Shown in pieces: positions 1-64,000 of a stretch of DNA of 64,000 nt. The position numbers were made by a program, and so were the translations under genes. Each line of letters starts with the position of its first letter. Within the stretch, counting starts at the first letter, position 1. Origin of the DNA: an uncultured bacterium (GTDB taxonomy: Bacteria; Cyanobacteriota; Vampirovibrionia; Gastranaerophilales; Gastranaerophilaceae); contig CASERN010000006.1 in NCBI GenBank assembly GCA_949290355.1, forward strand, positions 1-64,000, given 5' to 3'. The notes under the pieces are model-generated. The model saw nothing but the letters and a program-made list of their open reading frames with translations, was not told where the DNA came from and ran no database searches.

Positions 1-221
1 ACCTCCAGTGTACGGGTTATCGCGCCAGCGGTAAACGCCCGGTAGCTGTGTTCCAAGCGGATAAGTGCTGAAAGCATATAAGTACGAAGCCCACCGTAAG
101 ATGAGATCTCTCATGACATAAGTCAGTAAGTCCCCGTGCAGATTACACGGTTGATAGGTCAGAGATGTAAGAATGGCAACATTTTCAGTCGACTGATACT
201 AATAGGACGAGGGCTTTTCCT
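1..221 (+). rRNA. rrl: 23S ribosomal RNA, 3' end (partial)
   Basis: The first ~220 bases read as the conserved 3' end of bacterial 23S rRNA, including the domain VI stretch ending in GACTGATACTAATAGG-like sequence followed by a pyrimidine-rich end. The 5' part lies outside the window. The exact 3' end is estimated. An ~80 bp spacer with no tRNA separates it from the 5S gene. Confidence 0.93.
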
Positions 222-298
222 AACTAAGTTAGGTGATTGCGTTAACCTTATAATCATTATGCAACTTTCAGGGTACAGTGAGTACTAATTAAAAGACT

Positions 299-415
299 TG
301 CTGGTGACCAAGAGTGAGGAAAACACCCGTTCCCATCCCGAACACGGTCGTAAAGACTCACATCGGTGAAAATACTTGGCGGGCCACCGCCTGGGAAGAT
401 AGCTCGTTGCCAGCG
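299..415 (+). rRNA. rrf: 5S ribosomal RNA
   Basis: A ~117 nt unit with the 5S core (CCCATCCCGAACACGG-like loop) and a closing helix between GCTGGTG near 300 and TGCCAGC near 408-414. It follows the 23S gene and precedes a strong terminator, so it is the last gene of an rRNA operon. Ends are set by the terminal helix and may be off by a few bases. Confidence 0.92.
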
Positions 416-424
416 CCTATTTTT

Positions 425-467
425 AAAAGAGTTAAATGATGTTATATCATTTAACTCTTTTTTAATG
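425..467 (+). terminator. Rho-independent terminator of the rRNA operon
   Basis: A perfect 16-bp stem (425-440 with 446-461) and a 5-nt loop run into a T tract, directly after the 5S gene. Confidence 0.93.
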
Positions 468-481
468 TTATATGATTTTAA

Positions 482-715
482 TTAATGGCAATGACCATAT
501 TCACAGGATTCGTTTTTCTCTGTAATTTCGCATTTGTGTATTGTTGCTCCTGTTATAACTGCACTTATACCTACTAAAGAGTATACTATTCTTGATAGAA
601 TTGTCATATCGCCAAATAATGCAGCAACAAGGTCAAAATTAAATAATCCTATAAGTCCCCAGTTAAGGGCTCCTATTAGAACTAGTGCAAATGCTGTGTA
701 TTTTAAAATATTCAT
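482..715 (-). CDS. DUF378 family small membrane protein
   Basis: A 77-residue protein with two predicted transmembrane helices. The first holds a GALNWGLIGLF-type signature characteristic of the DUF378 (YuzA-like) family; the second spans about residues 40-60. The C-terminus is Cys/His-rich (KCE, CEYGHCH) and could bind a metal, which I infer only from composition. An AAGGAGG ribosome binding site lies 5-6 nt before the ATG. The function of the family is unknown. It is transcribed toward the rRNA terminator and has no operon partner. Confidence 0.85.
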   Translation of the reverse strand: MNILKYTAFALVLIGALNWGLIGLFNFDLVAALFGDMTILSRIVYSLVGISAVITGATIHKCEITEKNESCEYGHCH

Positions 716-866
716 TTCATACCTCCTTTTATATCTGTTATGAAAATTTTGTTGGATTTACTATTTTGTTTTTTTATTATGACTTAATATATACAAGAAT
801 TAATTGCGAGCAAGTATTAAGTATTTAGTATTATTTATATTGTTTTTTATTTTAAATATTTTTTTA

Positions 867-894
867 TTGACTTTTTTGATTAAATGATTATTGA
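867..894 (+). promoter_or_regulatory. Candidate leaderless promoter for the zinc-ribbon gene
   Basis: TTGACT at 867-872 and TATTGA at 889-894 are 16 bp apart, with only 6 nt between the -10 box and the ATG at 901. Transcription would start at about the start codon, and there is no Shine-Dalgarno sequence. Confidence 0.45.
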
Positions 895-900
895 ATTAAT

Positions 901-1284
901 ATGAGAATTTTAGATTTTTTTAAATTCCATAATAAATGTGAACATTGGAAAGTCAGACCAGATGTCGATTATGCTTATTGTCCAGATTGTGGGGAATTGG
1001 TCGAAAATCAATGGTATTTGGTTAGGTGTTCTTGTTGTGGAGTAAAGTTAAAAGGAGTTATTAAGAATAATAATATTATTCCTGAAAAACATTTTTGTCA
1101 TAATTGCGGTGCTAGAGATTTTGTAGTTGAACGTATTGATAAAATTAATTTTATAGATATAAATTATGCTGTATTAATGCGTGTTGTGGTTGAGAGAAAA
1201 AATATTAATTATATCCAAAGTTGGATTGATTGTGATTTTAGAACATCAAATTACAGACCGAAACTGCTGCAACAATTCCTATAA
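901..1284 (+). CDS. Zinc-ribbon protein of unknown function
   Basis: A 127-residue protein with paired Cys motifs in its first 80 residues: C-x2-H near residue 13, CPDCG near 27, CSCCG near 44 and CHNCG near 66. These probably form one or two zinc ribbons. The rest, about residues 80-127, is not recognisable. The last ~47 bp overlap the 3' end of spmB on the opposite strand. No function can be assigned; nucleic acid or protein binding through zinc is the general expectation. Confidence 0.75.
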   Translation: MRILDFFKFHNKCEHWKVRPDVDYAYCPDCGELVENQWYLVRCSCCGVKLKGVIKNNNIIPEKHFCHNCGARDFVVERIDKINFIDINYAVLMRVVVERKNINYIQSWIDCDFRTSNYRPKLLQQFL

Positions 1285-1771
1285 AGTCTGCTAAGAGACC
1301 TACTATTAATGCATATCGATATTTTGATATGCCTACTGATCCAAAATAAACTGCAAGAACATAAAATGTTGTTTCACTAGATCCTACCATTATTGCCGAT
1401 AATTTTGTTGCGTAATCATCAGGACCTAAATTGTGAGCGATATCTGAGAAAATTCCTAATGCAGCGGATCCAGATAGTGATCTTACAAGCATTAAAGGAA
1501 TAGTTTCTGAAGGAATATTAAAATGTTTTAAAAAAGGTGTGCATGTATTACTTATCAGATCAATTGCTCCAGAGGCTCTGAACATTGATATTGAAACTAT
1601 AATTGCAACCAAATAAGGAATGATATTGACAGATACTTTAAATCCTTCTTTTGCACCTTCAGTAAATGTTTCGTATAACGCAACTTTTTTTACCAGACCA
1701 AACGTCATTATTAGTATGATTATTGATGGTAAAGCCCATAATGAAATTGTGTTCATAAGTGAATGAAACAT
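1238..1771 (-). CDS. spmB: Spore maturation protein B homologue (nucleoside-recognition/Gate domain)
   Basis: A 177-residue, very hydrophobic protein with at least four membrane helices. It carries the Gate-domain signatures of SpmB (GAIDLIS, RSLSGSAALGIFSD, SSETTFYVLAVYFGSV). It follows spmA with an overlapping stop and start (TAATG), so the two are translationally coupled. In spore formers SpmA/B affect spore core dehydration; homologous pairs are widespread in non-sporulating bacteria, where their substrate is unknown. Its 3' end overlaps the convergent zinc-ribbon gene. Confidence 0.93.
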   Translation of the reverse strand: MFHSLMNTISLWALPSIIILIMTFGLVKKVALYETFTEGAKEGFKVSVNIIPYLVAIIVSISMFRASGAIDLISNTCTPFLKHFNIPSETIPLMLVRSLSGSAALGIFSDIAHNLGPDDYATKLSAIMVGSSETTFYVLAVYFGSVGISKYRYALIVGLLADFIGIVAAVSVCNLMF

Positions 1772-2370
1772 TACTCTTTCTCCTTACTGATTTGGGGTTT
1801 CCAATATTTTTGAAACCCTTTTGCTAGTAGAATTGCACTAATGAAGGAGATTGATGTTACCAGTAGTGTAGGTGCTATGATTTCTGTTGGATTTTTATAT
1901 CCAATACCAATCAAAATAGCAATTACTGTTGCCGGTATAAGTTGAAAGCCTGCTGTATTCATTCCTAGTAGCATACACATAGAATTAGATGCTGATTTTT
2001 TGTCTATATTTAATTTTTGCAGTTCTTCCATGGCTTTTATACCGATTGGAGTGGCTGCATTGGTTAATCCTATAGCGTTTGCAGAAAAATTCATGGCTAT
2101 ATCACCTATTGCTGGGGAATCTTCTGGGATTTCATTAAATAATTTTTTTGTGATCGGTTTAATTATTTTAGCTATTATTTTTATTAGTCCGCTTTTTTCC
2201 GCAATTTTCATCATTCCAAGCCAAAATGCCATTATCCCAATCAATGAAAAAGCAACTTTTACGGATAGTTCAGCTCCAGTTAAAATAGAGTTTACAACAT
2301 CAGATAACTTACCGTTTATTGCGCCAATAATAATTGATATTACTATTAAAAAGTAAAAAATATAATTCAT
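1771..2370 (-). CDS. spmA: Spore maturation protein A homologue (nucleoside-recognition/Gate domain)
   Basis: A 199-residue membrane protein with about five hydrophobic segments and typical SpmA motifs (AFWLGMMKIAEKSGL, NFSANAIGLTNAATP, MLLGMNTAGFQLIP). First gene of the spmA-spmB pair. There is no ribosome binding site before the ATG; instead a well-spaced promoter ends 6 nt upstream, which suggests a leaderless message. Probably a small-molecule or ion transport pair rather than a sporulation function, since nothing else in the window points to sporulation. Confidence 0.93.
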   Translation of the reverse strand: MNYIFYFLIVISIIIGAINGKLSDVVNSILTGAELSVKVAFSLIGIMAFWLGMMKIAEKSGLIKIIAKIIKPITKKLFNEIPEDSPAIGDIAMNFSANAIGLTNAATPIGIKAMEELQKLNIDKKSASNSMCMLLGMNTAGFQLIPATVIAILIGIGYKNPTEIIAPTLLVTSISFISAILLAKGFQKYWKPQISKEKE

Positions 2371-2376
2371 AAATGT

Positions 2377-2405
2377 ATTAAAGCATTAATATATTTTTAG
2401 GTCAA
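2377..2405 (-). promoter_or_regulatory. Candidate leaderless promoter of spmAB
   Basis: On the minus strand TTGACC (2405-2400) and TTTAAT (2382-2377), preceded by TGC, are 17 bp apart. Six bases (ACATTT) separate the -10 box from the spmA ATG. Confidence 0.5.
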
Positions 2406-2416
2406 TTTATAAAAAT

Positions 2417-2446
2417 GAAAAAGTTCGGATATTACCGAACTTTTTT
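2417..2446 (-). terminator. Hairpin terminator, probably bidirectional
   Basis: The stem AAAGTTCGG/CCGAACTTT has a 6-nt loop and T tracts on both sides. It sits directly after the stop codon of the minus-strand 98-residue gene and before the spmA promoter. Confidence 0.8.
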
Positions 2447-2450
2447 TATT

Positions 2451-2747
2451 TTATTTTTTGAATAATTTAGTTATTATTTTTTTTATTAATGTAGGCTTTT
2501 TAAATGGTTTATTTATTTCATCAATTAATTTATTTCTTTCAAGGTTATCTATATATGCTTTTCGCCAATTTTTAAGAACTTTAATTGGATTATGAACAGA
2601 TGGTCCAGATGTGTTTACTAAATCTTGGTAATATTTTCTGTCCATTGTTTCTAAATTTTGTCTGTTTTTCATACAAGCGTTTTGTGATATAAATTTTCTT
2701 TCTTTGGTAGCTCCAATTATTGATTTAATTGTTCGTTCTATTCTCAT
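2451..2747 (-). CDS. Small basic protein of unknown function
   Basis: A 98-residue Lys/Arg-rich protein, with no hydrophobic segment and no recognised domain. It has a lysine-rich C-terminus ending KKIITKLFKK and a central NPIKVLKNWRKAY stretch. It stands alone between two hairpin terminators, so it is probably its own transcription unit. Nucleic acid binding is possible from the charge but not shown. Confidence 0.6.
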   Translation of the reverse strand: MRIERTIKSIIGATKERKFISQNACMKNRQNLETMDRKYYQDLVNTSGPSVHNPIKVLKNWRKAYIDNLERNKLIDEINKPFKKPTLIKKIITKLFKK

Positions 2748-2770
2748 TTTTTTAACCTTTCCTTTGGGGT

Positions 2771-2804
2771 AAAAACCGGCCTTTTCTAATTATAAAAAGG
2801 CCGG
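2771..2804 (-). terminator. Rho-independent terminator after the acetyl-CoA synthetase gene
   Basis: A perfect 10-bp GC-rich stem (2776-2785 with 2795-2804) runs into TTTTT on the minus strand, about 50 bp after the stop of the ADP-forming synthetase. Confidence 0.85.
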
Positions 2805-2856
2805 CATTATTTTATTGCTATTTTTTTTATATTTATTTACATTATTTAAGATTATA

Positions 2857-5010
2857 TTAGCAGCAGCAAGCTTTGCAGTCGCAATTTAAAGCTTTTTTAG
2901 CTTCTTCTAATCTTACCTTGATACGACCATCTACGGCAATACCTTCACCTGTTGATTCAGAGATTAACAGTGGGTTAATATCTAATTCATCAATGAATTT
3001 AAAGTCGTTTACAAGTTGAGATAATCTCAATAATGTTTCTTGAATTTGGTCGATTTGAGCAGGTTTTGTACCTCTTGCACCTTCTAACAATTTGTATGCT
3101 TTAACTGATTTGATCATATCTAAAGCATCAATATCTGTTAAAGGAGCAATTCTGAATGTTACGTCTTTCATAACTTCAACGAATACACCACCTAAACCAA
3201 ACATCATCATTGGTCCATATTGAGGATCTGTTGCAATACCGCAAACCATTTCGCGGCTGCCTTTAACCATCTCTTGAATGATTACACCTTCAAGTCCTTC
3301 AAGCAAACCTTTTGCTTCAAGTCTTTCAAGCAATCCTTTATATTCTTTTCTTAATTGTTCTTCTGATTTGATGTTAACAACAACACCGCCTACATCAGTT
3401 TTGTGAGAAGTTGTTTTTGAAGTCATTTTCATTACAACAGGGTAGCCAATTGAGTTTCCTAATTCAACAACTTCTTCTTCATTTGTAGCTAATCCGTACT
3501 TGCAAGCTCTGATACCGTATGCTTGTAATACATCGATAGATTCAAGTGTTGTAAGTTGTGCTCTGCCTTCGGCTAATGAGTTTTTAATAATTTTTTCAAC
3601 TTTAGCTTTGTCTACATCGTAGCAAGGAATTTTGCCTTCAGGTCTTTCCATCCATAATCTTTGTTGATTTAATCTGTTCAAACCGTCAGCAGCTTCTTCT
3701 GCATACATGAAGAATGGCATATTAACATTCATATCTGAAAGTTTTGAGAAGAATTCATTTTTAGTCATGAATACACCAATAACTGGTTTTTCTGGATGTT
3801 CTGCTTTGATTTCCATTAAAGCTTTAGCAACATCAATGTCTTTTAAGCCTAAGAATGGAAGATAAATTGTGATAATCATGTCAACATTTTCATCAGAAAT
3901 AACTGTTTCTAATGTTTGTTTATAGTGTTCGATAGGAGCTGATGCAATCATATCGATTGGGTTTTTAACTGATGCTGCAGATGGCAAGAAACTTCTTAAT
4001 TTATCTTTTGTAGCATCAGAAATTTTAGCCATTTGCATACCGTATTCACATACAGCATCTGTAGCCATAATTCCAGGTCCGCCTGAGTTTGTGATAATTG
4101 CAACTCTGTCCCCTTTTGGAATTGGACAGTTTGCAAATACTTTAGCTGTTGCAAATAAGTTTTTCAAAGAAAATTCTCTGATTACACCTGATTGATGTAA
4201 TAATGCAGCAGCAGCTTTATCAGCACCTGCTAATGAACCTGTATGAGATGATGCTGCAGAAGCTCCAGCTGCTGAACGACCTGATTTTAATGCTAGGATT
4301 GGTTTTTTCTTTGTAACTCTTGATGCTAATTTCCTGAAGTTAGCTGGATTTTGGATTGATTCCATATAAAGTAGGATTTGTTCTACATCATCATCATTTT
4401 CCCAATATTCAATAGCTGTTTCAGCGTTTACATCTGCTTGGTTACCAATTGAAATGAATTGTGCAAAACCAAGGTTTAAGTCTTTTAATATATTTAAAAT
4501 ACCTCCGCCTAATGCTCCTGATTGAGATACAAATCCAATATTTCCTCTTTCTGGTAAGCTTTCAGCGAAACATCCGTCCATTCTGATATCAGGGTGAGTA
4601 TTTACAACACCTAAGCAGTTAGGACCTACACATCTCATACCATATTCTTTAATTTTTTCAACTAATTGTTTTTCTAATTCTGCACCTTCTTTTCCAGTTT
4701 CTTTGAAACCTGCAGTAATTATACAAATACCTTTAATACCTTTTTCGTGGCATTGGTCAATTGTTGATAATACAAATTTTGCATTTACAACGATAATTGC
4801 AAGATCTACTTCTCCAGGAATTTCTAATACAGAAGTGTATGCTTGCAATCCTTCAATTATACCGCCTTTTGGATTTACAGGATAAATTTTACCGTTAAAT
4901 TTGTATTCCTGTAATCTTTTCATAATATCAGAACCGATAGTATGTTCTTTTGTTGATGCACCGATAACCGCTATTGATTTCGGTTTCATAATTTTGTCTA
5001 AAAGATTCAT
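2857..5010 (-). CDS. Acetate--CoA ligase (ADP-forming), fused alpha-beta subunits
   Basis: A 717-residue cytoplasmic enzyme that converts acyl-CoA, ADP and phosphate to the acid, CoA and ATP, so it makes ATP at the end of fermentation. Residues 1-~460 form the CoA-binding and ligase part (IAVIGAS near the start, GPNCLGV, SQSGALG, and SSHTGSLAG holding the His that is phosphorylated in this family). Residues ~480-705 form the ATP-grasp half (YPVVMKMTS, SHKTDVGGV, INPLL). The length is normal for the fused form. A good ribosome binding site precedes the ATG. The last nine residues, CDCKACCC-like, contain five cysteines, which is unusual for the family. It is followed by a strong terminator. Confidence 0.93.
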   Translation of the reverse strand: MNLLDKIMKPKSIAVIGASTKEHTIGSDIMKRLQEYKFNGKIYPVNPKGGIIEGLQAYTSVLEIPGEVDLAIIVVNAKFVLSTIDQCHEKGIKGICIITAGFKETGKEGAELEKQLVEKIKEYGMRCVGPNCLGVVNTHPDIRMDGCFAESLPERGNIGFVSQSGALGGGILNILKDLNLGFAQFISIGNQADVNAETAIEYWENDDDVEQILLYMESIQNPANFRKLASRVTKKKPILALKSGRSAAGASAASSHTGSLAGADKAAAALLHQSGVIREFSLKNLFATAKVFANCPIPKGDRVAIITNSGGPGIMATDAVCEYGMQMAKISDATKDKLRSFLPSAASVKNPIDMIASAPIEHYKQTLETVISDENVDMIITIYLPFLGLKDIDVAKALMEIKAEHPEKPVIGVFMTKNEFFSKLSDMNVNMPFFMYAEEAADGLNRLNQQRLWMERPEGKIPCYDVDKAKVEKIIKNSLAEGRAQLTTLESIDVLQAYGIRACKYGLATNEEEVVELGNSIGYPVVMKMTSKTTSHKTDVGGVVVNIKSEEQLRKEYKGLLERLEAKGLLEGLEGVIIQEMVKGSREMVCGIATDPQYGPMMMFGLGGVFVEVMKDVTFRIAPLTDIDALDMIKSVKAYKLLEGARGTKPAQIDQIQETLLRLSQLVNDFKFIDELDINPLLISESTGEGIAVDGRIKVRLEEAKKALNCDCKACCC

Positions 5011-5031
5011 TTTCTTTCCTTTCTTTTCTTC

Positions 5032-5448
5032 TTATTTTTTATTATTTTGTATGAATTTTACAAATTTCTGACTTAATTTATTCATCGTATTTTTTAATTT
5101 ATAAAAAAAACTGTTGTTTTGTTTTGTTGTATATGCTTTTGCACTTTCAATTTTTTTATAAGTATCTATAGCTCTTTTAGCTGCAGCTATAACTGTTTCT
5201 TTATTTGTATAAGTGGTCTCTATTGGTTGTACCATTAGAGAAGAAGCTAATTTATCTTTTTGTATATATATTTTTGTTTTGTTAAATGGTTGAGATAAAT
5301 ATATGTTAGCATCAAGATTTCTAACTATTTTCATTGGTCTTAATTCTTTAGCAATTTCTTTTAACTTGGGTATATTATAGCTGTTTTTTAGGACGATAAC
5401 TTGCCCTGTAAAATTGGATTTATAATTATTATTTATAGAAATATCCAT
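5032..5448 (-). CDS. Unknown protein with N-terminal N-F-T-G tail
   Basis: A 138-residue soluble, basic protein. The N-terminus MDISINNNYKSNFTG resembles the short Asn-rich, F-x-G-containing tails on two other proteins in this window (starts at 21139 and 50374). The remainder has no recognised domain; a helical C-terminal part is rich in Lys, Phe and Asn. AAGGAG lies 6-7 nt before the ATG. It sits between the radical SAM gene and the acetyl-CoA synthetase gene on the same strand, with short gaps, and may be cotranscribed with them. Confidence 0.6.
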   Translation of the reverse strand: MDISINNNYKSNFTGQVIVLKNSYNIPKLKEIAKELRPMKIVRNLDANIYLSQPFNKTKIYIQKDKLASSLMVQPIETTYTNKETVIAAAKRAIDTYKKIESAKAYTTKQNNSFFYKLKNTMNKLSQKFVKFIQNNKK

Positions 5449-5457
5449 TTTTTCTCC

Positions 5458-6072
5458 TTAGTACCCGTTTTTAATCCATTCTCTTACTCTAAACTTTGCC
5501 CCAAGGCTGTATGCTATTTCTTTGCATTTCTCAAGGTTAAGATGTCTGCCTTTGTATCCTTCAACTACGCTTGCAACAACTGATATGCTTTCATTAGAAC
5601 AAGCTTTGATAAATTTTTTTACTTCTTCGTAAGCTTCATCAAATTTTGGCTGAGAAAGTTCGTTGTATTCCTCTAGAGTTGAGCCGTTTAAGCTTACTGA
5701 AAACTCATCAATGAGCCCTTTTAATTCTGGTACTACATTTCTTTTATAAACAAAATTTGCATGGCCGTTTGTATTAACTCTTATTTTGGTTTCGGGGTAT
5801 TTATCTTTAATATATTTTGCAACTTCTTTTAACACATCAAGTTTTAACATTGGTTCTCCATAGCCGCAAAATATAACTTCTTTAGATGGGTTAAATGTAT
5901 TTAATTGTTTGATGACATCCGCTGCTGTAGAATCTTCATTATCTAACCATAATTCTTGCCCTTTTACGTCATCTTTATCTTTTCTCAAGCAAAAAATACA
6001 ATCATTTGTACATCTGTTAGTCAAGTTTATATAAATTTTACCGTCAAGTAAATAAACTAAGATATTTGCCAT
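5458..6072 (-). CDS. Radical SAM protein of the TatD-associated type
   Basis: A 204-residue radical SAM protein. The 4Fe-4S-binding CTNDCIFC (Cys-x3-Cys-x2-Cys) is at about residues 22-29, preceded by INLTNR, and followed by the GYGEP SAM-binding motif near residue 90 and RVNTNGHAN. This set is typical of the compact radical SAM family normally found beside or fused to TatD deoxyribonuclease. No tatD gene is present within several kilobases here. The reaction of the family is not known. Confidence 0.85.
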   Translation of the reverse strand: MANILVYLLDGKIYINLTNRCTNDCIFCLRKDKDDVKGQELWLDNEDSTAADVIKQLNTFNPSKEVIFCGYGEPMLKLDVLKEVAKYIKDKYPETKIRVNTNGHANFVYKRNVVPELKGLIDEFSVSLNGSTLEEYNELSQPKFDEAYEEVKKFIKACSNESISVVASVVEGYKGRHLNLEKCKEIAYSLGAKFRVREWIKNGY

Positions 6073-6129
6073 AGCTAGCCTTTCAATAACAGAATTATTG
6101 CATGGGCAAAATTTTTTTACAAGTAAATA

Positions 6130-7722
6130 TTAACTCTTTTTAGTCTTTTGTTCATTTGAATAATCTGCAGTTCCAGGAAAAGCATTTGAGCCTGTAACTT
6201 TTCTAGTAATCCAGTACTGAATTTTTGGAATAAATGTTGATAGGAATGCTGCAGATATTGCGAAACCGACTCCCCAATTGAGTGCATTTTTAAAGTAGTT
6301 TTCTCTGCAAACTTTATTGAGTAAATCTTTAGTAATTTCTCCGTTTTTAGCTTTTTTGAGAACTGTTTCTACATAAGCTTTGATTTCTGCTTCTTTTTTG
6401 ATAAATGTATCTTTAGATATAAATCTATATTCTTTGTCAAATACCGGCTCTGAAATTTTGCCTGTAAATAGATTTTGGTCTGATGTAGAACATCTGAATA
6501 CATTTTTTAAGAATTCCGGTAAGTTAGCTGCTCCGCCTTTGAATATATTGTTAATTTGATTTTCTGTGATTATAGCTTCACCTGCAAGTTTTGGTTGAAG
6601 CTCAGACATCTCTTTTGCTAATTTTTCAAAGTTATTGATTTCTGCTTGAGAATATTTATTTACAGGATCTTTAATTATTTTGATAAACTTATCAAGTTTA
6701 ATAATACCTTTATTATCTTGTAAATTATCGGCAATATTTTTATTCATGTAATTTTGAATATTATTAATATCACCTAAAATTTCTGTTCTAAATTTATCTT
6801 TATTCATGCTGCCATTATTTTTGTCTAATACTGATTGCATTAAATCTGTTACTTGTTTTGCGGCAATAGGATCAAGACGTGTAGTTCTACCATCTTGGAT
6901 TTTATTTAATATTGCTGCAATTACAGGCATGTTAAACATATAAAAGTAGCTGGATGAAATATCTCTGAATAAAACTTCTGTTCTTTCATGGTTATTTCTG
7001 GCGCAAACTCCTCTGCCTACCCATACACCCATGTCAGTTGAAAGTAATTGGTATTTTGGATTGTTTTCAAAGCTGTATGCTAATGACATTAATGTCTGAG
7101 GCGAAATTGCACCAAATGATGGATCTTTACTTTGGTTTAAGAATTTATCCATTGTATAAGTAGGCTTATTTGTATTATTTGAGTCTTTTTCTGTTTGCGG
7201 TTTATTTTTTCTTAGGATATATTTTGTAATAGCCTGATTTGTCTTCGGTAGAACAAGACCAACCAAGCAGTTTGCAAGCACGATACTTGTCATGACTTTG
7301 CCAAATTTATAATTAGCAATTATTTTTTCCATTTTAGCTGGTTCATGTTTTAATTTCCCAGCCATTTTCTTTAAATAATTACCTACAGGATTTCTGACAG
7401 TATCTTTGCCAGTATCAAAATCTGGAAGATTATATATTTTTTCTCCTACAAATTTGTCTATCAGTTTATTAAACAGCGGAACACCGCTAAACCAAAATAT
7501 TGCACCCGTTAATTCTTCGGTAAGTCTTTCTCTTGCTTCTGTAAAACCTCCTCTTTTGTAGGCTTGATATGTTCTACCACCTTCAACAAAAGCTTCCAAA
7601 AGCATGACAGGAGCTATAGAACGGCTTGCAAGCCCTTTTACAAATTTTCTTCCGTAACTGAAATCTTTTAACGTTTGGTTTGGTTTTATATTAATATTTA
7701 TATTATTTATACTAGATGTCAT
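6130..7722 (-). CDS. Large unknown protein with membrane segments
   Basis: A 530-residue protein. The N-terminus is an Asn/Ile-rich tail (MTSSINNININIKP). Hydrophobic stretches occur around residues 90-105, 145-160 (SIVLANCLVGLVLP) and 480-500 (GVGFAISAAFLSTFIP). The middle, about 190-470, is polar and mostly helical. No known domain is recognised. The divergent neighbour at 7912 has a similar layout (polar Asn-rich start, several short glycine-rich hydrophobic segments), which hints at a related role. The start is placed at the ATG with a weak GAGA-type ribosome binding site. Confidence 0.65.
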   Translation of the reverse strand: MTSSINNININIKPNQTLKDFSYGRKFVKGLASRSIAPVMLLEAFVEGGRTYQAYKRGGFTEARERLTEELTGAIFWFSGVPLFNKLIDKFVGEKIYNLPDFDTGKDTVRNPVGNYLKKMAGKLKHEPAKMEKIIANYKFGKVMTSIVLANCLVGLVLPKTNQAITKYILRKNKPQTEKDSNNTNKPTYTMDKFLNQSKDPSFGAISPQTLMSLAYSFENNPKYQLLSTDMGVWVGRGVCARNNHERTEVLFRDISSSYFYMFNMPVIAAILNKIQDGRTTRLDPIAAKQVTDLMQSVLDKNNGSMNKDKFRTEILGDINNIQNYMNKNIADNLQDNKGIIKLDKFIKIIKDPVNKYSQAEINNFEKLAKEMSELQPKLAGEAIITENQINNIFKGGAANLPEFLKNVFRCSTSDQNLFTGKISEPVFDKEYRFISKDTFIKKEAEIKAYVETVLKKAKNGEITKDLLNKVCRENYFKNALNWGVGFAISAAFLSTFIPKIQYWITRKVTGSNAFPGTADYSNEQKTKKS

Positions 7723-7911
7723 AAATTTTTCTCGGCTGATTTTACTTTGTTTAATATCTCTGAAAAATTTTTTTTGCTTAAAGTTTTTACTTTTTTAATA
7801 TTTTGTTACAGTATTTTATTCTAATTAAGTTTTGTTAATTTTGAAAATTTTAATAGCAATGTTTTTTATTTATTGTTTTTGATAGAATGGAAGTGAAGAA
7901 GGTGTTTAAAA

Positions 7912-8691
7912 ATGCAAGTAAGTCCGATTAGCAATACGAATAATCAAGTTAGGGTCAATAATATTGATAATAAAGATAAGAGGGTTAAAGCCGGGGTTGT
8001 GGCGACTTCTTTGTTAGGGGTTGCAACGGCACTTGCTCACGTTTCAAAAAGACAAGGTTTTTCTTTATCGCCGTCTGTTATAAAAAATACTCCAATTAAG
8101 GATTGGGCTATTTTTAGATTATATGATACAAATAATCCTAGCAAAAAATTAGTAGAGCTTGAAGGTCCGCAGATTATTGAACTTGCTGGAGCATCTGTGT
8201 TAGGTGGACTTTTAGGTGGTGCAATATTTGATGATAAAAAACATTTGAAAGCAAAACTGAGAGAATCTGTAAATCAGATGTTAGGGAATGTTCTTGTCCC
8301 AATATGTTGTGTATGGGCAGCTTCCGATTTATATAAAAAGAATGAATCTAAGATTTTAAAAGCAGTCCCTCAAATTAAAGAATCAGGACTTGCATCAAAG
8401 ATTTTTAATAAAGCATTGAAAGCGTTACCTGGATCTTTTGCAACTATTGCGGCATTAAGTCTTGGTATTTTAGCAGGAAACAGGGTGTCCAATTTTATAA
8501 ATGAAAAAATATTTAACAAAAAAGTGAAACGAGAAATTAAAAGTTCAGATTTTGCTCCACATGTTGATGACTTAGGTATGGCAATATCTTTAATGGCTAC
8601 GAAATCTAAGTTCTCGTCATTTATTCAAAGAATAGTTCCTGCATTCTTATGTGTACCAGGAATTGAAGTTGGAATGCATAGAGATGAATAG
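7912..8691 (+). CDS. Unknown membrane-associated protein
   Basis: A 259-residue protein with an Asn-rich N-terminus (MQVSPISNTNNQV), then hydrophobic segments near residues 26-42 (AGVVATSLLGVATALAH), 88-105, 120-136 and 170-188. It has no signal peptide-like cleavage site and no recognised family. It is transcribed away from the 530-residue protein at 6130-7722, and its 3' end faces the GH77 gene with a 26-bp gap. No function assigned. Confidence 0.65.
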   Translation: MQVSPISNTNNQVRVNNIDNKDKRVKAGVVATSLLGVATALAHVSKRQGFSLSPSVIKNTPIKDWAIFRLYDTNNPSKKLVELEGPQIIELAGASVLGGLLGGAIFDDKKHLKAKLRESVNQMLGNVLVPICCVWAASDLYKKNESKILKAVPQIKESGLASKIFNKALKALPGSFATIAALSLGILAGNRVSNFINEKIFNKKVKREIKSSDFAPHVDDLGMAISLMATKSKFSSFIQRIVPAFLCVPGIEVGMHRDE

Positions 8692-8717
8692 TTTTAATTT
8701 ATTCTTAAACTATTAAA

Positions 8718-10682
8718 CTATTCCGGTTCTTTTAGAATATTTTCATATTTTTGCAATTCTTTGAGCAATGGAGAATATTCTTTATATAATCTATTTCTCT
8801 CTGCTTTAGGATTTTGACTGTGCGCAACTTTCATATCAATCCGTGCTTGAAGCGCCATTTTCAAAACTTCTGGAATGTTTAATGCGGTAGGATTTGCACT
8901 TGATAAATTTTTGTAATATTTATCTTGATAATTATAAGGTATTCGTTCTTTCCAATTTGTATTATTATTTGTACCGCCTATATTATATGTTATATCTGTA
9001 ATTCCTAATAAATCTGCGAAAGATATTTGGAATTTTTCTTTTGTTAAAAGTTCCGCAAATTTTGCTTTTACACGTTCTCTGTCAGCTTTTGTAAGTTCTT
9101 CACCTATTTTTTGTTCCCCATTAACTGTGTCTGCAATTAATTCACAAAGAGCCTTGCTTTTGTTTATTCTTACAGGGTCTTGATTTAGGTATCCTGCAAG
9201 ATATAAAGGATTCCAAGCATCACTTTCTCTAGTCCAATTTCTTTTTAACATATTTTGAGCAGGGATAGAGTCATGAGAGCCTATTAAAAACCAGTTATCA
9301 TTACTTCTATTTTCTACTTTTGACCATTCTAATTGTATTAATTCAGGCAGATGCAGTTTGTTGTAATAAATGTCTACAAATAATTTTGGGTTACTGCAAA
9401 TGTTTTCCCATACAGGATCTTTAGGTTTTAGCCCATGTTCTGCTAATGACGGAAGTATAATTTTTTCAAGTATTCGTGGATAATTGTAGTAATCATCTAA
9501 TTTTTTGCCATTGACAATTGTTTCTGACATATATGAACCATTAAGTTTCCCATCTTTTGTTTTATGAATTAAGAATGGTTCAATTAATCCCATTGCATGG
9601 TCTATTCTTATGTTTTCACAAAATTCTAACGCAGAATCTATTTTTTCTTTTAAAAATTGACCCCCTGTATCTAATTGCATATCAAAACCTTTAAAGATTT
9701 TATTTGGATTGATAGCAGGTATTCCCCAATATTGATGATTACCGGAACCGTCAAATGCTCCTATTGTATAATCATCAAGAAATGCATCCTTATAGCGCCA
9801 TGCATCCATATTTGAGCAACCTACCAAAAGATCATTAAAAAACTTGAATCCTTTAGCATCTCTCCATTGTTTATTTTCTTTAATTTGTTTAGTAGCAATG
9901 AATTGTGAAAATTTGTATTGCTCAATATATTTTTCATTTTCATTATAAATTTTGTTGTATAAATTAATAGCTTCAAAATCTCCATTAACCAGCTGTGAAA
10001 TGAGATTTCTTTCTAATTTATTTTTCCACTCAGATATTCTATCTGTCCCATTTTTTTCGGCAATTACATGAAAAACGCCTTCATCAGTGAGTCTTTCATT
10101 ATTTTTTTCTAAAAATTTTTGGAATTCATTATTTAATGCAATTGCTTGGGGCTGTCCTTTGTGAAGATTAATTTTGAAATTTTGGTAAACTTCTTTCATT
10201 GCTATATTATAAATATGAGAAGCTTCTTCAAAATCGGTTGTATCATAGCTTAAGTTTGTTTTAGGCTGCTCATATGTAAGCTTTTTGAATGTATCCTCAG
10301 ATAAAAGTTTTCCGTATTTCTCTTTTGTTAATTCTTCCAAATCTATGAATAAAGTATTTTTTGCGAATGCAGAAGAATTGTATGGTGAAGGATTTATTTC
10401 ATAATCATCTGTTTCTAATTCGCCGCCAGGTCCTAATTGATTTCCATTAAATCCATATAATTGCAAAAATTTGATATATTCTTTTGCAGCCTTTCCATAA
10501 GGAGAACCAATGTATGTGTTTCTTTCTTGACTTGGGAAACATGAACCATGAGTTATGACAATTCTATCGGTTGTCCCAAGTGCTTTATAAGTCTTTTCAA
10601 TAGTATTACGAAGACCTTCCTCTTCTTCTTTTTTGGGTCTCCTTTGAAAAGCAATTCTATTATCTATCCCTAATACACGCAT
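8718..10682 (-). CDS. malQ: 4-alpha-glucanotransferase-like enzyme, GH77
   Basis: A 654-residue cytoplasmic enzyme of the amylomaltase family, which transfers alpha-1,4-glucan chains between acceptors in maltodextrin/glycogen turnover. Seen: SPYNSSAFAKNTLFIDL near residue 100 (the GH77 SPY..SAF motif), YWGIPAINP, RIDHAMGL near residue 360 carrying the expected Asp nucleophile, and GSHDS near residue 470 in place of the usual GTHD. It is longer and more divergent than typical MalQ, so the symbol is tentative. The N-terminus has an RIAFQ stretch but not the full F-x-G tail. It follows the FlhA-like gene by ~40 bp with no ribosome binding site; AT-rich TATTAATATAAT abuts the ATG. Confidence 0.82.
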   Translation of the reverse strand: MRVLGIDNRIAFQRRPKKEEEEGLRNTIEKTYKALGTTDRIVITHGSCFPSQERNTYIGSPYGKAAKEYIKFLQLYGFNGNQLGPGGELETDDYEINPSPYNSSAFAKNTLFIDLEELTKEKYGKLLSEDTFKKLTYEQPKTNLSYDTTDFEEASHIYNIAMKEVYQNFKINLHKGQPQAIALNNEFQKFLEKNNERLTDEGVFHVIAEKNGTDRISEWKNKLERNLISQLVNGDFEAINLYNKIYNENEKYIEQYKFSQFIATKQIKENKQWRDAKGFKFFNDLLVGCSNMDAWRYKDAFLDDYTIGAFDGSGNHQYWGIPAINPNKIFKGFDMQLDTGGQFLKEKIDSALEFCENIRIDHAMGLIEPFLIHKTKDGKLNGSYMSETIVNGKKLDDYYNYPRILEKIILPSLAEHGLKPKDPVWENICSNPKLFVDIYYNKLHLPELIQLEWSKVENRSNDNWFLIGSHDSIPAQNMLKRNWTRESDAWNPLYLAGYLNQDPVRINKSKALCELIADTVNGEQKIGEELTKADRERVKAKFAELLTKEKFQISFADLLGITDITYNIGGTNNNTNWKERIPYNYQDKYYKNLSSANPTALNIPEVLKMALQARIDMKVAHSQNPKAERNRLYKEYSPLLKELQKYENILKEPE

Positions 10683-10723
10683 ATTATATTAATACATCAA
10701 AAAAAATTTTTTTGCCACTGATT

Positions 10724-12202
10724 TTAAATTTCATCAATAATTTCTATAGGAGCGTTGCACCCTATTTCTTCTCTTGATAATACAGTGATATTATTCATAT
10801 AGTTACTTAGTAAAGAAAAAATAAGATGTCTTAATTCTAGTGGCACTATGAGTTTAGGATTTTCGATGTTCATTGATTCGATTTTCTTTTGCATTTTTTC
10901 TGCAAATTTTTCTGCAAATCCTGCATCTATTCTTATAATAAAGTCATTCCCTTCTTCAAAGTTTGGCGTGAATTTTTCAAGTGTTTTTTCAGAGACTTCA
11001 AAAGCTGAAATTATTCCATCTGCGTTTATATTATTTTTACAAATTTGTCTTGAAAGAGATAAACGAATTTTCTTTATAAGATCAGCATTTGTACTATTTT
11101 GGATGTAATCATTAATTTTTTCAAAAATATACACTATATCTTTAATAGATACTCTTTCTCGTATTAAACTTGTTAAAATATATCTCAAATCTGCAAGACT
11201 TATTACATCTGGAATAATATTCTCAATTAAAAATTCATTTGTATCACTTACGATGTTAATGTATTTATCTAAATCTTCGTAATCTAAAAGTTCATCAACA
11301 TATTTGACAGCACAAAACTCTAATGCTCTTGCAATAAATTCTGAACCGTTAATACCTTTTTGCCAAAAATCTTTAGTTTTTTCTTTTTCTATCCAAACAA
11401 TTTTTCGTCCAGTAATTTTGTCTATATCATAGACGGAATTTTTAATTTTTTTCTCAAGATGTAAGTCATCTGTGAAAAACATTAGAAAATTCGGGTATAC
11501 ATTAGCTTTGAAAACATCCAGTCCTCTTATTTTTATACTAAATTCATAAGGGTTTAAGTTTTCGTCATCTTGAAATAAAATTTTAGGTATTACATATCCT
11601 AGTTCTTCTGTTAGTTTAAGTCTTGATTTTACAGTTTCAGCAACAAGCTCCTCTTCTTGAATTTCTTGTGAGGAGTCAATGTACCCTAAAATTTCTTCAC
11701 TCAAATGTATTGATAATTTTTCTTCTTTTAGTCTTGGGTACATTGCGTTTGGGGAAGTTGCTTTTGCTAGTTCCTTTTTTAAATCTTCTAATTCTTTTAG
11801 ACCTGCAGAAATTCTATCGTTCAATTTTTTTCTTGATACAGAAGCAGGAGCTTCGCCTTCGAGTTCTTTTTTTATTTTGGCTATTTTATTTTTTTGATCA
11901 CGAATTTTGCTTTGTATATCCAGACAAATATCATAAGGGGATTGTTCGGGAGATAACATTTTTTCCATCTGGCTTTTAAATGATGAAATATTTATTGTAT
12001 CAGCATTCAAATCCCCAGATGCAGGTTCTGTTTCTTTCATAAATATACAATTACAAAGAATTTGTCCATCATCTGCTTCAACTTCTTGCATACTATAAAG
12101 TTCCCAATTATTCATAGACATTTCATTTAAAAGGTTTTGAAGTTCTTGAGTATTTTCACTAGAGCATGTTTTTATTACATACTGCATTTTTTTATTTAAC
12201 AT
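10724..12202 (-). CDS. Soluble FlhA/SctV cytoplasmic-domain protein with N-terminal DUF4177-like domain
   Basis: A 492-residue protein with no transmembrane segment. Residues ~5-55 look like a DUF4177-type fold (YVIKT...NNWELYSMQEV). Residues ~85-155 are a charged coiled coil. From about residue 165 to the end it follows the cytoplasmic domain of FlhA/LcrD (FHIPEP) proteins: ELGYVIPK near 200, LNPYEFSIKIRG, IIPDVISLADLRYIL, and RERVSIKDI near 350, then VLSREEI near the C-terminus. In normal FlhA this domain hangs below eight membrane helices and docks chaperones and ATPase regulators; here the membrane part is absent. It lies 10 nt after udp in a likely operon. Confidence 0.87.
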   Translation of the reverse strand: MLNKKMQYVIKTCSSENTQELQNLLNEMSMNNWELYSMQEVEADDGQILCNCIFMKETEPASGDLNADTINISSFKSQMEKMLSPEQSPYDICLDIQSKIRDQKNKIAKIKKELEGEAPASVSRKKLNDRISAGLKELEDLKKELAKATSPNAMYPRLKEEKLSIHLSEEILGYIDSSQEIQEEELVAETVKSRLKLTEELGYVIPKILFQDDENLNPYEFSIKIRGLDVFKANVYPNFLMFFTDDLHLEKKIKNSVYDIDKITGRKIVWIEKEKTKDFWQKGINGSEFIARALEFCAVKYVDELLDYEDLDKYINIVSDTNEFLIENIIPDVISLADLRYILTSLIRERVSIKDIVYIFEKINDYIQNSTNADLIKKIRLSLSRQICKNNINADGIISAFEVSEKTLEKFTPNFEEGNDFIIRIDAGFAEKFAEKMQKKIESMNIENPKLIVPLELRHLIFSLLSNYMNNITVLSREEIGCNAPIEIIDEI

Positions 12203-12212
12203 GACTAACTCC

Positions 12213-12983
12213 TTATGATTTGTCTTTTGTAATTAGTATTTTAATTGCATCTATTGCTGTTTTTATTGCTTTATCAGTATCATGAATTACAGGATTTTCC
12301 AACCCCAATTTTTCTCTTTCTTGGTTGGCTACTGTTAAAAATACAGAACCAACTTTAACTTTTAGAAAACTTCCTACAACGAATAATGCTGCAGATTCCA
12401 TTTCAGATGCCAAACAACCTAATTTTTTCCACGCTTCCCACTTATTAATAAGTTCGTAATTTACAGGCATTTTTTCCGGATTATGTTGTCCGTAAAAAGA
12501 ATCTTTACATTCTACTATGCCAGCATGATATTCAAAACCTAAATTTTTAGCAGATTGAACTAATGCATTGATTATATCTAAATTTGCAACAGCAGGAAAT
12601 TCTATTGGAGCATATTCTTTTGTAGTCCCTTCCATTCTAATTGCGCCTGTTGCAATCACGATATCCCCACCTTTTACGTTGATATCCATTCCGCCGCAGG
12701 TACCGACTCTGATAAATGTTTTTGCTCCGATATTTACAAGTTCTTCTAGTGCAATTGAAGCAGAAGGCCCTCCTATACCGGTGGATGTAACACTCACTTT
12801 TGTCCCATCAATATAGCCGGTATAGGTTGTAAATTCTCTTCTGTCTGCTATAAGTTGAGCATCTTCGAAATATTCGGCAATTTTTTTGCATCTTTTAGGA
12901 TCTCCGGGTAATATAACATATTCCCCGACATCTCCTTCTTTTAGACCTATATGATATTGTTCTCCATTTTCCGAATATTTCAT
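12213..12983 (-). CDS. udp: Uridine phosphorylase
   Basis: A 256-residue nucleoside phosphorylase (PNP/UDP family), converting uridine and phosphate to uracil and ribose-1-phosphate for pyrimidine salvage. Motifs: [15 protein letters not shown] at the N-terminus (phosphate loop), [24 protein letters not shown], and [14 protein letters not shown], where the Met-Glu binds ribose. Full length for the family. AAGGAG precedes the ATG. Short gaps tie it to ompH upstream and to the FlhA-like gene downstream. Confidence 0.93.
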
Positions 12984-12995
12984 AATTACTCCTTA

Positions 12996-13454
12996 TTAAA
13001 ACTGACCGCTTTTCAATTTTTGTATTACAAGATCAGAAATATCTACACCGCCGACAAAAATTACTCTGTAGTCAACTATTGCATCAAGTTTTTGTTCTAC
13101 TAAAACTTGTTTTGTAGCTGCTTGAATTTTGTTATAGACTTCTTCTTCTTTCTGAACTTTTAATTTCATATAAGCGTCTTCTTTAAGCTTAAATTCTCTA
13201 GCTGTTTGTTGTTCAAAGTTTTGTTTTTTCAAAGGTGTATCTAATGATTTATATTGTTTTTCTTTATCAACCATATATTGCTGCATTTCAAGAGCTTTTG
13301 CATCAATATCTTTTATAGCCTGTTGAGCGAATGCAAAATTATCTTGAACTTTTTGATAGTTAATGTAACCAACTCCAGCTGCTTCTGCTTGATTTCCAAA
13401 AGAGAAGAACAAGCCTGCTGCCATTAAAATTGCTGCTAATTTAAATTTTTTCAT
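12996..13454 (-). CDS. OmpH/Skp family periplasmic chaperone
   Basis: A 152-residue protein with an N-terminal signal peptide (KLAAILMAAGLFFSFG, cleavage after AEA) and the OmpH pattern: a beta strand VGYINYQKV, a long charged coiled coil of about 80 residues, then a C-terminal VDYRVIFVGGVDIS-like strand. Skp-type proteins hold unfolded outer-membrane proteins in the periplasm. It follows bamA by 26 bp with a strong AGGAGG site, the classic bamA-ompH pairing, which supports an outer membrane in this organism. Confidence 0.9.
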   Translation of the reverse strand: MKKFKLAAILMAAGLFFSFGNQAEAAGVGYINYQKVQDNFAFAQQAIKDIDAKALEMQQYMVDKEKQYKSLDTPLKKQNFEQQTAREFKLKEDAYMKLKVQKEEEVYNKIQAATKQVLVEQKLDAIVDYRVIFVGGVDISDLVIQKLKSGQF

Positions 13455-13480
13455 TTAATACCTCCTAAGGTTTTATATTA

Positions 13481-15445
13481 TTAGTACATTATGTCGCCTA
13501 CACCAAAAGTAAAGTAACCGCCTCTGTTTCCATTATCTCCAGGGTTAGTAAGTGGAATACCATAGTCAATTGATAATGGACCCATTCCAGGAATATAAAG
13601 TTTTAAACCAATACCTGCTGATACTGCATAAAGAGGTCTATCATATATTTTGTCTGTAATGGATGGGTTGAATATTTTACCTGCATCAGCCCAAACTGTA
13701 AATCTTAAGTTATTTAAGAAGTTAATTCTTGTCCTGTCAAGGAATGGAATTGGTGTAGCAAATTCTGCACTACCCATAATGAATGCATCACCGGTACCTA
13801 CTCCACTCATTTTAAAACCTCTAATTGTGTAAGGGCCACCTAATCTATATGCCATAACTTCAGGCATGTTATCTCCGTGAATTTTGCCACCACCTTTAGC
13901 GGTGAATGACAATGATGACTTTTTACCTACAGGAATGTATTGTTTAACCATACCTGTTAATTTCCCATGAGTTTTGTCAAAGTCAATGACACCAATTTCT
14001 TCATCAAATCTTAAACTGGCCATTGTACCTTTTCTTGTAACAGTTGCATTATCCCTAGTGTCATACAATAAAGCAGGACTAAGTGATAAGAATAAACCGC
14101 CATCTAACTGTTTGGCACGTTCTGAAATAGGAATGTTGTATCTTGAATATAAGCTTTTAATTTTATTTCCATCACCTTCAGAAACATCAATGTTTTCAAT
14201 ACCTAAAGAGAATGTACTTGTTACATGCTTATTACTTTTCATTCTATGAGCTACGGTTGCTTCTGCTCCTACTCTACGTTCAATTGCAAGTGGAACTTGG
14301 TATGAACCGAAATCTCTATAAAATATTTTACTCATTAAAGATGTGTCTGCATTATAAAAATAAGGTTTAAAGTAGCTTAATTCTGCTTGTAAGTTCATAC
14401 GCCTTTTTATTGATGAATCATTCAAGATTACACCAGTACCAACTATACCGTTTAAAGATAAACGCTCATTTCTTCCTAAGAAGTTGTTATCAGAAATACC
14501 AACAGATCCAAATACGCCAGTAACAGAATCTATACCGCCGCCTACTGATACGCTCGCAGTTCTTTGTTCTTCCACGTTAATTGTAATATCATATTTATCT
14601 GGATCTTCGGTCGGTTCAATTTCCCTTGTTACATCTTTAAATGCTTGTGTTGCATAAAGCCTTACTAAATCTTCTTTCAAAAGATTCTCATTATAAATCA
14701 TGCCCGGTTCAGTGAGTACATTTCTTTCAATTACGTAATCTTTTGTTTTTTCGTTCCCGGAAATCAATATTTTATTGATTGTACCTTCTTTTATGCTAAT
14801 ATTGACAGTGCCGTCAGGGTCATCTGATACGGAGTCAATTCTGGCTAAAATATAGCCTTTAGAGCTGTAGCAATCTTGTATTTTTGCAATAGCTTCATTT
14901 ATTTCAGATATATTTTGGGGTTTCCCTTTCATTGGTAGTAAGTATGTTAAAATTTCGTCGGTAGAGACTACAGTATTACCTTCAATTGTGAAATCAGTTA
15001 CAGGAGTATTTTCTTCCAATACAATTTTTAAAGTAATAGTTCCGTCGGAATTATTTACAGGAATCGCTTTCATCTTTTCTGTAAAATATCCCAGTTGATA
15101 TATTGCTTTTAGGTCTTCTTGAATAGCATCTCTGCTATATTCAGAGCCGTTTTGAAGTTTCATTTGCTCAAGGATAAGAGACTTGTCAATAACATTATTT
15201 CCAATAATTTCAATATTTTTAATTGTTTTTTTATTTGATAATTTAGATTTATTTTCGGTAGTACTTACAGATCCTGTAGTTGTTGCTGAATCAGAGATAG
15301 TCTGAGTCGCAGAGGGTGGAAGCAACTCACGAGTTTTAGTATCATTATCTCCCCAAAAACTACCTTCTGCGATACTTTGTAACGGACACATGATAACTAA
15401 TAGCAGGGCTATTAAAGATATATGTATTTTGTTATATGAATTCAA
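13481..15445 (-). CDS. bamA: Outer membrane assembly factor BamA/Omp85
   Basis: A 654-residue outer-membrane protein. It has a signal peptide (residues ~1-27), a low-complexity linker, then what look like three POTRA repeats (about 72-145, 150-225 and 228-300), and a C-terminal beta-barrel from ~305 with the conserved TIRGF loop-6 motif near 543. Three POTRAs is the cyanobacterial/chloroplast Omp85 arrangement; proteobacterial BamA has five. It inserts beta-barrel proteins into the outer membrane. The start is a TTG with an AAGGTAGAG site. Confidence 0.92.
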   Translation of the reverse strand: MNSYNKIHISLIALLLVIMCPLQSIAEGSFWGDNDTKTRELLPPSATQTISDSATTTGSVSTTENKSKLSNKKTIKNIEIIGNNVIDKSLILEQMKLQNGSEYSRDAIQEDLKAIYQLGYFTEKMKAIPVNNSDGTITLKIVLEENTPVTDFTIEGNTVVSTDEILTYLLPMKGKPQNISEINEAIAKIQDCYSSKGYILARIDSVSDDPDGTVNISIKEGTINKILISGNEKTKDYVIERNVLTEPGMIYNENLLKEDLVRLYATQAFKDVTREIEPTEDPDKYDITINVEEQRTASVSVGGGIDSVTGVFGSVGISDNNFLGRNERLSLNGIVGTGVILNDSSIKRRMNLQAELSYFKPYFYNADTSLMSKIFYRDFGSYQVPLAIERRVGAEATVAHRMKSNKHVTSTFSLGIENIDVSEGDGNKIKSLYSRYNIPISERAKQLDGGLFLSLSPALLYDTRDNATVTRKGTMASLRFDEEIGVIDFDKTHGKLTGMVKQYIPVGKKSSLSFTAKGGGKIHGDNMPEVMAYRLGGPYTIRGFKMSGVGTGDAFIMGSAEFATPIPFLDRTRINFLNNLRFTVWADAGKIFNPSITDKIYDRPLYAVSAGIGLKLYIPGMGPLSIDYGIPLTNPGDNGNRGGYFTFGVGDIMY

Positions 15446-15523
15446 AAAAATCTCTACCTTAAAAACTTCATTTACTATCCTAAAAATATTATATCATAAA
15501 TTAAAAAAAGTGTAATATGTAAA

Positions 15524-16333
15524 TTATATTAAGCATTTTTTATAGATGTCATTTTTGTTCAAATTATACAGTTCAGATAAAATTATTGAAATTTCTTTTG
15601 CTTTAAAACCTTTATCCTTTAATTTTTTGATTTTATCTTCAATTTCAATATCTTCATTTGAAATTTTCTTCCTGAAAATCAATGCAACAATCTCGCCTTT
15701 AACGGTATTATTTTGAAAATGACTGATAATTTCTTCTGGAGAACCTATCACTATTTCTTCATAAATTTTTGTTAGTTCTCTACCTATTGCTACTTTAGCA
15801 TTTGCTCGAGTTTTATTAATAAGTTCCAAAGTAGATTCAATTCTATTAGGAGATTCATAAAATACCATATCAGTTGATATATATTTTTTTATAAGAGTTT
15901 CAATTTGGTTTTTTGTTTTTGGTAAAAAGCCTGCAAATACAAAATCTTCTCCATTTCTTGGAATTTGTGATAAAAAAGTTGCGACTGCATTAGCTCCTGG
16001 TAGTGATGTTACTGAAAAATTGTTTTTTCGAAGTTCTTCAACAATAACAGCTCCAGGATCGCAGAATAATGGGGTGCCAGCATCTGATACTAAGGCTATT
16101 TTCCCACCGTTATTTAAAATCTCTAAAAAAAGTTCAACTCTTTCTTTTTCATTAAACTTATGATAGGAAATACATTTAGTTTTAATATTCAAATGATTAA
16201 GAAGCTTTTGAGTTACTCTTATATCTTCACAGGCAACAATATCTACAGTTTTTAATACTTCTATTGCTCTTTGAGTTATATCTTGCAAATTCCCTATTGG
16301 AGTAGGCACTATGTAAAAATCGTATTCTTTCAT
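15524..16333 (-). CDS. rsmI: 16S rRNA (cytidine(1402)-2'-O)-methyltransferase
   Basis: A 269-residue SAM-dependent methyltransferase of the tetrapyrrole-methylase fold that 2'-O-methylates C1402 in the 16S decoding region. Diagnostic motifs: YIVPTPIGNLQDIT at the N-terminus, ACEDIRVTQKLLNHL, ALVSDAGTPLFCDPG and SLPGANAV. Full length. There is no ribosome binding site before the ATG; an extended -10 element ends 6 nt upstream, so it may have a leaderless promoter as well as read-through from the gene upstream. Confidence 0.95.
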   Translation of the reverse strand: MKEYDFYIVPTPIGNLQDITQRAIEVLKTVDIVACEDIRVTQKLLNHLNIKTKCISYHKFNEKERVELFLEILNNGGKIALVSDAGTPLFCDPGAVIVEELRKNNFSVTSLPGANAVATFLSQIPRNGEDFVFAGFLPKTKNQIETLIKKYISTDMVFYESPNRIESTLELINKTRANAKVAIGRELTKIYEEIVIGSPEEIISHFQNNTVKGEIVALIFRKKISNEDIEIEDKIKKLKDKGFKAKEISIILSELYNLNKNDIYKKCLI

Positions 16334-16339
16334 ATTTAT

Positions 16340-16348
16340 ATATTAGCA
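16340..16348 (-). promoter_or_regulatory. Candidate extended -10 promoter of rsmI
   Basis: TGCTAATAT on the minus strand with a 6-nt gap to the rsmI ATG and no Shine-Dalgarno sequence. No convincing -35 box is seen. Confidence 0.35.
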
Positions 16349-16378
16349 TAAAATCTTATACTATTAGAGTTTAAAAAG

Positions 16379-17509
16379 TTAGTTAAATTTACTTTCCATT
16401 TCTTTTTTCAGGTTATCAAGAATTTCTCTATAATCCACGGTAACTGGTGTAGGTTTTGATGTGGCAATGATATCAAGGAATATTTTTGAGTGTTGAGGAG
16501 TCTTTTCATCAGTAATTATTTGGGCAGAATCTTTTCTTGCTGGAATTATCAGTCCGCTTTTTGCAATTTTATCAATACTTTCTTTGGATGAAAGATATTT
16601 TACAAATTCTTTTGCTTCTTTTTTATGTTTGGAAGATTTTGATATCGCCCAACCAGAAGCATCAAGCTGAACTATACTGCCTGTAGTGCCTTTAGGAAAC
16701 TGTGTTATATCCCAGTTAAAATCTGCTTCTTCACGCAATTTAGGAACCATCCAGCGTCCTGATAGATACATGCCTAATTTCTCTTGAATAAACATTTGCC
16801 CCATTGTAGCACTTGCACTTTCTGATTTTAATGGTGCAACGTGATATTTTTTTCTTAGATCAGCATAGAAATTGATTGATTGCTGACTTTTGGAAGATTT
16901 TATTTCATTAGGCAGTATTCCTCCTCCATTACTCATAAGATAAGGAAGATAAAATAGCGGATCTTCTTCAAAGCTAATGCCAAATACTTTTTTATCTGTT
17001 AATTTTTGTGCAGTATTCAAAAAGTCATTGAAATCCCAATTTGTTTTTGGGTATGGGATATGTTTTTTGTCGAATAAATCCTTGTTATAAAATATAACAA
17101 GATTTGAAACATCTCTTGGGACTGCATATAATTTACCTTTATAACTCAGAGCATCTAGTGCTTGGGGATAAAAATCAGATTGTTCATAATCAATTTCTTC
17201 TAAAAGACCTGCATTCGCATATACCGGAAGATACAAATTATTTATAAAAATTATATCGGGAGCTGTATTGGAAGCAAAAAGCAAGTGTATTTTTTGAAAA
17301 TAATTTTGCGGGATATGCATAAATTCAATTTTTATGTTGGAATTTTTATTTTCATAATCTTTGATTAATGGTTTTAAAATATCTGTTTCTGACTGAGAAC
17401 CCCAACTCGCAAATTTAATAATTGTTTTAGATGGTTTTTTGTTGCAACCGCATAAAAATACAGAGCAGATAATCAATGTTAATAATATAGCTTTTATGTT
17501 AGCTCTCAC
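16379..17509 (-). CDS. Extracellular solute-binding lipoprotein of a sugar-type ABC transporter
   Basis: A 376-residue lipoprotein. The N-terminal hydrophobic helix ends in a lipobox, VFLCGC, so the mature protein would be lipidated at Cys near residue 22. The body follows the family 1 solute-binding fold (IKFASWGSQSETDILKPLI, APDIIFINN, YAVPRDVSNLVIFYNKDLF, GRWMVP, ASGWAISKSSKHKKEAKEFVKYL), which usually binds sugars or oligosaccharides. No permease or ATPase gene is adjacent. GTG start with AGGTAAG upstream. It is 13 bp after the AMIN-like gene. Confidence 0.9.
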   Translation of the reverse strand: MRANIKAILLTLIICSVFLCGCNKKPSKTIIKFASWGSQSETDILKPLIKDYENKNSNIKIEFMHIPQNYFQKIHLLFASNTAPDIIFINNLYLPVYANAGLLEEIDYEQSDFYPQALDALSYKGKLYAVPRDVSNLVIFYNKDLFDKKHIPYPKTNWDFNDFLNTAQKLTDKKVFGISFEEDPLFYLPYLMSNGGGILPNEIKSSKSQQSINFYADLRKKYHVAPLKSESASATMGQMFIQEKLGMYLSGRWMVPKLREEADFNWDITQFPKGTTGSIVQLDASGWAISKSSKHKKEAKEFVKYLSSKESIDKIAKSGLIIPARKDSAQIITDEKTPQHSKIFLDIIATSKPTPVTVDYREILDNLKKEMESKFN

Positions 17510-17522
17510 TTTATCTTACCTG

Positions 17523-19475
17523 TTATAATTCAATTAATACGCCCATTTTATCTTTGTCTACTTCTACAAGAGATTTGAAATCTCCGGCTTTTACCATATA
17601 CACATTGGCATTATCATGTCTTACTTGTATAGGATTAGTTACATTTTTGTCAAATTTTTTCAACACGAAAACTTCATCATTAACTTTACCGATTAAAGCC
17701 GATTTCCCATCTAAATTGACAATATAAAAACCTTTTTGATTATCAATATTGAATCCTGATTTTATGATTAATCCATTTAAGTAAGATGATTTATTGTTAT
17801 CTCTCATTGTTTTTATTGGATTTGTTTGAGAAATTACTGGTTGAGATGTTTGTTCAACTTTTGTTTTTGGTAAATCAAATTTTATAGCTTTATCTGCAGG
17901 ATTAGTTTCTGTTTGTTTTTCTTTATCCAATATTGAAAAATATTCATCTAAAGATGACATAATATATTCTTGAGGCTTGTATTTAAGTCTCTTTTTATCT
18001 ACATCTGCAATATCTAAGTTTGCATCTTTTAAACGTCTAGGATTAGTATGTAAAGCAGAATCTCCAAGTTTTATATTTTTTTGTTCATGAAGAGGTACTT
18101 CTACTTCATACTTTTTAAATCTGCTTTTAAGCTTATTTCTATCTGTCATTCTAAGAGAATTTGTATGTCTGTCAAAAGCTTTGAATTTTATCGCTTTTTG
18201 AATTTTTTCATCTTCACTTTGAACTTCAACTATTTCAGGTTCAATATCTAACCTGTCAGGCATTTCATTTAATAAATTTTCGAGTTCTTTACGTTTTAAT
18301 GTAACTTCAGTTGGTTCTGCAGGAGTTTTTATAAACGTGTAATTACCTTTTTTATTTCCTCTTGCAACTGGTTTTGCAGATTTATCAAGATACATTTGGT
18401 ATTTTTGTTGCCAATTAAGTTCGTTATTATTTACAATATGATTATATTTTGCTTTGCCAAGACTATTGTTATCCTGTTCAAGATCATAAATAAATGGTTT
18501 TTGTTCTCCTTTTACAGTGTTTTTAGCTCCAAATAATTTTTTCAAAACTATTAAACAAAGCAGTCCGAGAAATGCAAATTTAATTTTTTTAGGGATATGA
18601 GTATTTCCCTTTAAATGACTTTTAATTTTTGATAATAGGGAAACTTTATTAGTATTTTCAAGGGTATTAATGTCAGGAATATGCTCAGAAATGTTTATAT
18701 CAACGTTCTTAACCTCTTGAGGTTCTGTTTTAGGAACTTGTTCAACGATTTTTTCTTGTTTTACTTCATTAATAAGCTCTGCTAAATGTTGACGTCTGAC
18801 TTGTCTATCGTCTGAAGGCTGAGGTTGAATTTCTGTTAATTCTATTTTTGGAGCAACTTTTGGTTGATTTTCTTTTACTTTATTATTATTTTTAATAGAA
18901 TTTTGTTTTGTATTTTTGTCTTCTTTAGCTTTAATTTGTGTATTGCTTGATGAGATTTGTGCTTTATTAACAGTTATCTCTGTTTTTTGAACTTTAGTAT
19001 GCGATTCATGGTTAGGTGATATATTATTTTTTACTGCATTTGCTTGGGCTATTAAAGTATTATATTCTTTTTGTTCTGCAGTAACTGGTGCACTTTTTTG
19101 CATATGTGTTTTAATATCTAATGGTTTTGTTGTAATTAAAGTAACTTTAGTGTAACCTCCGTTTGTGTCATTTACGGTTTTTACATCAACATTAGATACT
19201 AAATCTTTTACCCCATTAAGACTAGAGCTGCTAAAGCCTGAACTTTGAACTTTAGGGATAAGTAAAACGTATTTATTATCAGATTTTTTTCTTACTAAAA
19301 CATTATCATTGTAGTTATTTGTTGTGAATAATGTTACATCAACCCCTTTGTTAGAGGTTCTTTTTAAATCAAGCTGTACGAGATTATTGCCACCATCAGC
19401 AAAGCCAATTATAGGAGTTGCTGCTATTGTAAGCAATAATGCAATACTGATAATATTAGATTTTTTTACTACCAT
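17523..19475 (-). CDS. Envelope protein with AMIN-like domain and one internal membrane helix
   Basis: A 650-residue protein. A signal sequence spans residues ~5-25. Residues ~30-125 resemble an AMIN domain (NLVQLDLKRTSNKGVDVTL..., repeated short beta strands), as found in secretin and amidase partners. A low-complexity Lys/Asn/Gln linker follows, then a transmembrane helix near 297-313 (FAFLGLLCLIVLKKLFG). A long polar tail contains repeated LRMTDRNK and PRRLKD-type segments and a short beta-rich end. The two hydrophobic segments suggest a protein that spans the inner membrane with both periplasmic and cytoplasmic parts. A type IV pilus or cell-wall role is possible but unproven. Confidence 0.6.
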   Translation of the reverse strand: MVVKKSNIISIALLLTIAATPIIGFADGGNNLVQLDLKRTSNKGVDVTLFTTNNYNDNVLVRKKSDNKYVLLIPKVQSSGFSSSSLNGVKDLVSNVDVKTVNDTNGGYTKVTLITTKPLDIKTHMQKSAPVTAEQKEYNTLIAQANAVKNNISPNHESHTKVQKTEITVNKAQISSSNTQIKAKEDKNTKQNSIKNNNKVKENQPKVAPKIELTEIQPQPSDDRQVRRQHLAELINEVKQEKIVEQVPKTEPQEVKNVDINISEHIPDINTLENTNKVSLLSKIKSHLKGNTHIPKKIKFAFLGLLCLIVLKKLFGAKNTVKGEQKPFIYDLEQDNNSLGKAKYNHIVNNNELNWQQKYQMYLDKSAKPVARGNKKGNYTFIKTPAEPTEVTLKRKELENLLNEMPDRLDIEPEIVEVQSEDEKIQKAIKFKAFDRHTNSLRMTDRNKLKSRFKKYEVEVPLHEQKNIKLGDSALHTNPRRLKDANLDIADVDKKRLKYKPQEYIMSSLDEYFSILDKEKQTETNPADKAIKFDLPKTKVEQTSQPVISQTNPIKTMRDNNKSSYLNGLIIKSGFNIDNQKGFYIVNLDGKSALIGKVNDEVFVLKKFDKNVTNPIQVRHDNANVYMVKAGDFKSLVEVDKDKMGVLIEL

Positions 19476-19561
19476 TTTCTACCGCTAAATTTTTCCCTAT
19501 AATATATATAATACTTTGAGATAAAAAAAATTGCCACTTTGTAAAAAAAATATACTTTTTA

Positions 19562-19570
19562 TGTTACAAT
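19562..19570 (+). promoter_or_regulatory. Candidate extended -10 promoter of era
   Basis: TGTTACAAT at 19562-19570 lies 7 nt before the era ATG, which has no Shine-Dalgarno sequence. A TTGTAA at 19539 is at a loose 20-bp spacing. Confidence 0.42.
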
Positions 19571-19577
19571 TGTTTCT

Positions 19578-20468
19578 ATGAAAAGTGGTTTTACAGCAAT
19601 AATAGGACGTCCAAATGTTGGGAAATCAACATTACTTAATCAAATTTTAGGACAAAAAATAGTTATTACAACTGATAAAGCGCAGACAACAAGAAAAAGA
19701 ATTAAGGGTATTTATACAACGGATAAGGGGCAAATCGTTTTTGTCGATACTCCAGGGGTGCATAAACCATTGAATAAGCTTGGTGAATTTTTGTTGGATG
19801 AATCAAAAATGGCTGTGCCTGATGCAGATTTAATTCTTTTTTTGGTGGATGGCTCAGAGCCTGCTGGCAAAGGTGATAGATGGATTGCGCAAAATCTTTT
19901 GCAAACAGATATACCTGTAATTATTGTAATGAACAAAGTTGATAAGCTGAAAAAGCCTGAAATTGTTGAAAAAAATTTATTAACATATAAATTACTTTTT
20001 GAAAAAAATTATCCTATTGTAAAAGTTTCAGCAAAAACCGGACGGAATATTGATACATTAATAAAAAATATTTATAAAAATCTTCCGAATGGAGATCTTT
20101 TATATCCAGAAGATGTTGTAACAGAAGAAACTATGAGAGATGTAACAGAAGAAGTTATCCGCGAAAAAATTCTATTGAATACTTCTGATGAAATTCCTCA
20201 TTCTGTTGCGGTTAAAATAGAAAGTTATACTGAAAGTGAAGATATTGATAGAATTTACGCAACTATATACTGTGAAACTAAAAGTCAAAAAGGTATTTTA
20301 ATCGGTAAAGGTGGAAATTTACTAAAAAAAATAGGGACAGAAGCCCGTCAGGATTTGGAAAATATTGTAGAGAAAAAAATATTTTTAGGTCTTGAAGTAA
20401 AGGTTGAAAAAGATTGGCGTAAAAAACAGTCATCGCTAAAGAATTTTGGTTACGAACAGGATAAATAA
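19578..20468 (+). CDS. era: GTPase Era
   Basis: A 296-residue ribosome-assembly GTPase that binds 16S rRNA near its 3' end. G1 is GRPNVGKST at residues ~9-17, G3 is DTPGVHKP near 57, G4 is NKVDK near 120. The C-terminal KH RNA-binding domain holds GKGGNLLKKIGTEAR near 237. Normal length. It is convergent with the gene at 20471-21139, only 2 bp away. Likely translated from a leaderless message, since the extended -10 box is 7 nt before the ATG. Confidence 0.96.
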   Translation: MKSGFTAIIGRPNVGKSTLLNQILGQKIVITTDKAQTTRKRIKGIYTTDKGQIVFVDTPGVHKPLNKLGEFLLDESKMAVPDADLILFLVDGSEPAGKGDRWIAQNLLQTDIPVIIVMNKVDKLKKPEIVEKNLLTYKLLFEKNYPIVKVSAKTGRNIDTLIKNIYKNLPNGDLLYPEDVVTEETMRDVTEEVIREKILLNTSDEIPHSVAVKIESYTESEDIDRIYATIYCETKSQKGILIGKGGNLLKKIGTEARQDLENIVEKKIFLGLEVKVEKDWRKKQSSLKNFGYEQDK

Positions 20469-20470
20469 TT

Positions 20471-21139
20471 TTATAATTCCAATGTCTTTAGTAAATCGAT
20501 TTCCCTTTTGTTACTTGTTGACGAAGTTTTTATTATACTATTTAATTTTTCCATTACTTTTTCGGTTCTTTCTCTGTCTGTGCGCATCGCAACAAGATTA
20601 TTTTCTCCTCCTATTTGTTTAAATCCAAGACGTGAATATCTTGATACCGTATCAAATGGTCCATTGACTATTGCTGATAAATCAATAAGTATTGCTTTAT
20701 TTTCTAAAAAATCAGAAAACATTTGTTTTAATAAAGTTTGTCCTGCAAGTATAACTTTTTTCCCTTTTTCAATTGGCCATGTGCAAATGCAATCCAGGTT
20801 ATATTTGTTTTCACCTGTTTGAAATGTTATTATTCCGCAAGGTTTTTTGTCTTTCGCTGCAATTATACATTTGCTGTTTTTATTTAAAGCTTTATCAATC
20901 GCAAGTTTAAATACTTTTTGCCATACAAAAAATTCAGATTCTGTAATTCTTGAATTAGGCATTAGCTCATTCATTTTGATAGTATTTCTTAATTTATTAA
21001 GGAAAGTTCTATCATTAGGGGTGATTTGATATAAATCTATTTTAGTTTCAGTATTTTTAATTAAATTAGTTGATTTTGCAATATTTATCCCTTTGAATTG
21101 AGGACTTGAGCCTGTTTGAAAGTTGTTTTTTATTTGCAT
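20471..21139 (-). CDS. GNAT-like protein with N-terminal Q-F-K-G tail
   Basis: A 222-residue protein. Residues 1-18 form an N/S-rich tail ending in PQFKG, like the NFTG and NFKG tails of two other proteins in the window. Residues ~35-195 look like a divergent GNAT acetyltransferase: an initial helix-rich part, CIIAAKDKKPCGIITFQ (strand-turn-strand), and a late YSRLGFKQIGG that matches the GNAT motif in which a Tyr-x3-GF segment follows the acetyl-CoA site. The acetyl-CoA loop itself is poorly conserved. Substrate unknown. Confidence 0.6.
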   Translation of the reverse strand: MQIKNNFQTGSSPQFKGINIAKSTNLIKNTETKIDLYQITPNDRTFLNKLRNTIKMNELMPNSRITESEFFVWQKVFKLAIDKALNKNSKCIIAAKDKKPCGIITFQTGENKYNLDCICTWPIEKGKKVILAGQTLLKQMFSDFLENKAILIDLSAIVNGPFDTVSRYSRLGFKQIGGENNLVAMRTDRERTEKVMEKLNSIIKTSSTSNKREIDLLKTLEL

Positions 21140-21227
21140 AAAATTTTCCCTATTGCTTTTTAACAGATAGGAAGTCTTAAAAATTTTTAAATTTGCCTCA
21201 ATTTGAAGTTTTTTTAAGCTGTTGATT

Positions 21228-21923
21228 TTAAATATTTAATTTATATCCGCCGCCATAGATTGTTTCGATATATTTTTTACCATTAGCAATTTTATCTATT
21301 TTGCTTCTTAAATGTCTTATATGAACTCTGATAGTTTCTATGTCATCATCAGGAGCATATCCCCATATATCTTTTAAGATTTGAGAAGAGGACACCATAT
21401 TCCCATGATTCTGGAATAGCAAATTAAATATTTCAAATTCTATAGGTGTAAGTTTAGCTGTTTTTTCATTAATTTTAATTGTATATAATTCAGGGAGCAA
21501 TGTGATTTCTCCAAGAGTCAATATTTCTCTTGTAGAAGCGCTTTCGGGGATTTGTCTTGTCCTTTTTAATAAAGCTCTTACTCGAACTTGCAACTCCTCC
21601 ATTTCAAAAGGTTTTACAAGATAATCATCTACTCCTATATTAAAGCCGTTAACTTTATCATTTATTTGAGAAAGAGCTGTGAGCATCAATATTGGAATAT
21701 TTTTAGTATTTTCATTCTTTCTGATTCTTTGGGCTACTGTAAAACCATCTACATCAGGCATCATTACATCTAATACAACAAGAGATGGAAGTTCTTGTTT
21801 GCATAGAGCGAATCCTTTTATTCCGTCAAATGCTTGAATAACTTTGTATCCGCATAACTCCAAGTTTACTTTAATAAGTTCATTTATTGCTAAGTCATCA
21901 TCAATAACAAGAATTTTATTCAT
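21228..21923 (-). CDS. OmpR/PhoB-type response regulator
   Basis: A 231-residue two-component regulator. The receiver domain (residues 1-~120) has the acidic pair DDD near the start, the phosphoacceptor Asp in VLDVMMPDVDG near residue 52, TAL near 83 and VKPF near 105. The C-terminal winged-helix domain has LTPIEFEIFNLLFQN and IRVHIRHLRSKID, ending with IYGGGYKLN. No histidine kinase is adjacent, so it is an orphan here. There is no ribosome binding site; TATAAA and TAAAAT lie 6-8 nt before the ATG. Confidence 0.94.
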   Translation of the reverse strand: MNKILVIDDDLAINELIKVNLELCGYKVIQAFDGIKGFALCKQELPSLVVLDVMMPDVDGFTVAQRIRKNENTKNIPILMLTALSQINDKVNGFNIGVDDYLVKPFEMEELQVRVRALLKRTRQIPESASTREILTLGEITLLPELYTIKINEKTAKLTPIEFEIFNLLFQNHGNMVSSSQILKDIWGYAPDDDIETIRVHIRHLRSKIDKIANGKKYIETIYGGGYKLNI

Positions 21924-22164
21924 ATTTGAATTTTATATTTAAAAAATAAAAAATACAACAGCTATTGTTAAAAAATCTTAATAAAAATAGCCTGTTTGAA
22001 TGATACAATATTTTTGATTTTCAGGCATATTGTTTTGAAAAGATTTGTAAAAAAATTTTTTTTAAGTGTTAATATTACAAATTTTCGGATTTTTATTGTA
22101 ATATGTTTATTGCGTAAGCAAATTTTTTAGGTAGATAAATATACATTAATAGGAGGCACATGAA

Positions 22165-22620
22165 TTGGCAGTAACTTCACCATTTACAACGTTTAAGGAA
22201 AACGGCAAGAAAGAAATCCACTTAGGACAGCACGTTTTAGCAGAATTTTTTGAATGTGATCCAAACACATTAAATAGTTTAGAAAAAGTAGAAAAATATA
22301 TGGTGGATGCCGCCTTGGAATGTGGTGCAACTATTGTTCAAAAATGTTTCCATATGTTTAACCCTTATGGAGTATCAGGAGTTGTGATTATCTCAGAAAG
22401 TCATTTAGCTATTCATACTTGGCCAGAATTAGGTTATGCAGCTGTTGATTTATTTACTTGCGGAGATAAATGCGATCCAAAAATTTCTTATGAATTCTTG
22501 AAAGAAAAATTCAATTCTAAAAAAGCGACTTTTTCAGAATTAAAAAGAGGTATCATTGATGAAGAAACTCTAAAAGTCGCAGAAAAACCATTTGAAATAA
22601 TGCAGCAATTTGCTGATTAA
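22165..22620 (+). CDS. speD: S-adenosylmethionine decarboxylase proenzyme
   Basis: A 151-residue SpeH-type enzyme that decarboxylates SAM to supply the aminopropyl group for spermidine. [12 protein letters not shown] near residue 70 contains the Ser at which the proenzyme self-cleaves to form the pyruvoyl cofactor; CGDKCDP and the preceding Cys are also conserved. The start is a TTG 8 nt after AGGAGG. An ATG at 22160, between the two, would give only a four-codon peptide (M-N-W-Q-stop). It is a single gene, with no spermidine synthase nearby, and is followed by a strong terminator. Confidence 0.93.
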
Positions 22621-22649
22621 TAGATATATCTATTTCAAATGCTATAAAA

Positions 22650-22693
22650 CAATATAAAGAAGCCGCAATAATTTCTGCGGCTTCTTTATATTG
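22650..22693 (+). terminator. Long hairpin terminator after speD
   Basis: A perfect 18-bp stem (22650-22667 with 22676-22693) and an 8-nt loop follow speD. The tail after the stem is only weakly T-rich, so part of its role may be 3'-end protection. Confidence 0.8.
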
Positions 22694-22773
22694 TTAAATC
22701 ATGTAAAAAATTTGACTTAATTACATGACATTAGACGTCTCTTTTTGTATTATTTAGCTAATAGGGGGTAGAA

Positions 22774-23253
22774 ATGCCGGAAGATTTAATTGAAAAAAAA
22801 TCAAATTTTGATTTAACATCAAGAAGTGCTTTTTCTAATGATGAAGAAGTTTTTACATCTCGCTCTTATGCGGCGTTATTAGCTAAAAATATAATACCTT
22901 ATTCTCATAGAAAATTAGCTGATAATTATGTTATTATAAAGCGAGTTTTCAAATTTCAGGCTGTTATGCCAAGAATATCCAATACAGAGAAAGCGCTTTT
23001 GGCTAAATACGATTTTAATACCCTTGAATATACGACTGTAAAACAGATGTATGAAGAACTTGCTCTTTTGCAAAAATGGTCTGTTTCTAATGATGAAAAA
23101 TTAAGAAAAGATTCTGATGCAATCTTAGAAATAAGAACTAAAGAGTTAAAATTTATTGTTGCGACAAGTTATGCAAATATTTCTAATGAAATATATAAAG
23201 GTTATTTAGCACTGGAAAATTACTTTACTGAAATCAGTAAATATAATGATTAG
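22774..23253 (+). CDS. Conserved-looking protein of unknown function
   Basis: A 159-residue soluble protein, charged and probably all-helical, with no recognised domain. Features seen: an RSYAALLAKNIIPYSHRKLADNY stretch split by polar residues around 30-50, and a helical C-terminal half. A strong purine-rich site (AGGGGG) precedes the ATG. It has a free-standing position between the speD terminator and a divergent helix-turn-helix gene. No function assigned. Confidence 0.6.
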   Translation: MPEDLIEKKSNFDLTSRSAFSNDEEVFTSRSYAALLAKNIIPYSHRKLADNYVIIKRVFKFQAVMPRISNTEKALLAKYDFNTLEYTTVKQMYEELALLQKWSVSNDEKLRKDSDAILEIRTKELKFIVATSYANISNEIYKGYLALENYFTEISKYND

Positions 23254-23300
23254 TCGAAATATTAGTATTCAAAAATATAAAACAAAATAAAACTAAAAAA

Positions 23301-23624
23301 TTATTCATTAATTGTTGCTTTTATAATTTTGTAGATTGTTTCTATTTTCTGTTTATCCTTTAAGTTTTGAACATCTGCAATAATTTCATTTACTAAATCT
23401 TCTTGAGATTTTATATGTTCTATTGCAAACAACTCAGAGCTTGTAACGTCTAGAACATCAAGTATTTTTTCAAGAGTATCTGCAGTTAGAAAGTTTTCAC
23501 CTGTTTCAATCCCACTCAAAGTTCGTGTTGCAATATTAATTTTTTCTGCAAATTGTTCTTGTGTAAGCCCTTCTTTAAGTCTTAATCTTTTTATTTTTGC
23601 ACCGAGCTGCTTTTTTATGTTCAT
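23301..23624 (-). CDS. XRE-family helix-turn-helix regulator
   Basis: A 107-residue protein. Residues ~5-62 are an HTH_3/Cro-CI domain (LGAKIKRLRLKEGLTQEQFAEKI, TRTLSGIETG, TADTLEKILDVLDV). The remaining ~45 residues are charged helix and could mediate dimerisation. An AGAGG site precedes the ATG. It faces away from the 201-residue gene across a 264-bp region that contains an inverted repeat, so it may control itself and that gene. Such small XRE proteins can be phage repressors, but no phage gene lies next to it. Confidence 0.88.
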   Translation of the reverse strand: MNIKKQLGAKIKRLRLKEGLTQEQFAEKINIATRTLSGIETGENFLTADTLEKILDVLDVTSSELFAIEHIKSQEDLVNEIIADVQNLKDKQKIETIYKIIKATINE

Positions 23625-23696
23625 GATATTTAACCTCTAATTTATTCTAAAAGATAACCTTATATATCAAAATGAGATTAAAATGATAAAAATTTG

Positions 23697-23730
23697 AATA
23701 TCTAACTATCTAATATCAGGTCTAGATATT
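23697..23730. promoter_or_regulatory. Inverted repeat, possible XRE operator
   Basis: AATATCTA at 23697-23704 and its complement TAGATATT at 23723-23730, in the 264-bp region between the divergent XRE gene and the 201-residue gene. The rest of this region is AT-rich, with a TTGATA-containing promoter-like stretch near 23763 and no visible gene. In DNA this AT-rich, 8-bp arms can arise by chance. Confidence 0.25.
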
Positions 23731-23888
23731 GTATTATTAAGAAATGTAAACTGTTAAAACCCTTGATATATAGTGTATATAAAAAATATATGATATTTAA
23801 TCTCTAATATTTTGCAATTTACGATATTAAAATGTTTTTATATAAATGTAAGATGTAGTTATTAAAAGATATTAAAGGAGATTGTATT

Positions 23889-24494
23889 ATGACTGAACCA
23901 GTAAAGATTATGACATTTGGTGGAGCTAAATTTGATAAAAATCAAGTTGAATCCTCAAATACTGTAAAGAAAAATGGCAGAACTTATTATGTTGTAAATT
24001 TTAAAACCGGAGCGCAAGTTCAATACCCAGCACAGGCAAAAGGCAATAATGCATCAATTGATATAGGGCGAGGTGAGGCTGCAAACACCGTTGGATCTGT
24101 TAGTGAAGGGGCTGGAATGGCACAACTTTATGATAAAGTGAATAAAGGGAAATCCGGTTATAAAGATTTAAAAACCGGAGAAGGTATTATTACGCAAAAA
24201 GCTGATAAGTATATTATTTCTCAATTTTGGGGATTAGAATTTACCGGTTCTAAGAAACCAGATAATGTAATTTTAAAGGGTTGTACAAGTTGCAAAGTTG
24301 ATACTCGTGGTGGTAACTCGCTTGCTCGAGATGAAGTTACATTAGAAAGATCTGGAAAATTTGTATCACAGCACAATGAAGTTATAATGGATGCTAAAGA
24401 TAGAACTGATGAAGTAAATGGTATTACCATAACAAATAGCTCAATGGGTGCAGGTATACACCATGAAGGTGATAATAGAGACAAATTAAAATAA
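23889..24494 (+). CDS. Glycine-rich beta-type protein of unknown function
   Basis: A 201-residue protein without a signal peptide or membrane helix. Strand-turn patterns repeat through the sequence (TFGGAKFDKNQVES, TYYVVNFKTGAQVQYP, KADKYIISQFWGLEFTG, VILKGCTSCKVDTRGG, VNGITITNSSMGAGIHHEG), suggesting a beta-rich or beta-helix-like fold. It has a strong AAAGGAG site before the ATG and its own terminator, so it is probably a well-expressed single gene. No family recognised. Confidence 0.6.
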   Translation: MTEPVKIMTFGGAKFDKNQVESSNTVKKNGRTYYVVNFKTGAQVQYPAQAKGNNASIDIGRGEAANTVGSVSEGAGMAQLYDKVNKGKSGYKDLKTGEGIITQKADKYIISQFWGLEFTGSKKPDNVILKGCTSCKVDTRGGNSLARDEVTLERSGKFVSQHNEVIMDAKDRTDEVNGITITNSSMGAGIHHEGDNRDKLK

Positions 24495-24501
24495 TATAAT
24501 A

Positions 24502-24533
24502 AAACGATGACTTGATAATTCAAGTCATCGTTT
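24502..24533. terminator. Bidirectional terminator between convergent genes
   Basis: A perfect 14-bp stem (24502-24515 with 24520-24533) and a 4-nt loop, with short T runs on both strands. It serves the 201-residue gene on the plus strand and rpsP on the minus strand. Confidence 0.85.
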
Positions 24534-24554
24534 ATAAATTTATATTTTATGTTG

Positions 24555-24926
24555 TTATGCTTCAGCAGTTTCTTCTGTTGATGCTTGAGCAGCTTCAGCT
24601 TCTGCAGCAGCTTTTGCTTCTGCTTCTGCTTGAGCCTTAGCTTGAGCTTTTTTAGAAAGTTTTACAGTTTCTTTTTTTACGTAATTTAAAGTGCCATCAT
24701 CGTTACAGTTTTTGATAAGGTAAGCAACTGTCTCAGTAGGTTGAGCACCTTTTTTAACCCATTCTAAAGCTGCAGCTTTGTCTAATTGCATAACTTTAGT
24801 TTTTGGATTGTAATGACCTAATTCTTGAACAGGTCTTCCTTCACGTTTTGTAGTTGAATTAATTACGATAATTCTGTATGATGGAGCTTTTTTAGCGCCT
24901 AATCTTTTTAATCTGATTTTTAACAT
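24555..24926 (-). CDS. rpsP: 30S ribosomal protein S16
   Basis: A 123-residue ribosomal protein. The N-terminal ~80 residues are standard S16 (MLKIRLKRLGAKKAPSYRI, VQELGHYNPKT, WVKKGAQPTETVAYLI). A ~40-residue Ala/Glu/Lys extension, with alternating KAQAEAEAKAAAE-type runs, follows and is longer than in most bacteria. It is monocistronic here; the usual partners rimM, trmD and rplS are not adjacent. Upstream lies a 200-bp region with two hairpins that may be its 5' leader. Confidence 0.96.
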   Translation of the reverse strand: MLKIRLKRLGAKKAPSYRIIVINSTTKREGRPVQELGHYNPKTKVMQLDKAAALEWVKKGAQPTETVAYLIKNCNDDGTLNYVKKETVKLSKKAQAKAQAEAEAKAAAEAEAAQASTEETAEA

Positions 24927-25012
24927 TTTGTTTTCCCTTATTTTATTTAATATTCTGTATTTTTGTCGGAGTTATCACTCAACGCAGCCGCCGCTTTGTG
25001 TGCTAGCCCCTT

Positions 25013-25085
25013 GAATAAGGCTAAGAGGAATTGCCTTATTCCATCTTCATCAAAGCACAAAATACTTTACTAATCAAGTGCTTTG
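25013..25085. other. Structured intergenic region between rpsP and the ATPase gene
   Basis: Two perfect hairpins stand in a comparatively GC-rich stretch: GAATAAGGC (25013-25021) with GCCTTATTC (25033-25041), and CAAAGCAC (25051-25058) with GTGCTTTG (25078-25085). They could be an rpsP 5' leader on the minus strand or a small RNA on either strand. It does not look like tRNA or SRP RNA. Confidence 0.4.
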
Positions 25086-25093
25086 TTAACAAA

Positions 25094-25121
25094 TTGAAAA
25101 AAACTTATTAAACGATATAAT
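25094..25121 (+). promoter_or_regulatory. Candidate leaderless promoter of the type III ATPase gene
   Basis: TTGAAA at 25094-25099 and TATAAT at 25116-25121 are 16 bp apart, with 6 nt (AAAATT) to the ATG at 25128 and no Shine-Dalgarno sequence. Confidence 0.6.
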
Positions 25122-25127
25122 AAAATT

Positions 25128-26474
25128 ATGGATGGATTAGATACAAGCAAGCTTGATGATTTAAAACAAAAAGTTAAGAATAAGTTAGAAGAGACAGAAT
25201 TATTCCGTTTCAAAGGATCTGTATCTAAGCTTTTAGGGTTAACAGTTGAGGTTAAATTACCAGGTTTAAAAGTTGGCGACTTATGTTATATCGAGACTAA
25301 AGACGGGAGGAAAAAACCTGCAGAGGTTCAGGCTTTTAAAGGAGAAGTCGCTCAATTACTTTTGTTATATGACGGAGAAGGTATTGGCCAAGGCAGCTTG
25401 GTTACATCTACAGGAAGACCTATTACGATACCTGTTGGGGACTTTTTGCTTGGACGTTTGATTAATCCTATGGGAGAGCCAATAGATGGTAGACCGCTAG
25501 ATACAACGGGTGCAACGTGGCGCCCAGTAGAGGGCCCCCCGCCAGGCCCTTTTGAAAGACCTATTATAACTGAAATTTTTTCAACAGGAGTAAGAGCTAT
25601 AGATAGTTGTATGACTATGGGCTGCGGACAGCGTCTTGGATTATTTGCAGGATCTGGGGTGGGTAAAAGTACTCTTTTGGGTATGATAGCCAGAAATTCA
25701 GATGCTGATGTAAACGTTGTAGCATTGATTGGTGAACGTGGTCGTGAGGTTAAAGAGTTTGTAGAAGATTCTTTGGGTGAAAAAGGTATGGCTAAATCGG
25801 TTTTAGTCTGTTCTACAGGGGATCAGCCTCCTTTGATTCGTCAAAAAGCTTTGCTTACAGCTACTGCAGTATGTGAATATTTTAGAGATCAAGGGAAAAA
25901 AGTTTTTTTAATGACTGATACAGTTACACGTTGTGCTATGGCTGGTCGTGAGGTTGGTTTGTCTCTAGGAGAACCGCCTACAATGAAAGGGTATCCTCCA
26001 TCAATTTTTTCTTGGCTTCAAAAAGTTTTGGAAAGAGCAGGAAATAGTCCAAAAGGCTCAGTAACTGCATTGTATACAGTTTTGATGGAAGGTGATGATA
26101 TTTCTGATCCTATTGTAGATATTGTTCGTGGTATTGTAGACGGGCATATATTTCTATCAAGAAAAGTTGCTGAAATGAATCATTACCCGGCAATTGATGT
26201 TTTGGGGAGTATTTCAAGGCTTATGTCTTCCATTGTAACTCCCGAACACAGGGAAGCTGCAGGTAAAATGCGTGCGATTATGGCTTTGTACCGTGAAAAC
26301 AAAGATTTGATTGATGTTGGAATGTATCAACCAGGGACAAATCCAAAGTTAGATATAGCAATTGAAATGATGCCCAAAATTAATGCATTCTTACAACAAA
26401 GAACTTCTGATATTGTAAGTATGGATACTACTGTAAGTACTTTAGTAGATATGATGCGAGGGGTTGAGATTTAA
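25128..26474 (+). CDS. FliI/SctN-family type III secretion ATPase
   Basis: A 448-residue RecA-fold hexameric ATPase that energises unfolding and entry of substrates in flagellar and injectisome export. Seen: an N-terminal beta-barrel region (1-~95), GRPLDTTG and GPPPGPFERP, Walker A GLFAGSGVGKST near 172-183, GERGREVKEF near 203, DTVTRCAMAGREVGLSLGEPPTMKGYPPS split over 260-290, and DPIVDIVRGIVDGHIFLSR near 325. The GEPP..GYPPS block separates it from F1/V-type ATPases and Rho. It stands alone, with no FliH, FliJ or other export gene adjacent, and seems to have its own leaderless promoter. A soluble FlhA-C protein occurs ~13 kb away. Confidence 0.9.
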   Translation: MDGLDTSKLDDLKQKVKNKLEETELFRFKGSVSKLLGLTVEVKLPGLKVGDLCYIETKDGRKKPAEVQAFKGEVAQLLLLYDGEGIGQGSLVTSTGRPITIPVGDFLLGRLINPMGEPIDGRPLDTTGATWRPVEGPPPGPFERPIITEIFSTGVRAIDSCMTMGCGQRLGLFAGSGVGKSTLLGMIARNSDADVNVVALIGERGREVKEFVEDSLGEKGMAKSVLVCSTGDQPPLIRQKALLTATAVCEYFRDQGKKVFLMTDTVTRCAMAGREVGLSLGEPPTMKGYPPSIFSWLQKVLERAGNSPKGSVTALYTVLMEGDDISDPIVDIVRGIVDGHIFLSRKVAEMNHYPAIDVLGSISRLMSSIVTPEHREAAGKMRAIMALYRENKDLIDVGMYQPGTNPKLDIAIEMMPKINAFLQQRTSDIVSMDTTVSTLVDMMRGVEI

Positions 26475-26529
26475 TTCCTGCCTTAAATTAATTATTTTGT
26501 GGTACAATTTTCCTGAAAGGAATATGTAT

Positions 26530-27339
26530 ATGAATTTACCACAGAATTTTATCCCCGCTATGTTAATTACTCTTTTTGCAGGTTTGTCTACTGCAATAGG
26601 TGGTGGTATTGCATTTATTGTAAAAAAAGATAATTTGAAAGCATTGTCAGTTGGATTAGGGTTTTCTGCCGGAGTTATGGTTTTTGTATCTTTTATGGAT
26701 ATGTTGCCTGAGGCAGATAAATTATTATCAATAAATTTCCCTAATAATCATGATTGGCTAACTTTTTTAGGTTTTATAATTGGTATTGTTGTTGCTATTT
26801 TAATTGATTATTTTTTGCCAGACCATATTGATACTGAAGAAGTTTTAAACCCAGATGATCCAACTCATTATGATCATAAAATTACAAAGATTAAAAGAGC
26901 AGGATTATTTACCGCAATTGCTATTTGTGTTCATAATTTCCCTGAGGGTATGGCGACATTTTTTACGACTACTCAAAATATTACTTTAGGGCTTTCTGTA
27001 GGTATTGCTATTGCAATTCATAATATTCCCGAGGGTATTGCAGTTGCTTTACCTATGTACCATGTAACAGGGAAAAAACGTTATGCAATGCTTTATGCAG
27101 CTTTATCGGGTATAACAGAGCCTATTGGAGCATTAGTCGGGATGTTTATTTTTGGATTATTCTTACCACAAGTTCTAGTTGGTGTATTGATGGCTGCTGT
27201 TGCGGGAATAATGATTTATATTTCGTTTGATACATTATTACCGTTAGCTAAAGAATATGGAGATTGGCATCAATCTATTGTCGGAATTATTTCAGGTATT
27301 TTGGTTATCTGGATTAGTTTGATTTTGATTGGAGGATAA
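26530..27339 (+). CDS. zupT: ZIP-family divalent metal transporter (ZupT-like)
   Basis: A 269-residue inner-membrane transporter with about eight helices, importing Zn2+ and possibly Fe2+ or Mn2+. Helix IV contains HNFPEGMATFF (near residue 139) and helix V HNIPEGIAVALP (near 167), the two metal-binding motifs of the family. The start at 26530 is preferred because GAAAGG lies 9 nt before it; ATG 26524 is too close. It is followed after 3 bp by the SPASM radical SAM gene. An extended -10-like TGGTACAAT lies about 30 bp upstream. Confidence 0.92.
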   Translation: MNLPQNFIPAMLITLFAGLSTAIGGGIAFIVKKDNLKALSVGLGFSAGVMVFVSFMDMLPEADKLLSINFPNNHDWLTFLGFIIGIVVAILIDYFLPDHIDTEEVLNPDDPTHYDHKITKIKRAGLFTAIAICVHNFPEGMATFFTTTQNITLGLSVGIAIAIHNIPEGIAVALPMYHVTGKKRYAMLYAALSGITEPIGALVGMFIFGLFLPQVLVGVLMAAVAGIMIYISFDTLLPLAKEYGDWHQSIVGIISGILVIWISLILIGG

Positions 27340-27342
27340 TAG

Positions 27343-28413
27343 ATGGTTAATTTATCAAATTTATTCGATATCGGAAGAAATTTATATGCAATGCCTGCAT
27401 ATAATAGTCGCAGCGGACTTGCTCCTATGCCTTTGAGATATTTCTTTGAATTGACATATCGTTGCAATTTGAATTGTCCTTATTGTTATGTTGGAGATGA
27501 TAGGAAAAAAAATGAATTAACAACTGATGAGTGGTTTAATATAATAGATCAGATTCCTTGGTATTCTTTTGTAACTCTTGTTGGTGGAGAGCCTTTAATA
27601 AGAAAAGATTTTATTGATATTTTACTGAGGACTGCTAAGAAAACTTTTGGAAAATTAAATGTTGTATCAAATGGAATATTAATTAATGATGAAATTATTG
27701 ATGCCTTTATTAAAAGCAAAATGATGCTTTTATCTGTTTCTCTTGATGGATATGGTAAAAATCATGATTTGAACAGAGCAAAAGATGGTATATGGGACAA
27801 GATTATGGATAATTTTGATAATATGAATTCACGTAAAAAACGTCCCATGATTGATATTAAAACGATTGTGTTAGAAAACAATCTTGATGATTTAGTAAAA
27901 CTTTATAAAATGTGTGATGAAAAGAATTTTAATTTTTTATCAATTTCTTTTTTAAGGAATAATAATTTGAAACAAAATTCTGTATTGTTTGACAGTTTTG
28001 TCCCGGAATTTAATGCAAATTATCCGATTGAAAAATACTTTGACATGGAACATTTTAAAGAAGTATATAAAGAGTTGGAATCTTTGAGTAAAAAGTCAAA
28101 GGTTAAGATAAGATTTTCCCCAAAGTTTGAATATTCTAAAGATCCGCTTGCAAAAATTGAAGAGTTTTTTAACTCTCCTAAGGATAGACCTGTTGCAGAT
28201 ATTTACAAGCCTTGTATGTATCCGTATTCAAATATGATGATTACTCCTGCTGGGGATGTGTATCCTTGTTTATCTCAAAAGATTGGAAATCTAAAAGACA
28301 TGAAAATAAAAGACGCATTTAATTTGCCACATTACAGATGTTTTAGAAAAAATTTGCATGCTGCAAAAGTCTTTGGTGCGTGTCAAATGTGTTGTGAATT
28401 ATCTGTTAAATAA
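27343..28413 (+). CDS. Radical SAM/SPASM-type protein
   Basis: A 356-residue radical SAM enzyme. The cluster motif CNLNCPYC is at about residues 38-45, followed by TLVGGEPLIRKDF near 79 and a VSNGI strand near 106. A C-terminal SPASM-like Cys set (KPCMYPYSN, DVYPCLSQKIGN, FGACQMCCEL) could hold one or two auxiliary clusters. Families with this layout modify peptides or proteins or assist cofactor synthesis; no substrate peptide is evident nearby. It begins 3 bp after the ZIP transporter gene, and ends 3 bp before the convergent prepilin gene. Confidence 0.87.
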   Translation: MVNLSNLFDIGRNLYAMPAYNSRSGLAPMPLRYFFELTYRCNLNCPYCYVGDDRKKNELTTDEWFNIIDQIPWYSFVTLVGGEPLIRKDFIDILLRTAKKTFGKLNVVSNGILINDEIIDAFIKSKMMLLSVSLDGYGKNHDLNRAKDGIWDKIMDNFDNMNSRKKRPMIDIKTIVLENNLDDLVKLYKMCDEKNFNFLSISFLRNNNLKQNSVLFDSFVPEFNANYPIEKYFDMEHFKEVYKELESLSKKSKVKIRFSPKFEYSKDPLAKIEEFFNSPKDRPVADIYKPCMYPYSNMMITPAGDVYPCLSQKIGNLKDMKIKDAFNLPHYRCFRKNLHAAKVFGACQMCCELSVK

Positions 28414-28416
28414 ACT

Positions 28417-29217
28417 CTACCAAGGATAGTCATCTTTAATTTGCCAACCGTCATTCATAATGAGTAAAGCACAGCTATTTGAATAGCCATTTGCTCTTTC
28501 TCCGCAGAATTTAATCATTTTATCTCGATCGCCATATATGTAATTGTCATGAGGATTTTCATCGTCATCACTCGATTTCGCAAATACATAACCTGACGGA
28601 TAAAAATATCCCATTTGTTTTGTATTTGTATTCAAGTTATAATCTAGCATAAAATAAAACCAGTCTTTCCCGGCTTTATTAGGTCCTTTATTCCCATTTA
28701 AGTCATAAAGTACATGAATTTGAGCATTATTATTTAAAACAAGAGTGCTTCCATCTGCAAGAACGATTGCGGGATAACTTGCGGGGAATTGGTCAATTGG
28801 ATTTTTATCGTATACTTGTGCCCCGTTAAGATAAGGAATAAGTGCTGTTTTTAACCATTCTACCATTGCTGCCTGATCATATCTTTTATCAGTTGGAGGT
28901 TGTGTCCATGTATCATTTGCTATAGACATTCTGACAGCTTGATTCATTACTGTATAGGTCTTTTTTAAACGTACAACGATTTGTTCTTTTTGATATTTTG
29001 TAATGAGTACTGGAATAGTCATTGCAGCAACAACGCCTATTATCCCTAAAGTAATTAAAACTTCCGCTAAAGTAAAAGCTCTTTTTCTTCCATAATAGTG
29101 ATTCATAACATAACTATTATAACCTATATTTTTGTATATATCAAGCTCTTTTCTTGAAACGCAGTTATAGTTTAATTTTTCGGGGGGGGCAATCCTGAAA
29201 GCTTCTTGTGTGTTCAT
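28417..29217 (-). CDS. Prepilin-type protein with poly-C leader (in frame)
   Basis: A 266-residue protein with a type IV pilin/pseudopilin N-methylation signature, GRKRAFTLAEVLITLGIIGVV split here as RKRAF/TLAEV..., followed by a 20-residue hydrophobic helix. The C-terminal domain is a G/H-type pseudopilin-like body (DGSTLVLNNNAQI, GPNKAGKDWFYFML) ending DDYPW. It begins at the ATG 7 nt after GAGGAG, giving an unusually long ~50-residue pre-leader. That leader contains eight C in a row (A-P-P). A second ATG just before NHYYGRKRAF would give a normal 10-residue leader but has no ribosome binding site. A homologue lies at 45289-46151. Confidence 0.85.
   Translation of the reverse strand: MNTQEAFRIAPPEKLNYNCVSRKELDIYKNIGYNSYVMNHYYGRKRAFTLAEVLITLGIIGVVAAMTIPVLITKYQKEQIVVRLKKTYTVMNQAVRMSIANDTWTQPPTDKRYDQAAMVEWLKTALIPYLNGAQVYDKNPIDQFPASYPAIVLADGSTLVLNNNAQIHVLYDLNGNKGPNKAGKDWFYFMLDYNLNTNTKQMGYFYPSGYVFAKSSDDDENPHDNYIYGDRDKMIKFCGERANGYSNSCALLIMNDGWQIKDDYPW
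29182..29189. repeat. Poly-C (8) tract in prepilin leader
   Basis: Eight consecutive G on the plus strand (C in the gene), 28-35 nt into the coding sequence. Eight keeps the frame open into the pilin domain. The homologous gene has ten at the same place. Confidence 0.7.
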
Positions 29218-29281
29218 TTTCAAACTCCTCTTATTTCTTAACCATACTCATTATTTATTATATTCCTTATTTTGTCAAGTT

Positions 29282-29325
29282 TTTCATATGCATGAAAACA
29301 TGGAGATGTAATCATGCATATGAAA
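29282..29325. repeat. Perfect 14-bp inverted repeat
   Basis: TTTCATATGCATGA (29282-29295) and its exact reverse complement (29312-29325) are separated by 16 bp. It lies between the divergent prepilin gene and the first phage-side gene. It is followed at 29333-29349 by a 17-nt near-palindrome TTTTCAAA-T-TTTGAAAA. It could be an operator, a recombination site or a terminator remnant; there is no T run. Confidence 0.6.
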
Positions 29326-29433
29326 TCGTGGACTTTTCAAATTTTGAAAATAAGTTATACTGAAAATGTGGTTAAGGTTCAAGCCCTTTGATGGCAAAAT
29401 CGTTTACCAATCAGTATAAGGGAGAAAATATTT

Positions 29434-29805
29434 GTGGGATATATTCATTGTTGTGGAGGGTTGCACAAGACTCGAACATTTTGTCTTGCGCCAAAGGAGA
29501 ATTTTGTAATATGTGAACTTGATTATCTTCCCAAATGCCCTGTATGTGGTCATACTGTTGTTCAGCTTACAAGAGTTGATGTGCATGATAATATTTCTAT
29601 TGTCAGGAAGGTAAATAAAAAAGCAAAAGAATTCTTAAAAAAATTAAAAAGTTTCGTGTTATATGAAGTCCGTGCAATTAACTATAATCGAGTAAATACT
29701 GGCCGTTTTTATTTGAATTATAACGAATTTGGAGTCAAAAAAAGATGCTATTCAAATTTGAGCTCATTAAAAATTGGTTTGACAGAAAATAAGTATTTAA
29801 AATAA
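29434..29805 (+). CDS. Small Cys-rich (zinc-binding?) protein at the phage-module edge
   Basis: A 123-residue basic protein with HCCG near the N-terminus, CLAP, then CPVCG near residue 40, which together can make a zinc ribbon. The C-terminal half is Lys/Arg/Tyr-rich and may bind nucleic acid. GTG start with GGAGAAAA upstream. It has its own strong terminator and so is separate from the head-gene operon. Whether it belongs to the phage module or to the host is not clear. No family recognised. Confidence 0.55.
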   Translation: MGYIHCCGGLHKTRTFCLAPKENFVICELDYLPKCPVCGHTVVQLTRVDVHDNISIVRKVNKKAKEFLKKLKSFVLYEVRAINYNRVNTGRFYLNYNEFGVKKRCYSNLSSLKIGLTENKYLK

Positions 29806-29831
29806 ATCCTTAAAATTATCTTACTCTCTAG

Positions 29832-29857
29832 GGGCGGATTGCCCGCCCTTATTTTTT
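29832..29857 (+). terminator. Rho-independent terminator after the Cys-rich gene
   Basis: GGGCGG/CCGCCC stem with a 5-nt loop, then a T7 run. It insulates the Cys-rich gene from the head-gene operon that starts at 29935. Confidence 0.85.
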
Positions 29858-29934
29858 TCGGAAATATTATGAATGAAGCTTGTATATTTTTTAGTATTCT
29901 AAATATGAAATTTAAGTAAAGGGAATTAAGAAAA

Positions 29935-30189
29935 ATGACACTATCTCCAAAGGAACTTGAAGTATTAACTTTGGTTGCATTAGGTTATTCTGATAAGGAA
30001 ATCAGTGTTAAATTAAAAATTGCATATGGTACAGTAAGAAACCATATAGATAAAGCTATTTTAAAATTAAATGCTCAGAATAGGACTCATGCAGTCGTAG
30101 TTTATAAATTGAAAAATAAAAATTGGTTAGAGAATTTATATGAAGAGAATAATAATACATTGGACCGCAGGGGTGTATTATCCTACTGA
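29935..30189 (+). CDS. Single-domain LuxR/GerE-type regulator
   Basis: An 84-residue protein. Residues ~1-62 are a complete LuxR-type helix-turn-helix (LSPKELEVLTLVALGYSD, KEISVKLKIAYGTVRNHI), with no sensor domain. AAAGGG precedes the ATG. The last 50 bp overlap the amidase gene in another frame, so it is the first gene of the operon. It could be a late-gene activator of the module, comparable in position only to regulators of phage late operons. The ~20 residues after the HTH look like frame read-out over the overlap. Confidence 0.8.
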   Translation: MTLSPKELEVLTLVALGYSDKEISVKLKIAYGTVRNHIDKAILKLNAQNRTHAVVVYKLKNKNWLENLYEENNNTLDRRGVLSY

Positions 30190-30631
30190 TTATGAAAAGG
30201 ATCATTACCATTTTTTGATAGACAAAGATGGTGGTGTTCATTGTGGAAAATATAAACCTGAAAATAATGAAATATGTCGAGTTGGAAAGTATGCTGCTCA
30301 TACAGGTGGCGGGAATACGGGAAGCATTGGTATAGCATTATGTGCAATGTTGGGTTTTAAAAACAAAACATGTATTGGGAAATATCCGATTGTAAAAAAA
30401 CAGTTTGAGAGTGCTATGAAGTTATGCGCTCAAATTGCTAAAAAATACAATATTGCTGTGAATAATCAGAATATAATGACTCATTATGAGTTCGGGATAA
30501 AGCATCCTAAAACAACCAGTGCTGGCAAGATTGATATTATTTATCTGCCGCCATATCCTTGGGTGTCAAAAGATGAGGTGGGTAGTTTTATTCGATCAAA
30601 AATAAAATGGTATAGCTTAAATGGAGAATAA
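30140..30631 (+). CDS. N-acetylmuramoyl-L-alanine amidase (Amidase_2-type endolysin)
   Basis: A 163-residue peptidoglycan amidase that would cut between muramic acid and the stem peptide. IIIHWTAG holds the first zinc-ligand His at residue 7; YHFLIDKDGGVHCG, AAHTGGGNTGSIGIALCA and the late THYEFGIKHP...KIDI supply the remaining conserved His and Lys/Asp positions of the fold. It has no signal peptide, so it would need a holin. The length is close to the minimal T7-lysozyme-like domain. It overlaps the HTH gene by 50 bp and is 2 bp from the nozzle-like gene. Confidence 0.88.
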   Translation: MKRIIIHWTAGVYYPTDYEKDHYHFLIDKDGGVHCGKYKPENNEICRVGKYAAHTGGGNTGSIGIALCAMLGFKNKTCIGKYPIVKKQFESAMKLCAQIAKKYNIAVNNQNIMTHYEFGIKHPKTTSAGKIDIIYLPPYPWVSKDEVGSFIRSKIKWYSLNGE

Positions 30632-30633
30632 AT

Positions 30634-32142
30634 ATGGAAAAAGCATATTATAATCTGGCAGGTGGGATTAATCAATCTTTGACAAAGACAGAATTAGGTA
30701 TTGATACCAAAAAAATTTATTGGTCTGATTCTGAGAATATTGAAATTTTTCAAAATAGAGGAATAACTAAACAAAAAGGTAATTCTTTATTTTTAGATAT
30801 TGAAGAAGAAATTACAGGTCTGGCTGAAATGCTTGCTTATGATATAAGCAAACTTGTTATAACTACAGTTTCGGGGAAAATATATATTTATGATGAAAAT
30901 CATTCTCAAAAAACTTTGGTATCTAAAACTTTGACAGGTAAAAATCCTGTGTTCTTGAGTTTTTTAAATGGGATTTTAGTAATGACTGAAAGTGATGGAT
31001 TGTTTTATATAAAAAATAATTCTTCATATGATGTTGTGGAATGTGATTTAAAAGATTTGTCTGATAATACTGTTACAGGAGCATCTTTGACTGTCTATAA
31101 AGGCAGAGTGTGGGTTGCCAAAGATGCTACAATATATTATTCCGCTTTGGGGACGTATAATGATTTTAAAACTGAAAATGATGCCGGATATATTAATGAA
31201 TTCCATACTGATACAGGCTCAATTACTGCATTAAAACCATATAAGGATTATCTTGCAATATACAAAAAAAACAGTGTTTATTTATTGACAGGAACAAGTC
31301 CCGACGATTTCGCAATTGTTTTATTTGCAAATAAAGGTGCAATTGGCTCTAATGCAATTGTAAATGTTGAAAATAAACAATATTTTTTGAGTAATGGTAT
31401 TTTTGCTCTTGAACAGGTTGGAGAATTAAATCAAATTCAGTTAGGCAGCGAAATTTCCACTAAGATTAAACAAGAATTTTCTTTGTTTGGAAATCTTTCT
31501 GGGACTATAAGTCTTCATTATGAAGAAAAAAGTCAAATTTGGTATTTCTTTCCATATGCGGATGATAATTATTTTCATACTGTATGGATAAATGATTATG
31601 CTAATAAGGCTTGGTATAAAAGAATTATTCCCCAAAATATTGTAACAGCTTGTTTGTATGATGGAGCTATATTTACTGCTGATGATACAGGGAAAATTTA
31701 TAAAGAGGATTTTGGAACTACATTTAATGGTGAGGCTATAAAATTCATGTGGAAATCGCCTTTTTTGGCTATTACTGATGCTCACCACAGAAAAATAATT
31801 GATGAATTTTATTTTCTACTAGATACGGAAAATGATAATGATTTTAATTTCTCTGTTTATAAAGATTATGACAGTGAATATTCTGATGATATTGAAAGAA
31901 TATATTCCGTGCATGATGAACATCTTATATGGGCAGATGATTCAACCTCGGATAGTTTGCCTTGCCATTGGGCGAAAGATGAGGATAGTTATCCTGTATG
32001 GGCAATAAATAAAGATACTATGGAAAAAGCTGAAATTTCTGAATCCAATTATTCAATTCAACTTTGTGTCTCAGGAGAAGAAATTACTCAATCTTGTGCA
32101 ATTATCGGGTTGCAGTTTAGAGAAATTTATAATGACGATTAA
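30634..32142 (+). CDS. Phage nozzle/DNA-stabilisation-like beta-propeller protein
   Basis: A 502-residue protein made of repeated beta strands. The stretch ATIYYSALGTYNDF...DDAGYINEFHTDTGSITALKPYKDYLAIYKKNSVYLLTGTSPDDF (given here in pieces) is typical of P22 gp10/T7 gp12-class proteins that close the short tail of podoviruses. It is preceded by the amidase and followed by the capsid gene. The assignment is to this general class, not to a specific phage protein. It implies a short-tailed particle. Stop is followed by a 55-bp gap with the capsid gene's own ribosome binding site. Confidence 0.72.
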   Translation: MEKAYYNLAGGINQSLTKTELGIDTKKIYWSDSENIEIFQNRGITKQKGNSLFLDIEEEITGLAEMLAYDISKLVITTVSGKIYIYDENHSQKTLVSKTLTGKNPVFLSFLNGILVMTESDGLFYIKNNSSYDVVECDLKDLSDNTVTGASLTVYKGRVWVAKDATIYYSALGTYNDFKTENDAGYINEFHTDTGSITALKPYKDYLAIYKKNSVYLLTGTSPDDFAIVLFANKGAIGSNAIVNVENKQYFLSNGIFALEQVGELNQIQLGSEISTKIKQEFSLFGNLSGTISLHYEEKSQIWYFFPYADDNYFHTVWINDYANKAWYKRIIPQNIVTACLYDGAIFTADDTGKIYKEDFGTTFNGEAIKFMWKSPFLAITDAHHRKIIDEFYFLLDTENDNDFNFSVYKDYDSEYSDDIERIYSVHDEHLIWADDSTSDSLPCHWAKDEDSYPVWAINKDTMEKAEISESNYSIQLCVSGEEITQSCAIIGLQFREIYNDD

Positions 32143-32197
32143 TAAAAACACCACTCATAACGTTTATACTTGTTAAAAAAAAGAAAGGGAAAGAAAA

Positions 32198-33055
32198 ATG
32201 ACTGAAAATGCTTATTCTGCATTTATTCCGGAAATTTGGAGCCAAAAATTAAACAACTTGCTTTCAAAAGAATGTGTTATGCTTCAATGTGTTAACAGAA
32301 ATTGGGAAGGTGATATTAAAAATCAGGGTGATAAAGTTAAAATTATTACACCTGCAGCTGTAACTGTTTCTACAATGAGCACTTCTAATATTGAATATAA
32401 CGAATTAAAACCTACTTCTACTGATTTGGTAATAGATCAACAAAAATTCTTTGCTTTCAAAATTAATGATGTTGCTAAAGTTCAATCAAATGCAGATATT
32501 ATGGAAGCTCATTTGAGAAATGCAAAAAATGCTATTGAGGAAGCTCAGGATTCTCATATCTTGTCTTTACATACAGAGGTAGAAGAAGCAAATACGGTGG
32601 GCTCTGATTCTGCAGCTGTTACTCTTGATGCAAGTACAATATACTCAAAATTTGTATCGTTAGCTTTATGTTTAAAAAATTCAAATGCAGTAAAAGCTGG
32701 GGCAAGACCTTGGGTTGTTATTAACCCAACTATTGAGTCTTATTTGTTACAAAGTTCTGAATTTATTAGTGCTTATAATGTTGCTGATAAGACATTAAGA
32801 GAAGGTGCTATCGGTAGAATTGCAGGCATGGATGTACTTGTAAGCACTAATTTACAAGCTGTTTCTGAAAAATATTATGTACTTGCAGGTACAAATGAAG
32901 CAATTACTTTTGCATCTCAATTAGCAAAAATTGAAAGCTTAAGAGATCAAAACAGTTTTTCAGATTTGATTAGAGGTCTATATTTATATGGAGCTAAAGT
33001 CGTAAATCCGAAAGCATTGGCTAAAATGGTTGTTACTGCTCCTTCAGCTGCCTAA
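32198..33055 (+). CDS. Major capsid protein
   Basis: A 285-residue coat protein. The N-terminal IPEIWSQKLNNLLSKECVM, the following INQGDKV-type strand (NQGDKVKIITPAAVTV), DQQKFFAFKINDV, and RPWVVINPTIESYLL with GRIAGMDVLVSTNL are characteristic of HK97-fold coat proteins of the P22-like capsid families. It has a very strong AGAAAGGGAAAG leader, as expected for the most abundant protein, and a terminator or attenuator hairpin directly downstream. The length is short for P22 coat proteins, so it probably lacks an insertion domain. Confidence 0.85.
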   Translation: MTENAYSAFIPEIWSQKLNNLLSKECVMLQCVNRNWEGDIKNQGDKVKIITPAAVTVSTMSTSNIEYNELKPTSTDLVIDQQKFFAFKINDVAKVQSNADIMEAHLRNAKNAIEEAQDSHILSLHTEVEEANTVGSDSAAVTLDASTIYSKFVSLALCLKNSNAVKAGARPWVVINPTIESYLLQSSEFISAYNVADKTLREGAIGRIAGMDVLVSTNLQAVSEKYYVLAGTNEAITFASQLAKIESLRDQNSFSDLIRGLYLYGAKVVNPKALAKMVVTAPSAA

Positions 33056-33075
33056 GCTTTTGCTTTTATACCCCG

Positions 33076-33111
33076 AAATGCATCTCCGTTTTTAATAACG
33101 GAGGTGCATTT
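33076..33111 (+). terminator. Hairpin after the capsid gene
   Basis: A 15-bp stem with one G-T pair (33076-33090 with 33097-33111) and a 6-nt loop follows the capsid stop. The T run is weak, so it may be partial, raising capsid messenger over downstream genes. Confidence 0.75.
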
Positions 33112-33134
33112 ATCAAATAAAAGTGAGGTTGATA

Positions 33135-33380
33135 ATGTTTAATAATATAAAATTAAAAATTAAAGAGTTGGCAAGTATCGCTGTCGTGAAGGCTGAAGAG
33201 GCTTTAGGCAGTAATAAAGGACAGCAAAAAAAAGAAATGGCAATAAAATTTATTATTGATAAAATTCCTATCCCATCTTTTTTTAAACCGATAATATCTG
33301 TTTTCTTATCATCATTTATTGATGATGCCGTTGAATTAGCTGTTGAGTATATGAAAAATGGCTTTAACTCTCAAGAATAA
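33135..33380 (+). CDS. LLH-type phage holin
   Basis: An 81-residue protein that resembles the LL-H family of holins: an N-terminal helix (KIKELASIAVVKAEEALGS), the NKGQQKKEMAIKFI segment typical of the family, and a C-terminal hydrophobic stretch FFKPIISVFLSSFIDDAVELA. It would let the amidase reach the wall. The ATG at 33135 has GAGG upstream, so it is preferred over the GTG 12 bp earlier. It lies between capsid and scaffold genes, an uncommon place for a holin. Confidence 0.7.
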   Translation: MFNNIKLKIKELASIAVVKAEEALGSNKGQQKKEMAIKFIIDKIPIPSFFKPIISVFLSSFIDDAVELAVEYMKNGFNSQE

Positions 33381-33413
33381 TTAGTTACACACAAATAATG
33401 AGGATATAAAACT

Positions 33414-34064
33414 ATGGAAGGTCAAAATTTAAATAATGCTTTATCCTATGCCGGTGCTCAAACAGGAGCATTGCAAAAACAGCCGGAACAAAACAATCTG
33501 GATGATATAAAACAAATGGCTGTTAAAGATTTGAAATTAATCGAAAGCCTTGTGCAAGCAGGGATTATGACACAAGAACAAGGACAAAATTTAATGAATT
33601 ATGTAACAAAAAAGGCGTTTGAAAAGTACACATTAAATCAACAAAATGTCCAATCTTTGCCAAATGCACAGTATCAAAATTCCGAACAATTAAAAAATTC
33701 CTTTGCTCAAAATGTACCTCCTGAATTTTTTAACAGAGACGGAAGATCTGATGTTTTTGATTATTTGAAAAATTCAAATGTTTCGTTTGATGAGGATGAA
33801 CTTTCAAAAATTTCTCAACTAGTTGAAAAATTAGAAAATACTGCAGTTGAGAGGTATTTGAGAGAACAAGAACACGAAAAGACATTAAATAATGAAAATG
33901 AAGCTGCAAAACAGAGATTACGTGCGAATGCTCAAAATTCTGTTTCTGACGGTACGAATAACTTGGTCTTTACTCGTGAACAAATCGGCAAAATGAGTGG
34001 TGCTGAATTTGCTAAATACGAACGTATGATTATGGACCAGTTAAAAAAAGGTCTTATAAAGTAG
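33414..34064 (+). CDS. Scaffold-like protein
   Basis: A 216-residue, highly charged, Gln/Asn-rich and helical protein. A C-terminal FTREQIGKMSGAEFAKYE...LKKGLI motif is of the kind that ends many phage scaffold or head-assembly proteins. It lacks hydrophobic segments. By composition and its place next to the capsid gene it is the best scaffold candidate, which would guide coat assembly and leave the head. It is inference more than recognition. A hairpin follows it. Confidence 0.6.
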   Translation: MEGQNLNNALSYAGAQTGALQKQPEQNNLDDIKQMAVKDLKLIESLVQAGIMTQEQGQNLMNYVTKKAFEKYTLNQQNVQSLPNAQYQNSEQLKNSFAQNVPPEFFNRDGRSDVFDYLKNSNVSFDEDELSKISQLVEKLENTAVERYLREQEHEKTLNNENEAAKQRLRANAQNSVSDGTNNLVFTREQIGKMSGAEFAKYERMIMDQLKKGLIK

Positions 34065-34086
34065 CAAAATTCAAAAATCTTTTTGG

Positions 34087-34118
34087 GGAACAGACTTTTT
34101 TATAAAAGAGTCTGTTCC
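34087..34118 (+). terminator. Hairpin after the scaffold-like gene
   Basis: GGAACAGACT (34087-34096) and AGTCTGTTCC (34109-34118) form a perfect 10-bp stem. No T run follows, so termination is likely to be partial. Confidence 0.65.
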
Positions 34119-34146
34119 TCTGAGGGATTTTTATGAAAGGGAAAAT

Positions 34147-34785
34147 ATGAATTATCTTGAACTTATAAATAAATCGCTTGTGGAACTCAATTATAAGCAG
34201 GTTAGCGCATTTTCTGAATTAATAAAAAACGAACATAAGAAATTAAAAAATATATTGAATGTCCTGAATTCTGAAATTTGCGGTTTTGATAAGTGGAATT
34301 TTTTAATAAGGAAAAAACAACTTTTATTACCAGCAAATACCGGAGAAATTGATAATAACATTGATGGCAGAATTGAAGGATTAATTATAGATGGAGTAAA
34401 ACTTGAATATTACGAAGATTTTGAAAGATTTTTTATTAATTCTCAACCTCAAAATACGTATAGTTTGTTTAATGATAAAATATTGTTTCCGCTTTTTAAT
34501 AAAGACAAAACTGTAGAAGTTCTTTATTATACAAAAAATTGTGCTGTTGATAAATCCAATAATGAAAAATTTCTTATGGAAGAAGCAGAAGATAAATCTT
34601 TAATTCCAGAGCCTTTTGTAGAACCGTTACTGGTTTATGGATCTTGTATGAGATTGAAAGGGAATCCGCAAAATGTTCGTTTTAATTATTGGTATAGTAT
34701 GTACAAAGAAGCTTTGACAAATTTACGTACAAGGATTTCTCCTACTTTTGAGGATACTCCTTCTGTTAAGTTGCATAGAAAATGA
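34147..34785 (+). CDS. Head-tail adaptor-like protein
   Basis: A 212-residue protein. A helix-rich N-terminus (YLELINKSLVELNYKQV) is followed by a beta-rich middle and a C-terminal IPEPFVEPLLVYGSCMRLKG...FNYWYSMYKEALTNLRTR segment. This resembles podoviral adaptor/tail-tube A proteins (T7 gp11/P22 gp4 class) that bolt the tail to the portal. Assignment is tentative. It is followed by 177 bp without a plus-strand gene. Confidence 0.5.
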   Translation: MNYLELINKSLVELNYKQVSAFSELIKNEHKKLKNILNVLNSEICGFDKWNFLIRKKQLLLPANTGEIDNNIDGRIEGLIIDGVKLEYYEDFERFFINSQPQNTYSLFNDKILFPLFNKDKTVEVLYYTKNCAVDKSNNEKFLMEEAEDKSLIPEPFVEPLLVYGSCMRLKGNPQNVRFNYWYSMYKEALTNLRTRISPTFEDTPSVKLHRK

Positions 34786-34806
34786 TTAATTAAGAAATAA
34801 AGGCGT

Positions 34807-34877
34807 AAAAAAAACAGGAAGTTTAATTTTCATTTTCCCCTCCTGTTAAGATTTACACTAGCCGAAATATAAATAGC
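34807..34877 (-). ncRNA. Candidate small RNA or leader-peptide transcript, minus strand
   Basis: A ~70-nt unit on the minus strand starts about 34877, 7 nt after an ideal promoter, and ends in a hairpin (AACAGGA 34847-34841 with TCCTGTT 34819-34813) plus a T8 run. Inside it AGGAGGGG lies 4 nt before an ATG that opens a 15-codon frame (MKIKLPVFFTPLFLN) running through the terminator. It can be a small RNA with an exposed GGAGGGG loop, or a mini-gene. It is the only minus-strand unit in the phage module. Confidence 0.5.
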
Positions 34878-34883
34878 ATGTAT

Positions 34884-34912
34884 ATTATACAATTTTTTTT
34901 TATAAATATCAA
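34884..34912 (-). promoter_or_regulatory. Promoter of the minus-strand small transcript
   Basis: TTGATA (34912-34907) and TATAAT (34889-34884) on the minus strand are separated by exactly 17 bp. Confidence 0.65.
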
Positions 34913-34962
34913 ATAATACAAAGAATTGTAACGAAAACTACATAATTAAATAATAAAATGAT

Positions 34963-35397
34963 ATGAAATATTTAACTAAACAACAAAAAATTTTTGTTTT
35001 GGAATATATTAAAACTCTTAATGGTGAATTAGCAGCGAAAAATGCTGGGTATAAGTCTAATGATTTGAAAAATTTTTCATCAAAACTTTTGTCTGATGAA
35101 TTAGTTATAAAAGAAATTCAAATACAGCTGAAAAAACAAATTGCATCGTTAAGAGTAAATAAAGGTTATGTAATACAAAAATTGCTACAAATAGCTGAAT
35201 TTTCTTTAGAGGAAGAAGATATCCTTGACAAAGACGGAGGGTATACCGGAAAGAAAAAGTTGAGAGATACCACTGCTGGGCTTAAGGCTTTGGAAAGTTT
35301 GTGTAAGTATCTTGGTTTTTCTTCTAATCAAGAAGAATCTGATTATAAACAGGCAAAAATTATTACTATTTCAAACCTTGATGATGAAAAAATTTAA
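34963..35397 (+). CDS. Terminase small subunit
   Basis: A 144-residue DNA-recognition subunit of the packaging motor. It has the Terminase_2-type N-terminal helix-turn-helix (LTKQQKIFVLEYIKTLNGELAAKNAGYKS), a central oligomerisation helix (NKGYVIQKLLQIAEFSLEEEDI), and a KALESLCKYLGF segment typical of the family. There is no ribosome binding site before the ATG; TAATAA lies 6 nt upstream, so a separate leaderless promoter is possible here. Confidence 0.87.
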   Translation: MKYLTKQQKIFVLEYIKTLNGELAAKNAGYKSNDLKNFSSKLLSDELVIKEIQIQLKKQIASLRVNKGYVIQKLLQIAEFSLEEEDILDKDGGYTGKKKLRDTTAGLKALESLCKYLGFSSNQEESDYKQAKIITISNLDDEKI

Positions 35398-35417
35398 AGT
35401 TTTAAAAGGAGTGATAA

Positions 35418-35768
35418 ATGAAAAATAATGATATGGAAGAGATGTTTTTGAATAATAAATCTCTAGATGAGCTAATAAAAATGAAAATAGAGCAAGAGTT
35501 TATGGACGACTTGAAAAAAGCTAAGAATAAACCTCAAAAAAAAATTTATACAAATATAAAAGATGTTCCTAAAGAAAAAATTTTTTCAAAATATTCAACA
35601 TTTAGATTTTTTAATAGAAAAACAAAATGTGAAACATATATAAATGGTATACAGGCTGAGGCATTTACAGGTGTTGATAAAGTTACAAGAGAAAAACTTT
35701 TAAATGGAGAATTATCTGCTTTCACGACTGAAAATGCTTATATAAAATTTGAAAAGGCTGAATTTTAA
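35418..35768 (+). CDS. Unknown phage-module protein
   Basis: A 116-residue charged protein. The N-terminal half is helical and acidic-basic mixed (SLDELIKMKIEQEFMDDLKKA); the C-terminal half has short strands and an AFTGVDKVTREKLLNGEL segment. AAAGGAG lies before the ATG. It overlaps the GNAT gene (TAATG). No family recognised; its position between the small terminase and portal suggests a head or packaging accessory role. Confidence 0.6.
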   Translation: MKNNDMEEMFLNNKSLDELIKMKIEQEFMDDLKKAKNKPQKKIYTNIKDVPKEKIFSKYSTFRFFNRKTKCETYINGIQAEAFTGVDKVTREKLLNGELSAFTTENAYIKFEKAEF

Positions 35769-36268
35769 TGATTGAATTTAAACATCCTTTTGATAAGCCT
35801 GCTTACTTTGAACAGGCATTGTTTTTGTATATAAAGTATTCAAAATTTTTAGATGATGATTATGCTTTAAATAATAAAAATGTATATGATTATTTTATAA
35901 ATCTCATAGACCGTACATATCCGTTGTTTTTTGTAATAGTTGAAAATGATTTTTTAATCGGGTTTGTTTATCTTGATAACATTATAGGTGATAGTAAAAG
36001 GCTTCATAGTGCAGAACTTACTACTTGTTTTAATAAATGTTATTGGGGGGATTATACAAAAAAGTGTGCAAGAATTTTTTTAAATTATTGTTTTAAAAAG
36101 TACGGTTTTAAGAAAATAAAAGCTCTCGTTTATCCTGATAATTTCCGAGTGAAGACTCTGTTAAAAAAGGCAGGATTTGAAAAAGAAGCTTTGCTTAAAA
36201 ATGAAACGCTAAGAGACGGAATTTTGCAGGATATAGAGATATATTCTGCATTTAATCAAGAAAGGTAA
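35768..36268 (+). CDS. GNAT acetyltransferase within the phage module
   Basis: A 166-residue GNAT-fold protein: FFVIVENDFLIGFVYLDNI (strands 2-3), a weakened acetyl-CoA loop, and IKALVYPDNFRVKTLLKKAGFEKEALLKN, the standard C-terminal motif of RimJ-like acetyltransferases. The start overlaps the previous stop, so it is coupled. Acetyltransferases of this type appear in some phage head operons, where their target is not known. The six-G run at 36045 does not disturb the frame. Confidence 0.8.
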   Translation: MIEFKHPFDKPAYFEQALFLYIKYSKFLDDDYALNNKNVYDYFINLIDRTYPLFFVIVENDFLIGFVYLDNIIGDSKRLHSAELTTCFNKCYWGDYTKKCARIFLNYCFKKYGFKKIKALVYPDNFRVKTLLKKAGFEKEALLKNETLRDGILQDIEIYSAFNQER

Positions 36269-36273
36269 GAACT

Positions 36274-37938
36274 ATGAAAATCGAAACAGAAGATTTAAGT
36301 CAGACTATTCCTGTGCCGGAAGAACAGTTTTTAATAGGCAGCATTTCTGAAATGTATGATCGTTTTAATGATTTAAGAAGTACTCAGCTAAGTGATATAA
36401 AACTTGTGAGAGATGCTGTATATAATTCAGATATTCCAAAAGTTAACGGCTGGGATAACAAAATAGAGTTACCTGATATTTATGAATTAGCTCAAACTCT
36501 GAAATCTCATATAAGTGAAAATTTATATTCTCATCCAGATGCAATGTTTGATGTTTCCGGTACAACTCCGCAAACACAAGGTTATGCAAATAAACAAAAA
36601 GCCATGTTAGTCAATACTTTTGAACAGATGAATATAGAAAATGAAATTGAAAAAGTAATTGATGGAATTGTAGAGACAGGAGAAAGTACATTATTTGTTG
36701 GGTGGGAAACAAAAATAAAATCAGTAAGACGCCCTCAGTCTATAGAAGAACAACTTATGAATCCTGAAAAAAGAGGTTTTGTAATAGATGAAAAAGTCGT
36801 ATATGACAATGCAAAAGTAAAATTTATAAAATCCGAAGATTTTGTCTTTGACAAATATAATCGTGAAAATTGGGATAAATGCGCAAAAATATACAGAACA
36901 TATGCGACAATTGATGAGTTATATTCAGACAAATCGAACAATTATTTAAATAAAGAAAAATTAGAATTATTGAAAGGAGTGGTGGCAAATAATAGGAAAT
37001 ATCAAAAAGATGAACAAGGTCCTGTAGATGGAAATAAAGTTGAAATCCTTGAATATTGGGGAGATATTGAACTATCAGACGGAAGATTGTTAAAAAATTG
37101 GTTAATAGTAGTAGCTGCAAGAAGAGAAATAATCAGATTTGAAAGCAATCCTTTTATCATAAATCCGTTTATACATGCGAATATTATAGAATCGCCTCAA
37201 ACCGGCAGAGGAATTTCTCCATTAAGAGTAGCTCTTATTTTGAATAGTTTAGCTTCAACTATATTGAACAAACAAATTGATGCTTTAGCTTTAATGATGA
37301 ATCCGCCTTATTTAGCTCCAAAAGGTTGTTTTAAAGGTCAACAGGATGTTAAACCAGGGAAAATAATTGAGTATGATGCAGCTCTTATGCCTACTGCACC
37401 TACACCTTTATCTTTTGATAAAGCAATGGTCGGTTGGGATTTCTTGAATTACTTTAAATCAACAATCGAGAGTGCTACTGGTATATTCAAAAATATGGCA
37501 GGGAATCTTCAGTCTGCACAACGAACAGCAACGGAGTTAAATTATTCTGTAAGTGGTCAAGAGGCACGCTTAAATATGATTCTGGATTCCATAAACAGAA
37601 AAATAATAATTCCTATGGTTGAAAAAACTGCAGAAATTATTTCTTGTTTCAAATTAGGAAGAGAGTTGATAGGAGTAAATGACCGAGGAAAGACCAGTTT
37701 CCTTGAAATTGATGATAATATAAGAAATGCAAATTATATTTATCGTTATGGTGATCGTAGAGCTTCTTTTGAAAGGAAATCGCGATTAAAAGAATTATTT
37801 GAAGTCGTCAGTTCATTTGCTCAAGTCCCTGAGGTAGAGGAGAAAATTGATTGGCTAGAGTGTTTTAAATTTGCACTTGAACAATATGGAATAGAAAACG
37901 CCAATAATTTCCTATTGGATGAAAATAAAGAAAAATAA
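36274..37938 (+). CDS. Portal protein
   Basis: A 554-residue protein of the podoviral (P22-like) portal class. Diagnostic regions are IVETGESTLFVGWETK, FVFDKYNRENWDKCAK near 190, EILEYWGDIEL, the central NPFIHANIIESPQTGRGISPL (in pieces here), and the SAQRTATELNYSVSGQEARL segment near 425, then a C-terminal LEQYGIENAN. It forms the twelve-subunit ring that DNA passes through. Full length. It overlaps nothing upstream (5 bp gap) and runs up to the large terminase. Confidence 0.85.
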   Translation: MKIETEDLSQTIPVPEEQFLIGSISEMYDRFNDLRSTQLSDIKLVRDAVYNSDIPKVNGWDNKIELPDIYELAQTLKSHISENLYSHPDAMFDVSGTTPQTQGYANKQKAMLVNTFEQMNIENEIEKVIDGIVETGESTLFVGWETKIKSVRRPQSIEEQLMNPEKRGFVIDEKVVYDNAKVKFIKSEDFVFDKYNRENWDKCAKIYRTYATIDELYSDKSNNYLNKEKLELLKGVVANNRKYQKDEQGPVDGNKVEILEYWGDIELSDGRLLKNWLIVVAARREIIRFESNPFIINPFIHANIIESPQTGRGISPLRVALILNSLASTILNKQIDALALMMNPPYLAPKGCFKGQQDVKPGKIIEYDAALMPTAPTPLSFDKAMVGWDFLNYFKSTIESATGIFKNMAGNLQSAQRTATELNYSVSGQEARLNMILDSINRKIIIPMVEKTAEIISCFKLGRELIGVNDRGKTSFLEIDDNIRNANYIYRYGDRRASFERKSRLKELFEVVSSFAQVPEVEEKIDWLECFKFALEQYGIENANNFLLDENKEK

Positions 37939-37987
37939 CAAAGTTAAAATAGATTGTAAATTAATATGGAAAATAGGCAAAATAATT

Positions 37988-39277
37988 ATGCAATATAAAT
38001 TATTAAAAGCACAAAGAGCTTTTTTAGAAATCCCGCATGACTATAGTCTTGATGTTGCAGTCTATCAAGGAGGATATGGATCCGGCAAAACGTTTGCCGG
38101 ATCTTTGTTAGGAATATTGTTAGCACTAAAATTCCCCGGAGTCCGAGGTTTGGTTGGTGCACAAACATACACTCTTGTAAGAGATACTACTCTCCAATCA
38201 TATTTTGAGCATTTAGATAATTTTGGTTTTGTTCAGGGAAATGATTATGAATGGTCGTCTACATTGCAAAAATTGACATTTAAAAATGGCTCTGAAATTC
38301 TTTTCAGACATTTTGATGAGCCTAACAAATTAAAATCATTAAATCTTGGTTTTGTAGAAATAGAAGAGATGTCAGATATCCCCTATGAAACATTTAAAAT
38401 GCTTTTGGGTAGAATGCGTCAAAGGGTTAAAAAAATTTGGAAACATTTTACATATAGAATTTTTGGGCATACAAACCCTGAAATGCAGCGAGGTTGGATT
38501 TATAAAACATTTGTTGAAAATTCTGCACCAAACTACCGTTTAATAACTGCTCCTACGACTCAAAATATCTATTTACCTGACGGATTTTGTGATGAGTTAA
38601 AAAAATTATATGACCAAGATTATTATAATATATTTGTTTTGGCTAAGAATGGAGAATACAATAAGGGATTAGTTATAAAGGATTTTTCTAATGAAAATGT
38701 TAAAGAAATCACATACAGACCGGAAATGGATTTACATATTTCGTGTGATTTTAATGTTGATCCTATGTGTTGGGTATTTGCTCATAAAACAGATGATAAA
38801 GTTTTTTACTTTGATGAAATAGCTATGGAAAATACAACTACAGCAAAAGCTTGTGATGAATTTTTCAGACGTTATCCGAATCACAAAGGCAAAATAATTG
38901 TAAATGGTGATGCTTCAGGTGATAACAGAAGTTGTACTAGTGAATATACTAACTATGTCATTATTAAGAAAAAACTTTTGCAGTACGGCTATGATGCTGA
39001 TATCCAAATTAAGGCATTTAATCCTCCTATAAAGAATAGGATTATGGCATTCAATGCAAAAGTTCGATCTGCATCAGGGGATGTTTGTCTGTTCGTTGAT
39101 AAAAAATGTGAAAAACTCCTTTACAATATTTATAATCTCAAATATAAAGAAGGTACTTCTAAAATTGATATTCCAACTTATCAACAAATAAAGCAATCAA
39201 AAGAGCTAAAATTTTTATCTCACCCAATGGATGCTGCATCTTATCTTGTTGATTTTTATTGGCCAATAACTTTGTAA
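37988..39277 (+). CDS. Terminase large subunit
   Basis: A 429-residue packaging motor. Walker A is GGYGSGKTF near residue 30, Walker B LGFVEIEEM near 120, followed by a GHTNPE-type coupling motif. The C-terminal RNase H-like nuclease carries SCDFNVDPMCW near 248, VNGDASGDNR near 300 and LSHPMDAASYLVDFYW near the end, giving the acidic triad. The start at 37988 is chosen because MQYKLLKAQRAF matches the usual terminase start and the earlier ATG (37919) lies inside portal with no ribosome binding site. All catalytic residues appear intact. Confidence 0.93.
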   Translation: MQYKLLKAQRAFLEIPHDYSLDVAVYQGGYGSGKTFAGSLLGILLALKFPGVRGLVGAQTYTLVRDTTLQSYFEHLDNFGFVQGNDYEWSSTLQKLTFKNGSEILFRHFDEPNKLKSLNLGFVEIEEMSDIPYETFKMLLGRMRQRVKKIWKHFTYRIFGHTNPEMQRGWIYKTFVENSAPNYRLITAPTTQNIYLPDGFCDELKKLYDQDYYNIFVLAKNGEYNKGLVIKDFSNENVKEITYRPEMDLHISCDFNVDPMCWVFAHKTDDKVFYFDEIAMENTTTAKACDEFFRRYPNHKGKIIVNGDASGDNRSCTSEYTNYVIIKKKLLQYGYDADIQIKAFNPPIKNRIMAFNAKVRSASGDVCLFVDKKCEKLLYNIYNLKYKEGTSKIDIPTYQQIKQSKELKFLSHPMDAASYLVDFYWPITL

Positions 39278-39288
39278 AAGGAAATATT

Positions 39289-39519
39289 ATGGATAAAATT
39301 ATTGAATATTCCCCTATCATAATTGTAGTTTTGATGTTTTTTGTTCAACAAAAAATTTTTGTAACTCCTGAGCAATTAGAGAAAAAACATAGGGAAATAG
39401 TAGAAGAAATAGAAGAAAAATTTGTAACAATACATAGTTTTGTTGATTTAAAAGATCAATTTTCCGAAGTAAAGGATAAAATTGATAAAATGTACGATTT
39501 GTTGATTGATTTAAAATAA
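39289..39519 (+). CDS. Small membrane protein with coiled coil (holin-like)
   Basis: A 76-residue protein with one N-terminal membrane helix (YSPIIIVVLMFFVQQ) and a charged coiled coil of ~50 residues. AAAGGAAA precedes the ATG at 39289, which is preferred over the upstream frame inside terL. Proteins of this form at the end of phage late operons often act as holins or spanin-like factors, which is inference here. It would be the second candidate holin in the module. Confidence 0.62.
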   Translation: MDKIIEYSPIIIVVLMFFVQQKIFVTPEQLEKKHREIVEEIEEKFVTIHSFVDLKDQFSEVKDKIDKMYDLLIDLK

Positions 39520-39552
39520 TGTAAAAAAAGTTTACAAATCTTATGTATTTAT

Positions 39553-39580
39553 TAAAGATTAAATAAAATATAGCCGTCAA
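39553..39580 (+). promoter_or_regulatory. Sigma-28 (FliA/SigD)-like promoter
   Basis: TAAAGATT at 39553-39560, 12 bp, then GCCGTCAA at 39573-39580. The flagellar sigma-28 consensus is TAAAGTTT-N11-GCCGATAA, so both boxes agree (6/8 each) with one extra base between. GCCG is rare in this AT-rich DNA. It lies about 55 bp before the ATG of the axial-like gene, leaving room for a 5' leader. Confidence 0.42.
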
Positions 39581-39635
39581 TACGAGTAATGAACATGTAG
39601 TTACTAAGTTAAACCGAAAGGAAAAAGTTAGACAA

Positions 39636-41387
39636 ATGGGATTGGCAGCTTCACAAGCGAGATTTTTAGCCATAACGGCAAGAAAGATGAATTGCGAATT
39701 TCAATCTATGCAAATTGCGCAAGAAAAACTTTCTGTTACTCGTGATTTGGAAAAAGCTGCAGAAGACTATCAAAATTCGTTAAATGCAACAAAATTAGTA
39801 TGGGATTCAGGTGATAATTCATATGATTTGTCTTTTGATTTAATGACAACTCCATCAGCATTAAATGATTACCAACCATTTTTGATAACAGATACACAAG
39901 GTAAACTTGTATTATCTCAAAAAATGTTTAATGCAGCATTGAGCGCAGGTGTCATAGATAGTAAAGGGAATCCTACAGGAAGTTTTTCTATGGGAGGGAC
40001 TGCAACTAATGATGGATCTCGTAATGCGTTTTTATATCAATTGGGTGTTCAAGGAGTTATAAATTCTTCAACAATTGATAGTATAGAAGGCCTTGGTGAT
40101 TTCGGTTATACATTGACAGGAGCAGGTGGAGAAGTTGCCGATAAGACTCTTGCTAATATAATGCCGACTAACCAATTTATTTCATATTTGACAAATACAG
40201 AATATACCCAAGGTCAAAGCATTCCTGAAGGGGCAAGTGTTGGTGATAAAGTTTACGGTATAAATATCGCATCTGTTCTATTCCCTGATATTACAGGCTC
40301 AGGGGATACTGATGAAGATAAAGAAGCAGATAAAGATGCTCAATTAAAAAAGATGTTTTGTGAGACAACTTCACCTTCTAATACTGATAAAACACCTGAA
40401 AATGGCGGTTCAAAAGGTCAAATTATAATTACAAAAGATGGAGATGCTCTTGATTATAATGAAATTAAAGAATTAACTCTTGGAGATTTTTTAAGCGGTA
40501 AATATGAAATGACCATAGTTAATGGGGAATCATCAGATTTTGAAAAATACTCTAAAGCATTATTGGCTGGAATGGCAGATTTATTAGGGGTGAATAACAG
40601 CTTTGATATTCAAGGTTTAAATGTTGATTCATTAACTCAACAGGCATTAAAGGATGCTCTTGTTTCGACAGAAAATAACTTAAACTTATCAAGCGCTTCA
40701 GTTGAATCTTCTGGAAAGACTGTTCATGACTCAATTACAAATGCCTATACTGCAGCACAAGGTGCTAACTGTATTGTAAAAGGTAATGGTTGTTATTCTG
40801 TAAGTATTTCAAATATGTTAAAATCTTATTTGACAAACTTTGCAATTGCAATGGATGGTTATGATTCTGGATATAGTGTTGATGCCGATTCTTCAAAGGA
40901 CAGTTTGTATGTTACAAGTGATCCTGGATATTATTTTGCTATAAAAAATGATAACGAAGGTACAATCAGCGCTCAAGATATGTTAAATGCTGATTTTTAT
41001 AACCAGATATATAACCAGATTTGTATGAATGGAGCTTCTACAGATTCAAATAAAATGCAAAGAGTTAATGATTCAGAATATCTTACTCATGCATTGAAAA
41101 ATGGTCAATTGTTTATATCTGCATTGAATGATGATGGATATTTTTACCAAACAAATTACAATACTTTTAATGATTATATTGGAGAGGTTACTGATGACGA
41201 TGCAATAGCAAGAGCAGAAGCTGAATATAATGTTAAAAAGAGTAAATTAAACTCAAAAGAAGAATCTTTAGAAGTGAAGATGAAAAATATTGATACAGAA
41301 TTGTCATCATTAACGACAGAGTATGATTCTGTAAAGAACTTAATAAGTAAGAACGTAGAAAAAGTATTTACTATGTTCAGCACGTAA
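39636..41387 (+). CDS. Axial/hook-like exported protein candidate
   Basis: A 583-residue protein with no signal peptide or membrane helix. The N-terminal ~60 residues ([17 protein letters not shown], then an amphipathic helix) and the C-terminal ~70 residues ([19 protein letters not shown]...[14 protein letters not shown]) are predicted coiled helices, with a long variable Gly/Ser/Asp-rich middle. This layout is shared by type III-exported flagellar axial proteins, and NxxxQARxLAITARK-like starts are reminiscent of them. The sigma-28-like promoter upstream agrees. GAAAGGAAAAAG is the ribosome binding site. No known family is claimed. Confidence 0.55.
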
Positions 41388-41478
41388 TAATAAATTTTTC
41401 CTTAAGATTAAGCAAATTTTCCTTGTCCATGTTAGTATTATAATTAAGATAATACCAGATGGAGAGGAAAATTTTATA

Positions 41479-44115
41479 ATGCTAAGTTTTTTATTGAAAA
41501 TGTTGGGCGATCCTAACGAGAAAAAAATTAAAAATATGATGGGGATTGTGGACCATATAAATGCTTTGGAACCGCAGTTTGAACAGTTATCTGATGAAGA
41601 ATTGAGAGCAAAGACAGATGAATTTAAAGAAATTCTTTCAAAACGTCCGACATCTAAAGATTTTAAAACAGATAGAAAATTAGAAAAGGAAGCTTTGGAC
41701 AAGATTTTGCCTGAAGCTTTTGCAATTGTCCGAGAGGCCGGTAAACGTGTATTGAATATGCGCCACTTTGATGTTCAGTTAATAGGCGGATATTTTTTGC
41801 ATAACGGTCATATTGCAGAAATGAGAACGGGGGAAGGTAAAACTCTTGTTGCTACATTGCCGGCGTATTTGAACGCGTTAACAGGTAAAGGAGTTCATGT
41901 TATCACTGTAAACGATTATCTTGCAAAGCGTGATAGTGAATGGATGGGTAAGATTTATAAATTCCTTGGATTGTCAGTAGGTGTAATATTGTCAGGCGGA
42001 AGAACTGCCGAAGATTTTGCTGCGAAAAAAGCCGCTTATGATTGTGATATTACTTATGGTACAAATAATGAATTTGGATTCGATTATTTAAGAGATAATA
42101 TGGCTGCAAGTGTTGATATGCTTGTACAAAGACCATACAATTATGCAATAATTGATGAAGTTGACAGTATATTGATTGATGAAGCAAGAACTCCTTTAAT
42201 CATAAGCGGCAGACTTGAAAAATCTGCAGAAACATATCAATTAATGGCAAAAGTTGCTCCTCAATTGGAAAAAATCAAAGATTATGAAGTCGATGAAAAG
42301 AATAAAAATATTATTTTAACAGAAGAAGGTATTGATAGAGCTCAAGAAATTATTGGAGTAAAAGATTTATTTGATATTAATACTCAATATGCTCACCATC
42401 TTTTGCAAGCATTGAAGGCTAAAGAATTATTTGTAAAAGATACAGACTATGTTGTTAAAAATGGTGAGGTAATGATTGTTGATGAGTTTACTGGCCGTTT
42501 GATGGAAGGTCGTCGTTGGTCTGACGGTTTACATCAAGCAATAGAGGCAAAAGAAGGTGTAAAAATTCAAGATGAAACCCAAACTCTTGCAAGTATTACA
42601 TTCCAAAATTTATTTAGGTTATACCCAAAACTGTCCGGAATGACAGGTACTGCAATGACTGAAGAAGCAGAATTCGGCAAGATTTATAACCTTGAAGTAA
42701 CTACAATTCCAACGAACAAACCGGATATAAGAATAAATTATCCTGATGTAATTTATAAAACAGAACGTGCAAAATTTAATGCAGTTGTAGATGATATAAT
42801 AAAAATGCATGAAGCTGGTCGTCCAGTACTTGTCGGGACGATCAGTATTGAAAAATCAGAATATGTATCAGCCTTATTAAAACAAAGAAAAATTCCTCAT
42901 CATGTATTGAATGCAAAACATCACGAAAAAGAAGCTTATATCATTGCTCAGGCAGGTCGTGTCGGGGCTGTAACAATTGCTACTAATATGGCTGGCCGTG
43001 GTACAGACATTCTGCTTGGCGGTAATGCAGAATTTTTAGCAAAGGATATGTTGGATAGTAAAGGAATTACTCCTGAAAGTCCAAATTATCAAGAAGAAAA
43101 AGAAGCTGCGTTGAAAGAAGCCAGAGCTATAACAGAAGAAGAACATGCAAAGGTCGTTCAAGCTGGCGGGCTTCATGTAATAGGTACAGAACGCCATGAA
43201 TCCAGACGTATTGATAATCAATTGAGAGGTCGTGCTGCTAGACAAGGCGACCCTGGCTCAACAAGATTTTTCTTGTCAATGGAAGATAATCTTATGAGAA
43301 TCTTCGGGGGAGATAAAATGGTTGCCCTGATGAATATGTTAAATGTTGAAGAGAATATGGCAATTGAAAATACTCTTATAACAAAACAAATTCAGTCAGC
43401 ACAGAAAAAAGTAGAAACTTATCATTTTGATATAAGAAAATCAGTTCTTGAGTATGACGATGTAATGAATATTCAGCGTGAAAAATTTTATGCTCAACGT
43501 CGTAAAGTCCTCGCTGGTAAGAATTTGTCAGAAGATATTTATTTCATGATTGAAAAAGAAATTGATAGATTATTGAGAAGCTATATTGCACCTGATTTAC
43601 ATCCGGAAGAATATGTTTATGAAGATTTGCAGACATTGGTAAAAGAACTTCATTCAATTATCCCTCAATTATCAGGAGTTCAAGTTTCAGATATTCAAAA
43701 TTTAAGATTTGAACCAATATATGATAAATTAAAAACACTTGCTATAGATGCTTATAGACAACATGAAGAAGAAGTTATTAATTTTTATAACCAAGTTATT
43801 TCCCAATATGATCCTAATGCAGAACCTCAGGTTGCATTTAGTGATAATAATGTTATAAGAACTCTTGAAAAAGATATTTTATTAAGAGTTGTAGACAATA
43901 AATGGATTGATCATCTCCATAATATTGATATGTTAAGAGAGGGTATAGGTCTTCGTGCTTATGGACAAAAAGATCCTTTGATTGAATATAAACGTGAAGC
44001 TTATGATTTGTTTAACAAAATGATGTATGAAATTCAAGGAGATACAGTAAAACATTTATTCAGAACAAAATTCGGGATTCAAGTAGTAAATCCCGATGGC
44101 GGTGATGTAGCTTAA
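41479..44115 (+). CDS. secA: Preprotein translocase ATPase SecA
   Basis: An 878-residue motor that pushes proteins through SecYEG. Seen: [20 protein letters not shown] (Walker A) near 115, [27 protein letters not shown]-like helicase motif ([14 protein letters not shown]), [33 protein letters not shown], and the helical scaffold end. The usual C-terminal zinc-binding CXCX8CH tail is missing; the protein ends [22 protein letters not shown] site precedes the ATG. It follows the axial-like gene, with an independent promoter-like AT-rich gap of 90 bp. Confidence 0.97.
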
Positions 44116-44187
44116 AAACATAGTTAAGCTGTTTTACTGTTTATGATAAAATAGCTTGTAGAATTATTATAAAAAGGAATTACAGAT

Positions 44188-45285
44188 ATGCTAAGAACAG
44201 GTATTGTAGGCCTACCAAATGTAGGAAAATCAACTTTATTTAATGCTTTAACAAGTGCAAAAAATGCTCAAAGTGCGAATTATCCGTTTTGTACTATAGA
44301 GCCTAATATTGGAGTTGTGAATGTTCCAGATGAAAGATTAGATGTTCTTGCAAAATTGTGCAAAACAGATGTAATAATTCCTACTTCTATAGAATTTGTT
44401 GATATTGCAGGTTTGGTAAAAGGTGCAAGCAAAGGTGAAGGTCTTGGAAACCAATTTTTGCATAATATAAGAGAAGTTGATGCAATAATTCAAGTTGTGA
44501 GATGTTTTGATGATCCAAATACTATCCACGTGGCTGGCAAGGTAAATCCTTTAGATGACATTGAGGTTATAAATACAGAACTTGCTCTAGCAGATATGGC
44601 TTCTGTAGAAAAACAAATTGCGAAAGTTTCAAAAACTGCAAAATCAGGGGATAAAAATGCTGTATTATTGTTATCTGTTCTTGAAAAAATGCAAAAACTT
44701 TTGGAAAATGCATCATTTATAAATGTTCAAGCGCATTTTAATGAGGATGAATTGCCTGTAGTTAAACAACTAAATTTAATGTCTACAAAACCGGTTATAT
44801 ATGCTGCTAATGTTTCTGAATATGATTTGAAAGATGGTAATGCATATACTCAGCAAGTAAAAGATTATGCTTCAAAACATGATGCGGAAGTAGTTCTTAT
44901 TTCTGCAAAAATCGAAGAAGAGCTCGCAGAATTAGGTGCAGAAGAAGCAAAAGAATATTTGAACGAATTAGGCGTTGAAGATAGCGGTATTAATAGGATG
45001 ATTAAATCTGTTTATAAACTACTAAATTTACGTACGTTCATCACTGCAGGCGAAAAAGAAGTACATGCTTGGACTATTCCTGCTGGAGCTAAAGCTCCTC
45101 AAGCTGCAGGTGTAATTCATACGGATTTTGAAAAAGGTTTTATCAGAGCAGAAATTACTCCTTATGAAGAATTTGTTAAAAACGGATCTTATGCTGCCTG
45201 TAAAGACAAAGGTGTAACACGTCTTGAAGGTAAAGATTATGTTGTTCAAGACGGTGATCTGGTTCATTTTAGATTTGCAGTATAA
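44188..45285 (+). CDS. ychF: YchF/OLA1-family redox-regulated ATPase
   Basis: A 365-residue P-loop NTPase that prefers ATP and associates with ribosomes. P-loop GLPNVGKSTLFNALTS near residue 8, G3 DIAGLVKGASKGEGLGNQFL near 70, and NVSE near 204 in place of the GTP-specific NKxD, which is the hallmark of this subfamily. The C-terminal TGS-like domain covers residues ~280-365. Normal length. A strong AAAAAGGAA site precedes the ATG. It converges with the out-of-frame prepilin gene, 3 bp apart. Confidence 0.96.
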   Translation: MLRTGIVGLPNVGKSTLFNALTSAKNAQSANYPFCTIEPNIGVVNVPDERLDVLAKLCKTDVIIPTSIEFVDIAGLVKGASKGEGLGNQFLHNIREVDAIIQVVRCFDDPNTIHVAGKVNPLDDIEVINTELALADMASVEKQIAKVSKTAKSGDKNAVLLLSVLEKMQKLLENASFINVQAHFNEDELPVVKQLNLMSTKPVIYAANVSEYDLKDGNAYTQQVKDYASKHDAEVVLISAKIEEELAELGAEEAKEYLNELGVEDSGINRMIKSVYKLLNLRTFITAGEKEVHAWTIPAGAKAPQAAGVIHTDFEKGFIRAEITPYEEFVKNGSYAACKDKGVTRLEGKDYVVQDGDLVHFRFAV

Positions 45286-45288
45286 AAT

Positions 45289-46151
45289 TTAAAATCTGAT
45301 AGGATAATCATTTGGGACTTCCCAATTATTATATTGTATAAGCCCTCCGCAATAGAGCCCTGCGTATATTCCTGTAACATTTTTGCTGCAGCCGTATGGA
45401 GCAGTTTTTAGTGCATTAATATCAGTTATTGTTCCGTCTGCTCCGTTTGTATATATTTTAGGTTTCTCTCCGCCTATCGGTTTGATTACGAGTCCAAAAA
45501 CATCAGCGCCAAGCATATTTTTTCCTTTTTGTGGTCCATTTATATCAACCCACATTTGAAGATGCATTCCTGTAGTATTTCCATTTGTTGCACCTGAATT
45601 CCCGCCTGCCCACATGTATATTGAACTGCCATTATTTAGAATTATTGATATTCTTGATGCATTTTGCCCTTGATTCTTAAGATATCCTTTTTCTCCGCTT
45701 ATAGAACTTGTAGATGTCCAGCATTCATCAGCTGTGGGGACACATTTTTTTATTATTTTTAATTCTTGAGAAAAATTGTTAAAAATTTGTTCTGTACATT
45801 CTGGTTGATCTGTATCACAAACATTCCAATTTTCTGCACTTCCATTTTTTGCTTCCCCCATTCTTATAGCATTTGAGAGAATACTTATTGTTGCTTTGAA
45901 TTGGTTTATTGCTTGGTGCTTTCGATAATTCGAGATCAACGTAGGAATAGTCATCGCCGCAACAACTCCGATAATTCCTAAAGTAATTAAAACTTCCGCT
46001 AAAGTAAAAGCTCTTTTTCTTCCACAATAGTGATTAATAACATCACTATTATAACTTATATTTTTGTATTTATCAAGTTCTTTTCTTGAAATACAGTCAT
46101 AGTTTAACTTTTCGGGGGGGGGGCAATCCTGAAAGCTTCTTGTGTATTCAT
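45289..46151 (-). pseudogene. Prepilin-type gene, out of frame at a poly-C tract (phase-variable or broken)
   Basis: The ATG at 46151 (7 nt after AAGGAG) starts MNTQEAFRIA, as in the gene at 28417-29217, but ten C instead of eight shift the frame, giving a stop after 15 codons (...CCG AAA AGT TAA). Beyond the tract the other frame is open all the way: leader, RKRAFTLAEVLITLGIIGV, then a 220-residue pseudopilin-like body ending NDYPIRF. A loss of two C or gain of one would restore it. The internal ATG of the other copy is ATT here, so re-initiation is less likely. It follows the GH13 gene by 47 bp and may be cotranscribed. Confidence 0.8.
46114..46123. repeat. Poly-C (10) tract in second prepilin leader
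   Basis: Ten consecutive G on the plus strand (C in the gene). The matching tract in the homologous leader at 29182 is eight long. It lies within the first 12 codons, where length changes switch translation on or off. Confidence 0.75.
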
Positions 46152-46198
46152 TTCCAAACTCCTTTTTTCTTAACCATTATTATTATTTACGAATATTG

Positions 46199-49100
46199 CT
46201 ATTTTGTCAATATTGCAAGTTTTTCTCCAATTTTATCAGGTGTTTTATTAATATTTTGGTAAGGATTTGTAACTATGTTGTATTTAGGATTATACATAGT
46301 TCTTCTACCTGTAAAGCTTGGTTCATGGTATAGAATTAATGTAGAGTCTTTAAATTTAATAGGAGTTCCGTCCGGTCCTGTAATTTGGTTCTTATCATTT
46401 ACATAGTATGTATTATTATCATTAACATCAGCATTTTTGAATTTCATTCCGCTTTTTAAGCCGCCTCTTAATCCGACAGCACCATCTCTGCCTTCATTAA
46501 GGTCTATAAAAGGTAGTGTTAACTCTGCACAATCATAATAGCTGTCATATTTGTGGTTCAGTCCTGCAGTATTAAATACAGAAACAGTTATAGCTCCGTC
46601 AGTGCTTTGCCTTAATAATGCTGATACTTGAGTATCTCCTTCTTCATTTTTGATAAAAGTTTCTTTGCATTTGTTTAATTCATCTGAATATATTGCTTTT
46701 TTATAGTGCGCATTTTGTTCTTTTAATGCAAATGGCGCTCCATCATTAAGAGGGTGTAATTCTTTTCTTGCTCTTAGATGGAATTGATAATCCATATCAT
46801 CTTTAAATCTTTTTACAAAAGGTTTGAAATCTGGATCATTTTCATCTGCCCATTCTTCATGAATTATATTTCGGTTTTGAAGATAAATATTTTTAGTTGT
46901 TGTTTCAAATCCAGTTGAACCGTATTCATCACCTGCGTACAATGTAGGGTATCCTACCAGTGCTGTCAAGAATTTTGTTTGCCCGAGCAGTCTAGACATT
47001 GCAGGATCAATAATTCTTTGGAAAGTTTCATTTTTTAAATTTTTCTTATCTTCTTTGCTGAGGCGTTTATCCGGATTTGGTTCTAGATAATCCATTTCAT
47101 CTAATACAAGATCCAAAGCAATGTTATAATCTTTTGACCCAAAGCCATCTGCTTCAAATGTTCTTCCTTCAAATTTTCCGTTAGAAATATTTTTTAATGC
47201 AAGAAGCATTTTCCCATATATGTAGTCCTTTTTGGCTTGATCAAAGCCTAATCTTTGTATAGCTTTTCCCATTCCGCTTGATATTGATTCACATTTTGCA
47301 ATTGCAAGATTACTTTTTCTGTCAAAGTTATATCTGTCTATTTCTTGTTGAGATACATAATCGCTAAAACTTTTGCCGTTTAATATTCTGTATGCTCTTT
47401 CTCTATATGGATTTCCTTTTTCTATAAGGTCAGTATATACCAAATCCATATCCATTGCATATCCGTCTAATGCACGGCTCTTATCGTGGTTGCCTGCAAA
47501 AGTATATGATTGAATAATTGATTCAAGAGGTCCTGAATTTAGGAAGTTAGCATCTCCTACTAATTGATCTAGTACTGTTTTGCCATGGTCTAGACCTTTA
47601 TCCGGACTGTTATAATTGTCAAATTCAAATATTTTACCAAATATTTTTGTTATATCTGAAGATAAATAGCTGTAATTGGCTGTTGTTGTGAAACCAGCTT
47701 CATTTAAGAGTTTTTTTACAGCTTCTACAGGGTTTTCAAATCTTGTCTCAGATATATAGCCTTCACCATCTTTATAGATATCATATTCATTTGTAACTTC
47801 TGCAGCAATATATGCATCAGGGTGATATTCTTTAATTCCCTTTGTAAATTTAGACCAAAAATCTATTAAAGAGTTCCAAGTATATTCAAAGTCTGTTTTT
47901 TGATTTCTTACAGATTCAATATCTGCAATATCTTTTGTTGCATCAATTCTCCAATCAAGTCCAGCTTCACTTCTGTTGACTATCATTTCAGCAAGTTTAA
48001 AACTGTTTAAACTTGTCCCTTTGATAGATCTTAAAAGGGCAGTTGCTAATTTTTCTTTGTCAGATTTATTTATTTTTTTGATACCTGATCTTATTTTTTT
48101 TACAAGACGTCTAGCTTCATCTTCAGGAGAATGTTCTATAATTCCCATTTTAAGTAATGAGGTTTTTTCTAACTTTTTGTAATCGTATGTAATTTCTCCT
48201 GTTTCTTTATCAAAAGAAAAATCAGCTTTAGGATCAATAGATTTAATAATTGCATATCTTGCAATTTCTGCACTTAATAATGGTATTATGTATTTCCCAA
48301 AAGGAGTAGAATTACCATATTCATCTTGAAGTTTTTTATCATTTGGTAATTTAGCTTCAATTCCGTAGAAAATTTCTCTTGCAAAGTGAAGCATTTCTTT
48401 ATCGTACATTTTGTCGGATAATTCATATACATTTTTAAATGTATCATCAACATGAGGATTACCCGCTCTATAGAGGTCAAATCTTGATACCCCTATTTGA
48501 TCCTCAGCAATAGCTCTTTTGCTTATATATGGAGAAGCAAGAACCCTAGAGATATCATCTCCTACCTCAACTGATTCAAGAGGGACATCCATTAAACTTT
48601 TTAGGATTAGATTTATATATGATAATCTTGTAGTTGCGCCTTTCAAAGGATACCTGCCGGAGTATACATTATTCACTATTTCTTGATTAACATCAAGATC
48701 CTTAGGTAATACTTTTTTGCTAGAAAGTTCATGAATTTTCTTATAAACTTCTTCCGGAGTCATATTATCAATATTCTTTAAATTTTGTGCAACATATAAA
48801 TTTAAAATATCATTAGTTTTTTTAGTCCAATATTTAGCGGAAGAAATTGCATAATCTTGAACTTGCATATTATTTTTAACAACCAAGTCCTTTAATTTTT
48901 CTCTTTCTTCTGGATTTACTATATTTTTCAAATTTTGAGTATCATTATTCGAAAATATAAAATTAAGTTTCCCGATATCAGGGTTTGCATCCCAAGTTTC
49001 AAAACCACTTTCGTGTTTACCGTCAAGCCCAAAATATTGAAATTCTGTAACAGCTTTAGTTCCGAGTCCTGATTTTAGAGGAATGATTTCATCTTTATTC

Positions 49101-50374
49101 CCATTTCTGCTTTTGTTATATTCATTTAATTGTTCGACATTTTCCTTATAAGTTTCAGGATTAATTTTAAATTTATATGGTATAACAGTATCGTTATGAT
49201 TGTTTGTATCTAAATAACTTAGACCTAAATCATTATAAGCATCTAAAAGTTCTTTTTCAGATAACTTATCTCCGTTTTTAATTCTGCTATCATAAGTTTG
49301 AATATAAGTTGGTTCCTTTTTATTATATTTTTTATGCGAAATTTTCACAGTACCATCAGGTTGTTGAGTAAATTCATATGGCGAATTTATTAATCTGTGA
49401 GTTACATTTTCTGTCTTTTTCCCAAATACTCCTAATGCAAGTGGGCTATCTTTAAGACCTGCAATTTTAAACCAATGGAAATAAGGAGAATTTTTGCCGT
49501 ATTTAAGAACATCTTGGAAATGTATACCTTCAAGTCCTTCATTAACATATGCCCCATCAGATACAAGATTCATTCCTTTTCTGAAAAGTTTTTTCTGTAA
49601 GCTTGTATAGTTGTTTATATTCCCAAGGCTTGAAGATATTTTGAAGCAATTTTTATTCCAATAAGAGTGGGCAGTTAAACTATCATCAGTAAATAACGGA
49701 GTTGTAATAATTTTTTTAAAGTTATCTAATTTCCCATCATCAAGATCTTTTTCTATACCGGCAAGTGAGCCGCCAATTTTATTCGCAAAGTTCTTGGATG
49801 AGTGTCTTAATTTATCAATATCAGGGTTTTTAACTATTTGATTGTTATCATCATAAATCCATGAGACATTATTTATGTCTGGAACAATTAACTTCATTGC
49901 TCCGCCTTTAGTGTTTGTTGAGACATTTTTTGTAACAACATTGTACATGTCATTTGCAGCACCGGTGTTCATCATATCATTTAAAACATTTCCTGCATCA
50001 ATGGCATATTTAGGAGCTCCATCTGGATTGTTTTTAGGAACGAGTTTGTAGTGATAAGCAAAATCTTCATCAAGCCCAATTTGAAAGTCGCTATTAATGT
50101 TTACGATATTTTCTCCATTTTTAAGCTTTTTACCTTTTTGTTTGCTGTTAGGGTCATTTTTCCCATATTCTCTTAATTCTTCAACTACAAAATTGTTTGC
50201 TCTATCTTTACTTAATGCAAAAACTTCAAGATAGCAGTCATATTTACTATCATCGTAGACAAAATTGAATTTGTATTCTCTTTTCCCATGATTATTTTTT
50301 GTTGGTGTGTAACCTTTGAAATTAATCTTATTACGGTTGTTTTCTTGCTTATTTAAATTGAAATTAACTTTCAC
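46199..50374 (-). CDS. Giant cytoplasmic GH13 alpha-amylase-family enzyme with N-terminal N-F-K-G tail
   Basis: A 1391-residue protein with no signal peptide. It begins with an Asn/Lys-rich tail ending INFKG (residues ~18-22), shared with two other proteins here. A ~770-residue N-terminal part has no assigned domain (a beta-sandwich start near 30-150 is plausible). The GH13 core follows: GLDWRIDATKDI near 805 with the Asp nucleophile, AAEVTNE near 860 with the acid/base Glu, GNHDKSR near 960 with the third catalytic Asp, and a C-terminal domain around 1200-1350. It would act on glucans inside the cell, like the GH77 enzyme at 8718. GTG start with AAGGAG. Confidence 0.82.
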   Translation of the reverse strand: MKVNFNLNKQENNRNKINFKGYTPTKNNHGKREYKFNFVYDDSKYDCYLEVFALSKDRANNFVVEELREYGKNDPNSKQKGKKLKNGENIVNINSDFQIGLDEDFAYHYKLVPKNNPDGAPKYAIDAGNVLNDMMNTGAANDMYNVVTKNVSTNTKGGAMKLIVPDINNVSWIYDDNNQIVKNPDIDKLRHSSKNFANKIGGSLAGIEKDLDDGKLDNFKKIITTPLFTDDSLTAHSYWNKNCFKISSSLGNINNYTSLQKKLFRKGMNLVSDGAYVNEGLEGIHFQDVLKYGKNSPYFHWFKIAGLKDSPLALGVFGKKTENVTHRLINSPYEFTQQPDGTVKISHKKYNKKEPTYIQTYDSRIKNGDKLSEKELLDAYNDLGLSYLDTNNHNDTVIPYKFKINPETYKENVEQLNEYNKSRNGNKDEIIPLKSGLGTKAVTEFQYFGLDGKHESGFETWDANPDIGKLNFIFSNNDTQNLKNIVNPEEREKLKDLVVKNNMQVQDYAISSAKYWTKKTNDILNLYVAQNLKNIDNMTPEEVYKKIHELSSKKVLPKDLDVNQEIVNNVYSGRYPLKGATTRLSYINLILKSLMDVPLESVEVGDDISRVLASPYISKRAIAEDQIGVSRFDLYRAGNPHVDDTFKNVYELSDKMYDKEMLHFAREIFYGIEAKLPNDKKLQDEYGNSTPFGKYIIPLLSAEIARYAIIKSIDPKADFSFDKETGEITYDYKKLEKTSLLKMGIIEHSPEDEARRLVKKIRSGIKKINKSDKEKLATALLRSIKGTSLNSFKLAEMIVNRSEAGLDWRIDATKDIADIESVRNQKTDFEYTWNSLIDFWSKFTKGIKEYHPDAYIAAEVTNEYDIYKDGEGYISETRFENPVEAVKKLLNEAGFTTTANYSYLSSDITKIFGKIFEFDNYNSPDKGLDHGKTVLDQLVGDANFLNSGPLESIIQSYTFAGNHDKSRALDGYAMDMDLVYTDLIEKGNPYRERAYRILNGKSFSDYVSQQEIDRYNFDRKSNLAIAKCESISSGMGKAIQRLGFDQAKKDYIYGKMLLALKNISNGKFEGRTFEADGFGSKDYNIALDLVLDEMDYLEPNPDKRLSKEDKKNLKNETFQRIIDPAMSRLLGQTKFLTALVGYPTLYAGDEYGSTGFETTTKNIYLQNRNIIHEEWADENDPDFKPFVKRFKDDMDYQFHLRARKELHPLNDGAPFALKEQNAHYKKAIYSDELNKCKETFIKNEEGDTQVSALLRQSTDGAITVSVFNTAGLNHKYDSYYDCAELTLPFIDLNEGRDGAVGLRGGLKSGMKFKNADVNDNNTYYVNDKNQITGPDGTPIKFKDSTLILYHEPSFTGRRTMYNPKYNIVTNPYQNINKTPDKIGEKLAILTK

Positions 50375-50431
50375 TTCACAACTCCTTACTACTAAATTTA
50401 TAACTCAAGTGAAGAAAAATTTTTGTCATAA

Positions 50432-51781
<1,350 letters not shown>

Positions 51782-51785
51782 TTTA

Positions 51786-52664
51786 TCAAAAAATATAGGA
51801 TAGGATTACCGTCAAGATAAGCTTGACGGTATTTCTTTTGCCAAGTTTATTTTTTTCTTGCCACAAAAACTTAATTGTTTCCGGTCTGATAATGATATTA
51901 TTCCGCAAATTATTCAGTGTTGTTTTATCGCTATGTAATCTTTTATTGCCTGTTACTAAGCTTGAGTTCCCTGCATTATTTTTATGTCTTCTATAACCTA
52001 TTAAAGGGGTATAAATTATAGCAGAGCCTCCTATAAGGTTTGCAAAATTAAACAGGAATTTATCAGGACAAATTTTCCATTTTTCTGAATTTTTGTAATC
52101 ACACATAAAATCTATTGATGCTTTTCTATACATAGCAGAACTGTTAGGCGACCAGTACCAACCTCCAAAGCGTTTATTTTTTAATACTTTAAAGTTGATT
52201 TCATTTTCAGAAAAAAGTTGTTCCAATTTTTCACAGTGTGGGGAGGCATTTGAGTGCATCGTGTGAATTTGATCATTTTCGTCTATTTCTATAATTTGAC
52301 ATGATGTGAATGCTACAGATGTACTTAGATGAGCTTTGATATGACTTTTTGCATACTCTGGCATTAATATATCATCGCTGTCAATAAAACTTATAAACTC
52401 TCCATGTGCAGTCTTTAATCCTTCTATCATAGAGTATAGTTGCCCATGATTCTTTTCCTGTTTAATAAGAGTGATTTTTAATTGTTGATTGTTAGAAATA
52501 AAATCTTCTACTAATTTGCAAGAATTGTCTTGAGAAAAATCATCGACAATTATTATTTCAAAATTTTGATAGCTTTGAGATTTTATACTCTCTAAAGTTT
52601 CAGTTATGTATTTCCCATAGTTATATGATGTAACAATAAAAGATATCATTGGCAGCTTAAGCAT
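51786..52664 (-). CDS. Family 2 glycosyltransferase
   Basis: A 292-residue GT-A-fold transferase. The N-terminus ISFIVTSYNYGKYITETLESI with the VDDFSQDNS loop, and FIDSDDIL near residue 95 (the metal-binding DxD region), are typical of GT2. It carries an unusual helical C-terminus, with a short hydrophobic end (LILTVILSYIF) that could attach it to the membrane. The ATG overlaps the end of the DUF475 gene by 8 bp, so the two are coupled. The sugar and acceptor are unknown; envelope polysaccharide is likely. Confidence 0.88.
   Translation of the reverse strand: MLKLPMISFIVTSYNYGKYITETLESIKSQSYQNFEIIIVDDFSQDNSCKLVEDFISNNQQLKITLIKQEKNHGQLYSMIEGLKTAHGEFISFIDSDDILMPEYAKSHIKAHLSTSVAFTSCQIIEIDENDQIHTMHSNASPHCEKLEQLFSENEINFKVLKNKRFGGWYWSPNSSAMYRKASIDFMCDYKNSEKWKICPDKFLFNFANLIGGSAIIYTPLIGYRRHKNNAGNSSLVTGNKRLHSDKTTLNNLRNNIIIRPETIKFLWQEKNKLGKRNTVKLILTVILSYIF
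51807..51842 (+). terminator. ahcY terminator embedded in the convergent glycosyltransferase gene
   Basis: A perfect 10-bp stem (TACCGTCAAG at 51807-51816 with its complement at 51822-51831) and T-rich tail stand ~25 bp after the ahcY stop, inside codons near the end of the gene on the other strand. Confidence 0.8.
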
Positions 52665-53727
52665 TTTCGGGATCCTTTACAGCTAATAATTTTTCCATTT
52701 TTTTATTGTGTATTATTGATGATATAAATGCTGCTACAATAAAAGCTAACCCTATGAGGCCTGTTATGACTTCCGGTACTTCTCTTACTGTAGATACCAG
52801 CATTAAACAAGCAAGAGCTCCAATTGCCCAGTGTGCACCGTGTTCAAGATATAAGAATTTTGCAAGAGTCTTTTTTTCAACAAGCATAATTGTTAAAGAT
52901 CTTACAAACATTGCCCCTATAGCAAGACCTATTGTGATTATTATAATATCTTTACTTAATGCAAATGCGCCTAATACTCCATCTAAAGAAAATGAAGCGT
53001 CAATAAGTTCTAAATATATAAAACTTACAAGCCCTGTATAAGAGGCAGTTTTTAATTGGCAAGAATCCATTCTCATTTGTTCGTGCTTTTCAAGAAAATG
53101 AGTGAACCCGTCAATTAACAAATATGTAATAATCCCACAAATACCTGCTAATGTTACATGAAGTTTATAATCTTCTGCTACAAAATTTTGAGTAATTAAA
53201 AGCATAATCAAAGATATAACAATTTCAATTCCTCTCAAATGATCAAGGTGTGATAACCAGTTTTCTATGGGTTTAATCCAATGAACATCTTTTTCATGGT
53301 TAAAGAAATAGTTTAAAAATAACATTATTAAAAACATTCCGCCAAAACTAACTATAGGTGCATGTGTTAAATGCAAATAGTGAGCATATTGATTTGAATC
53401 GCTAATTGCAATTCTTGCAACATCGGACATACTTATTTGGGCAAATATTGAAACGACTAAAAGAGGAAAAAGAAATCGCATCCCAAATACCGCAATCACA
53501 ATCCCCCAAGTTAAAAAACGATGTCTCCATGCATGAGTCATTTTTTCCAGTTTCATAGCATTTACAACAGCATTGTCAAATGATAAACTGACCTCTAAGA
53601 TTCCTAAAACAATTGCTATAAAAACACAAGTTAGTCCACTCCCGCAATGTACATGTTCACCCCAAAAATAAGCCATTGTGAGACCGAATATTGTTATTAT
53701 GTATGATCCAAGAAAATATTCGAGCAT
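52657..53727 (-). CDS. DUF475 family integral membrane protein (TerC-related)
   Basis: A 356-residue membrane protein with about nine helices. It has the family's EVSLSFDNAVVNAM near residue 45 and IDASFSLDGVLGAFALS near 240: an acidic, Asn/Asp-containing pair within helices, as in the LysE/TerC superfamily, which moves metal ions or other cations. The start at 53727 is preferred because AAGGAG lies 7 nt upstream. A Fur-box-like sequence lies just ahead, suggesting metal control; substrate remains open. Confidence 0.85.
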   Translation of the reverse strand: MLEYFLGSYIITIFGLTMAYFWGEHVHCGSGLTCVFIAIVLGILEVSLSFDNAVVNAMKLEKMTHAWRHRFLTWGIVIAVFGMRFLFPLLVVSIFAQISMSDVARIAISDSNQYAHYLHLTHAPIVSFGGMFLIMLFLNYFFNHEKDVHWIKPIENWLSHLDHLRGIEIVISLIMLLITQNFVAEDYKLHVTLAGICGIITYLLIDGFTHFLEKHEQMRMDSCQLKTASYTGLVSFIYLELIDASFSLDGVLGAFALSKDIIIITIGLAIGAMFVRSLTIMLVEKKTLAKFLYLEHGAHWAIGALACLMLVSTVREVPEVITGLIGLAFIVAAFISSIIHNKKMEKLLAVKDPENA

Positions 53728-53742
53728 AATTTCTCCTTTATT

Positions 53743-53760
53743 GATAATGATAATTATAAT
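53743..53760 (-). promoter_or_regulatory. Fur/PerR-box-like operator ahead of the DUF475 gene
   Basis: GATAATGATAATTATAAT at 53743-53760 matches most positions of the classical Fur box (three GATAAT-type hexamers, the last inverted). It lies 16 bp upstream of the start of the DUF475-GT2 pair, in a place where binding would block transcription. Confidence 0.42.
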
Positions 53761-53856
53761 GTAAAAATTATAAAGCAAAACTTATATATTACAATCATTC
53801 AAGTTTTGTATTGTTACTATATTAAAATCATTGTTTTTTAAGCTATAATAATTAAT

Positions 53857-53885
53857 TTGAAAAAATTTTTTGTTCTTGTTACAAT
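53857..53885 (+). promoter_or_regulatory. Leaderless promoter of prfA-ylxR-infB
   Basis: TTGAAA at 53857-53862 and TACAAT at 53880-53885 (preceded by TG-T) are exactly 17 bp apart, and 6 nt (CCAAGT) separate the -10 box from the ATG. No Shine-Dalgarno sequence exists. Confidence 0.65.
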
Positions 53886-53891
53886 CCAAGT

Positions 53892-54974
53892 ATGAAAGAT
53901 ATGTTAGATAAAATACTCCAAATAGAAAAGAAGTATAATGAGCTGGGTGTTACTTTGTCAGATCCGGCTGTAATTCAAGATTATAATAAATTTAGGGACC
54001 TTTCAAAACAAAGAAAATCAATGGAAGAAACCGTAAATTTATATTATGAATGGAAAAAAGCTGTAGATGCTATTGAAGAAGCAAAAGAATTGCTCAAGGG
54101 AGAGCATGATGAAGATATGAAGTCTTTTTTGAAATCCGAAATAGAATCTAATGAAGCAAAACTTCCTAAATATGAAGAAAAAATGAAAGTTCTTCTATTG
54201 CCTCGTGATCCGATGGATGATAAAGATATTATGCTTGAGATTAGAGGCGGAGCAGGTGGTGATGAGGCAAATATTTTTGCAGGTGATCTTGCAAGAATGT
54301 ATATGAGATATGCCGATAAACAAGGATGGCAGACTCAGGTGCTCAGTAAAACAGAGTGTGAAGCCGGCGGCGTTTCTGAAATTATTATTTCAATAAAGGG
54401 TGATAGTATATATTCTAAATTGAAATATGAATCAGGAGTCCATAGAGTTCAAAGAGTTCCTGCAACTGAATCTCAAGGAAGAGTTCATACCTCAACTGCA
54501 ACGGTAGCTGTTATGCCTGAAGTTGATGATGTGGAGGTTGAATTAAATATGAACGATGTAGAAATTACTACAGCTCGTTCAGGTGGGGCAGGCGGACAGA
54601 ATGTAAACAAAGTTGAGACAGCTGCTAGGGTATTCCATAAACCTACAGGAATAATGATTTTCTGTACAGAAGAACGTTCTCAGCTTCAGAATAAAGAACG
54701 TGCTTTGCAGATTTTAAAAGCTAAGTTATATGATATGGAAGTCCAAAAGCAAATGAAAGAAATCACAGATTTACGTCGCTCTCAAGTTGGAACCGGAGAT
54801 AGAAGTGAACGTATCAGGACATATAACTTCCCTCAAGGTCGTTTGACAGATCATAGAATTAACCATAATTTGAATGTAAATACCGTAATTGACGGAGATC
54901 TTGATGAATTGATTAATTTGTTGACAGAGCACGATCAAAAGTTAAAATTGGAGAAACTTGCAGAGGTAAATTAG
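53892..54974 (+). CDS. prfA: Peptide chain release factor 1
   Basis: A 360-residue release factor that reads UAA and UAG. The PAT tripeptide ([10 protein letters not shown] near residue 190) marks it as RF1 rather than RF2, and [15 protein letters not shown] near 230 holds the GGQ that triggers peptide release. Full length. Its stop overlaps the GTG of ylxR. Its start has no ribosome binding site and lies 7 nt from the -10 box. Confidence 0.96.
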
Positions 54975-55261
54975 TGGTAGAAAGAAAATGTATCGGGTGT
55001 GGCAAAATCAAAGATCGTAATGAGTTGATAAAGATTACAAGGAATTCTTCTTCAGATTTTTATAGGGTATGTAAAAAAGAAGCCGATACAAATGCCTCAA
55101 ATGTAGTTATAAATAACAGTAATAAAATATTTGGCAGATCTGTATATCTTTGTTATAATATTTCTTGTATAGAAGCTGCTTTTAAGAAAAATAAAATAGG
55201 TAAAGCTTTAAAAACTTCTATACCTGATGACTTGAAAGGAAGATTGATAAATGAGTTTTGA
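54974..55261 (+). CDS. ylxR: YlxR family RNA-binding protein (DUF448)
   Basis: A 95-residue nucleic acid-binding protein. The CIGCGKIKDRNELIKI start and FGRSVYLCYNISCIEAA centre match YlxR, which normally lies between nusA and infB. Here nusA is replaced by prfA upstream. GTG start overlapping the prfA stop; the end overlaps infB by 11 bp. The middle (residues 35-50) is longer than usual. Confidence 0.9.
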   Translation: MVERKCIGCGKIKDRNELIKITRNSSSDFYRVCKKEADTNASNVVINNSNKIFGRSVYLCYNISCIEAAFKKNKIGKALKTSIPDDLKGRLINEF

Positions 55262-57758
55262 AACAATAAGAATAAATGAATTGGCAAAAGAGCTTGGAAT
55301 GACGAGTAAGGAAGTCATTGAAAAATTTGCACAGCTTTCTATTACAGGCAAAACTCATTCAAGTACAGTTACTGTTGACCAAGTTAAAAGATTGAAGGAA
55401 TTTATTGCTTCTGGTGGCGTAAAAGAACATAAAAAGCCAAAAGCTTTTGTTGTAAAAAAAGCGAAAGCTCCTGAAACTCAAGTAAAAGAAGAAGAAAAAA
55501 AGGAAGAAGAAATAGTTGAAAAAAAAGAGACTGTTCCTACTAAAAAATCAGTTATCCCAAAAGTTGAGATTGTAAAGACAAAACCTCAAAGCCGTTTGGA
55601 AATTGTAAGACGAGCACCTCAAAAACCACTTGTAGAAAAGACTTCTGATTCAAAAAAATATCCTTCTCGTACAGAAAAAGGACAAAAGACTTCTGAAAAA
55701 CCTCAAAGGCCATTTAAAAAAGATGGTAATTCTCCTAAAAAACCATTTGAAAGACCTTCTGGGGAAAGAAAACCTATCCAAAGAACAATAATATCTCAAG
55801 ATATTTATGAAAATAAAGGATCAGGAAGAAAACGCTCAGGTTCTGATTCCAAGAAAAAAGGGAAAGATTTTAATTCTAAAAAAGAAGAACAGGAAAGGAT
55901 TTCATTAGAAAAAGCAGCAGCTCAAAAACACAAGAAAAAAACTCATAAAGAAGAGAATGTAAAAGAAGTAACTCAAATTGTAGTAAATAGAGCTATGACC
56001 ATAAGTGAGTTGGCTGAAAAAATACAAAAAACTCCTGCTGAAATTGTTAAGTTTTTGATGTTTCAAGGCATAATGGCTACAGTTAACCAGCTTATTGACG
56101 TAGATGTAATTAAAAAAATATGTGCGGAATATAATTTGGAAGTCCTTGACGAAGATTTAGACGCATATATGGAAGAAGAACTCGAAAAAGAAGAAAAAGA
56201 GAAAAAATTAACAGAAGTTGATAAAAAATTATTGAAAAAACGCGCTCCGGTTGTAAGTATTATGGGACACGTTGACCATGGTAAAACAACTTTATTGGAT
56301 AGTATTAGAGCTTCTAAACATAAAATTGTCGCAACTGAAGTCGGAGGTATAACTCAATCTATTGGTGCATATACAGTATATTTAGACAATAAAAAAGAAA
56401 AGAAAATAGTATTTGTAGATACTCCTGGTCATGAAGCTTTTACTGAGATGAGAGCTCGTGGAGCTAAAGCTACAGATATAGCAATTTTGGTTGTTGCCGC
56501 AGATGATGGTATTATGCCTCAAACTATTGAAGCTATAAATCATGCTAAAGCGGCAGATGTACCTATCATTGTTGCTGTTAACAAAATAGATAAACCTAGT
56601 GCAAATCCTGATAAAATACTGCAACAATTAACAGAACATGGTTTGGTTCCTGAAGAATGGGGCGGTGATACAATTACAGTTAAAGTTTCAGCTTTACAGG
56701 GTACCGGTATAGATGAATTATTGGAATACATTTTGCTAGTTGCAGATATTCAAGATTTAAAAGCTAATCCTAAAGCGGAAGCATCAGGTGTTGTAATTGA
56801 AGCAAATTTGGATAAAGGTAAAGGTCCTGTTGCGACATTACTTGTTCAAAACGGCACTTTGCGTGTAGGAAATTGTATTGTTGTGGGTACAGCTTGTGGC
56901 AGAGTGAGAGCTTTATTGTCAGACTCTGGAGAAAGAATACAAAAAGCTGAACCGTCAACTCCTGTAGAAATTTTAGGTTTGACAGAAGTTCCTCAAGCAG
57001 GGGATTACTTTGAAGTTGTAAAAAATGAGAAAGAAATGAAAGCAATTGTTCAAGAGCGCAAAGAAAAAGAACGTAATAAACGTCTTGATGCTATGTTACC
57101 TGCGCATGTTCGCCGTGAAGCAGTTGCCGGAGAAGATGATATTCCTCAATTGAATTTGATTATAAAGGCTAACACAAACGGATCTGCAGAGGCTGTTTCT
57201 CAAGCTATTGCTCAGTTAGAGTCTAATGAAATAAAAACTAAGATTATCCATGTTGGAGTCGGAGATATTTCAGAGGCTGATGTAATGTTAGCTTCTGCTT
57301 CAAATGCTTTAATTTTAGGATTTACCGTAAAAGAGGATTCAAATGCACTTGCAGCGGCTGAACGTGAAGGCGTTACAATTAAGAAATACGATATTATTTA
57401 TCAAATTCTTGAAGATATTGAAAAAACTATGCTTTCACTTTTGGAACCTGAAATTAAGGAAGTTGAGCTTGGAAAAGCAGAAGTTAGACAAGTATTTACA
57501 ATCGGCAAAACAACAAAAATTGCAGGATGTTACGTTACTGAAGGTAAAATTGTTAGAAGTAAAGACGCGGTACTTTACAGAGATGGTAAAGAACTTTTCA
57601 GAGGTGCTATAGATCAGTTAAAACGTTTTAAAGATGACGTAAAAGAAGTAGCGCAAGGTTTTGAATGTGGTATATCGTTTGCGAAATGGAATGATATTCA
57701 AGTTGGTGATATCATTGAAGTTTCAACTAAAGAAGAAGTAGAACGTAGAAGTCTATAA
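55251..57758 (+). CDS. infB: Translation initiation factor IF-2
   Basis: An 835-residue GTPase that delivers initiator tRNA to the ribosome. An N-terminal IF2_N-type helix (IRINELAKELGMTSKEVIEKF) is followed by a ~200-residue lysine-rich linker and a second IF2_N module near 245. G1 is GHVDHGKTTLLDSI near 340, G3 DTPGHEAF, G4 NKIDKP near 446, then domains II to IV. Full length. It overlaps ylxR by 11 bp. Confidence 0.97.
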   Translation: MSFETIRINELAKELGMTSKEVIEKFAQLSITGKTHSSTVTVDQVKRLKEFIASGGVKEHKKPKAFVVKKAKAPETQVKEEEKKEEEIVEKKETVPTKKSVIPKVEIVKTKPQSRLEIVRRAPQKPLVEKTSDSKKYPSRTEKGQKTSEKPQRPFKKDGNSPKKPFERPSGERKPIQRTIISQDIYENKGSGRKRSGSDSKKKGKDFNSKKEEQERISLEKAAAQKHKKKTHKEENVKEVTQIVVNRAMTISELAEKIQKTPAEIVKFLMFQGIMATVNQLIDVDVIKKICAEYNLEVLDEDLDAYMEEELEKEEKEKKLTEVDKKLLKKRAPVVSIMGHVDHGKTTLLDSIRASKHKIVATEVGGITQSIGAYTVYLDNKKEKKIVFVDTPGHEAFTEMRARGAKATDIAILVVAADDGIMPQTIEAINHAKAADVPIIVAVNKIDKPSANPDKILQQLTEHGLVPEEWGGDTITVKVSALQGTGIDELLEYILLVADIQDLKANPKAEASGVVIEANLDKGKGPVATLLVQNGTLRVGNCIVVGTACGRVRALLSDSGERIQKAEPSTPVEILGLTEVPQAGDYFEVVKNEKEMKAIVQERKEKERNKRLDAMLPAHVRREAVAGEDDIPQLNLIIKANTNGSAEAVSQAIAQLESNEIKTKIIHVGVGDISEADVMLASASNALILGFTVKEDSNALAAAEREGVTIKKYDIIYQILEDIEKTMLSLLEPEIKEVELGKAEVRQVFTIGKTTKIAGCYVTEGKIVRSKDAVLYRDGKELFRGAIDQLKRFKDDVKEVAQGFECGISFAKWNDIQVGDIIEVSTKEEVERRSL

Positions 57759-57828
57759 TTTTTTCTTTTAATTAATTTATTTAGCCATAATTATTAGCTT
57801 TATGCTATATTTTATTTTAATATATTTA

Positions 57829-57837
57829 TGTTATAAT
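57829..57837 (+). promoter_or_regulatory. Extended -10 promoter ahead of rbfA
   Basis: TGTTATAAT at 57829-57837, 19 bp before the rbfA ATG, which also has AAGGAG. The gene can therefore be transcribed separately from infB. Confidence 0.45.
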
Positions 57838-57856
57838 CGCTGTTAAGGAGAATATT

Positions 57857-58201
57857 ATGACTTTAAGAAATGAACGAGTAAGAAAAGAATTAATGCGCGA
57901 TATATCAGATATTTTAAGAAAAGAAATACGTGGTCTGGCAGGAGTTGTTTCTGTGTTGGATGTTGAAGTATCTCATGATAATTCTTTTGCGAAGGTTATA
58001 TATAGTGTTTTAGGTTCTGAAGAACAAGTTGAAAAAACTAAAGAAATAATAGAAAAAAGTACTCCTAAAATTCGTTATGAAGTCGGCAAACGTATACGTT
58101 TGAGATTAACTCCTGAGCTTAAATTTGTGTATACAGATTCTTTAGAAAAAGGATCAAAGGTTAGTGAAATAATAGACAAAATTTCTCGTGGTGAGTTGTA
58201 G
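57857..58201 (+). CDS. rbfA: Ribosome-binding factor A
   Basis: A 114-residue KH-fold factor for 30S maturation (cold adaptation, 16S 5' end). RNERVRKELMRDISDILRKEI at the start, VLDVEVSHDNSFAKVIYSVLG near 35, and RIRLRLTPELKFVYTDS near 85 are typical. AAGGAG before the ATG. The stop overlaps the truB GTG. Confidence 0.95.
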   Translation: MTLRNERVRKELMRDISDILRKEIRGLAGVVSVLDVEVSHDNSFAKVIYSVLGSEEQVEKTKEIIEKSTPKIRYEVGKRIRLRLTPELKFVYTDSLEKGSKVSEIIDKISRGEL

Positions 58202-59094
58202 TGTTTGGTTTTTTAAATGTCTACAAACCTGTAGGGATGACATCTCATGATGTTGTCGCAAAGTTAAGAAAGCTTACTGGAATTAAGCAAATAGGGCATA
58301 CTGGAACTTTAGATCCATTTGCTGAAGGTGTTTTACCGATTTGTATAGGCAAAGCAACAAGGCTTATTGAATATTTGAAGGATGATAAAGAATATATAGC
58401 TACAATTCAATTTGGAGCTGATACTAACACTTATGATTTGGATGGTGAGAAGGTTTACGAATCTGACAAAAACGTCTCACAGGCAGATGTGATTGAAGGA
58501 TTGACATCTTTTGAAGGTGAAATATTACAGTATCCTCCGATTTATTCTGCAATTAAAGTAAAAGGGAAAAAATTATATGAATATGCAAGGAAAGGTGAAG
58601 CTGTAAAAATTGAACCTAGAAAAGTTCTAATAAATTCAATTAAATTAAAAAACTTTGATCCTGAAGCTCAAAAGGCAGATGTAATTATTGATTGCTCTAA
58701 GGGTACTTATATCAGATCAATAGCTCATGATTTAGGAGAAAAATTAGGTTGTGGCGGATATTTGACAAAACTTATTAGAACTAAGGTCGGTCATTTTAAA
58801 ATTGATAGTAGTGTGAAACTTGAAGATATAAATCCAAGTCAAGATCTTATAAATCCAATAGAAAAGTTGGATTTGCCCATACTAAAAATAAAATCAGAAG
58901 TTAAAAATAAAATTAAAAATGGTATGTCGGTTAAGCTTGAAGATGCAATTGGGATGGAAAACTGTAAAGATTTATGCGATTTATATCCAAATTTAGATAC
59001 TGAAAATTTCATTTTGATTTATAATGATAATGAAATTTGTGCTATATGTAATATCGCAAAAGGTTTTATAAAATTAAAGAAGGTGTTTATCTAA
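58201..59094 (+). CDS. truB: tRNA pseudouridine(55) synthase
   Basis: A 297-residue enzyme making pseudouridine 55 in the T-loop of tRNAs. GTLDPFAEGVLPICIGKATR near residue 32 has the catalytic Asp; YPPIYSAIKVKGKKLYEYAR and CSKGTYIRSIAHDLGEKL are also typical. GTG start overlapping the rbfA stop, and a TAATG overlap with the next gene. Its C-terminal part (~220-297) is divergent from the usual PUA-like end. Confidence 0.95.
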   Translation: MFGFLNVYKPVGMTSHDVVAKLRKLTGIKQIGHTGTLDPFAEGVLPICIGKATRLIEYLKDDKEYIATIQFGADTNTYDLDGEKVYESDKNVSQADVIEGLTSFEGEILQYPPIYSAIKVKGKKLYEYARKGEAVKIEPRKVLINSIKLKNFDPEAQKADVIIDCSKGTYIRSIAHDLGEKLGCGGYLTKLIRTKVGHFKIDSSVKLEDINPSQDLINPIEKLDLPILKIKSEVKNKIKNGMSVKLEDAIGMENCKDLCDLYPNLDTENFILIYNDNEICAICNIAKGFIKLKKVFI

Positions 59095-59954
59095 TGAAAA
59101 AATTTATAATATTGATGTCGGTTTTAGCTCTTGGACAAATGAGTTTTGCAAGTAGCTGCGGTACAACTTATTGTGCAGAACCTTATGAATTGACTTCGGG
59201 GTTTTCAAGATTTATAAGTAATGTTACTGGTCAAAATTTTATAGCTGAAAAAGTTGGGGAAAGTCTTACTAAAAAAGCAATTAAGAAAAATCTTGTAAGC
59301 GGTGATATAAGTGTTAATTTGGATTCATTTAGTACAAGGGACTTGAAAGCAGGCAGATTTAAGTCTCTAGAAATTAAAGGTAAGAATATAAATTTCGATG
59401 GTGTGTATATCTCGGAATTTAATGCAAAAACATTATGTAATTTTAATTATATAAAATATAATGATAAAAGTAATGAATATATCGTAAAAGAAGATATTCC
59501 TGTAGCTTTTAATGCTGTAATTTCTCAAGAAGATTTAAATAATACAATGAATTCTTCTGATTATAAAAGGTTAATAAATGATATAAACAGCATTGGAGGG
59601 AATTTTAATATATTTGAAATCACTTCAACAAGTGTTAAATTAAAAAATGATAAAATGTATTATATTATGCATTATGCAATACCTTTTGTAAGAAAAAGCA
59701 AAGAAATTGTAATATCTTCAACATTGCGTGTAGAAAACGGAAGAATTGTACTTTCAAATTCTGATTTTGTTAATAATAACGCTTCTTATGATATTGAAAA
59801 ATTTTCTAAAATTCTAAATTATATAAATCCTCTTGATTTTTCAGCAAAAATATTAGAAAATAAAGATGCAAATTTTAATATTCAAAATGTAAAAATTTCT
59901 GATGGCAAGATTTTAATTAACGGAACAATGACTGTTCTAAAAGATAAGGAATAA
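59094..59954 (+). CDS. DUF2993/LmeA-type lipid-binding envelope protein
   Basis: A 286-residue exported protein. Signal peptide at residues 1-~20. The body has features of DUF2993 (LmeA-like): ESLTKKAIKKNLVSGDISVNLDSFSTRDLKAGRFKSLEIKG (given in part), a GKNINFDGVYISEF repeat of the SRPBCC/tube-like fold, and a C-terminal KISDGKILINGTMTV. Family members bind phospholipid in the envelope; in cyanobacteria they are common and of unknown role. Four cysteines lie near the N-terminus. It is translationally coupled to truB. Confidence 0.72.
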   Translation: MKKFIILMSVLALGQMSFASSCGTTYCAEPYELTSGFSRFISNVTGQNFIAEKVGESLTKKAIKKNLVSGDISVNLDSFSTRDLKAGRFKSLEIKGKNINFDGVYISEFNAKTLCNFNYIKYNDKSNEYIVKEDIPVAFNAVISQEDLNNTMNSSDYKRLINDINSIGGNFNIFEITSTSVKLKNDKMYYIMHYAIPFVRKSKEIVISSTLRVENGRIVLSNSDFVNNNASYDIEKFSKILNYINPLDFSAKILENKDANFNIQNVKISDGKILINGTMTVLKDKE

Positions 59955-59957
59955 TTT

Positions 59958-60566
59958 ATGCGAAAAAATGAAAGAATTTTTTTAGGTGTAACTGCAGTAA
60001 TAATGGTATCTGTATGCTGTGTTTTGGGGTTGAGGATGCTGTATCATAATGATGAAAATGTCTCAGGTCCACTTACTCCAGTGCCAGAGACCCAAATTCC
60101 ACAAGATCAGGAAGATACTCCAAAACCTAAACCTGTTGAAAAAACTTATGTAAATATTTATTTTATTGGTCAAAATAACAATAAAGAAGAAGTATATAAA
60201 GCTGTAAATAGAGAATATGATAAAGATGTAGACGGTTCTAAAATAAAATTTGCAGTACAATCTTTGATTGCAGGTCCAAAGCAAAAAGAAAGAGCTGCAG
60301 GTGTATATTCTGAAATCCCGTCAGGAACTCGTATAATTTCTATCACTGAAACAAGTGATAAAGTGGTAATTAATTTGAATTCAACATTTGAAACTGGCGG
60401 GGGTACTGAGAGTATTTATAAAAGGTTATACCAGTTGATAAAAACAGCAAAACGTAATACTAATAAGCCTGTATATTTGTATATAGAAGGTAATAAAGCT
60501 GAAGTTATAGGTGGTGAAGGTATTATGTTGACTCAGCCTTTAAATGATAATTCTTTGGATGGATAA
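59958..60566 (+). CDS. GerMN-domain protein with N-terminal membrane anchor
   Basis: A 202-residue protein with one N-terminal membrane helix (residues ~9-28), a Pro/Gln-rich linker with repeated KPKP, and a GerMN (sporulation/germination) domain at ~65-195: VNIYFIGQNNN, VQSLIAGPKQKERAAGVYSEIPSGT, VVINLNSTFE and YLYIEGNKAEV. Such domains occur in cell-wall proteins of many non-sporulating bacteria. It is 3 bp after the LmeA-type gene and abuts the next gene. Confidence 0.82.
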   Translation: MRKNERIFLGVTAVIMVSVCCVLGLRMLYHNDENVSGPLTPVPETQIPQDQEDTPKPKPVEKTYVNIYFIGQNNNKEEVYKAVNREYDKDVDGSKIKFAVQSLIAGPKQKERAAGVYSEIPSGTRIISITETSDKVVINLNSTFETGGGTESIYKRLYQLIKTAKRNTNKPVYLYIEGNKAEVIGGEGIMLTQPLNDNSLDG

Positions 60567-60836
60567 ATGACAGAGAAAGATATAGACTATTACCTCAATT
60601 TAGATTGGACAATAATAGAAGGGCAAGATTTGGATTTTGATGGAAATCCATACTATTATATTGAAATAAAAGAGATTCCGAGTTTTTTATTTTGTGCAAA
60701 AACTCAAGAGCGTGCAAGAGATAGGTATAAGGATCAACTTAAATGGACTCTTCAAGTTATGCTCGAGAGTGGAGATCGCATTCTAGAACCTGGAGAGGAA
60801 GATGATGAACCTGATTGGGAAAATTTATGTCCGTAG
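60567..60836 (+). CDS. Small HicB-like protein
   Basis: An 89-residue acidic protein whose middle (PYYYIEIKEIPSFLFCAKTQERARDRYKDQLKW, here abbreviated) and end (LESGDRILEPGEED) look like the HicB antitoxin fold. No HicA toxin is adjacent, and it lacks an added DNA-binding domain, so a toxin-antitoxin function is not supported. It begins directly at the GerMN stop and ends 12 bp before the convergent GntR-type gene. Confidence 0.6.
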   Translation: MTEKDIDYYLNLDWTIIEGQDLDFDGNPYYYIEIKEIPSFLFCAKTQERARDRYKDQLKWTLQVMLESGDRILEPGEEDDEPDWENLCP

Positions 60837-60848
60837 ATAAAAAACTTA

Positions 60849-61994
60849 TTAGTTTTTATATACTTCAGCATATTTAGGGTTAACTGCAAGCCATTTAAAT
60901 GCTTGTTCATCTGTTTCAGGAATATCAATAACAAAAGTTCCGCCATAACGGCCTCTTGAAAATGCCAAGTACCCTTCTTTGGCAAGGTTGTGGAATGCTT
61001 TTCTTATAGTATTAGGACTAAGGTCAAGCTGTTTTGATAAGTCTATAATGGAAGGTAATTTTGCTCCAATTTCATAATTTTCAGCAATCATTTTTTTTAT
61101 GTGATTTTGGGTTTTTTCATAATAATAAAAAGCCGTATCAGGAGCAGGTGCAAAAATGGATGTTTCTTTTTTGATACTAACGTTTTTGTCATTAGGCATT
61201 TTTAAAATAGTAGTGCCATATCTGCCTCTTCTTGCTAAAAGAATTCCTTCATCAATCAAATCCTTTAAGGCATCATGAATTGTTTTTATACTTACAGAAA
61301 GCTTTTTAGAAAGTTCTCCATGGGCTGGTAATTTATCACCTGTTTTCAAATTTTCTGTTATGTATTTTTTAAGTTCATCTTTAATTTTTTTGACAAGTGT
61401 GATATTTTCATTTGCCATGTCATCTGTAGAAAAATCTGTTGATTTTACAGTCCATCCGCTTTCATTAGCATTTTTAAATTTATGTTCAAGTATTCCTGTT
61501 GTAGCAAGATATTCAAGAGCTAATCTTGTTGTGTTTGTTGAACATTGAATGTAAGATGCTATATTTCTAGAAGAAGGCATATTTTGCCCTTTTTGAAGTT
61601 TTTTATCTATTATAAATTTTTTAATTGCACTTATTGCAATTTCTCTTTTGGAAGTAAGTTTTCTGACAGAGTTGTTTTTTGAGTTTCTATCTTTTATTAT
61701 AGTTCCGATACATTGCTTTGATTCAACATATCCCATGTCTTCTATGTACCTTAATGAATTTTGGATTGTTCCGATACTCACCCCTAGCATATATGCAAGT
61801 TCCGGTTTATTTGGTAAAAGATAATTTGGTTTAATATTTTTGTCATTGTCAATCCAATTCATCATCCATTTAGCAATTGCTACGGATTTTGATTCTTCTA
61901 TATTTTTCAAATCAGGGAGCTCAAAATTAATGTCGTTAATTTTAATTTTTTGTAATTTTGATTTCTGTGGGAAAATATATTTAGATTCTTGCAT
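60849..61994 (-). CDS. Regulator with four tandem GntR-type winged-helix domains
   Basis: A 381-residue protein made of four successive GntR-like DNA-binding modules at about 35-100, 112-185, 200-265 and 285-350: LPNKPELAYMLGVSIGTIQ, MPSSRNIASYIQCSTNTTR, LPAHGELSKKLSVSIKTIH and LPSIIDLSKQLDLSPNTIR. The last two are followed by RGRYGT/RGRYGG wing motifs. There is no effector domain. The start at 61994 (ATG) has GAGG 8 nt upstream and is preferred over the GTG at 62000. Such an array might bind long or multiple sites; its target is unknown. Confidence 0.85.
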   Translation of the reverse strand: MQESKYIFPQKSKLQKIKINDINFELPDLKNIEESKSVAIAKWMMNWIDNDKNIKPNYLLPNKPELAYMLGVSIGTIQNSLRYIEDMGYVESKQCIGTIIKDRNSKNNSVRKLTSKREIAISAIKKFIIDKKLQKGQNMPSSRNIASYIQCSTNTTRLALEYLATTGILEHKFKNANESGWTVKSTDFSTDDMANENITLVKKIKDELKKYITENLKTGDKLPAHGELSKKLSVSIKTIHDALKDLIDEGILLARRGRYGTTILKMPNDKNVSIKKETSIFAPAPDTAFYYYEKTQNHIKKMIAENYEIGAKLPSIIDLSKQLDLSPNTIRKAFHNLAKEGYLAFSRGRYGGTFVIDIPETDEQAFKWLAVNPKYAEVYKN

Positions 61995-62079
61995 ACACAC
62001 TTACCTCTTTTAAATAATACACTATTTATAAAAAAACATCAAATAAAATTTTGTTAGTTTATGAAGCTATCGTTACAAA

Positions 62080-62107
62080 AAAATAACGACCGATATTCGG
62101 CCGTTAT
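62080..62107 (-). terminator. Terminator of the ribbon-helix-helix gene
   Basis: ATAACG-A-CCGA/TCGG-C-CGTTAT hairpin (about 62083-62107) followed by T7 on the minus strand. It overlaps the stop codon of the gene at 62104. Confidence 0.78.
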
Positions 62108-62292
62108 TCTAATAATGATTCTAAAAGTTCTGCGTTTCTAGCTGAAGTTGTAGACTGGCGAACTTTTTGTTTGTAAATATAGGTTCGTAAAGCTTCTCTG
62201 ATAAGTTCACTGCGTGAACGATTTTCTCCATCTGCAACCTGATCAATTCTTTGTAAAAATTCTTCAGGCATTGAAATTAATACTCGCGCCAT
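62104..62292 (-). CDS. Ribbon-helix-helix (CopG/Arc-type) DNA-binding protein
   Basis: A 62-residue protein with the RHH pattern: an N-terminal beta strand (MARVLISMPEEFLQRIDQVA), then NRSRSELIREALRTYIYKQ. A dimer would bind DNA through the strand. RHH proteins are often antitoxins, but no toxin gene flanks it. AAGGAG precedes the ATG, and the gene ends inside its own terminator. Confidence 0.85.
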   Translation of the reverse strand: MARVLISMPEEFLQRIDQVADGENRSRSELIREALRTYIYKQKVRQSTTSARNAELLESLLE

Positions 62293-62528
62293 ATATTCTC
62301 CTTTTCTTCAATAAAAACAGTTCGCTTATATTTAATTAAAAACATTTTTATTTAAAAAAGTGCTATTTTTTATTTAAAAAATATATATCATTTTGAAAAC
62401 TATTGCTACGATGGCGTTTTATCTGTATAAGATAGTTTACAAAACTTTATATTACAAATTTGAATTCTGATTTATATTGTCTTTACAATATAGTTCTTTT
62501 GCTGTAGTATGAATAAAAGAGGTATCCA

Positions 62529-63245
62529 ATGGACATGAAATACAAACGAATATTATTAAAAATAAGCGGAGAGGCTTTGTTAGGAGATCAACAGTTTGGA
62601 ATTGATCAAAAGCCTGTAAAGATGATCGCAGAAGAAATACAAAAAGCGCGTAATGCCGGTGCACAGATTGCAGTAGTTGTTGGCGGTGGTAATATTTTTA
62701 GAGGAATGCGTAATAGTGCAAAACTCGGAATGGACCAAGCATCAGGAGATTATGTAGGAATGCTTGCTACTGTTATGAATGCAATTGCATTACAAAGTGC
62801 TCTTAATCAGATGGAAATTCCCTGTCGAGTCCAAAGTGCAATTGCAATGAACCAGATTGCAGAGCCTTATATAAGATATCGAGCAATAAGACATTTAGAA
62901 AAAGGTAGAGTTGTTATATTTGCAGCAGGGACAGGCAATCCGTTTTTTACTACCGATACAGCGGCAGCTTTAAGAGCATCTGAAATAAATGCTGAAGCTC
63001 TTTTGATGGCAAAGAATGGAGTGGATGGTGTGTACACTGATGATCCAAAAACAAACCCAAATGCAAAAAAATTGGATAAGATAACTTATGATGATATTAT
63101 AATTAACGGGCTAAAAGTTATGGATACTTCAGCTTGTGCATTGTGTAAACAGAATAATATTCCAATTTTAGTATTTGATTTCGATGCAAAAGATGGAATT
63201 ACCGATATTTTAAAAGGTAAAGAAATCGGAACTTACATAAGTTAA
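62529..63245 (+). CDS. pyrH: Uridylate (UMP) kinase
   Basis: A 238-residue amino acid kinase-fold enzyme making UDP from UMP. RILLKISGEALLGDQQFGID near residue 6, VVVGGGNIFRG near 50, AAGTGNPFFTTDTAAALRA near 138 and KNGVDGVYTDDPKTNPNA near 165. AAAGAGG before the ATG. It is followed by frr and cdsA, the common bacterial order, but rpsB and tsf are not just upstream. Confidence 0.97.
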   Translation: MDMKYKRILLKISGEALLGDQQFGIDQKPVKMIAEEIQKARNAGAQIAVVVGGGNIFRGMRNSAKLGMDQASGDYVGMLATVMNAIALQSALNQMEIPCRVQSAIAMNQIAEPYIRYRAIRHLEKGRVVIFAAGTGNPFFTTDTAAALRASEINAEALLMAKNGVDGVYTDDPKTNPNAKKLDKITYDDIIINGLKVMDTSACALCKQNNIPILVFDFDAKDGITDILKGKEIGTYIS

Positions 63246-63328
63246 TTAATAAAAAGTAAAAAAGAGAAATAATTTCTAAGTATAAGAAAAAATAGATGTT
63301 CGACAATGGTCGACGGAAAGGGTAAAAA

Positions 63329-63895
63329 ATGTCAGAAGCTTTAGATGAACTATTTTTATTCGGTGAAGAAAAGATGGAAAAAGCTATAGCACAACTTCAT
63401 AAAGAATTTGGTTCTATTCGTTCAGGAAGAGCTAATCCTATGATTTTAGATAAAGTGCTTGTTGATTATTATGGAGCACCTACACCTTTAAGACAAATGT
63501 CTCAGGTAACTGTACAAGACGGGACTACTTTAGTTATATCTCCTTATGATAAATCAATTTTGAAAGAAATAGAAAAAGCTATTATAAAGGCAGAAATAGG
63601 TATTACTCCAAATAGTGATGGTATTTGTATAAGATTACCTTTCCCTCCGTTGACAGAAGATAGAAGAAAAGAAATAGCAAAAGATGTAAAAAAACTCGGC
63701 GAAGAATCAAAAATTGCTATCAGAAACATTCGTCGTGATATGTCTGATGATCTGAAAAAATTAGAAAAAAGTGAAAATCTCCCTGAAGATACAGTGAAAG
63801 ATAACCAAGATAAAATTCAAAAATTAACAGATAAGTATACAGCAATTGTTGATAAAGCAGTATCTGAAAAAGAAAAAGAGGTTATGACAGTATAA
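63329..63895 (+). CDS. frr: Ribosome recycling factor
   Basis: A 188-residue factor that splits the post-termination ribosome with EF-G. KEFGSIRSGRANPMILDKVLVDYYGAPTPLRQ (abbreviated) and LPFPPLTEDRRKEIAKDVKKLGEESKIAIRNIRRD motifs are typical. Good GGAAAGGG site. Its stop overlaps the next ATG (TAATG). Confidence 0.97.
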   Translation: MSEALDELFLFGEEKMEKAIAQLHKEFGSIRSGRANPMILDKVLVDYYGAPTPLRQMSQVTVQDGTTLVISPYDKSILKEIEKAIIKAEIGITPNSDGICIRLPFPPLTEDRRKEIAKDVKKLGEESKIAIRNIRRDMSDDLKKLEKSENLPEDTVKDNQDKIQKLTDKYTAIVDKAVSEKEKEVMTV

Positions 63896-64000
63896 TGGAA
63901 GAAACAAAAGGCTTGAATAAAAACGCAACAAGGATGCTTACCGGCTTTATAATGGGAACTATTGCCATGGGTTGTATTATGCTTGGCGGAGTGGCTTTAC
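63895..64000 (+). CDS. cdsA: Phosphatidate cytidylyltransferase, N-terminus (partial)
   Basis: The window ends after 35 codons. The visible start (LNKNATRMLTGFIMGTIAM, then a hydrophobic GGVAL) fits the first membrane helix of CdsA, which makes CDP-diacylglycerol, and pyrH-frr-cdsA is a common order. The call rests mainly on position. Confidence 0.55.
   Translation, partial: MEETKGLNKNATRMLTGFIMGTIAMGCIMLGGVAL

Follow-up and report, generated by a model that had tools for sequence, protein, structure and literature searches.

In flagella and injectisomes, export order is set at a docking platform, the cytoplasmic domain of FlhA (FlhA-C), which is known as a part of the export gate. The Gastranaerophilales, the order concerned here, are gut relatives of cyanobacteria. 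In Salmonella FlhA, the pocket formed by D456, F459 and T490 binds export chaperones, while the linker residues E351, W354 and D356 bind the adjacent subunit at its D1 and D3 and so stabilize the ring; W354 can also fill the neighbour's pocket, where linker residues compete with chaperones (PMC8166844). The open-close motion of Salmonella FlhA is driven by Gly-368 of the GYXLI motif (PMC9431611). Gut Melainabacteria have been reported to carry incomplete flagellar gene sets, which were earlier interpreted as reduced flagella (PMC3787301, PMC4040986).

We analyzed a 64,000-nucleotide stretch of DNA from an uncultured member of this order (the window), whose genome (G000, 1.85 Mb) is 99.96% complete, and characterized in it a gene for FlhA-C on its own. 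The initial annotation had placed this gene at 10724-12202 without giving a strand; the coordinates were upheld and the strand is minus.

10724..12202, minus strand: stand-alone FlhA-C protein, whole open reading frame, 492 aa, soluble by sequence (open reading frame call; C-terminal half of Pfam FHIPEP; no transmembrane helix; orthologues)

Read on the minus strand, the frame starts with ATG and has an AGGAG motif just 5' of it. Residues 139-481 matched Pfam FHIPEP (E=1.5e-48) at profile positions 309-653 of 657, from which it follows that the cytoplasmic half alone is present. The protein scored 157.5 bits with the NCBIfam FlhA model, below the cut-off of 772 and hence not as a full FlhA, and also fell below the cut-off of the curated SctV model (84.6 vs 692 bits). 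Its solved relatives were exclusively FlhA/SctV cytoplasmic domains (hmmsearch, 1e-47). The AlphaFold model, for which 30 orthologues were used, had a mean pLDDT of 78, with most of the C-terminal part at 80-93, and in fold searches it matched FlhA-C (Foldseek, 6ch1, E 3.1e-21, target TM 0.81, ~340 columns) as well as the MxiA, YscV and CdsV structures. The four-domain D1-D4 fold of the cytoplasmic domain was thus recovered by both Foldseek and hmmsearch, and the multi-helix membrane gate domain was absent by Pfam profile coverage and hydropathy. With a peak 19-residue hydropathy of 1.42, compared with 2.93 for the full FlhA of the same genome, the protein has no transmembrane helix. The last ~340 residues of the stand-alone protein are the FlhA/SctV cytoplasmic domain; the initial annotation, which had read the C-terminal ~330 residues as an FlhA/LcrD cytoplasmic domain free of transmembrane helices and had proposed the fold comparison reported here, was correct in this respect. 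In comparison with FlhA and SctV (FlhA-C structures PDB 6ch1, 3a5i, 3mix and 7amy), the stand-alone protein shares the D1-D4 fold, the linker and D3. It differs in lacking the transmembrane gate and the pocket aromatic and Thr, in having Ser for the Gly of GYXLI, and in carrying a beta-alpha-beta-beta domain and a coiled coil in place of the membrane part.

These two replacing elements lie at the N-terminus:

12032..12187, minus strand: N-terminal beta-alpha-beta-beta domain, residues 6-57, weakly DUF4177-like (AlphaFold pLDDT 91; DUF4177 in 14 of 30 orthologues)
11759..11938, minus strand: helical/coiled-coil stalk, residues 89-148, at the position of the last transmembrane helix and linker start of FlhA (two predicted helices)

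AlphaFold modelled the first ~60 residues as a beta-alpha-beta-beta domain with a pLDDT of 91. The name DUF4177-like, under which this domain was first described, could be kept in part: DUF4177 (PF13783) matched 14 of the 30 orthologues, with a best E of 3.2e-4, but the window protein itself gave no match at E<=10, short of a convincing score, and we regard the label as fair but weak. Neither the profile search nor the fold search against the PDB returned a significant match for the domain, and no function transferable to it was found in the literature on DUF4177. It is present in one copy per genome and has 11 invariant residues, with a mean column identity of 61% (alignment A2) as against 52% over all of alignment A1. 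The two stalk helices that AlphaFold predicted, at residues 89-115 and 124-148, are consistent with the proposed coiled coil.

The same genome encodes a complete export gate. Its second FHIPEP gene (C11:299039) encodes a full-length FlhA of 701 aa, here FlhA2, and lies in a run of genes for FliE, FliF, a 338-aa protein, FliH and FlhA. FliR, FliQ, FliP and FliO are clustered with a FliN-type C-ring protein on contig C8; FlhB is encoded at C11:652752, with FliK-like (Flg_hook, 6.6e-6), weakly FliJ-like and FlgE/F/G-type proteins nearby, and contig C7 encodes FlgB-, FlgC- and FlgF/G-type rod proteins. The window contributes the export ATPase:

25128..26474, plus strand: FliI-type ATPase for export by the second system (77% identity with the FliI beside FlhA2 in L027, from another family of the order)

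The genome search suggested in the initial annotation thus recovered FliP, FliQ, FliR and FlhB together with a full-length FlhA. The membrane-only FlhA half that it had also envisaged was not seen, as an adjacent half was present in 0 of 33 loci and the FlhA of G000 is full length, with its own C-domain. The idea that the gate is missing from the genome was rejected, since all five gate proteins were found. The stand-alone protein is therefore additional to a complete gate: its domain has been duplicated and detached, while the gate of G000 is intact. Flagellin was absent from all 35 sampled genomes of the window's family, G000 included. At the place expected for FliG, between FliF and FliH, we observed a conserved protein of 310-340 aa (L022:12233-13249, L063:12771-13715 and L027:7971-8930). 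No significant Pfam match was found for this FliF-FliH-interval protein, which is possibly a highly divergent FliG or a sorting-platform protein.

Genomes of the other families of the order mostly carry two full-length FlhA proteins (about 870 and 710 bits), with two FliP in most, two FlhB in many, and flagellins. Both the tree and sequence comparison grouped the FlhA of the flagellin-less family of the window with the second type, FlhA2, and in flagellated families the FlhA2-type system coexists with a true flagellum. These groupings indicate that FlhA2 is the gate protein of a second flagellar-type system, a filament-less one, for which we coin the name T3SS-2, and that the FlhA, FliP and FlhB copies of the window's family belong to this second paralogous system and are not remnants of a flagellum. 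A description of T3SS-2 as a separate system was not found in the open-licence literature. The window also holds a gene for a protein that may be handled by this system:

39636..41387, plus strand: 583-aa protein with N-terminal MGLAASQAR, which the second system may export as a substrate or use as a filament subunit (N-terminal signature)

It belongs to a family of proteins (MGxAASQAR) of about 100-990 aa that begin with MG(L/M)AASQAR(F/Y)LxLTARK... Several of these end in a C-terminal helix closing with KNIExSFKTF, in a layout that resembles flagellin or needle subunits. Further members were seen at L022:2586-3560 and L022:4871-5203 and in L206-L208, L212-L219 and L222. Such proteins were present in 13 of 13 tested genomes of FlhA2-bearing lineages (1-9 copies each) and in 0 of 29 others, an association that amounts to one clade; we consider them candidate T3SS-2 substrates or filament.

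Orthologues of the stand-alone protein were detected in 55 of 57 Gastranaerophilales genomes, flagellated and non-flagellated alike. The two without it were G034 (98% complete, FlhA2 kept) and G054 (83% complete); two others, G038 and G048 (78-82% complete), had the stand-alone protein and no detected FlhA2. In a larger sample that overlaps the first, 172 of the 173 members of the order with any match carry it (counted from the table). Outside the order, the class members checked have FlhA and no stand-alone orthologue. That the stand-alone protein and FlhA2 are both confined to one order counts as one evolutionary association and not as independent co-occurrence. In the tree, all stand-alone sequences formed one clade (100/100), which grouped with FlhA2 and a 594-aa hybrid protein (99/96), away from the flagellar FlhA1. 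The exact sister of the clade was poorly supported (89/71), and long branches were present. On this topology the stand-alone protein derives from the FlhA2 lineage. Its closest paralogue, FlhA2 (G000:C11:299039), has the same linker motif, (N/S)PxxMY, and differs from it in being full length and far more conserved, with the pocket D/Y/T and the glycine kept. Between close orthologues of the stand-alone gene dN/dS was about 0.05-0.07, with dS near saturation (the pair L055/L053 was left out because of an indel), and the gene is under purifying selection. Orthologues in 55 of 57 genomes together with this low dN/dS rule out a chance open reading frame or decay.

The gene lies about 10 bp from the gene upstream:

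12213..12983, minus strand: upstream gene, nucleoside-phosphorylase-like (identity by sequence reading)

At most loci of the window's family, BamA-like, Skp-like and phosphorylase-like genes precede the stand-alone gene, and neighbours vary between families, with IF3/L20-like genes in another one (all names by sequence reading). Operon logic was rejected as a guide to function, as the neighbours differ between families. No membrane half adjoined the stand-alone gene at any of the 33 loci, and FlhA2 is complete elsewhere. The initial annotation had named two findings that would refute it, a fold other than FlhA-C and such a split gene, and neither was encountered. T3SS-2 genes never adjoined the stand-alone gene in the loci read; they came nearest in two genomes of one genus, at a distance of ~15 kb.

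To describe what the detached domain has kept and what it has changed, residues were counted by column in stand-alone (n=31), FlhA1 (n=12) and FlhA2 (n=10) sequences aligned to Salmonella FlhA-C. The features concerned are as follows:

11729..11755, minus strand: linker (FlhA-L) motif SPNAMYPRL, residues 150-158 (column counts)
11687..11701, minus strand: GYXLI switch position, residues 168-172 (invariant Ser168 in place of Gly and invariant Glu170 in place of Arg)
11492..11719, minus strand: FlhA-C D1, first part, residues 162-237 (alignment to Salmonella FlhA-C)
11348..11491, minus strand: FlhA-C D2, residues 238-285 (17% identical to FlhA2 of the same genome; fixed Trp280, absent from FlhA2)
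11411..11422, minus strand: equivalents of Salmonella D456/F459, Asp261 kept and Thr264 lost (alignment)
11288..11347, minus strand: FlhA-C D1, second part, residues 286-305, with Arg292 at Salmonella T490 (lost) (alignment)
11051..11287, minus strand: FlhA-C D3, the ring-forming domain in FlhA, residues 306-384 (best-conserved portion of the FlhA-C part)
10742..11050, minus strand: FlhA-C D4, residues 385-487 (fastest-diverging portion)

The linker motif (N/S)PxxMY is common to the stand-alone protein and FlhA2 (NPNRMYERL) and absent from the flagellar FlhA1. In the stand-alone proteins its P and M/F were present in 31/31 and its Y/F in 30/31, and P-x-x-M-Y was found in 10/10 FlhA2; Salmonella W354 falls at M154, as placed by hand counting in a gappy linker. 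In the pocket, D456 was retained in 30/31 stand-alone proteins, and an aromatic at 459 was found in none of the 31, as compared with 12/12 FlhA1 (F) and 10/10 FlhA2 (Y). Likewise, Thr at 490 was present in 0/31 stand-alone proteins, 12/12 FlhA1 and 9/10 FlhA2. The first residue of GYXLI, Gly in all FlhA1 and FlhA2, was S168 in 31/31 stand-alone proteins, and E170 was likewise present in 31/31. Besides S168 and E170, the stand-alone proteins have newly fixed F210, W280 and Y308, with Y314 also listed among the fixed aromatics; these four aromatics are absent from both FlhA1 and FlhA2. In D3, 16 of 22 conserved columns were identical to FlhA2, and conservation between families of the order was 45% for the stand-alone protein and 92% for FlhA2, suggesting that ring contacts may differ; in D4 the corresponding values were 24% and 83%. 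Judged by the residues fixed and lost, the pattern reflects a new constrained function and not decay. The loss of the pocket residues and of the GYXLI glycine, together with the fixation of residues of its own, argues that the protein does not simply repeat the normal docking job of FlhA-C. Of the two possibilities raised in the initial annotation, docking to another gate or reuse of the domain, either may apply on the sequence evidence.

Other detached FlhA-C domains were observed. In some relatives within the order, hybrids of ~594 aa (L179:5042-6823, L184:1272-3056 and L183:5123-6907) open with the N-domain known from the FliF-FliH-interval protein (E 1e-22), which is followed by a hydrophobic transmembrane hairpin and then by FlhA-C; the gate domain is missing. 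They carry a detached FlhA-C of the same lineage, and their N-terminal part and membrane hairpin are unlike the stand-alone protein; their domain composition ties detached FlhA-C domains to the cytosolic complex of T3SS-2. Elsewhere in the phylum, in another class-level lineage, FlhA-C is fused to HTH_17 (L172:5315-6556 and L193:1477-2730, genomes G060 and G071). These proteins, of 413 and 417 aa, come from two species of one genus and are 65% identical (HTH E 1e-11 to 4e-13); by their domains they look like transcription regulators with the export platform domain as sensor. As in the stand-alone protein, a soluble detached FlhA-C is joined to a small N-terminal partner, whereas the DNA-binding head, separate origin and long branch set them apart. 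Finally, genome G076 (L174, L175, L176 and L177) has, in addition to full-length FlhA genes, several degenerate or detached FlhA-C proteins of about 370-590 aa. No paper on a soluble or stand-alone FlhA-C, or on an HTH-FlhA-C fusion, was found in the open-licence literature.

On the sequence comparisons above, the reading that we place first, although it falls just short of being probable, is that the stand-alone protein is a neofunctionalised soluble paralogue of FlhA2-C, an accessory subunit acting on the FlhA2 ring. It is ranked first because the linker motif is kept and because the related hybrid carries the N-domain of the FliF-FliH-interval protein. As a cytosolic accessory subunit of T3SS-2, the protein would bind the FlhA2 ring through its linker and D1/D3, or assemble into a separate ring underneath. 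With the linker "plug" present and the pocket "socket" missing, it would cover docking sites without offering new ones, and would in this way control the timing of substrate admission or the choice of substrates. The N-terminal domain, carried on the coiled-coil stalk, would report a cytosolic signal or bind a partner. The protein is probably a modulator of the export machine and not a component of the membrane pore. A role in T3SS-2 is favoured by the persistence of the gene in the window's family, where flagellin was not found. Against the accessory-subunit reading, the gene lies in housekeeping operons away from the T3SS-2 genes; moreover, as G034 keeps FlhA2 without the stand-alone gene, T3SS-2 can work without the protein.

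The housekeeping setting would suit a rather unlikely alternative, a soluble regulator acting off the gate and outside the ring, which would bind the ATPase/stalk or substrate complexes (or chaperones by another surface) and couple the state of export to gene expression or stability, as it suggests steady expression independent of the flagellar genes. The better conservation of the N-domain than of the FlhA-C part (61% vs 52%) and the HTH_17 fusions, in which FlhA-C would serve as a sensor, also speak for such a regulator; however, a DNA-binding domain is absent from the window protein, the fusions are a separate long branch and not orthologues, and the canonical chaperone pocket is gone. The protein might instead form its own ring under the gate as an alternative docking platform, with re-shaped D1/D2 bringing another class of substrate, e.g., MGxAASQAR, to FlhA2. 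We consider this unlikely: the newly fixed aromatics (F210, W280, Y308 and Y314) and the MGxAASQAR set of T3SS-2 genomes speak for such a platform, but G034 has MGxAASQAR proteins and FlhA2 without the stand-alone protein, which is therefore not needed for the class, and the switch glycine required for domain motion in Salmonella is replaced.

That the T3SS-2 of G034 does without the protein could also be read as a sign that the domain has left protein export entirely for another cellular role, to which the operons with BamA/Skp/phosphorylase or, in another family, IF3/L20 genes might be a hint. The absence of a neighbour conserved across the order and the much faster evolution of the FlhA-C part than of FlhA2 point the same way, yet the protein is confined to the lineage with T3SS-2 and retains the FlhA2-type linker motif, and we hold a departure from export to be improbable. 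That it is shorter than FlhA might suggest a split or decayed FlhA, whether a pseudogene or an annotation artefact, which we find scarcely credible in view of its order-wide conservation and a dN/dS far below 1. A broken or split FlhA was rejected on the grounds of the complete FlhA2 elsewhere, the lack of an adjacent half and the purifying selection.

Returning to the accessory-subunit reading, a broader proposal built on the domain architectures is offered tentatively, and we think it could well be wrong: FlhA-C would be a reusable soluble module in non-photosynthetic Cyanobacteriota, freed from the gate on several occasions and given new heads by fusion (beta-alpha-beta-beta, HTH and the N-domain of the FliF-FliH-interval protein). 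In the Gastranaerophilales, one such protein would have become a core regulator throughout the order and, as a plug lacking a socket, would bind and close the docking sites of the T3SS-2 gate ring. The present data recast the "incomplete flagella" of gut Melainabacteria, at least for FlhA, FliP and FlhB, as a second paralogous flagellar-type system. A conserved, natural stand-alone FlhA-C that has lost the pocket and kept the linker and ring domain amounts to a ready-made separation-of-function version of this platform, useful for probing how export order depends on the contacts made by linker, pocket and ring.

Follow-up and report, generated by a model that had tools for sequence, protein, structure and literature searches.

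Structure of the window gene and its tract

The window gene lies on the minus strand of the window, which is the whole stretch of 64,000 nucleotides that was analysed. It is preceded by a putative promoter-like site, TTGACA-17-AATAAT (46182-46210, minus strand; 11 of 12 matches in a consensus scan), and by a Shine-Dalgarno (SD) sequence, AGGAG (46163-46159), which is separated by seven nucleotides from an ATG at 46151-46149. Nine codons and one base lie between this ATG and a run of ten C (46123-46114 on the minus strand, G10 on the plus strand), which is flanked by G on both sides of the C strand. Reading from the ATG through the run gives a product of 15 amino acids, MNTQEAFRIAPPPKS, followed by a stop (46104-46151, minus strand). 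The prepilin frame is one base out of step with this first frame. Beyond the tract it runs without interruption for 274 codons, from 46113 to a stop at 45291-45289, and it contains the prepilin signal FTLAEVLITLGIIGVV 35 codons past the tract. A tract of eight or eleven C would place the ATG in frame with the prepilin, but a tract of ten does not.

The prepilin frame scores 25.3 bits with PF07963 (N_methyl; cut-off 21.2) and 22.3 bits with TIGR02532 (cut-off 16.3), and the Pfam/NCBIfam stretch 32-55 of the frame corresponds to a cleavage and methylation segment, RKRA-FTLAEVLITLGIIGVVAAMTIP, at 45938-46020 (minus strand, ends approximate). A paralogous gene of 266 amino acids at 28417-29217 on the minus strand also exceeds both cut-offs, so that the N-terminal motif of type IV prepilins and pseudopilins is present in both genes; the paralogue is in frame through a tract of eight C (29182-29189, minus strand), which is an ON length. 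C8 occurs at four overlapping places in the window compared to an expected 0.20, and a count of four was reached in one of 100 shuffles. The initial annotation had described an out-of-frame prepilin behind a ten-C tract near the gene start, a homologue with eight C in frame, and a surface-type protein, and on all of these points it is borne out. Its figure of 220 stop-free residues is correct in that the frame is open, but the true extent is 274 codons after the tract, and a count of 221 amino acids is obtained from a downstream ATG.

Tracts in the genome of the window

The genome to which the window belongs (G000, Gastranaerophilales; 1,847,678 bases in 14 contigs) was searched for C or G runs of at least eight bases, and all 39 runs found were read on both strands. 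Prepilin leaders contain 38 of them, two of which (at the end of contig C2 and the start of C4) abut contig ends and could be the two parts of a single split gene; the sole run outside prepilins, of nine C, is located close to where an unrelated frame ends (C14:35831). Length ten accounts for 29 of the 39 runs, with four of nine, four of eleven and two of eight. The leaders are of two types, with C on the coding strand, as in the window gene, or, more commonly, G; the G-type elements were first viewed as C runs and taken for a non-coding repeat, an interpretation that was dropped once the other strand had been read. C8, C9, C10 and C11 all occur in paralogues whose leaders closely resemble one another, and the 36 genes that could be scored comprise 7 that are open, 28 that are one base short and 1 in the third frame. 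Contigs C2, C4, C9, C11 and C13 end at or near prepilin leaders, so the repeats there probably break the assembly.

Tracts across the genus

Eighty of 516 relatives were kept; Candidatus Gastranaerophilales and Melainabacteria are frequent names among them. All genus counts refer to the 33 genomes of the window's genus. These contain 2081 C or G runs of at least eight bases (from 0 to 179 per genome), including 1621 of length ten, 148 of nine and 150 of eleven, and there are 86 runs of seven. While paralogues range from 8 to 11 and one exceptional genome, G026, from 10 to 16, the length is exactly ten in 1609 of the 1994 runs outside G026 (about 80%), and in 94% of the runs of G011 and of G015. 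When 30 loci were sampled per length, prepilin leaders were found at 18 of those of length eleven, 14 of length nine and 3 of length seven, and the sampled prepilin loci had the geometry that is open at 8 or 11 in 10 of the 17 scored at length 11 and 8 of the 11 scored at length 9.

In G004, which has four runs, the prepilin motif was seen at 19 of 20 fetched prepilin places, and none of these 19 has a C or G run of at least five in the 300 bases before the motif. Many of these prepilins start plainly, as in MKKG-FTLAEV, which indicates that the gate has been added to genes of the ordinary kind.

Several other features of the relatives were observed in passing. Prepilin leaders of G004 (L341, L346, L348) and G015 (L258, L301, L318, L330) include sequences that resemble dispersed repeats but are translated as part of the frame, examples being HSEGAYPKESSQLL...RQKSRNDR and ELDSASQ...QVQNDV. 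A single leader of G001 contains two C runs, of nine and ten, that are 26 bases apart (C70:15736 and 15762). A C10 in G013 (C3:52087) lies outside the prepilins, in frame (LKIAPPPKMQ) within a gene for an acyltransferase-like membrane protein, and the runs of contigs C1 to C3 of this genome are mostly one-stranded over long stretches, as though the genes were oriented along with replication. A search of viral contigs for other strains of the window locus gave no matches.

Frame geometry of the leaders

The leaders of the family share a layout of SD-ATG, 6 to 17 codons (more in some), the run and the prepilin. In total 177 tracts were read (39 in G000, 49 of 51 in G013, 78 in G015 and 11 from part of G001), and 164 of these lead into a prepilin frame. 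A start with an SD sequence was identified within 60 bases for 141 leaders and further up for 17 more, which gives 158 scored leaders and leaves 6 unscored. With start codons picked by SD score and the last run before each motif considered alone, so that single phases may be wrong, 138 of the 158 are one base short, 12 are open and 8 are in the third frame. Expressed as the lengths at which a leader would be open, 150 belong to the class 8 or 11, six to the class 10 and two to the class 9 or 12; this conserved frame offset at a slippery run is broken in G026. G015 has no open gene among its 73 scored, 69 of which fall one base short; in G013, 5 of 44 are open. As in contingency loci, the length of a repeat tract decides the reading frame.

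The start of the tract falls in all three codon positions and the downstream part compensates, such that the one-base-short geometry is kept in 133 of 141 leaders, compared to 60 expected if the start offset and the downstream frame were independent and to a maximum of 79 in 10,000 shuffles, a test in which kinship was left in (137 of the 141 leaders form one loose cluster by any shared 11-mer). In the frame that is read at length ten, a stop occurs within three codons in 79% of leaders (94% of G-type and 36% of C-type), as against 26% of comparable out-of-frame stretches and 13% in the third frame. The early stops are thus specific to the frame read at ten, and ten is the reference length to which the leader is fitted.

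Selection on the shut genes and the start of translation

Genes that are shut at their tracts have intact bodies, as is expected of the OFF state of a contingency locus. In paralogue pairs of which both members are shut, the median dN/dS is 0.25 and no value exceeds 1 (dS was usable in 20 of 24 pairs), with values of 0.18 to 0.34 in the pairs of G015, and the frames are full-length. In 132 of 133 genes no stop interrupts the prepilin frame on the way from tract to motif, whereas just 6 of the 266 alternative frames are open over that stretch. Upstream of the tract the prepilin frame is open for a median of five codons, and no ATG with an SD sequence was found in this frame before the tract in any of 121 phase-2 genes, so most genes must be translated from the upstream ATG through the tract.

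Of 219 tract leaders, a count that pools fetched loci of all sources, 67 have the sequence TATAAT between the tract and the motif of the prepilin, nearly always in frame as Tyr-Asn codons, and in 35 of these it is directly preceded by TG. TATAAT accounts for 70 of 81 Tyr-Asn pairs between tract and motif versus 187 of 309 further downstream, and it is possible that this box acts as an internal promoter. The window gene has a putative site of this kind, TTGATA-17-TATAAT, at 46048-46076 (minus strand; 11 of 12 matches in a consensus scan).

The exceptional genome G026

G026 contains 87 C or G runs, just 12 of which have length ten. Among the 54 that were read, 22 are prepilin leaders, with lengths from 10 to 16; four of these leaders are open, 14 are in the third frame, three are one base short and one is unscored, and the 21 scored leaders are divided into 11 that would be open at 9 or 12, nine at 8 or 11 and one at 10. 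Such a mixture of lengths and frames is the outcome expected of free slippage in this genus. The remaining runs have lengths of 8 to 16, and some of them are within or next to genes that by eye resemble those of glycosyltransferases, an epimerase, a deacetylase and a methyltransferase. Dense runs of 8 to 15 occur in glycosyltransferase-like and other sugar genes at C4:51890-79939 (L453-L463) and at L488, several of these genes being broken at the run, and this cluster is likely to be a classical contingency cluster for surface glycans.

Explanations of the conserved offset

The reading that best accounts for the data, to which we assign a probability of about one half, is that the prepilin tracts are slippage gates at the DNA level which are OFF by default and are used across the whole repertoire. 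At length ten, a ribosome starting at the ATG would be one base out of frame and would usually stop within a few codons; at length 11 or 8 it would enter the prepilin. Replication slippage by +1 (or -2) would switch single genes on in some cells, with ten as the resting, OFF length, so that each cell would display a small and changing subset of the repertoire and would probably make few of the dozens of pilins that it carries. The anatomy, the frame arithmetic, the conservation, the absence of decay and the size of the repertoire were observed in this analysis; the model further presumes a useful rate of slippage, DNA as the molecule that slips, products that become pili, and a benefit. It is favoured by the precedent of Bifidobacterium breve (see below), by the pattern of G026 and by the near-equal numbers of runs of nine and eleven in the genus (148 and 150 of 2081), which slippage by one base in either direction from ten predicts. 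The confinement of nearly all long runs of the window's genome to prepilin leaders, the tract lengths of 8 to 11 among similar paralogues, the ON alleles of G000 and G013, the purifying selection on shut genes and the early stop specific to the frame read at ten also speak for it. It is opposed by the near fixation of length ten in many species and by the lack of a single ON gene among the 73 scored in G015. In addition, a gate that is OFF at ten should tolerate opening at nine as readily as at eleven, yet the counts are 2 and 150 of 158, and both are in use only in G026; simple contingency with equal use of the two OFF frames is accordingly disfavoured outside that genome.

The same offset may instead reflect programmed recoding, a tentative reading in which C10 or G10 would cause slippage of RNA polymerase (one nucleotide being added in some transcripts) or a ribosomal -1 shift, and every cell would make a little of each prepilin. 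The RNA-DNA hybrid is about ten bases long, close to the length of the run. In line with an added nucleotide, insertions by the Escherichia coli RNA polymerase at A/T runs outnumbered deletions by three to one (PMC6260861). Recoding better explains why the offset is nearly always one base rather than two, why open genes are lacking in G015 even though its paralogue pairs are under purifying selection, and why the length changes so rarely; the offset that is maintained while the tract starts in all three codon positions also argues for it. In its genus-wide form, which is likewise tentative, most of some 1,600 ten-base runs in the 33 genomes would mark prepilins that are purposely encoded with a one-base offset and decoded by such slippage or shifting, and a change of the DNA tract to 11 or 8 would provide a rarer, stronger ON state. 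Against recoding, G026 breaks the rule, lengths 9 and 11 occur, and no hairpin or other RNA stimulator, a common though not universal companion of -1 frameshifting, was detected just after the tract (mean z from -0.41 to -0.05). Slippage of bacterial RNA polymerase is reported at A/T runs, and none was found for G/C runs in the accessible text of three papers (PMC1088944, PMC6260861, PMC5009743). It is unlikely that the tract belongs to an upstream reading frame or leader and that the prepilin is produced from its own start behind it, by an internal promoter or by reinitiation. The TATAAT boxes fit such an arrangement, as does the in-frame start with an SD sequence that is possible behind the tract in 22 of the 121 phase-2 genes (for example GGAG-AATTT-ATG before MKKIFG-FTLAEV in G-type leaders of G000), but the window gene has no internal ATG, GTG or TTG for this purpose, many leaders have just eight codons and no start between tract and motif, and the open frame between them would be needless.

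Error in sequencing or assembly, with a true eleven read as ten, is very improbable. Homopolymers are error-prone and the lengths were taken from consensus sequences, but calls within the genus span 7 to 16, those of 11 to 16 in particular making error unlikely, assemblies that apparently come from different programs and projects agree, and so do the C and G orientations. Gene decay, in which the frameshift would be a fixed loss of function, is least credible of all: it would fit a relic C-type leader of G000 (C7:34553-34688), in which the run is interrupted and a stop lies in frame directly ahead of the prepilin signal, but for the family decay is refuted by the purifying selection on the shut frames, which are full-length and share the same break in many species.

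The DNA-level gate and recoding, which can act together, have in common that a run of ten which keeps the prepilin one base short has evolved as the default state, and it is the combination of fixed length, one-base-short offset and near absence of leaders open at 9 or 12 that gives the OFF state this appearance. The claim that the window gene is switched off is correct in that the gene is out of frame at C10, but this looks like the evolved default of a whole family and not the chance state of one gene, and it may be bypassed by RNA polymerase or the ribosome. Slipped-strand contingency, as originally suggested, finds partial support: it is consistent with a prepilin gated by a C run, an open C8 paralogue, the lack of decay and the tracts of 10 to 16 in G026; it is less consistent with a length that is nearly fixed at ten and an offset that elsewhere is almost always one base short.

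Implications and comparison with known systems

Nearly every long C or G run in this genus of gut bacteria, which are relatives of the cyanobacteria, is at the start of a pilus-protein gene that it leaves one base out of frame, and the window gene is one case of this larger pattern. If it is the DNA that slips, the repertoire would to our knowledge be among the largest single-family phase-variable repertoires, and it would be found in a gut lineage that is uncultured and whose resting state is OFF by design. One review of phase variation mentions, by way of example, organisms in which 12 or 20 genes are phase-variable (PMC11868660). If it is the RNA polymerase or the ribosome that slips, the genes would form a large family recoded at C/G runs; no precedent for this was found in the accessible portions of the literature examined. 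Under either model gene callers truncate or miss such genes, so the pilin repertoires of Gastranaerophilales are undercounted. Type IV pilus genes have been reported in a termite-gut member (PMC5877343). No paper linking Gastranaerophilales with phase variation was found in the literature searched, which mostly leaves out subscription journals; searches there for Gastranaerophilales pili and Melainabacteria homopolymers gave no title on prepilin tracts, nor was there one among the matches listed for type IV pili or phase-variable genes of Melainabacteria. The word pilin is absent from the main text of the GeneTack survey (PMC3711429).

Partial parallels are found in several bacteria. In Neisseria, pilC and other pilus genes are phase-variable by poly-G tracts; the G run near the signal peptide region is a shared feature, but one or two loci with variable lengths are involved there. 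Campylobacter jejuni resembles the present case in having many C/G runs in one genome, but its phase-variable tracts fall in mixed gene classes, whereas those of Gastranaerophilales involve one gene family and one frame geometry. Strain NCTC11168 has 29 polyG/polyC phase-variable loci (PMC4965091). Programmed transcriptional slippage, as in Thermus dnaX (A9) and IS elements (PMC1088944), likewise combines a homopolymer with a conserved frame break, but at A/T and not C/G runs, and slippage of this kind is here only a candidate. In B. breve, a gut commensal, pilus genes have G10/G11 runs between a signal-bearing ORF and the main ORF, which are out of frame in the reference; replication slippage turns the gene on, and ON lengths are enriched in the mouse gut (PMC9187656). 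The system in B. breve differs in that it comprises two loci for sortase pili, while here the genome of the window has 38 runs and a relative as many as 179; these belong to prepilin-like genes, are made of either C or G and are nearly fixed at a length of ten.
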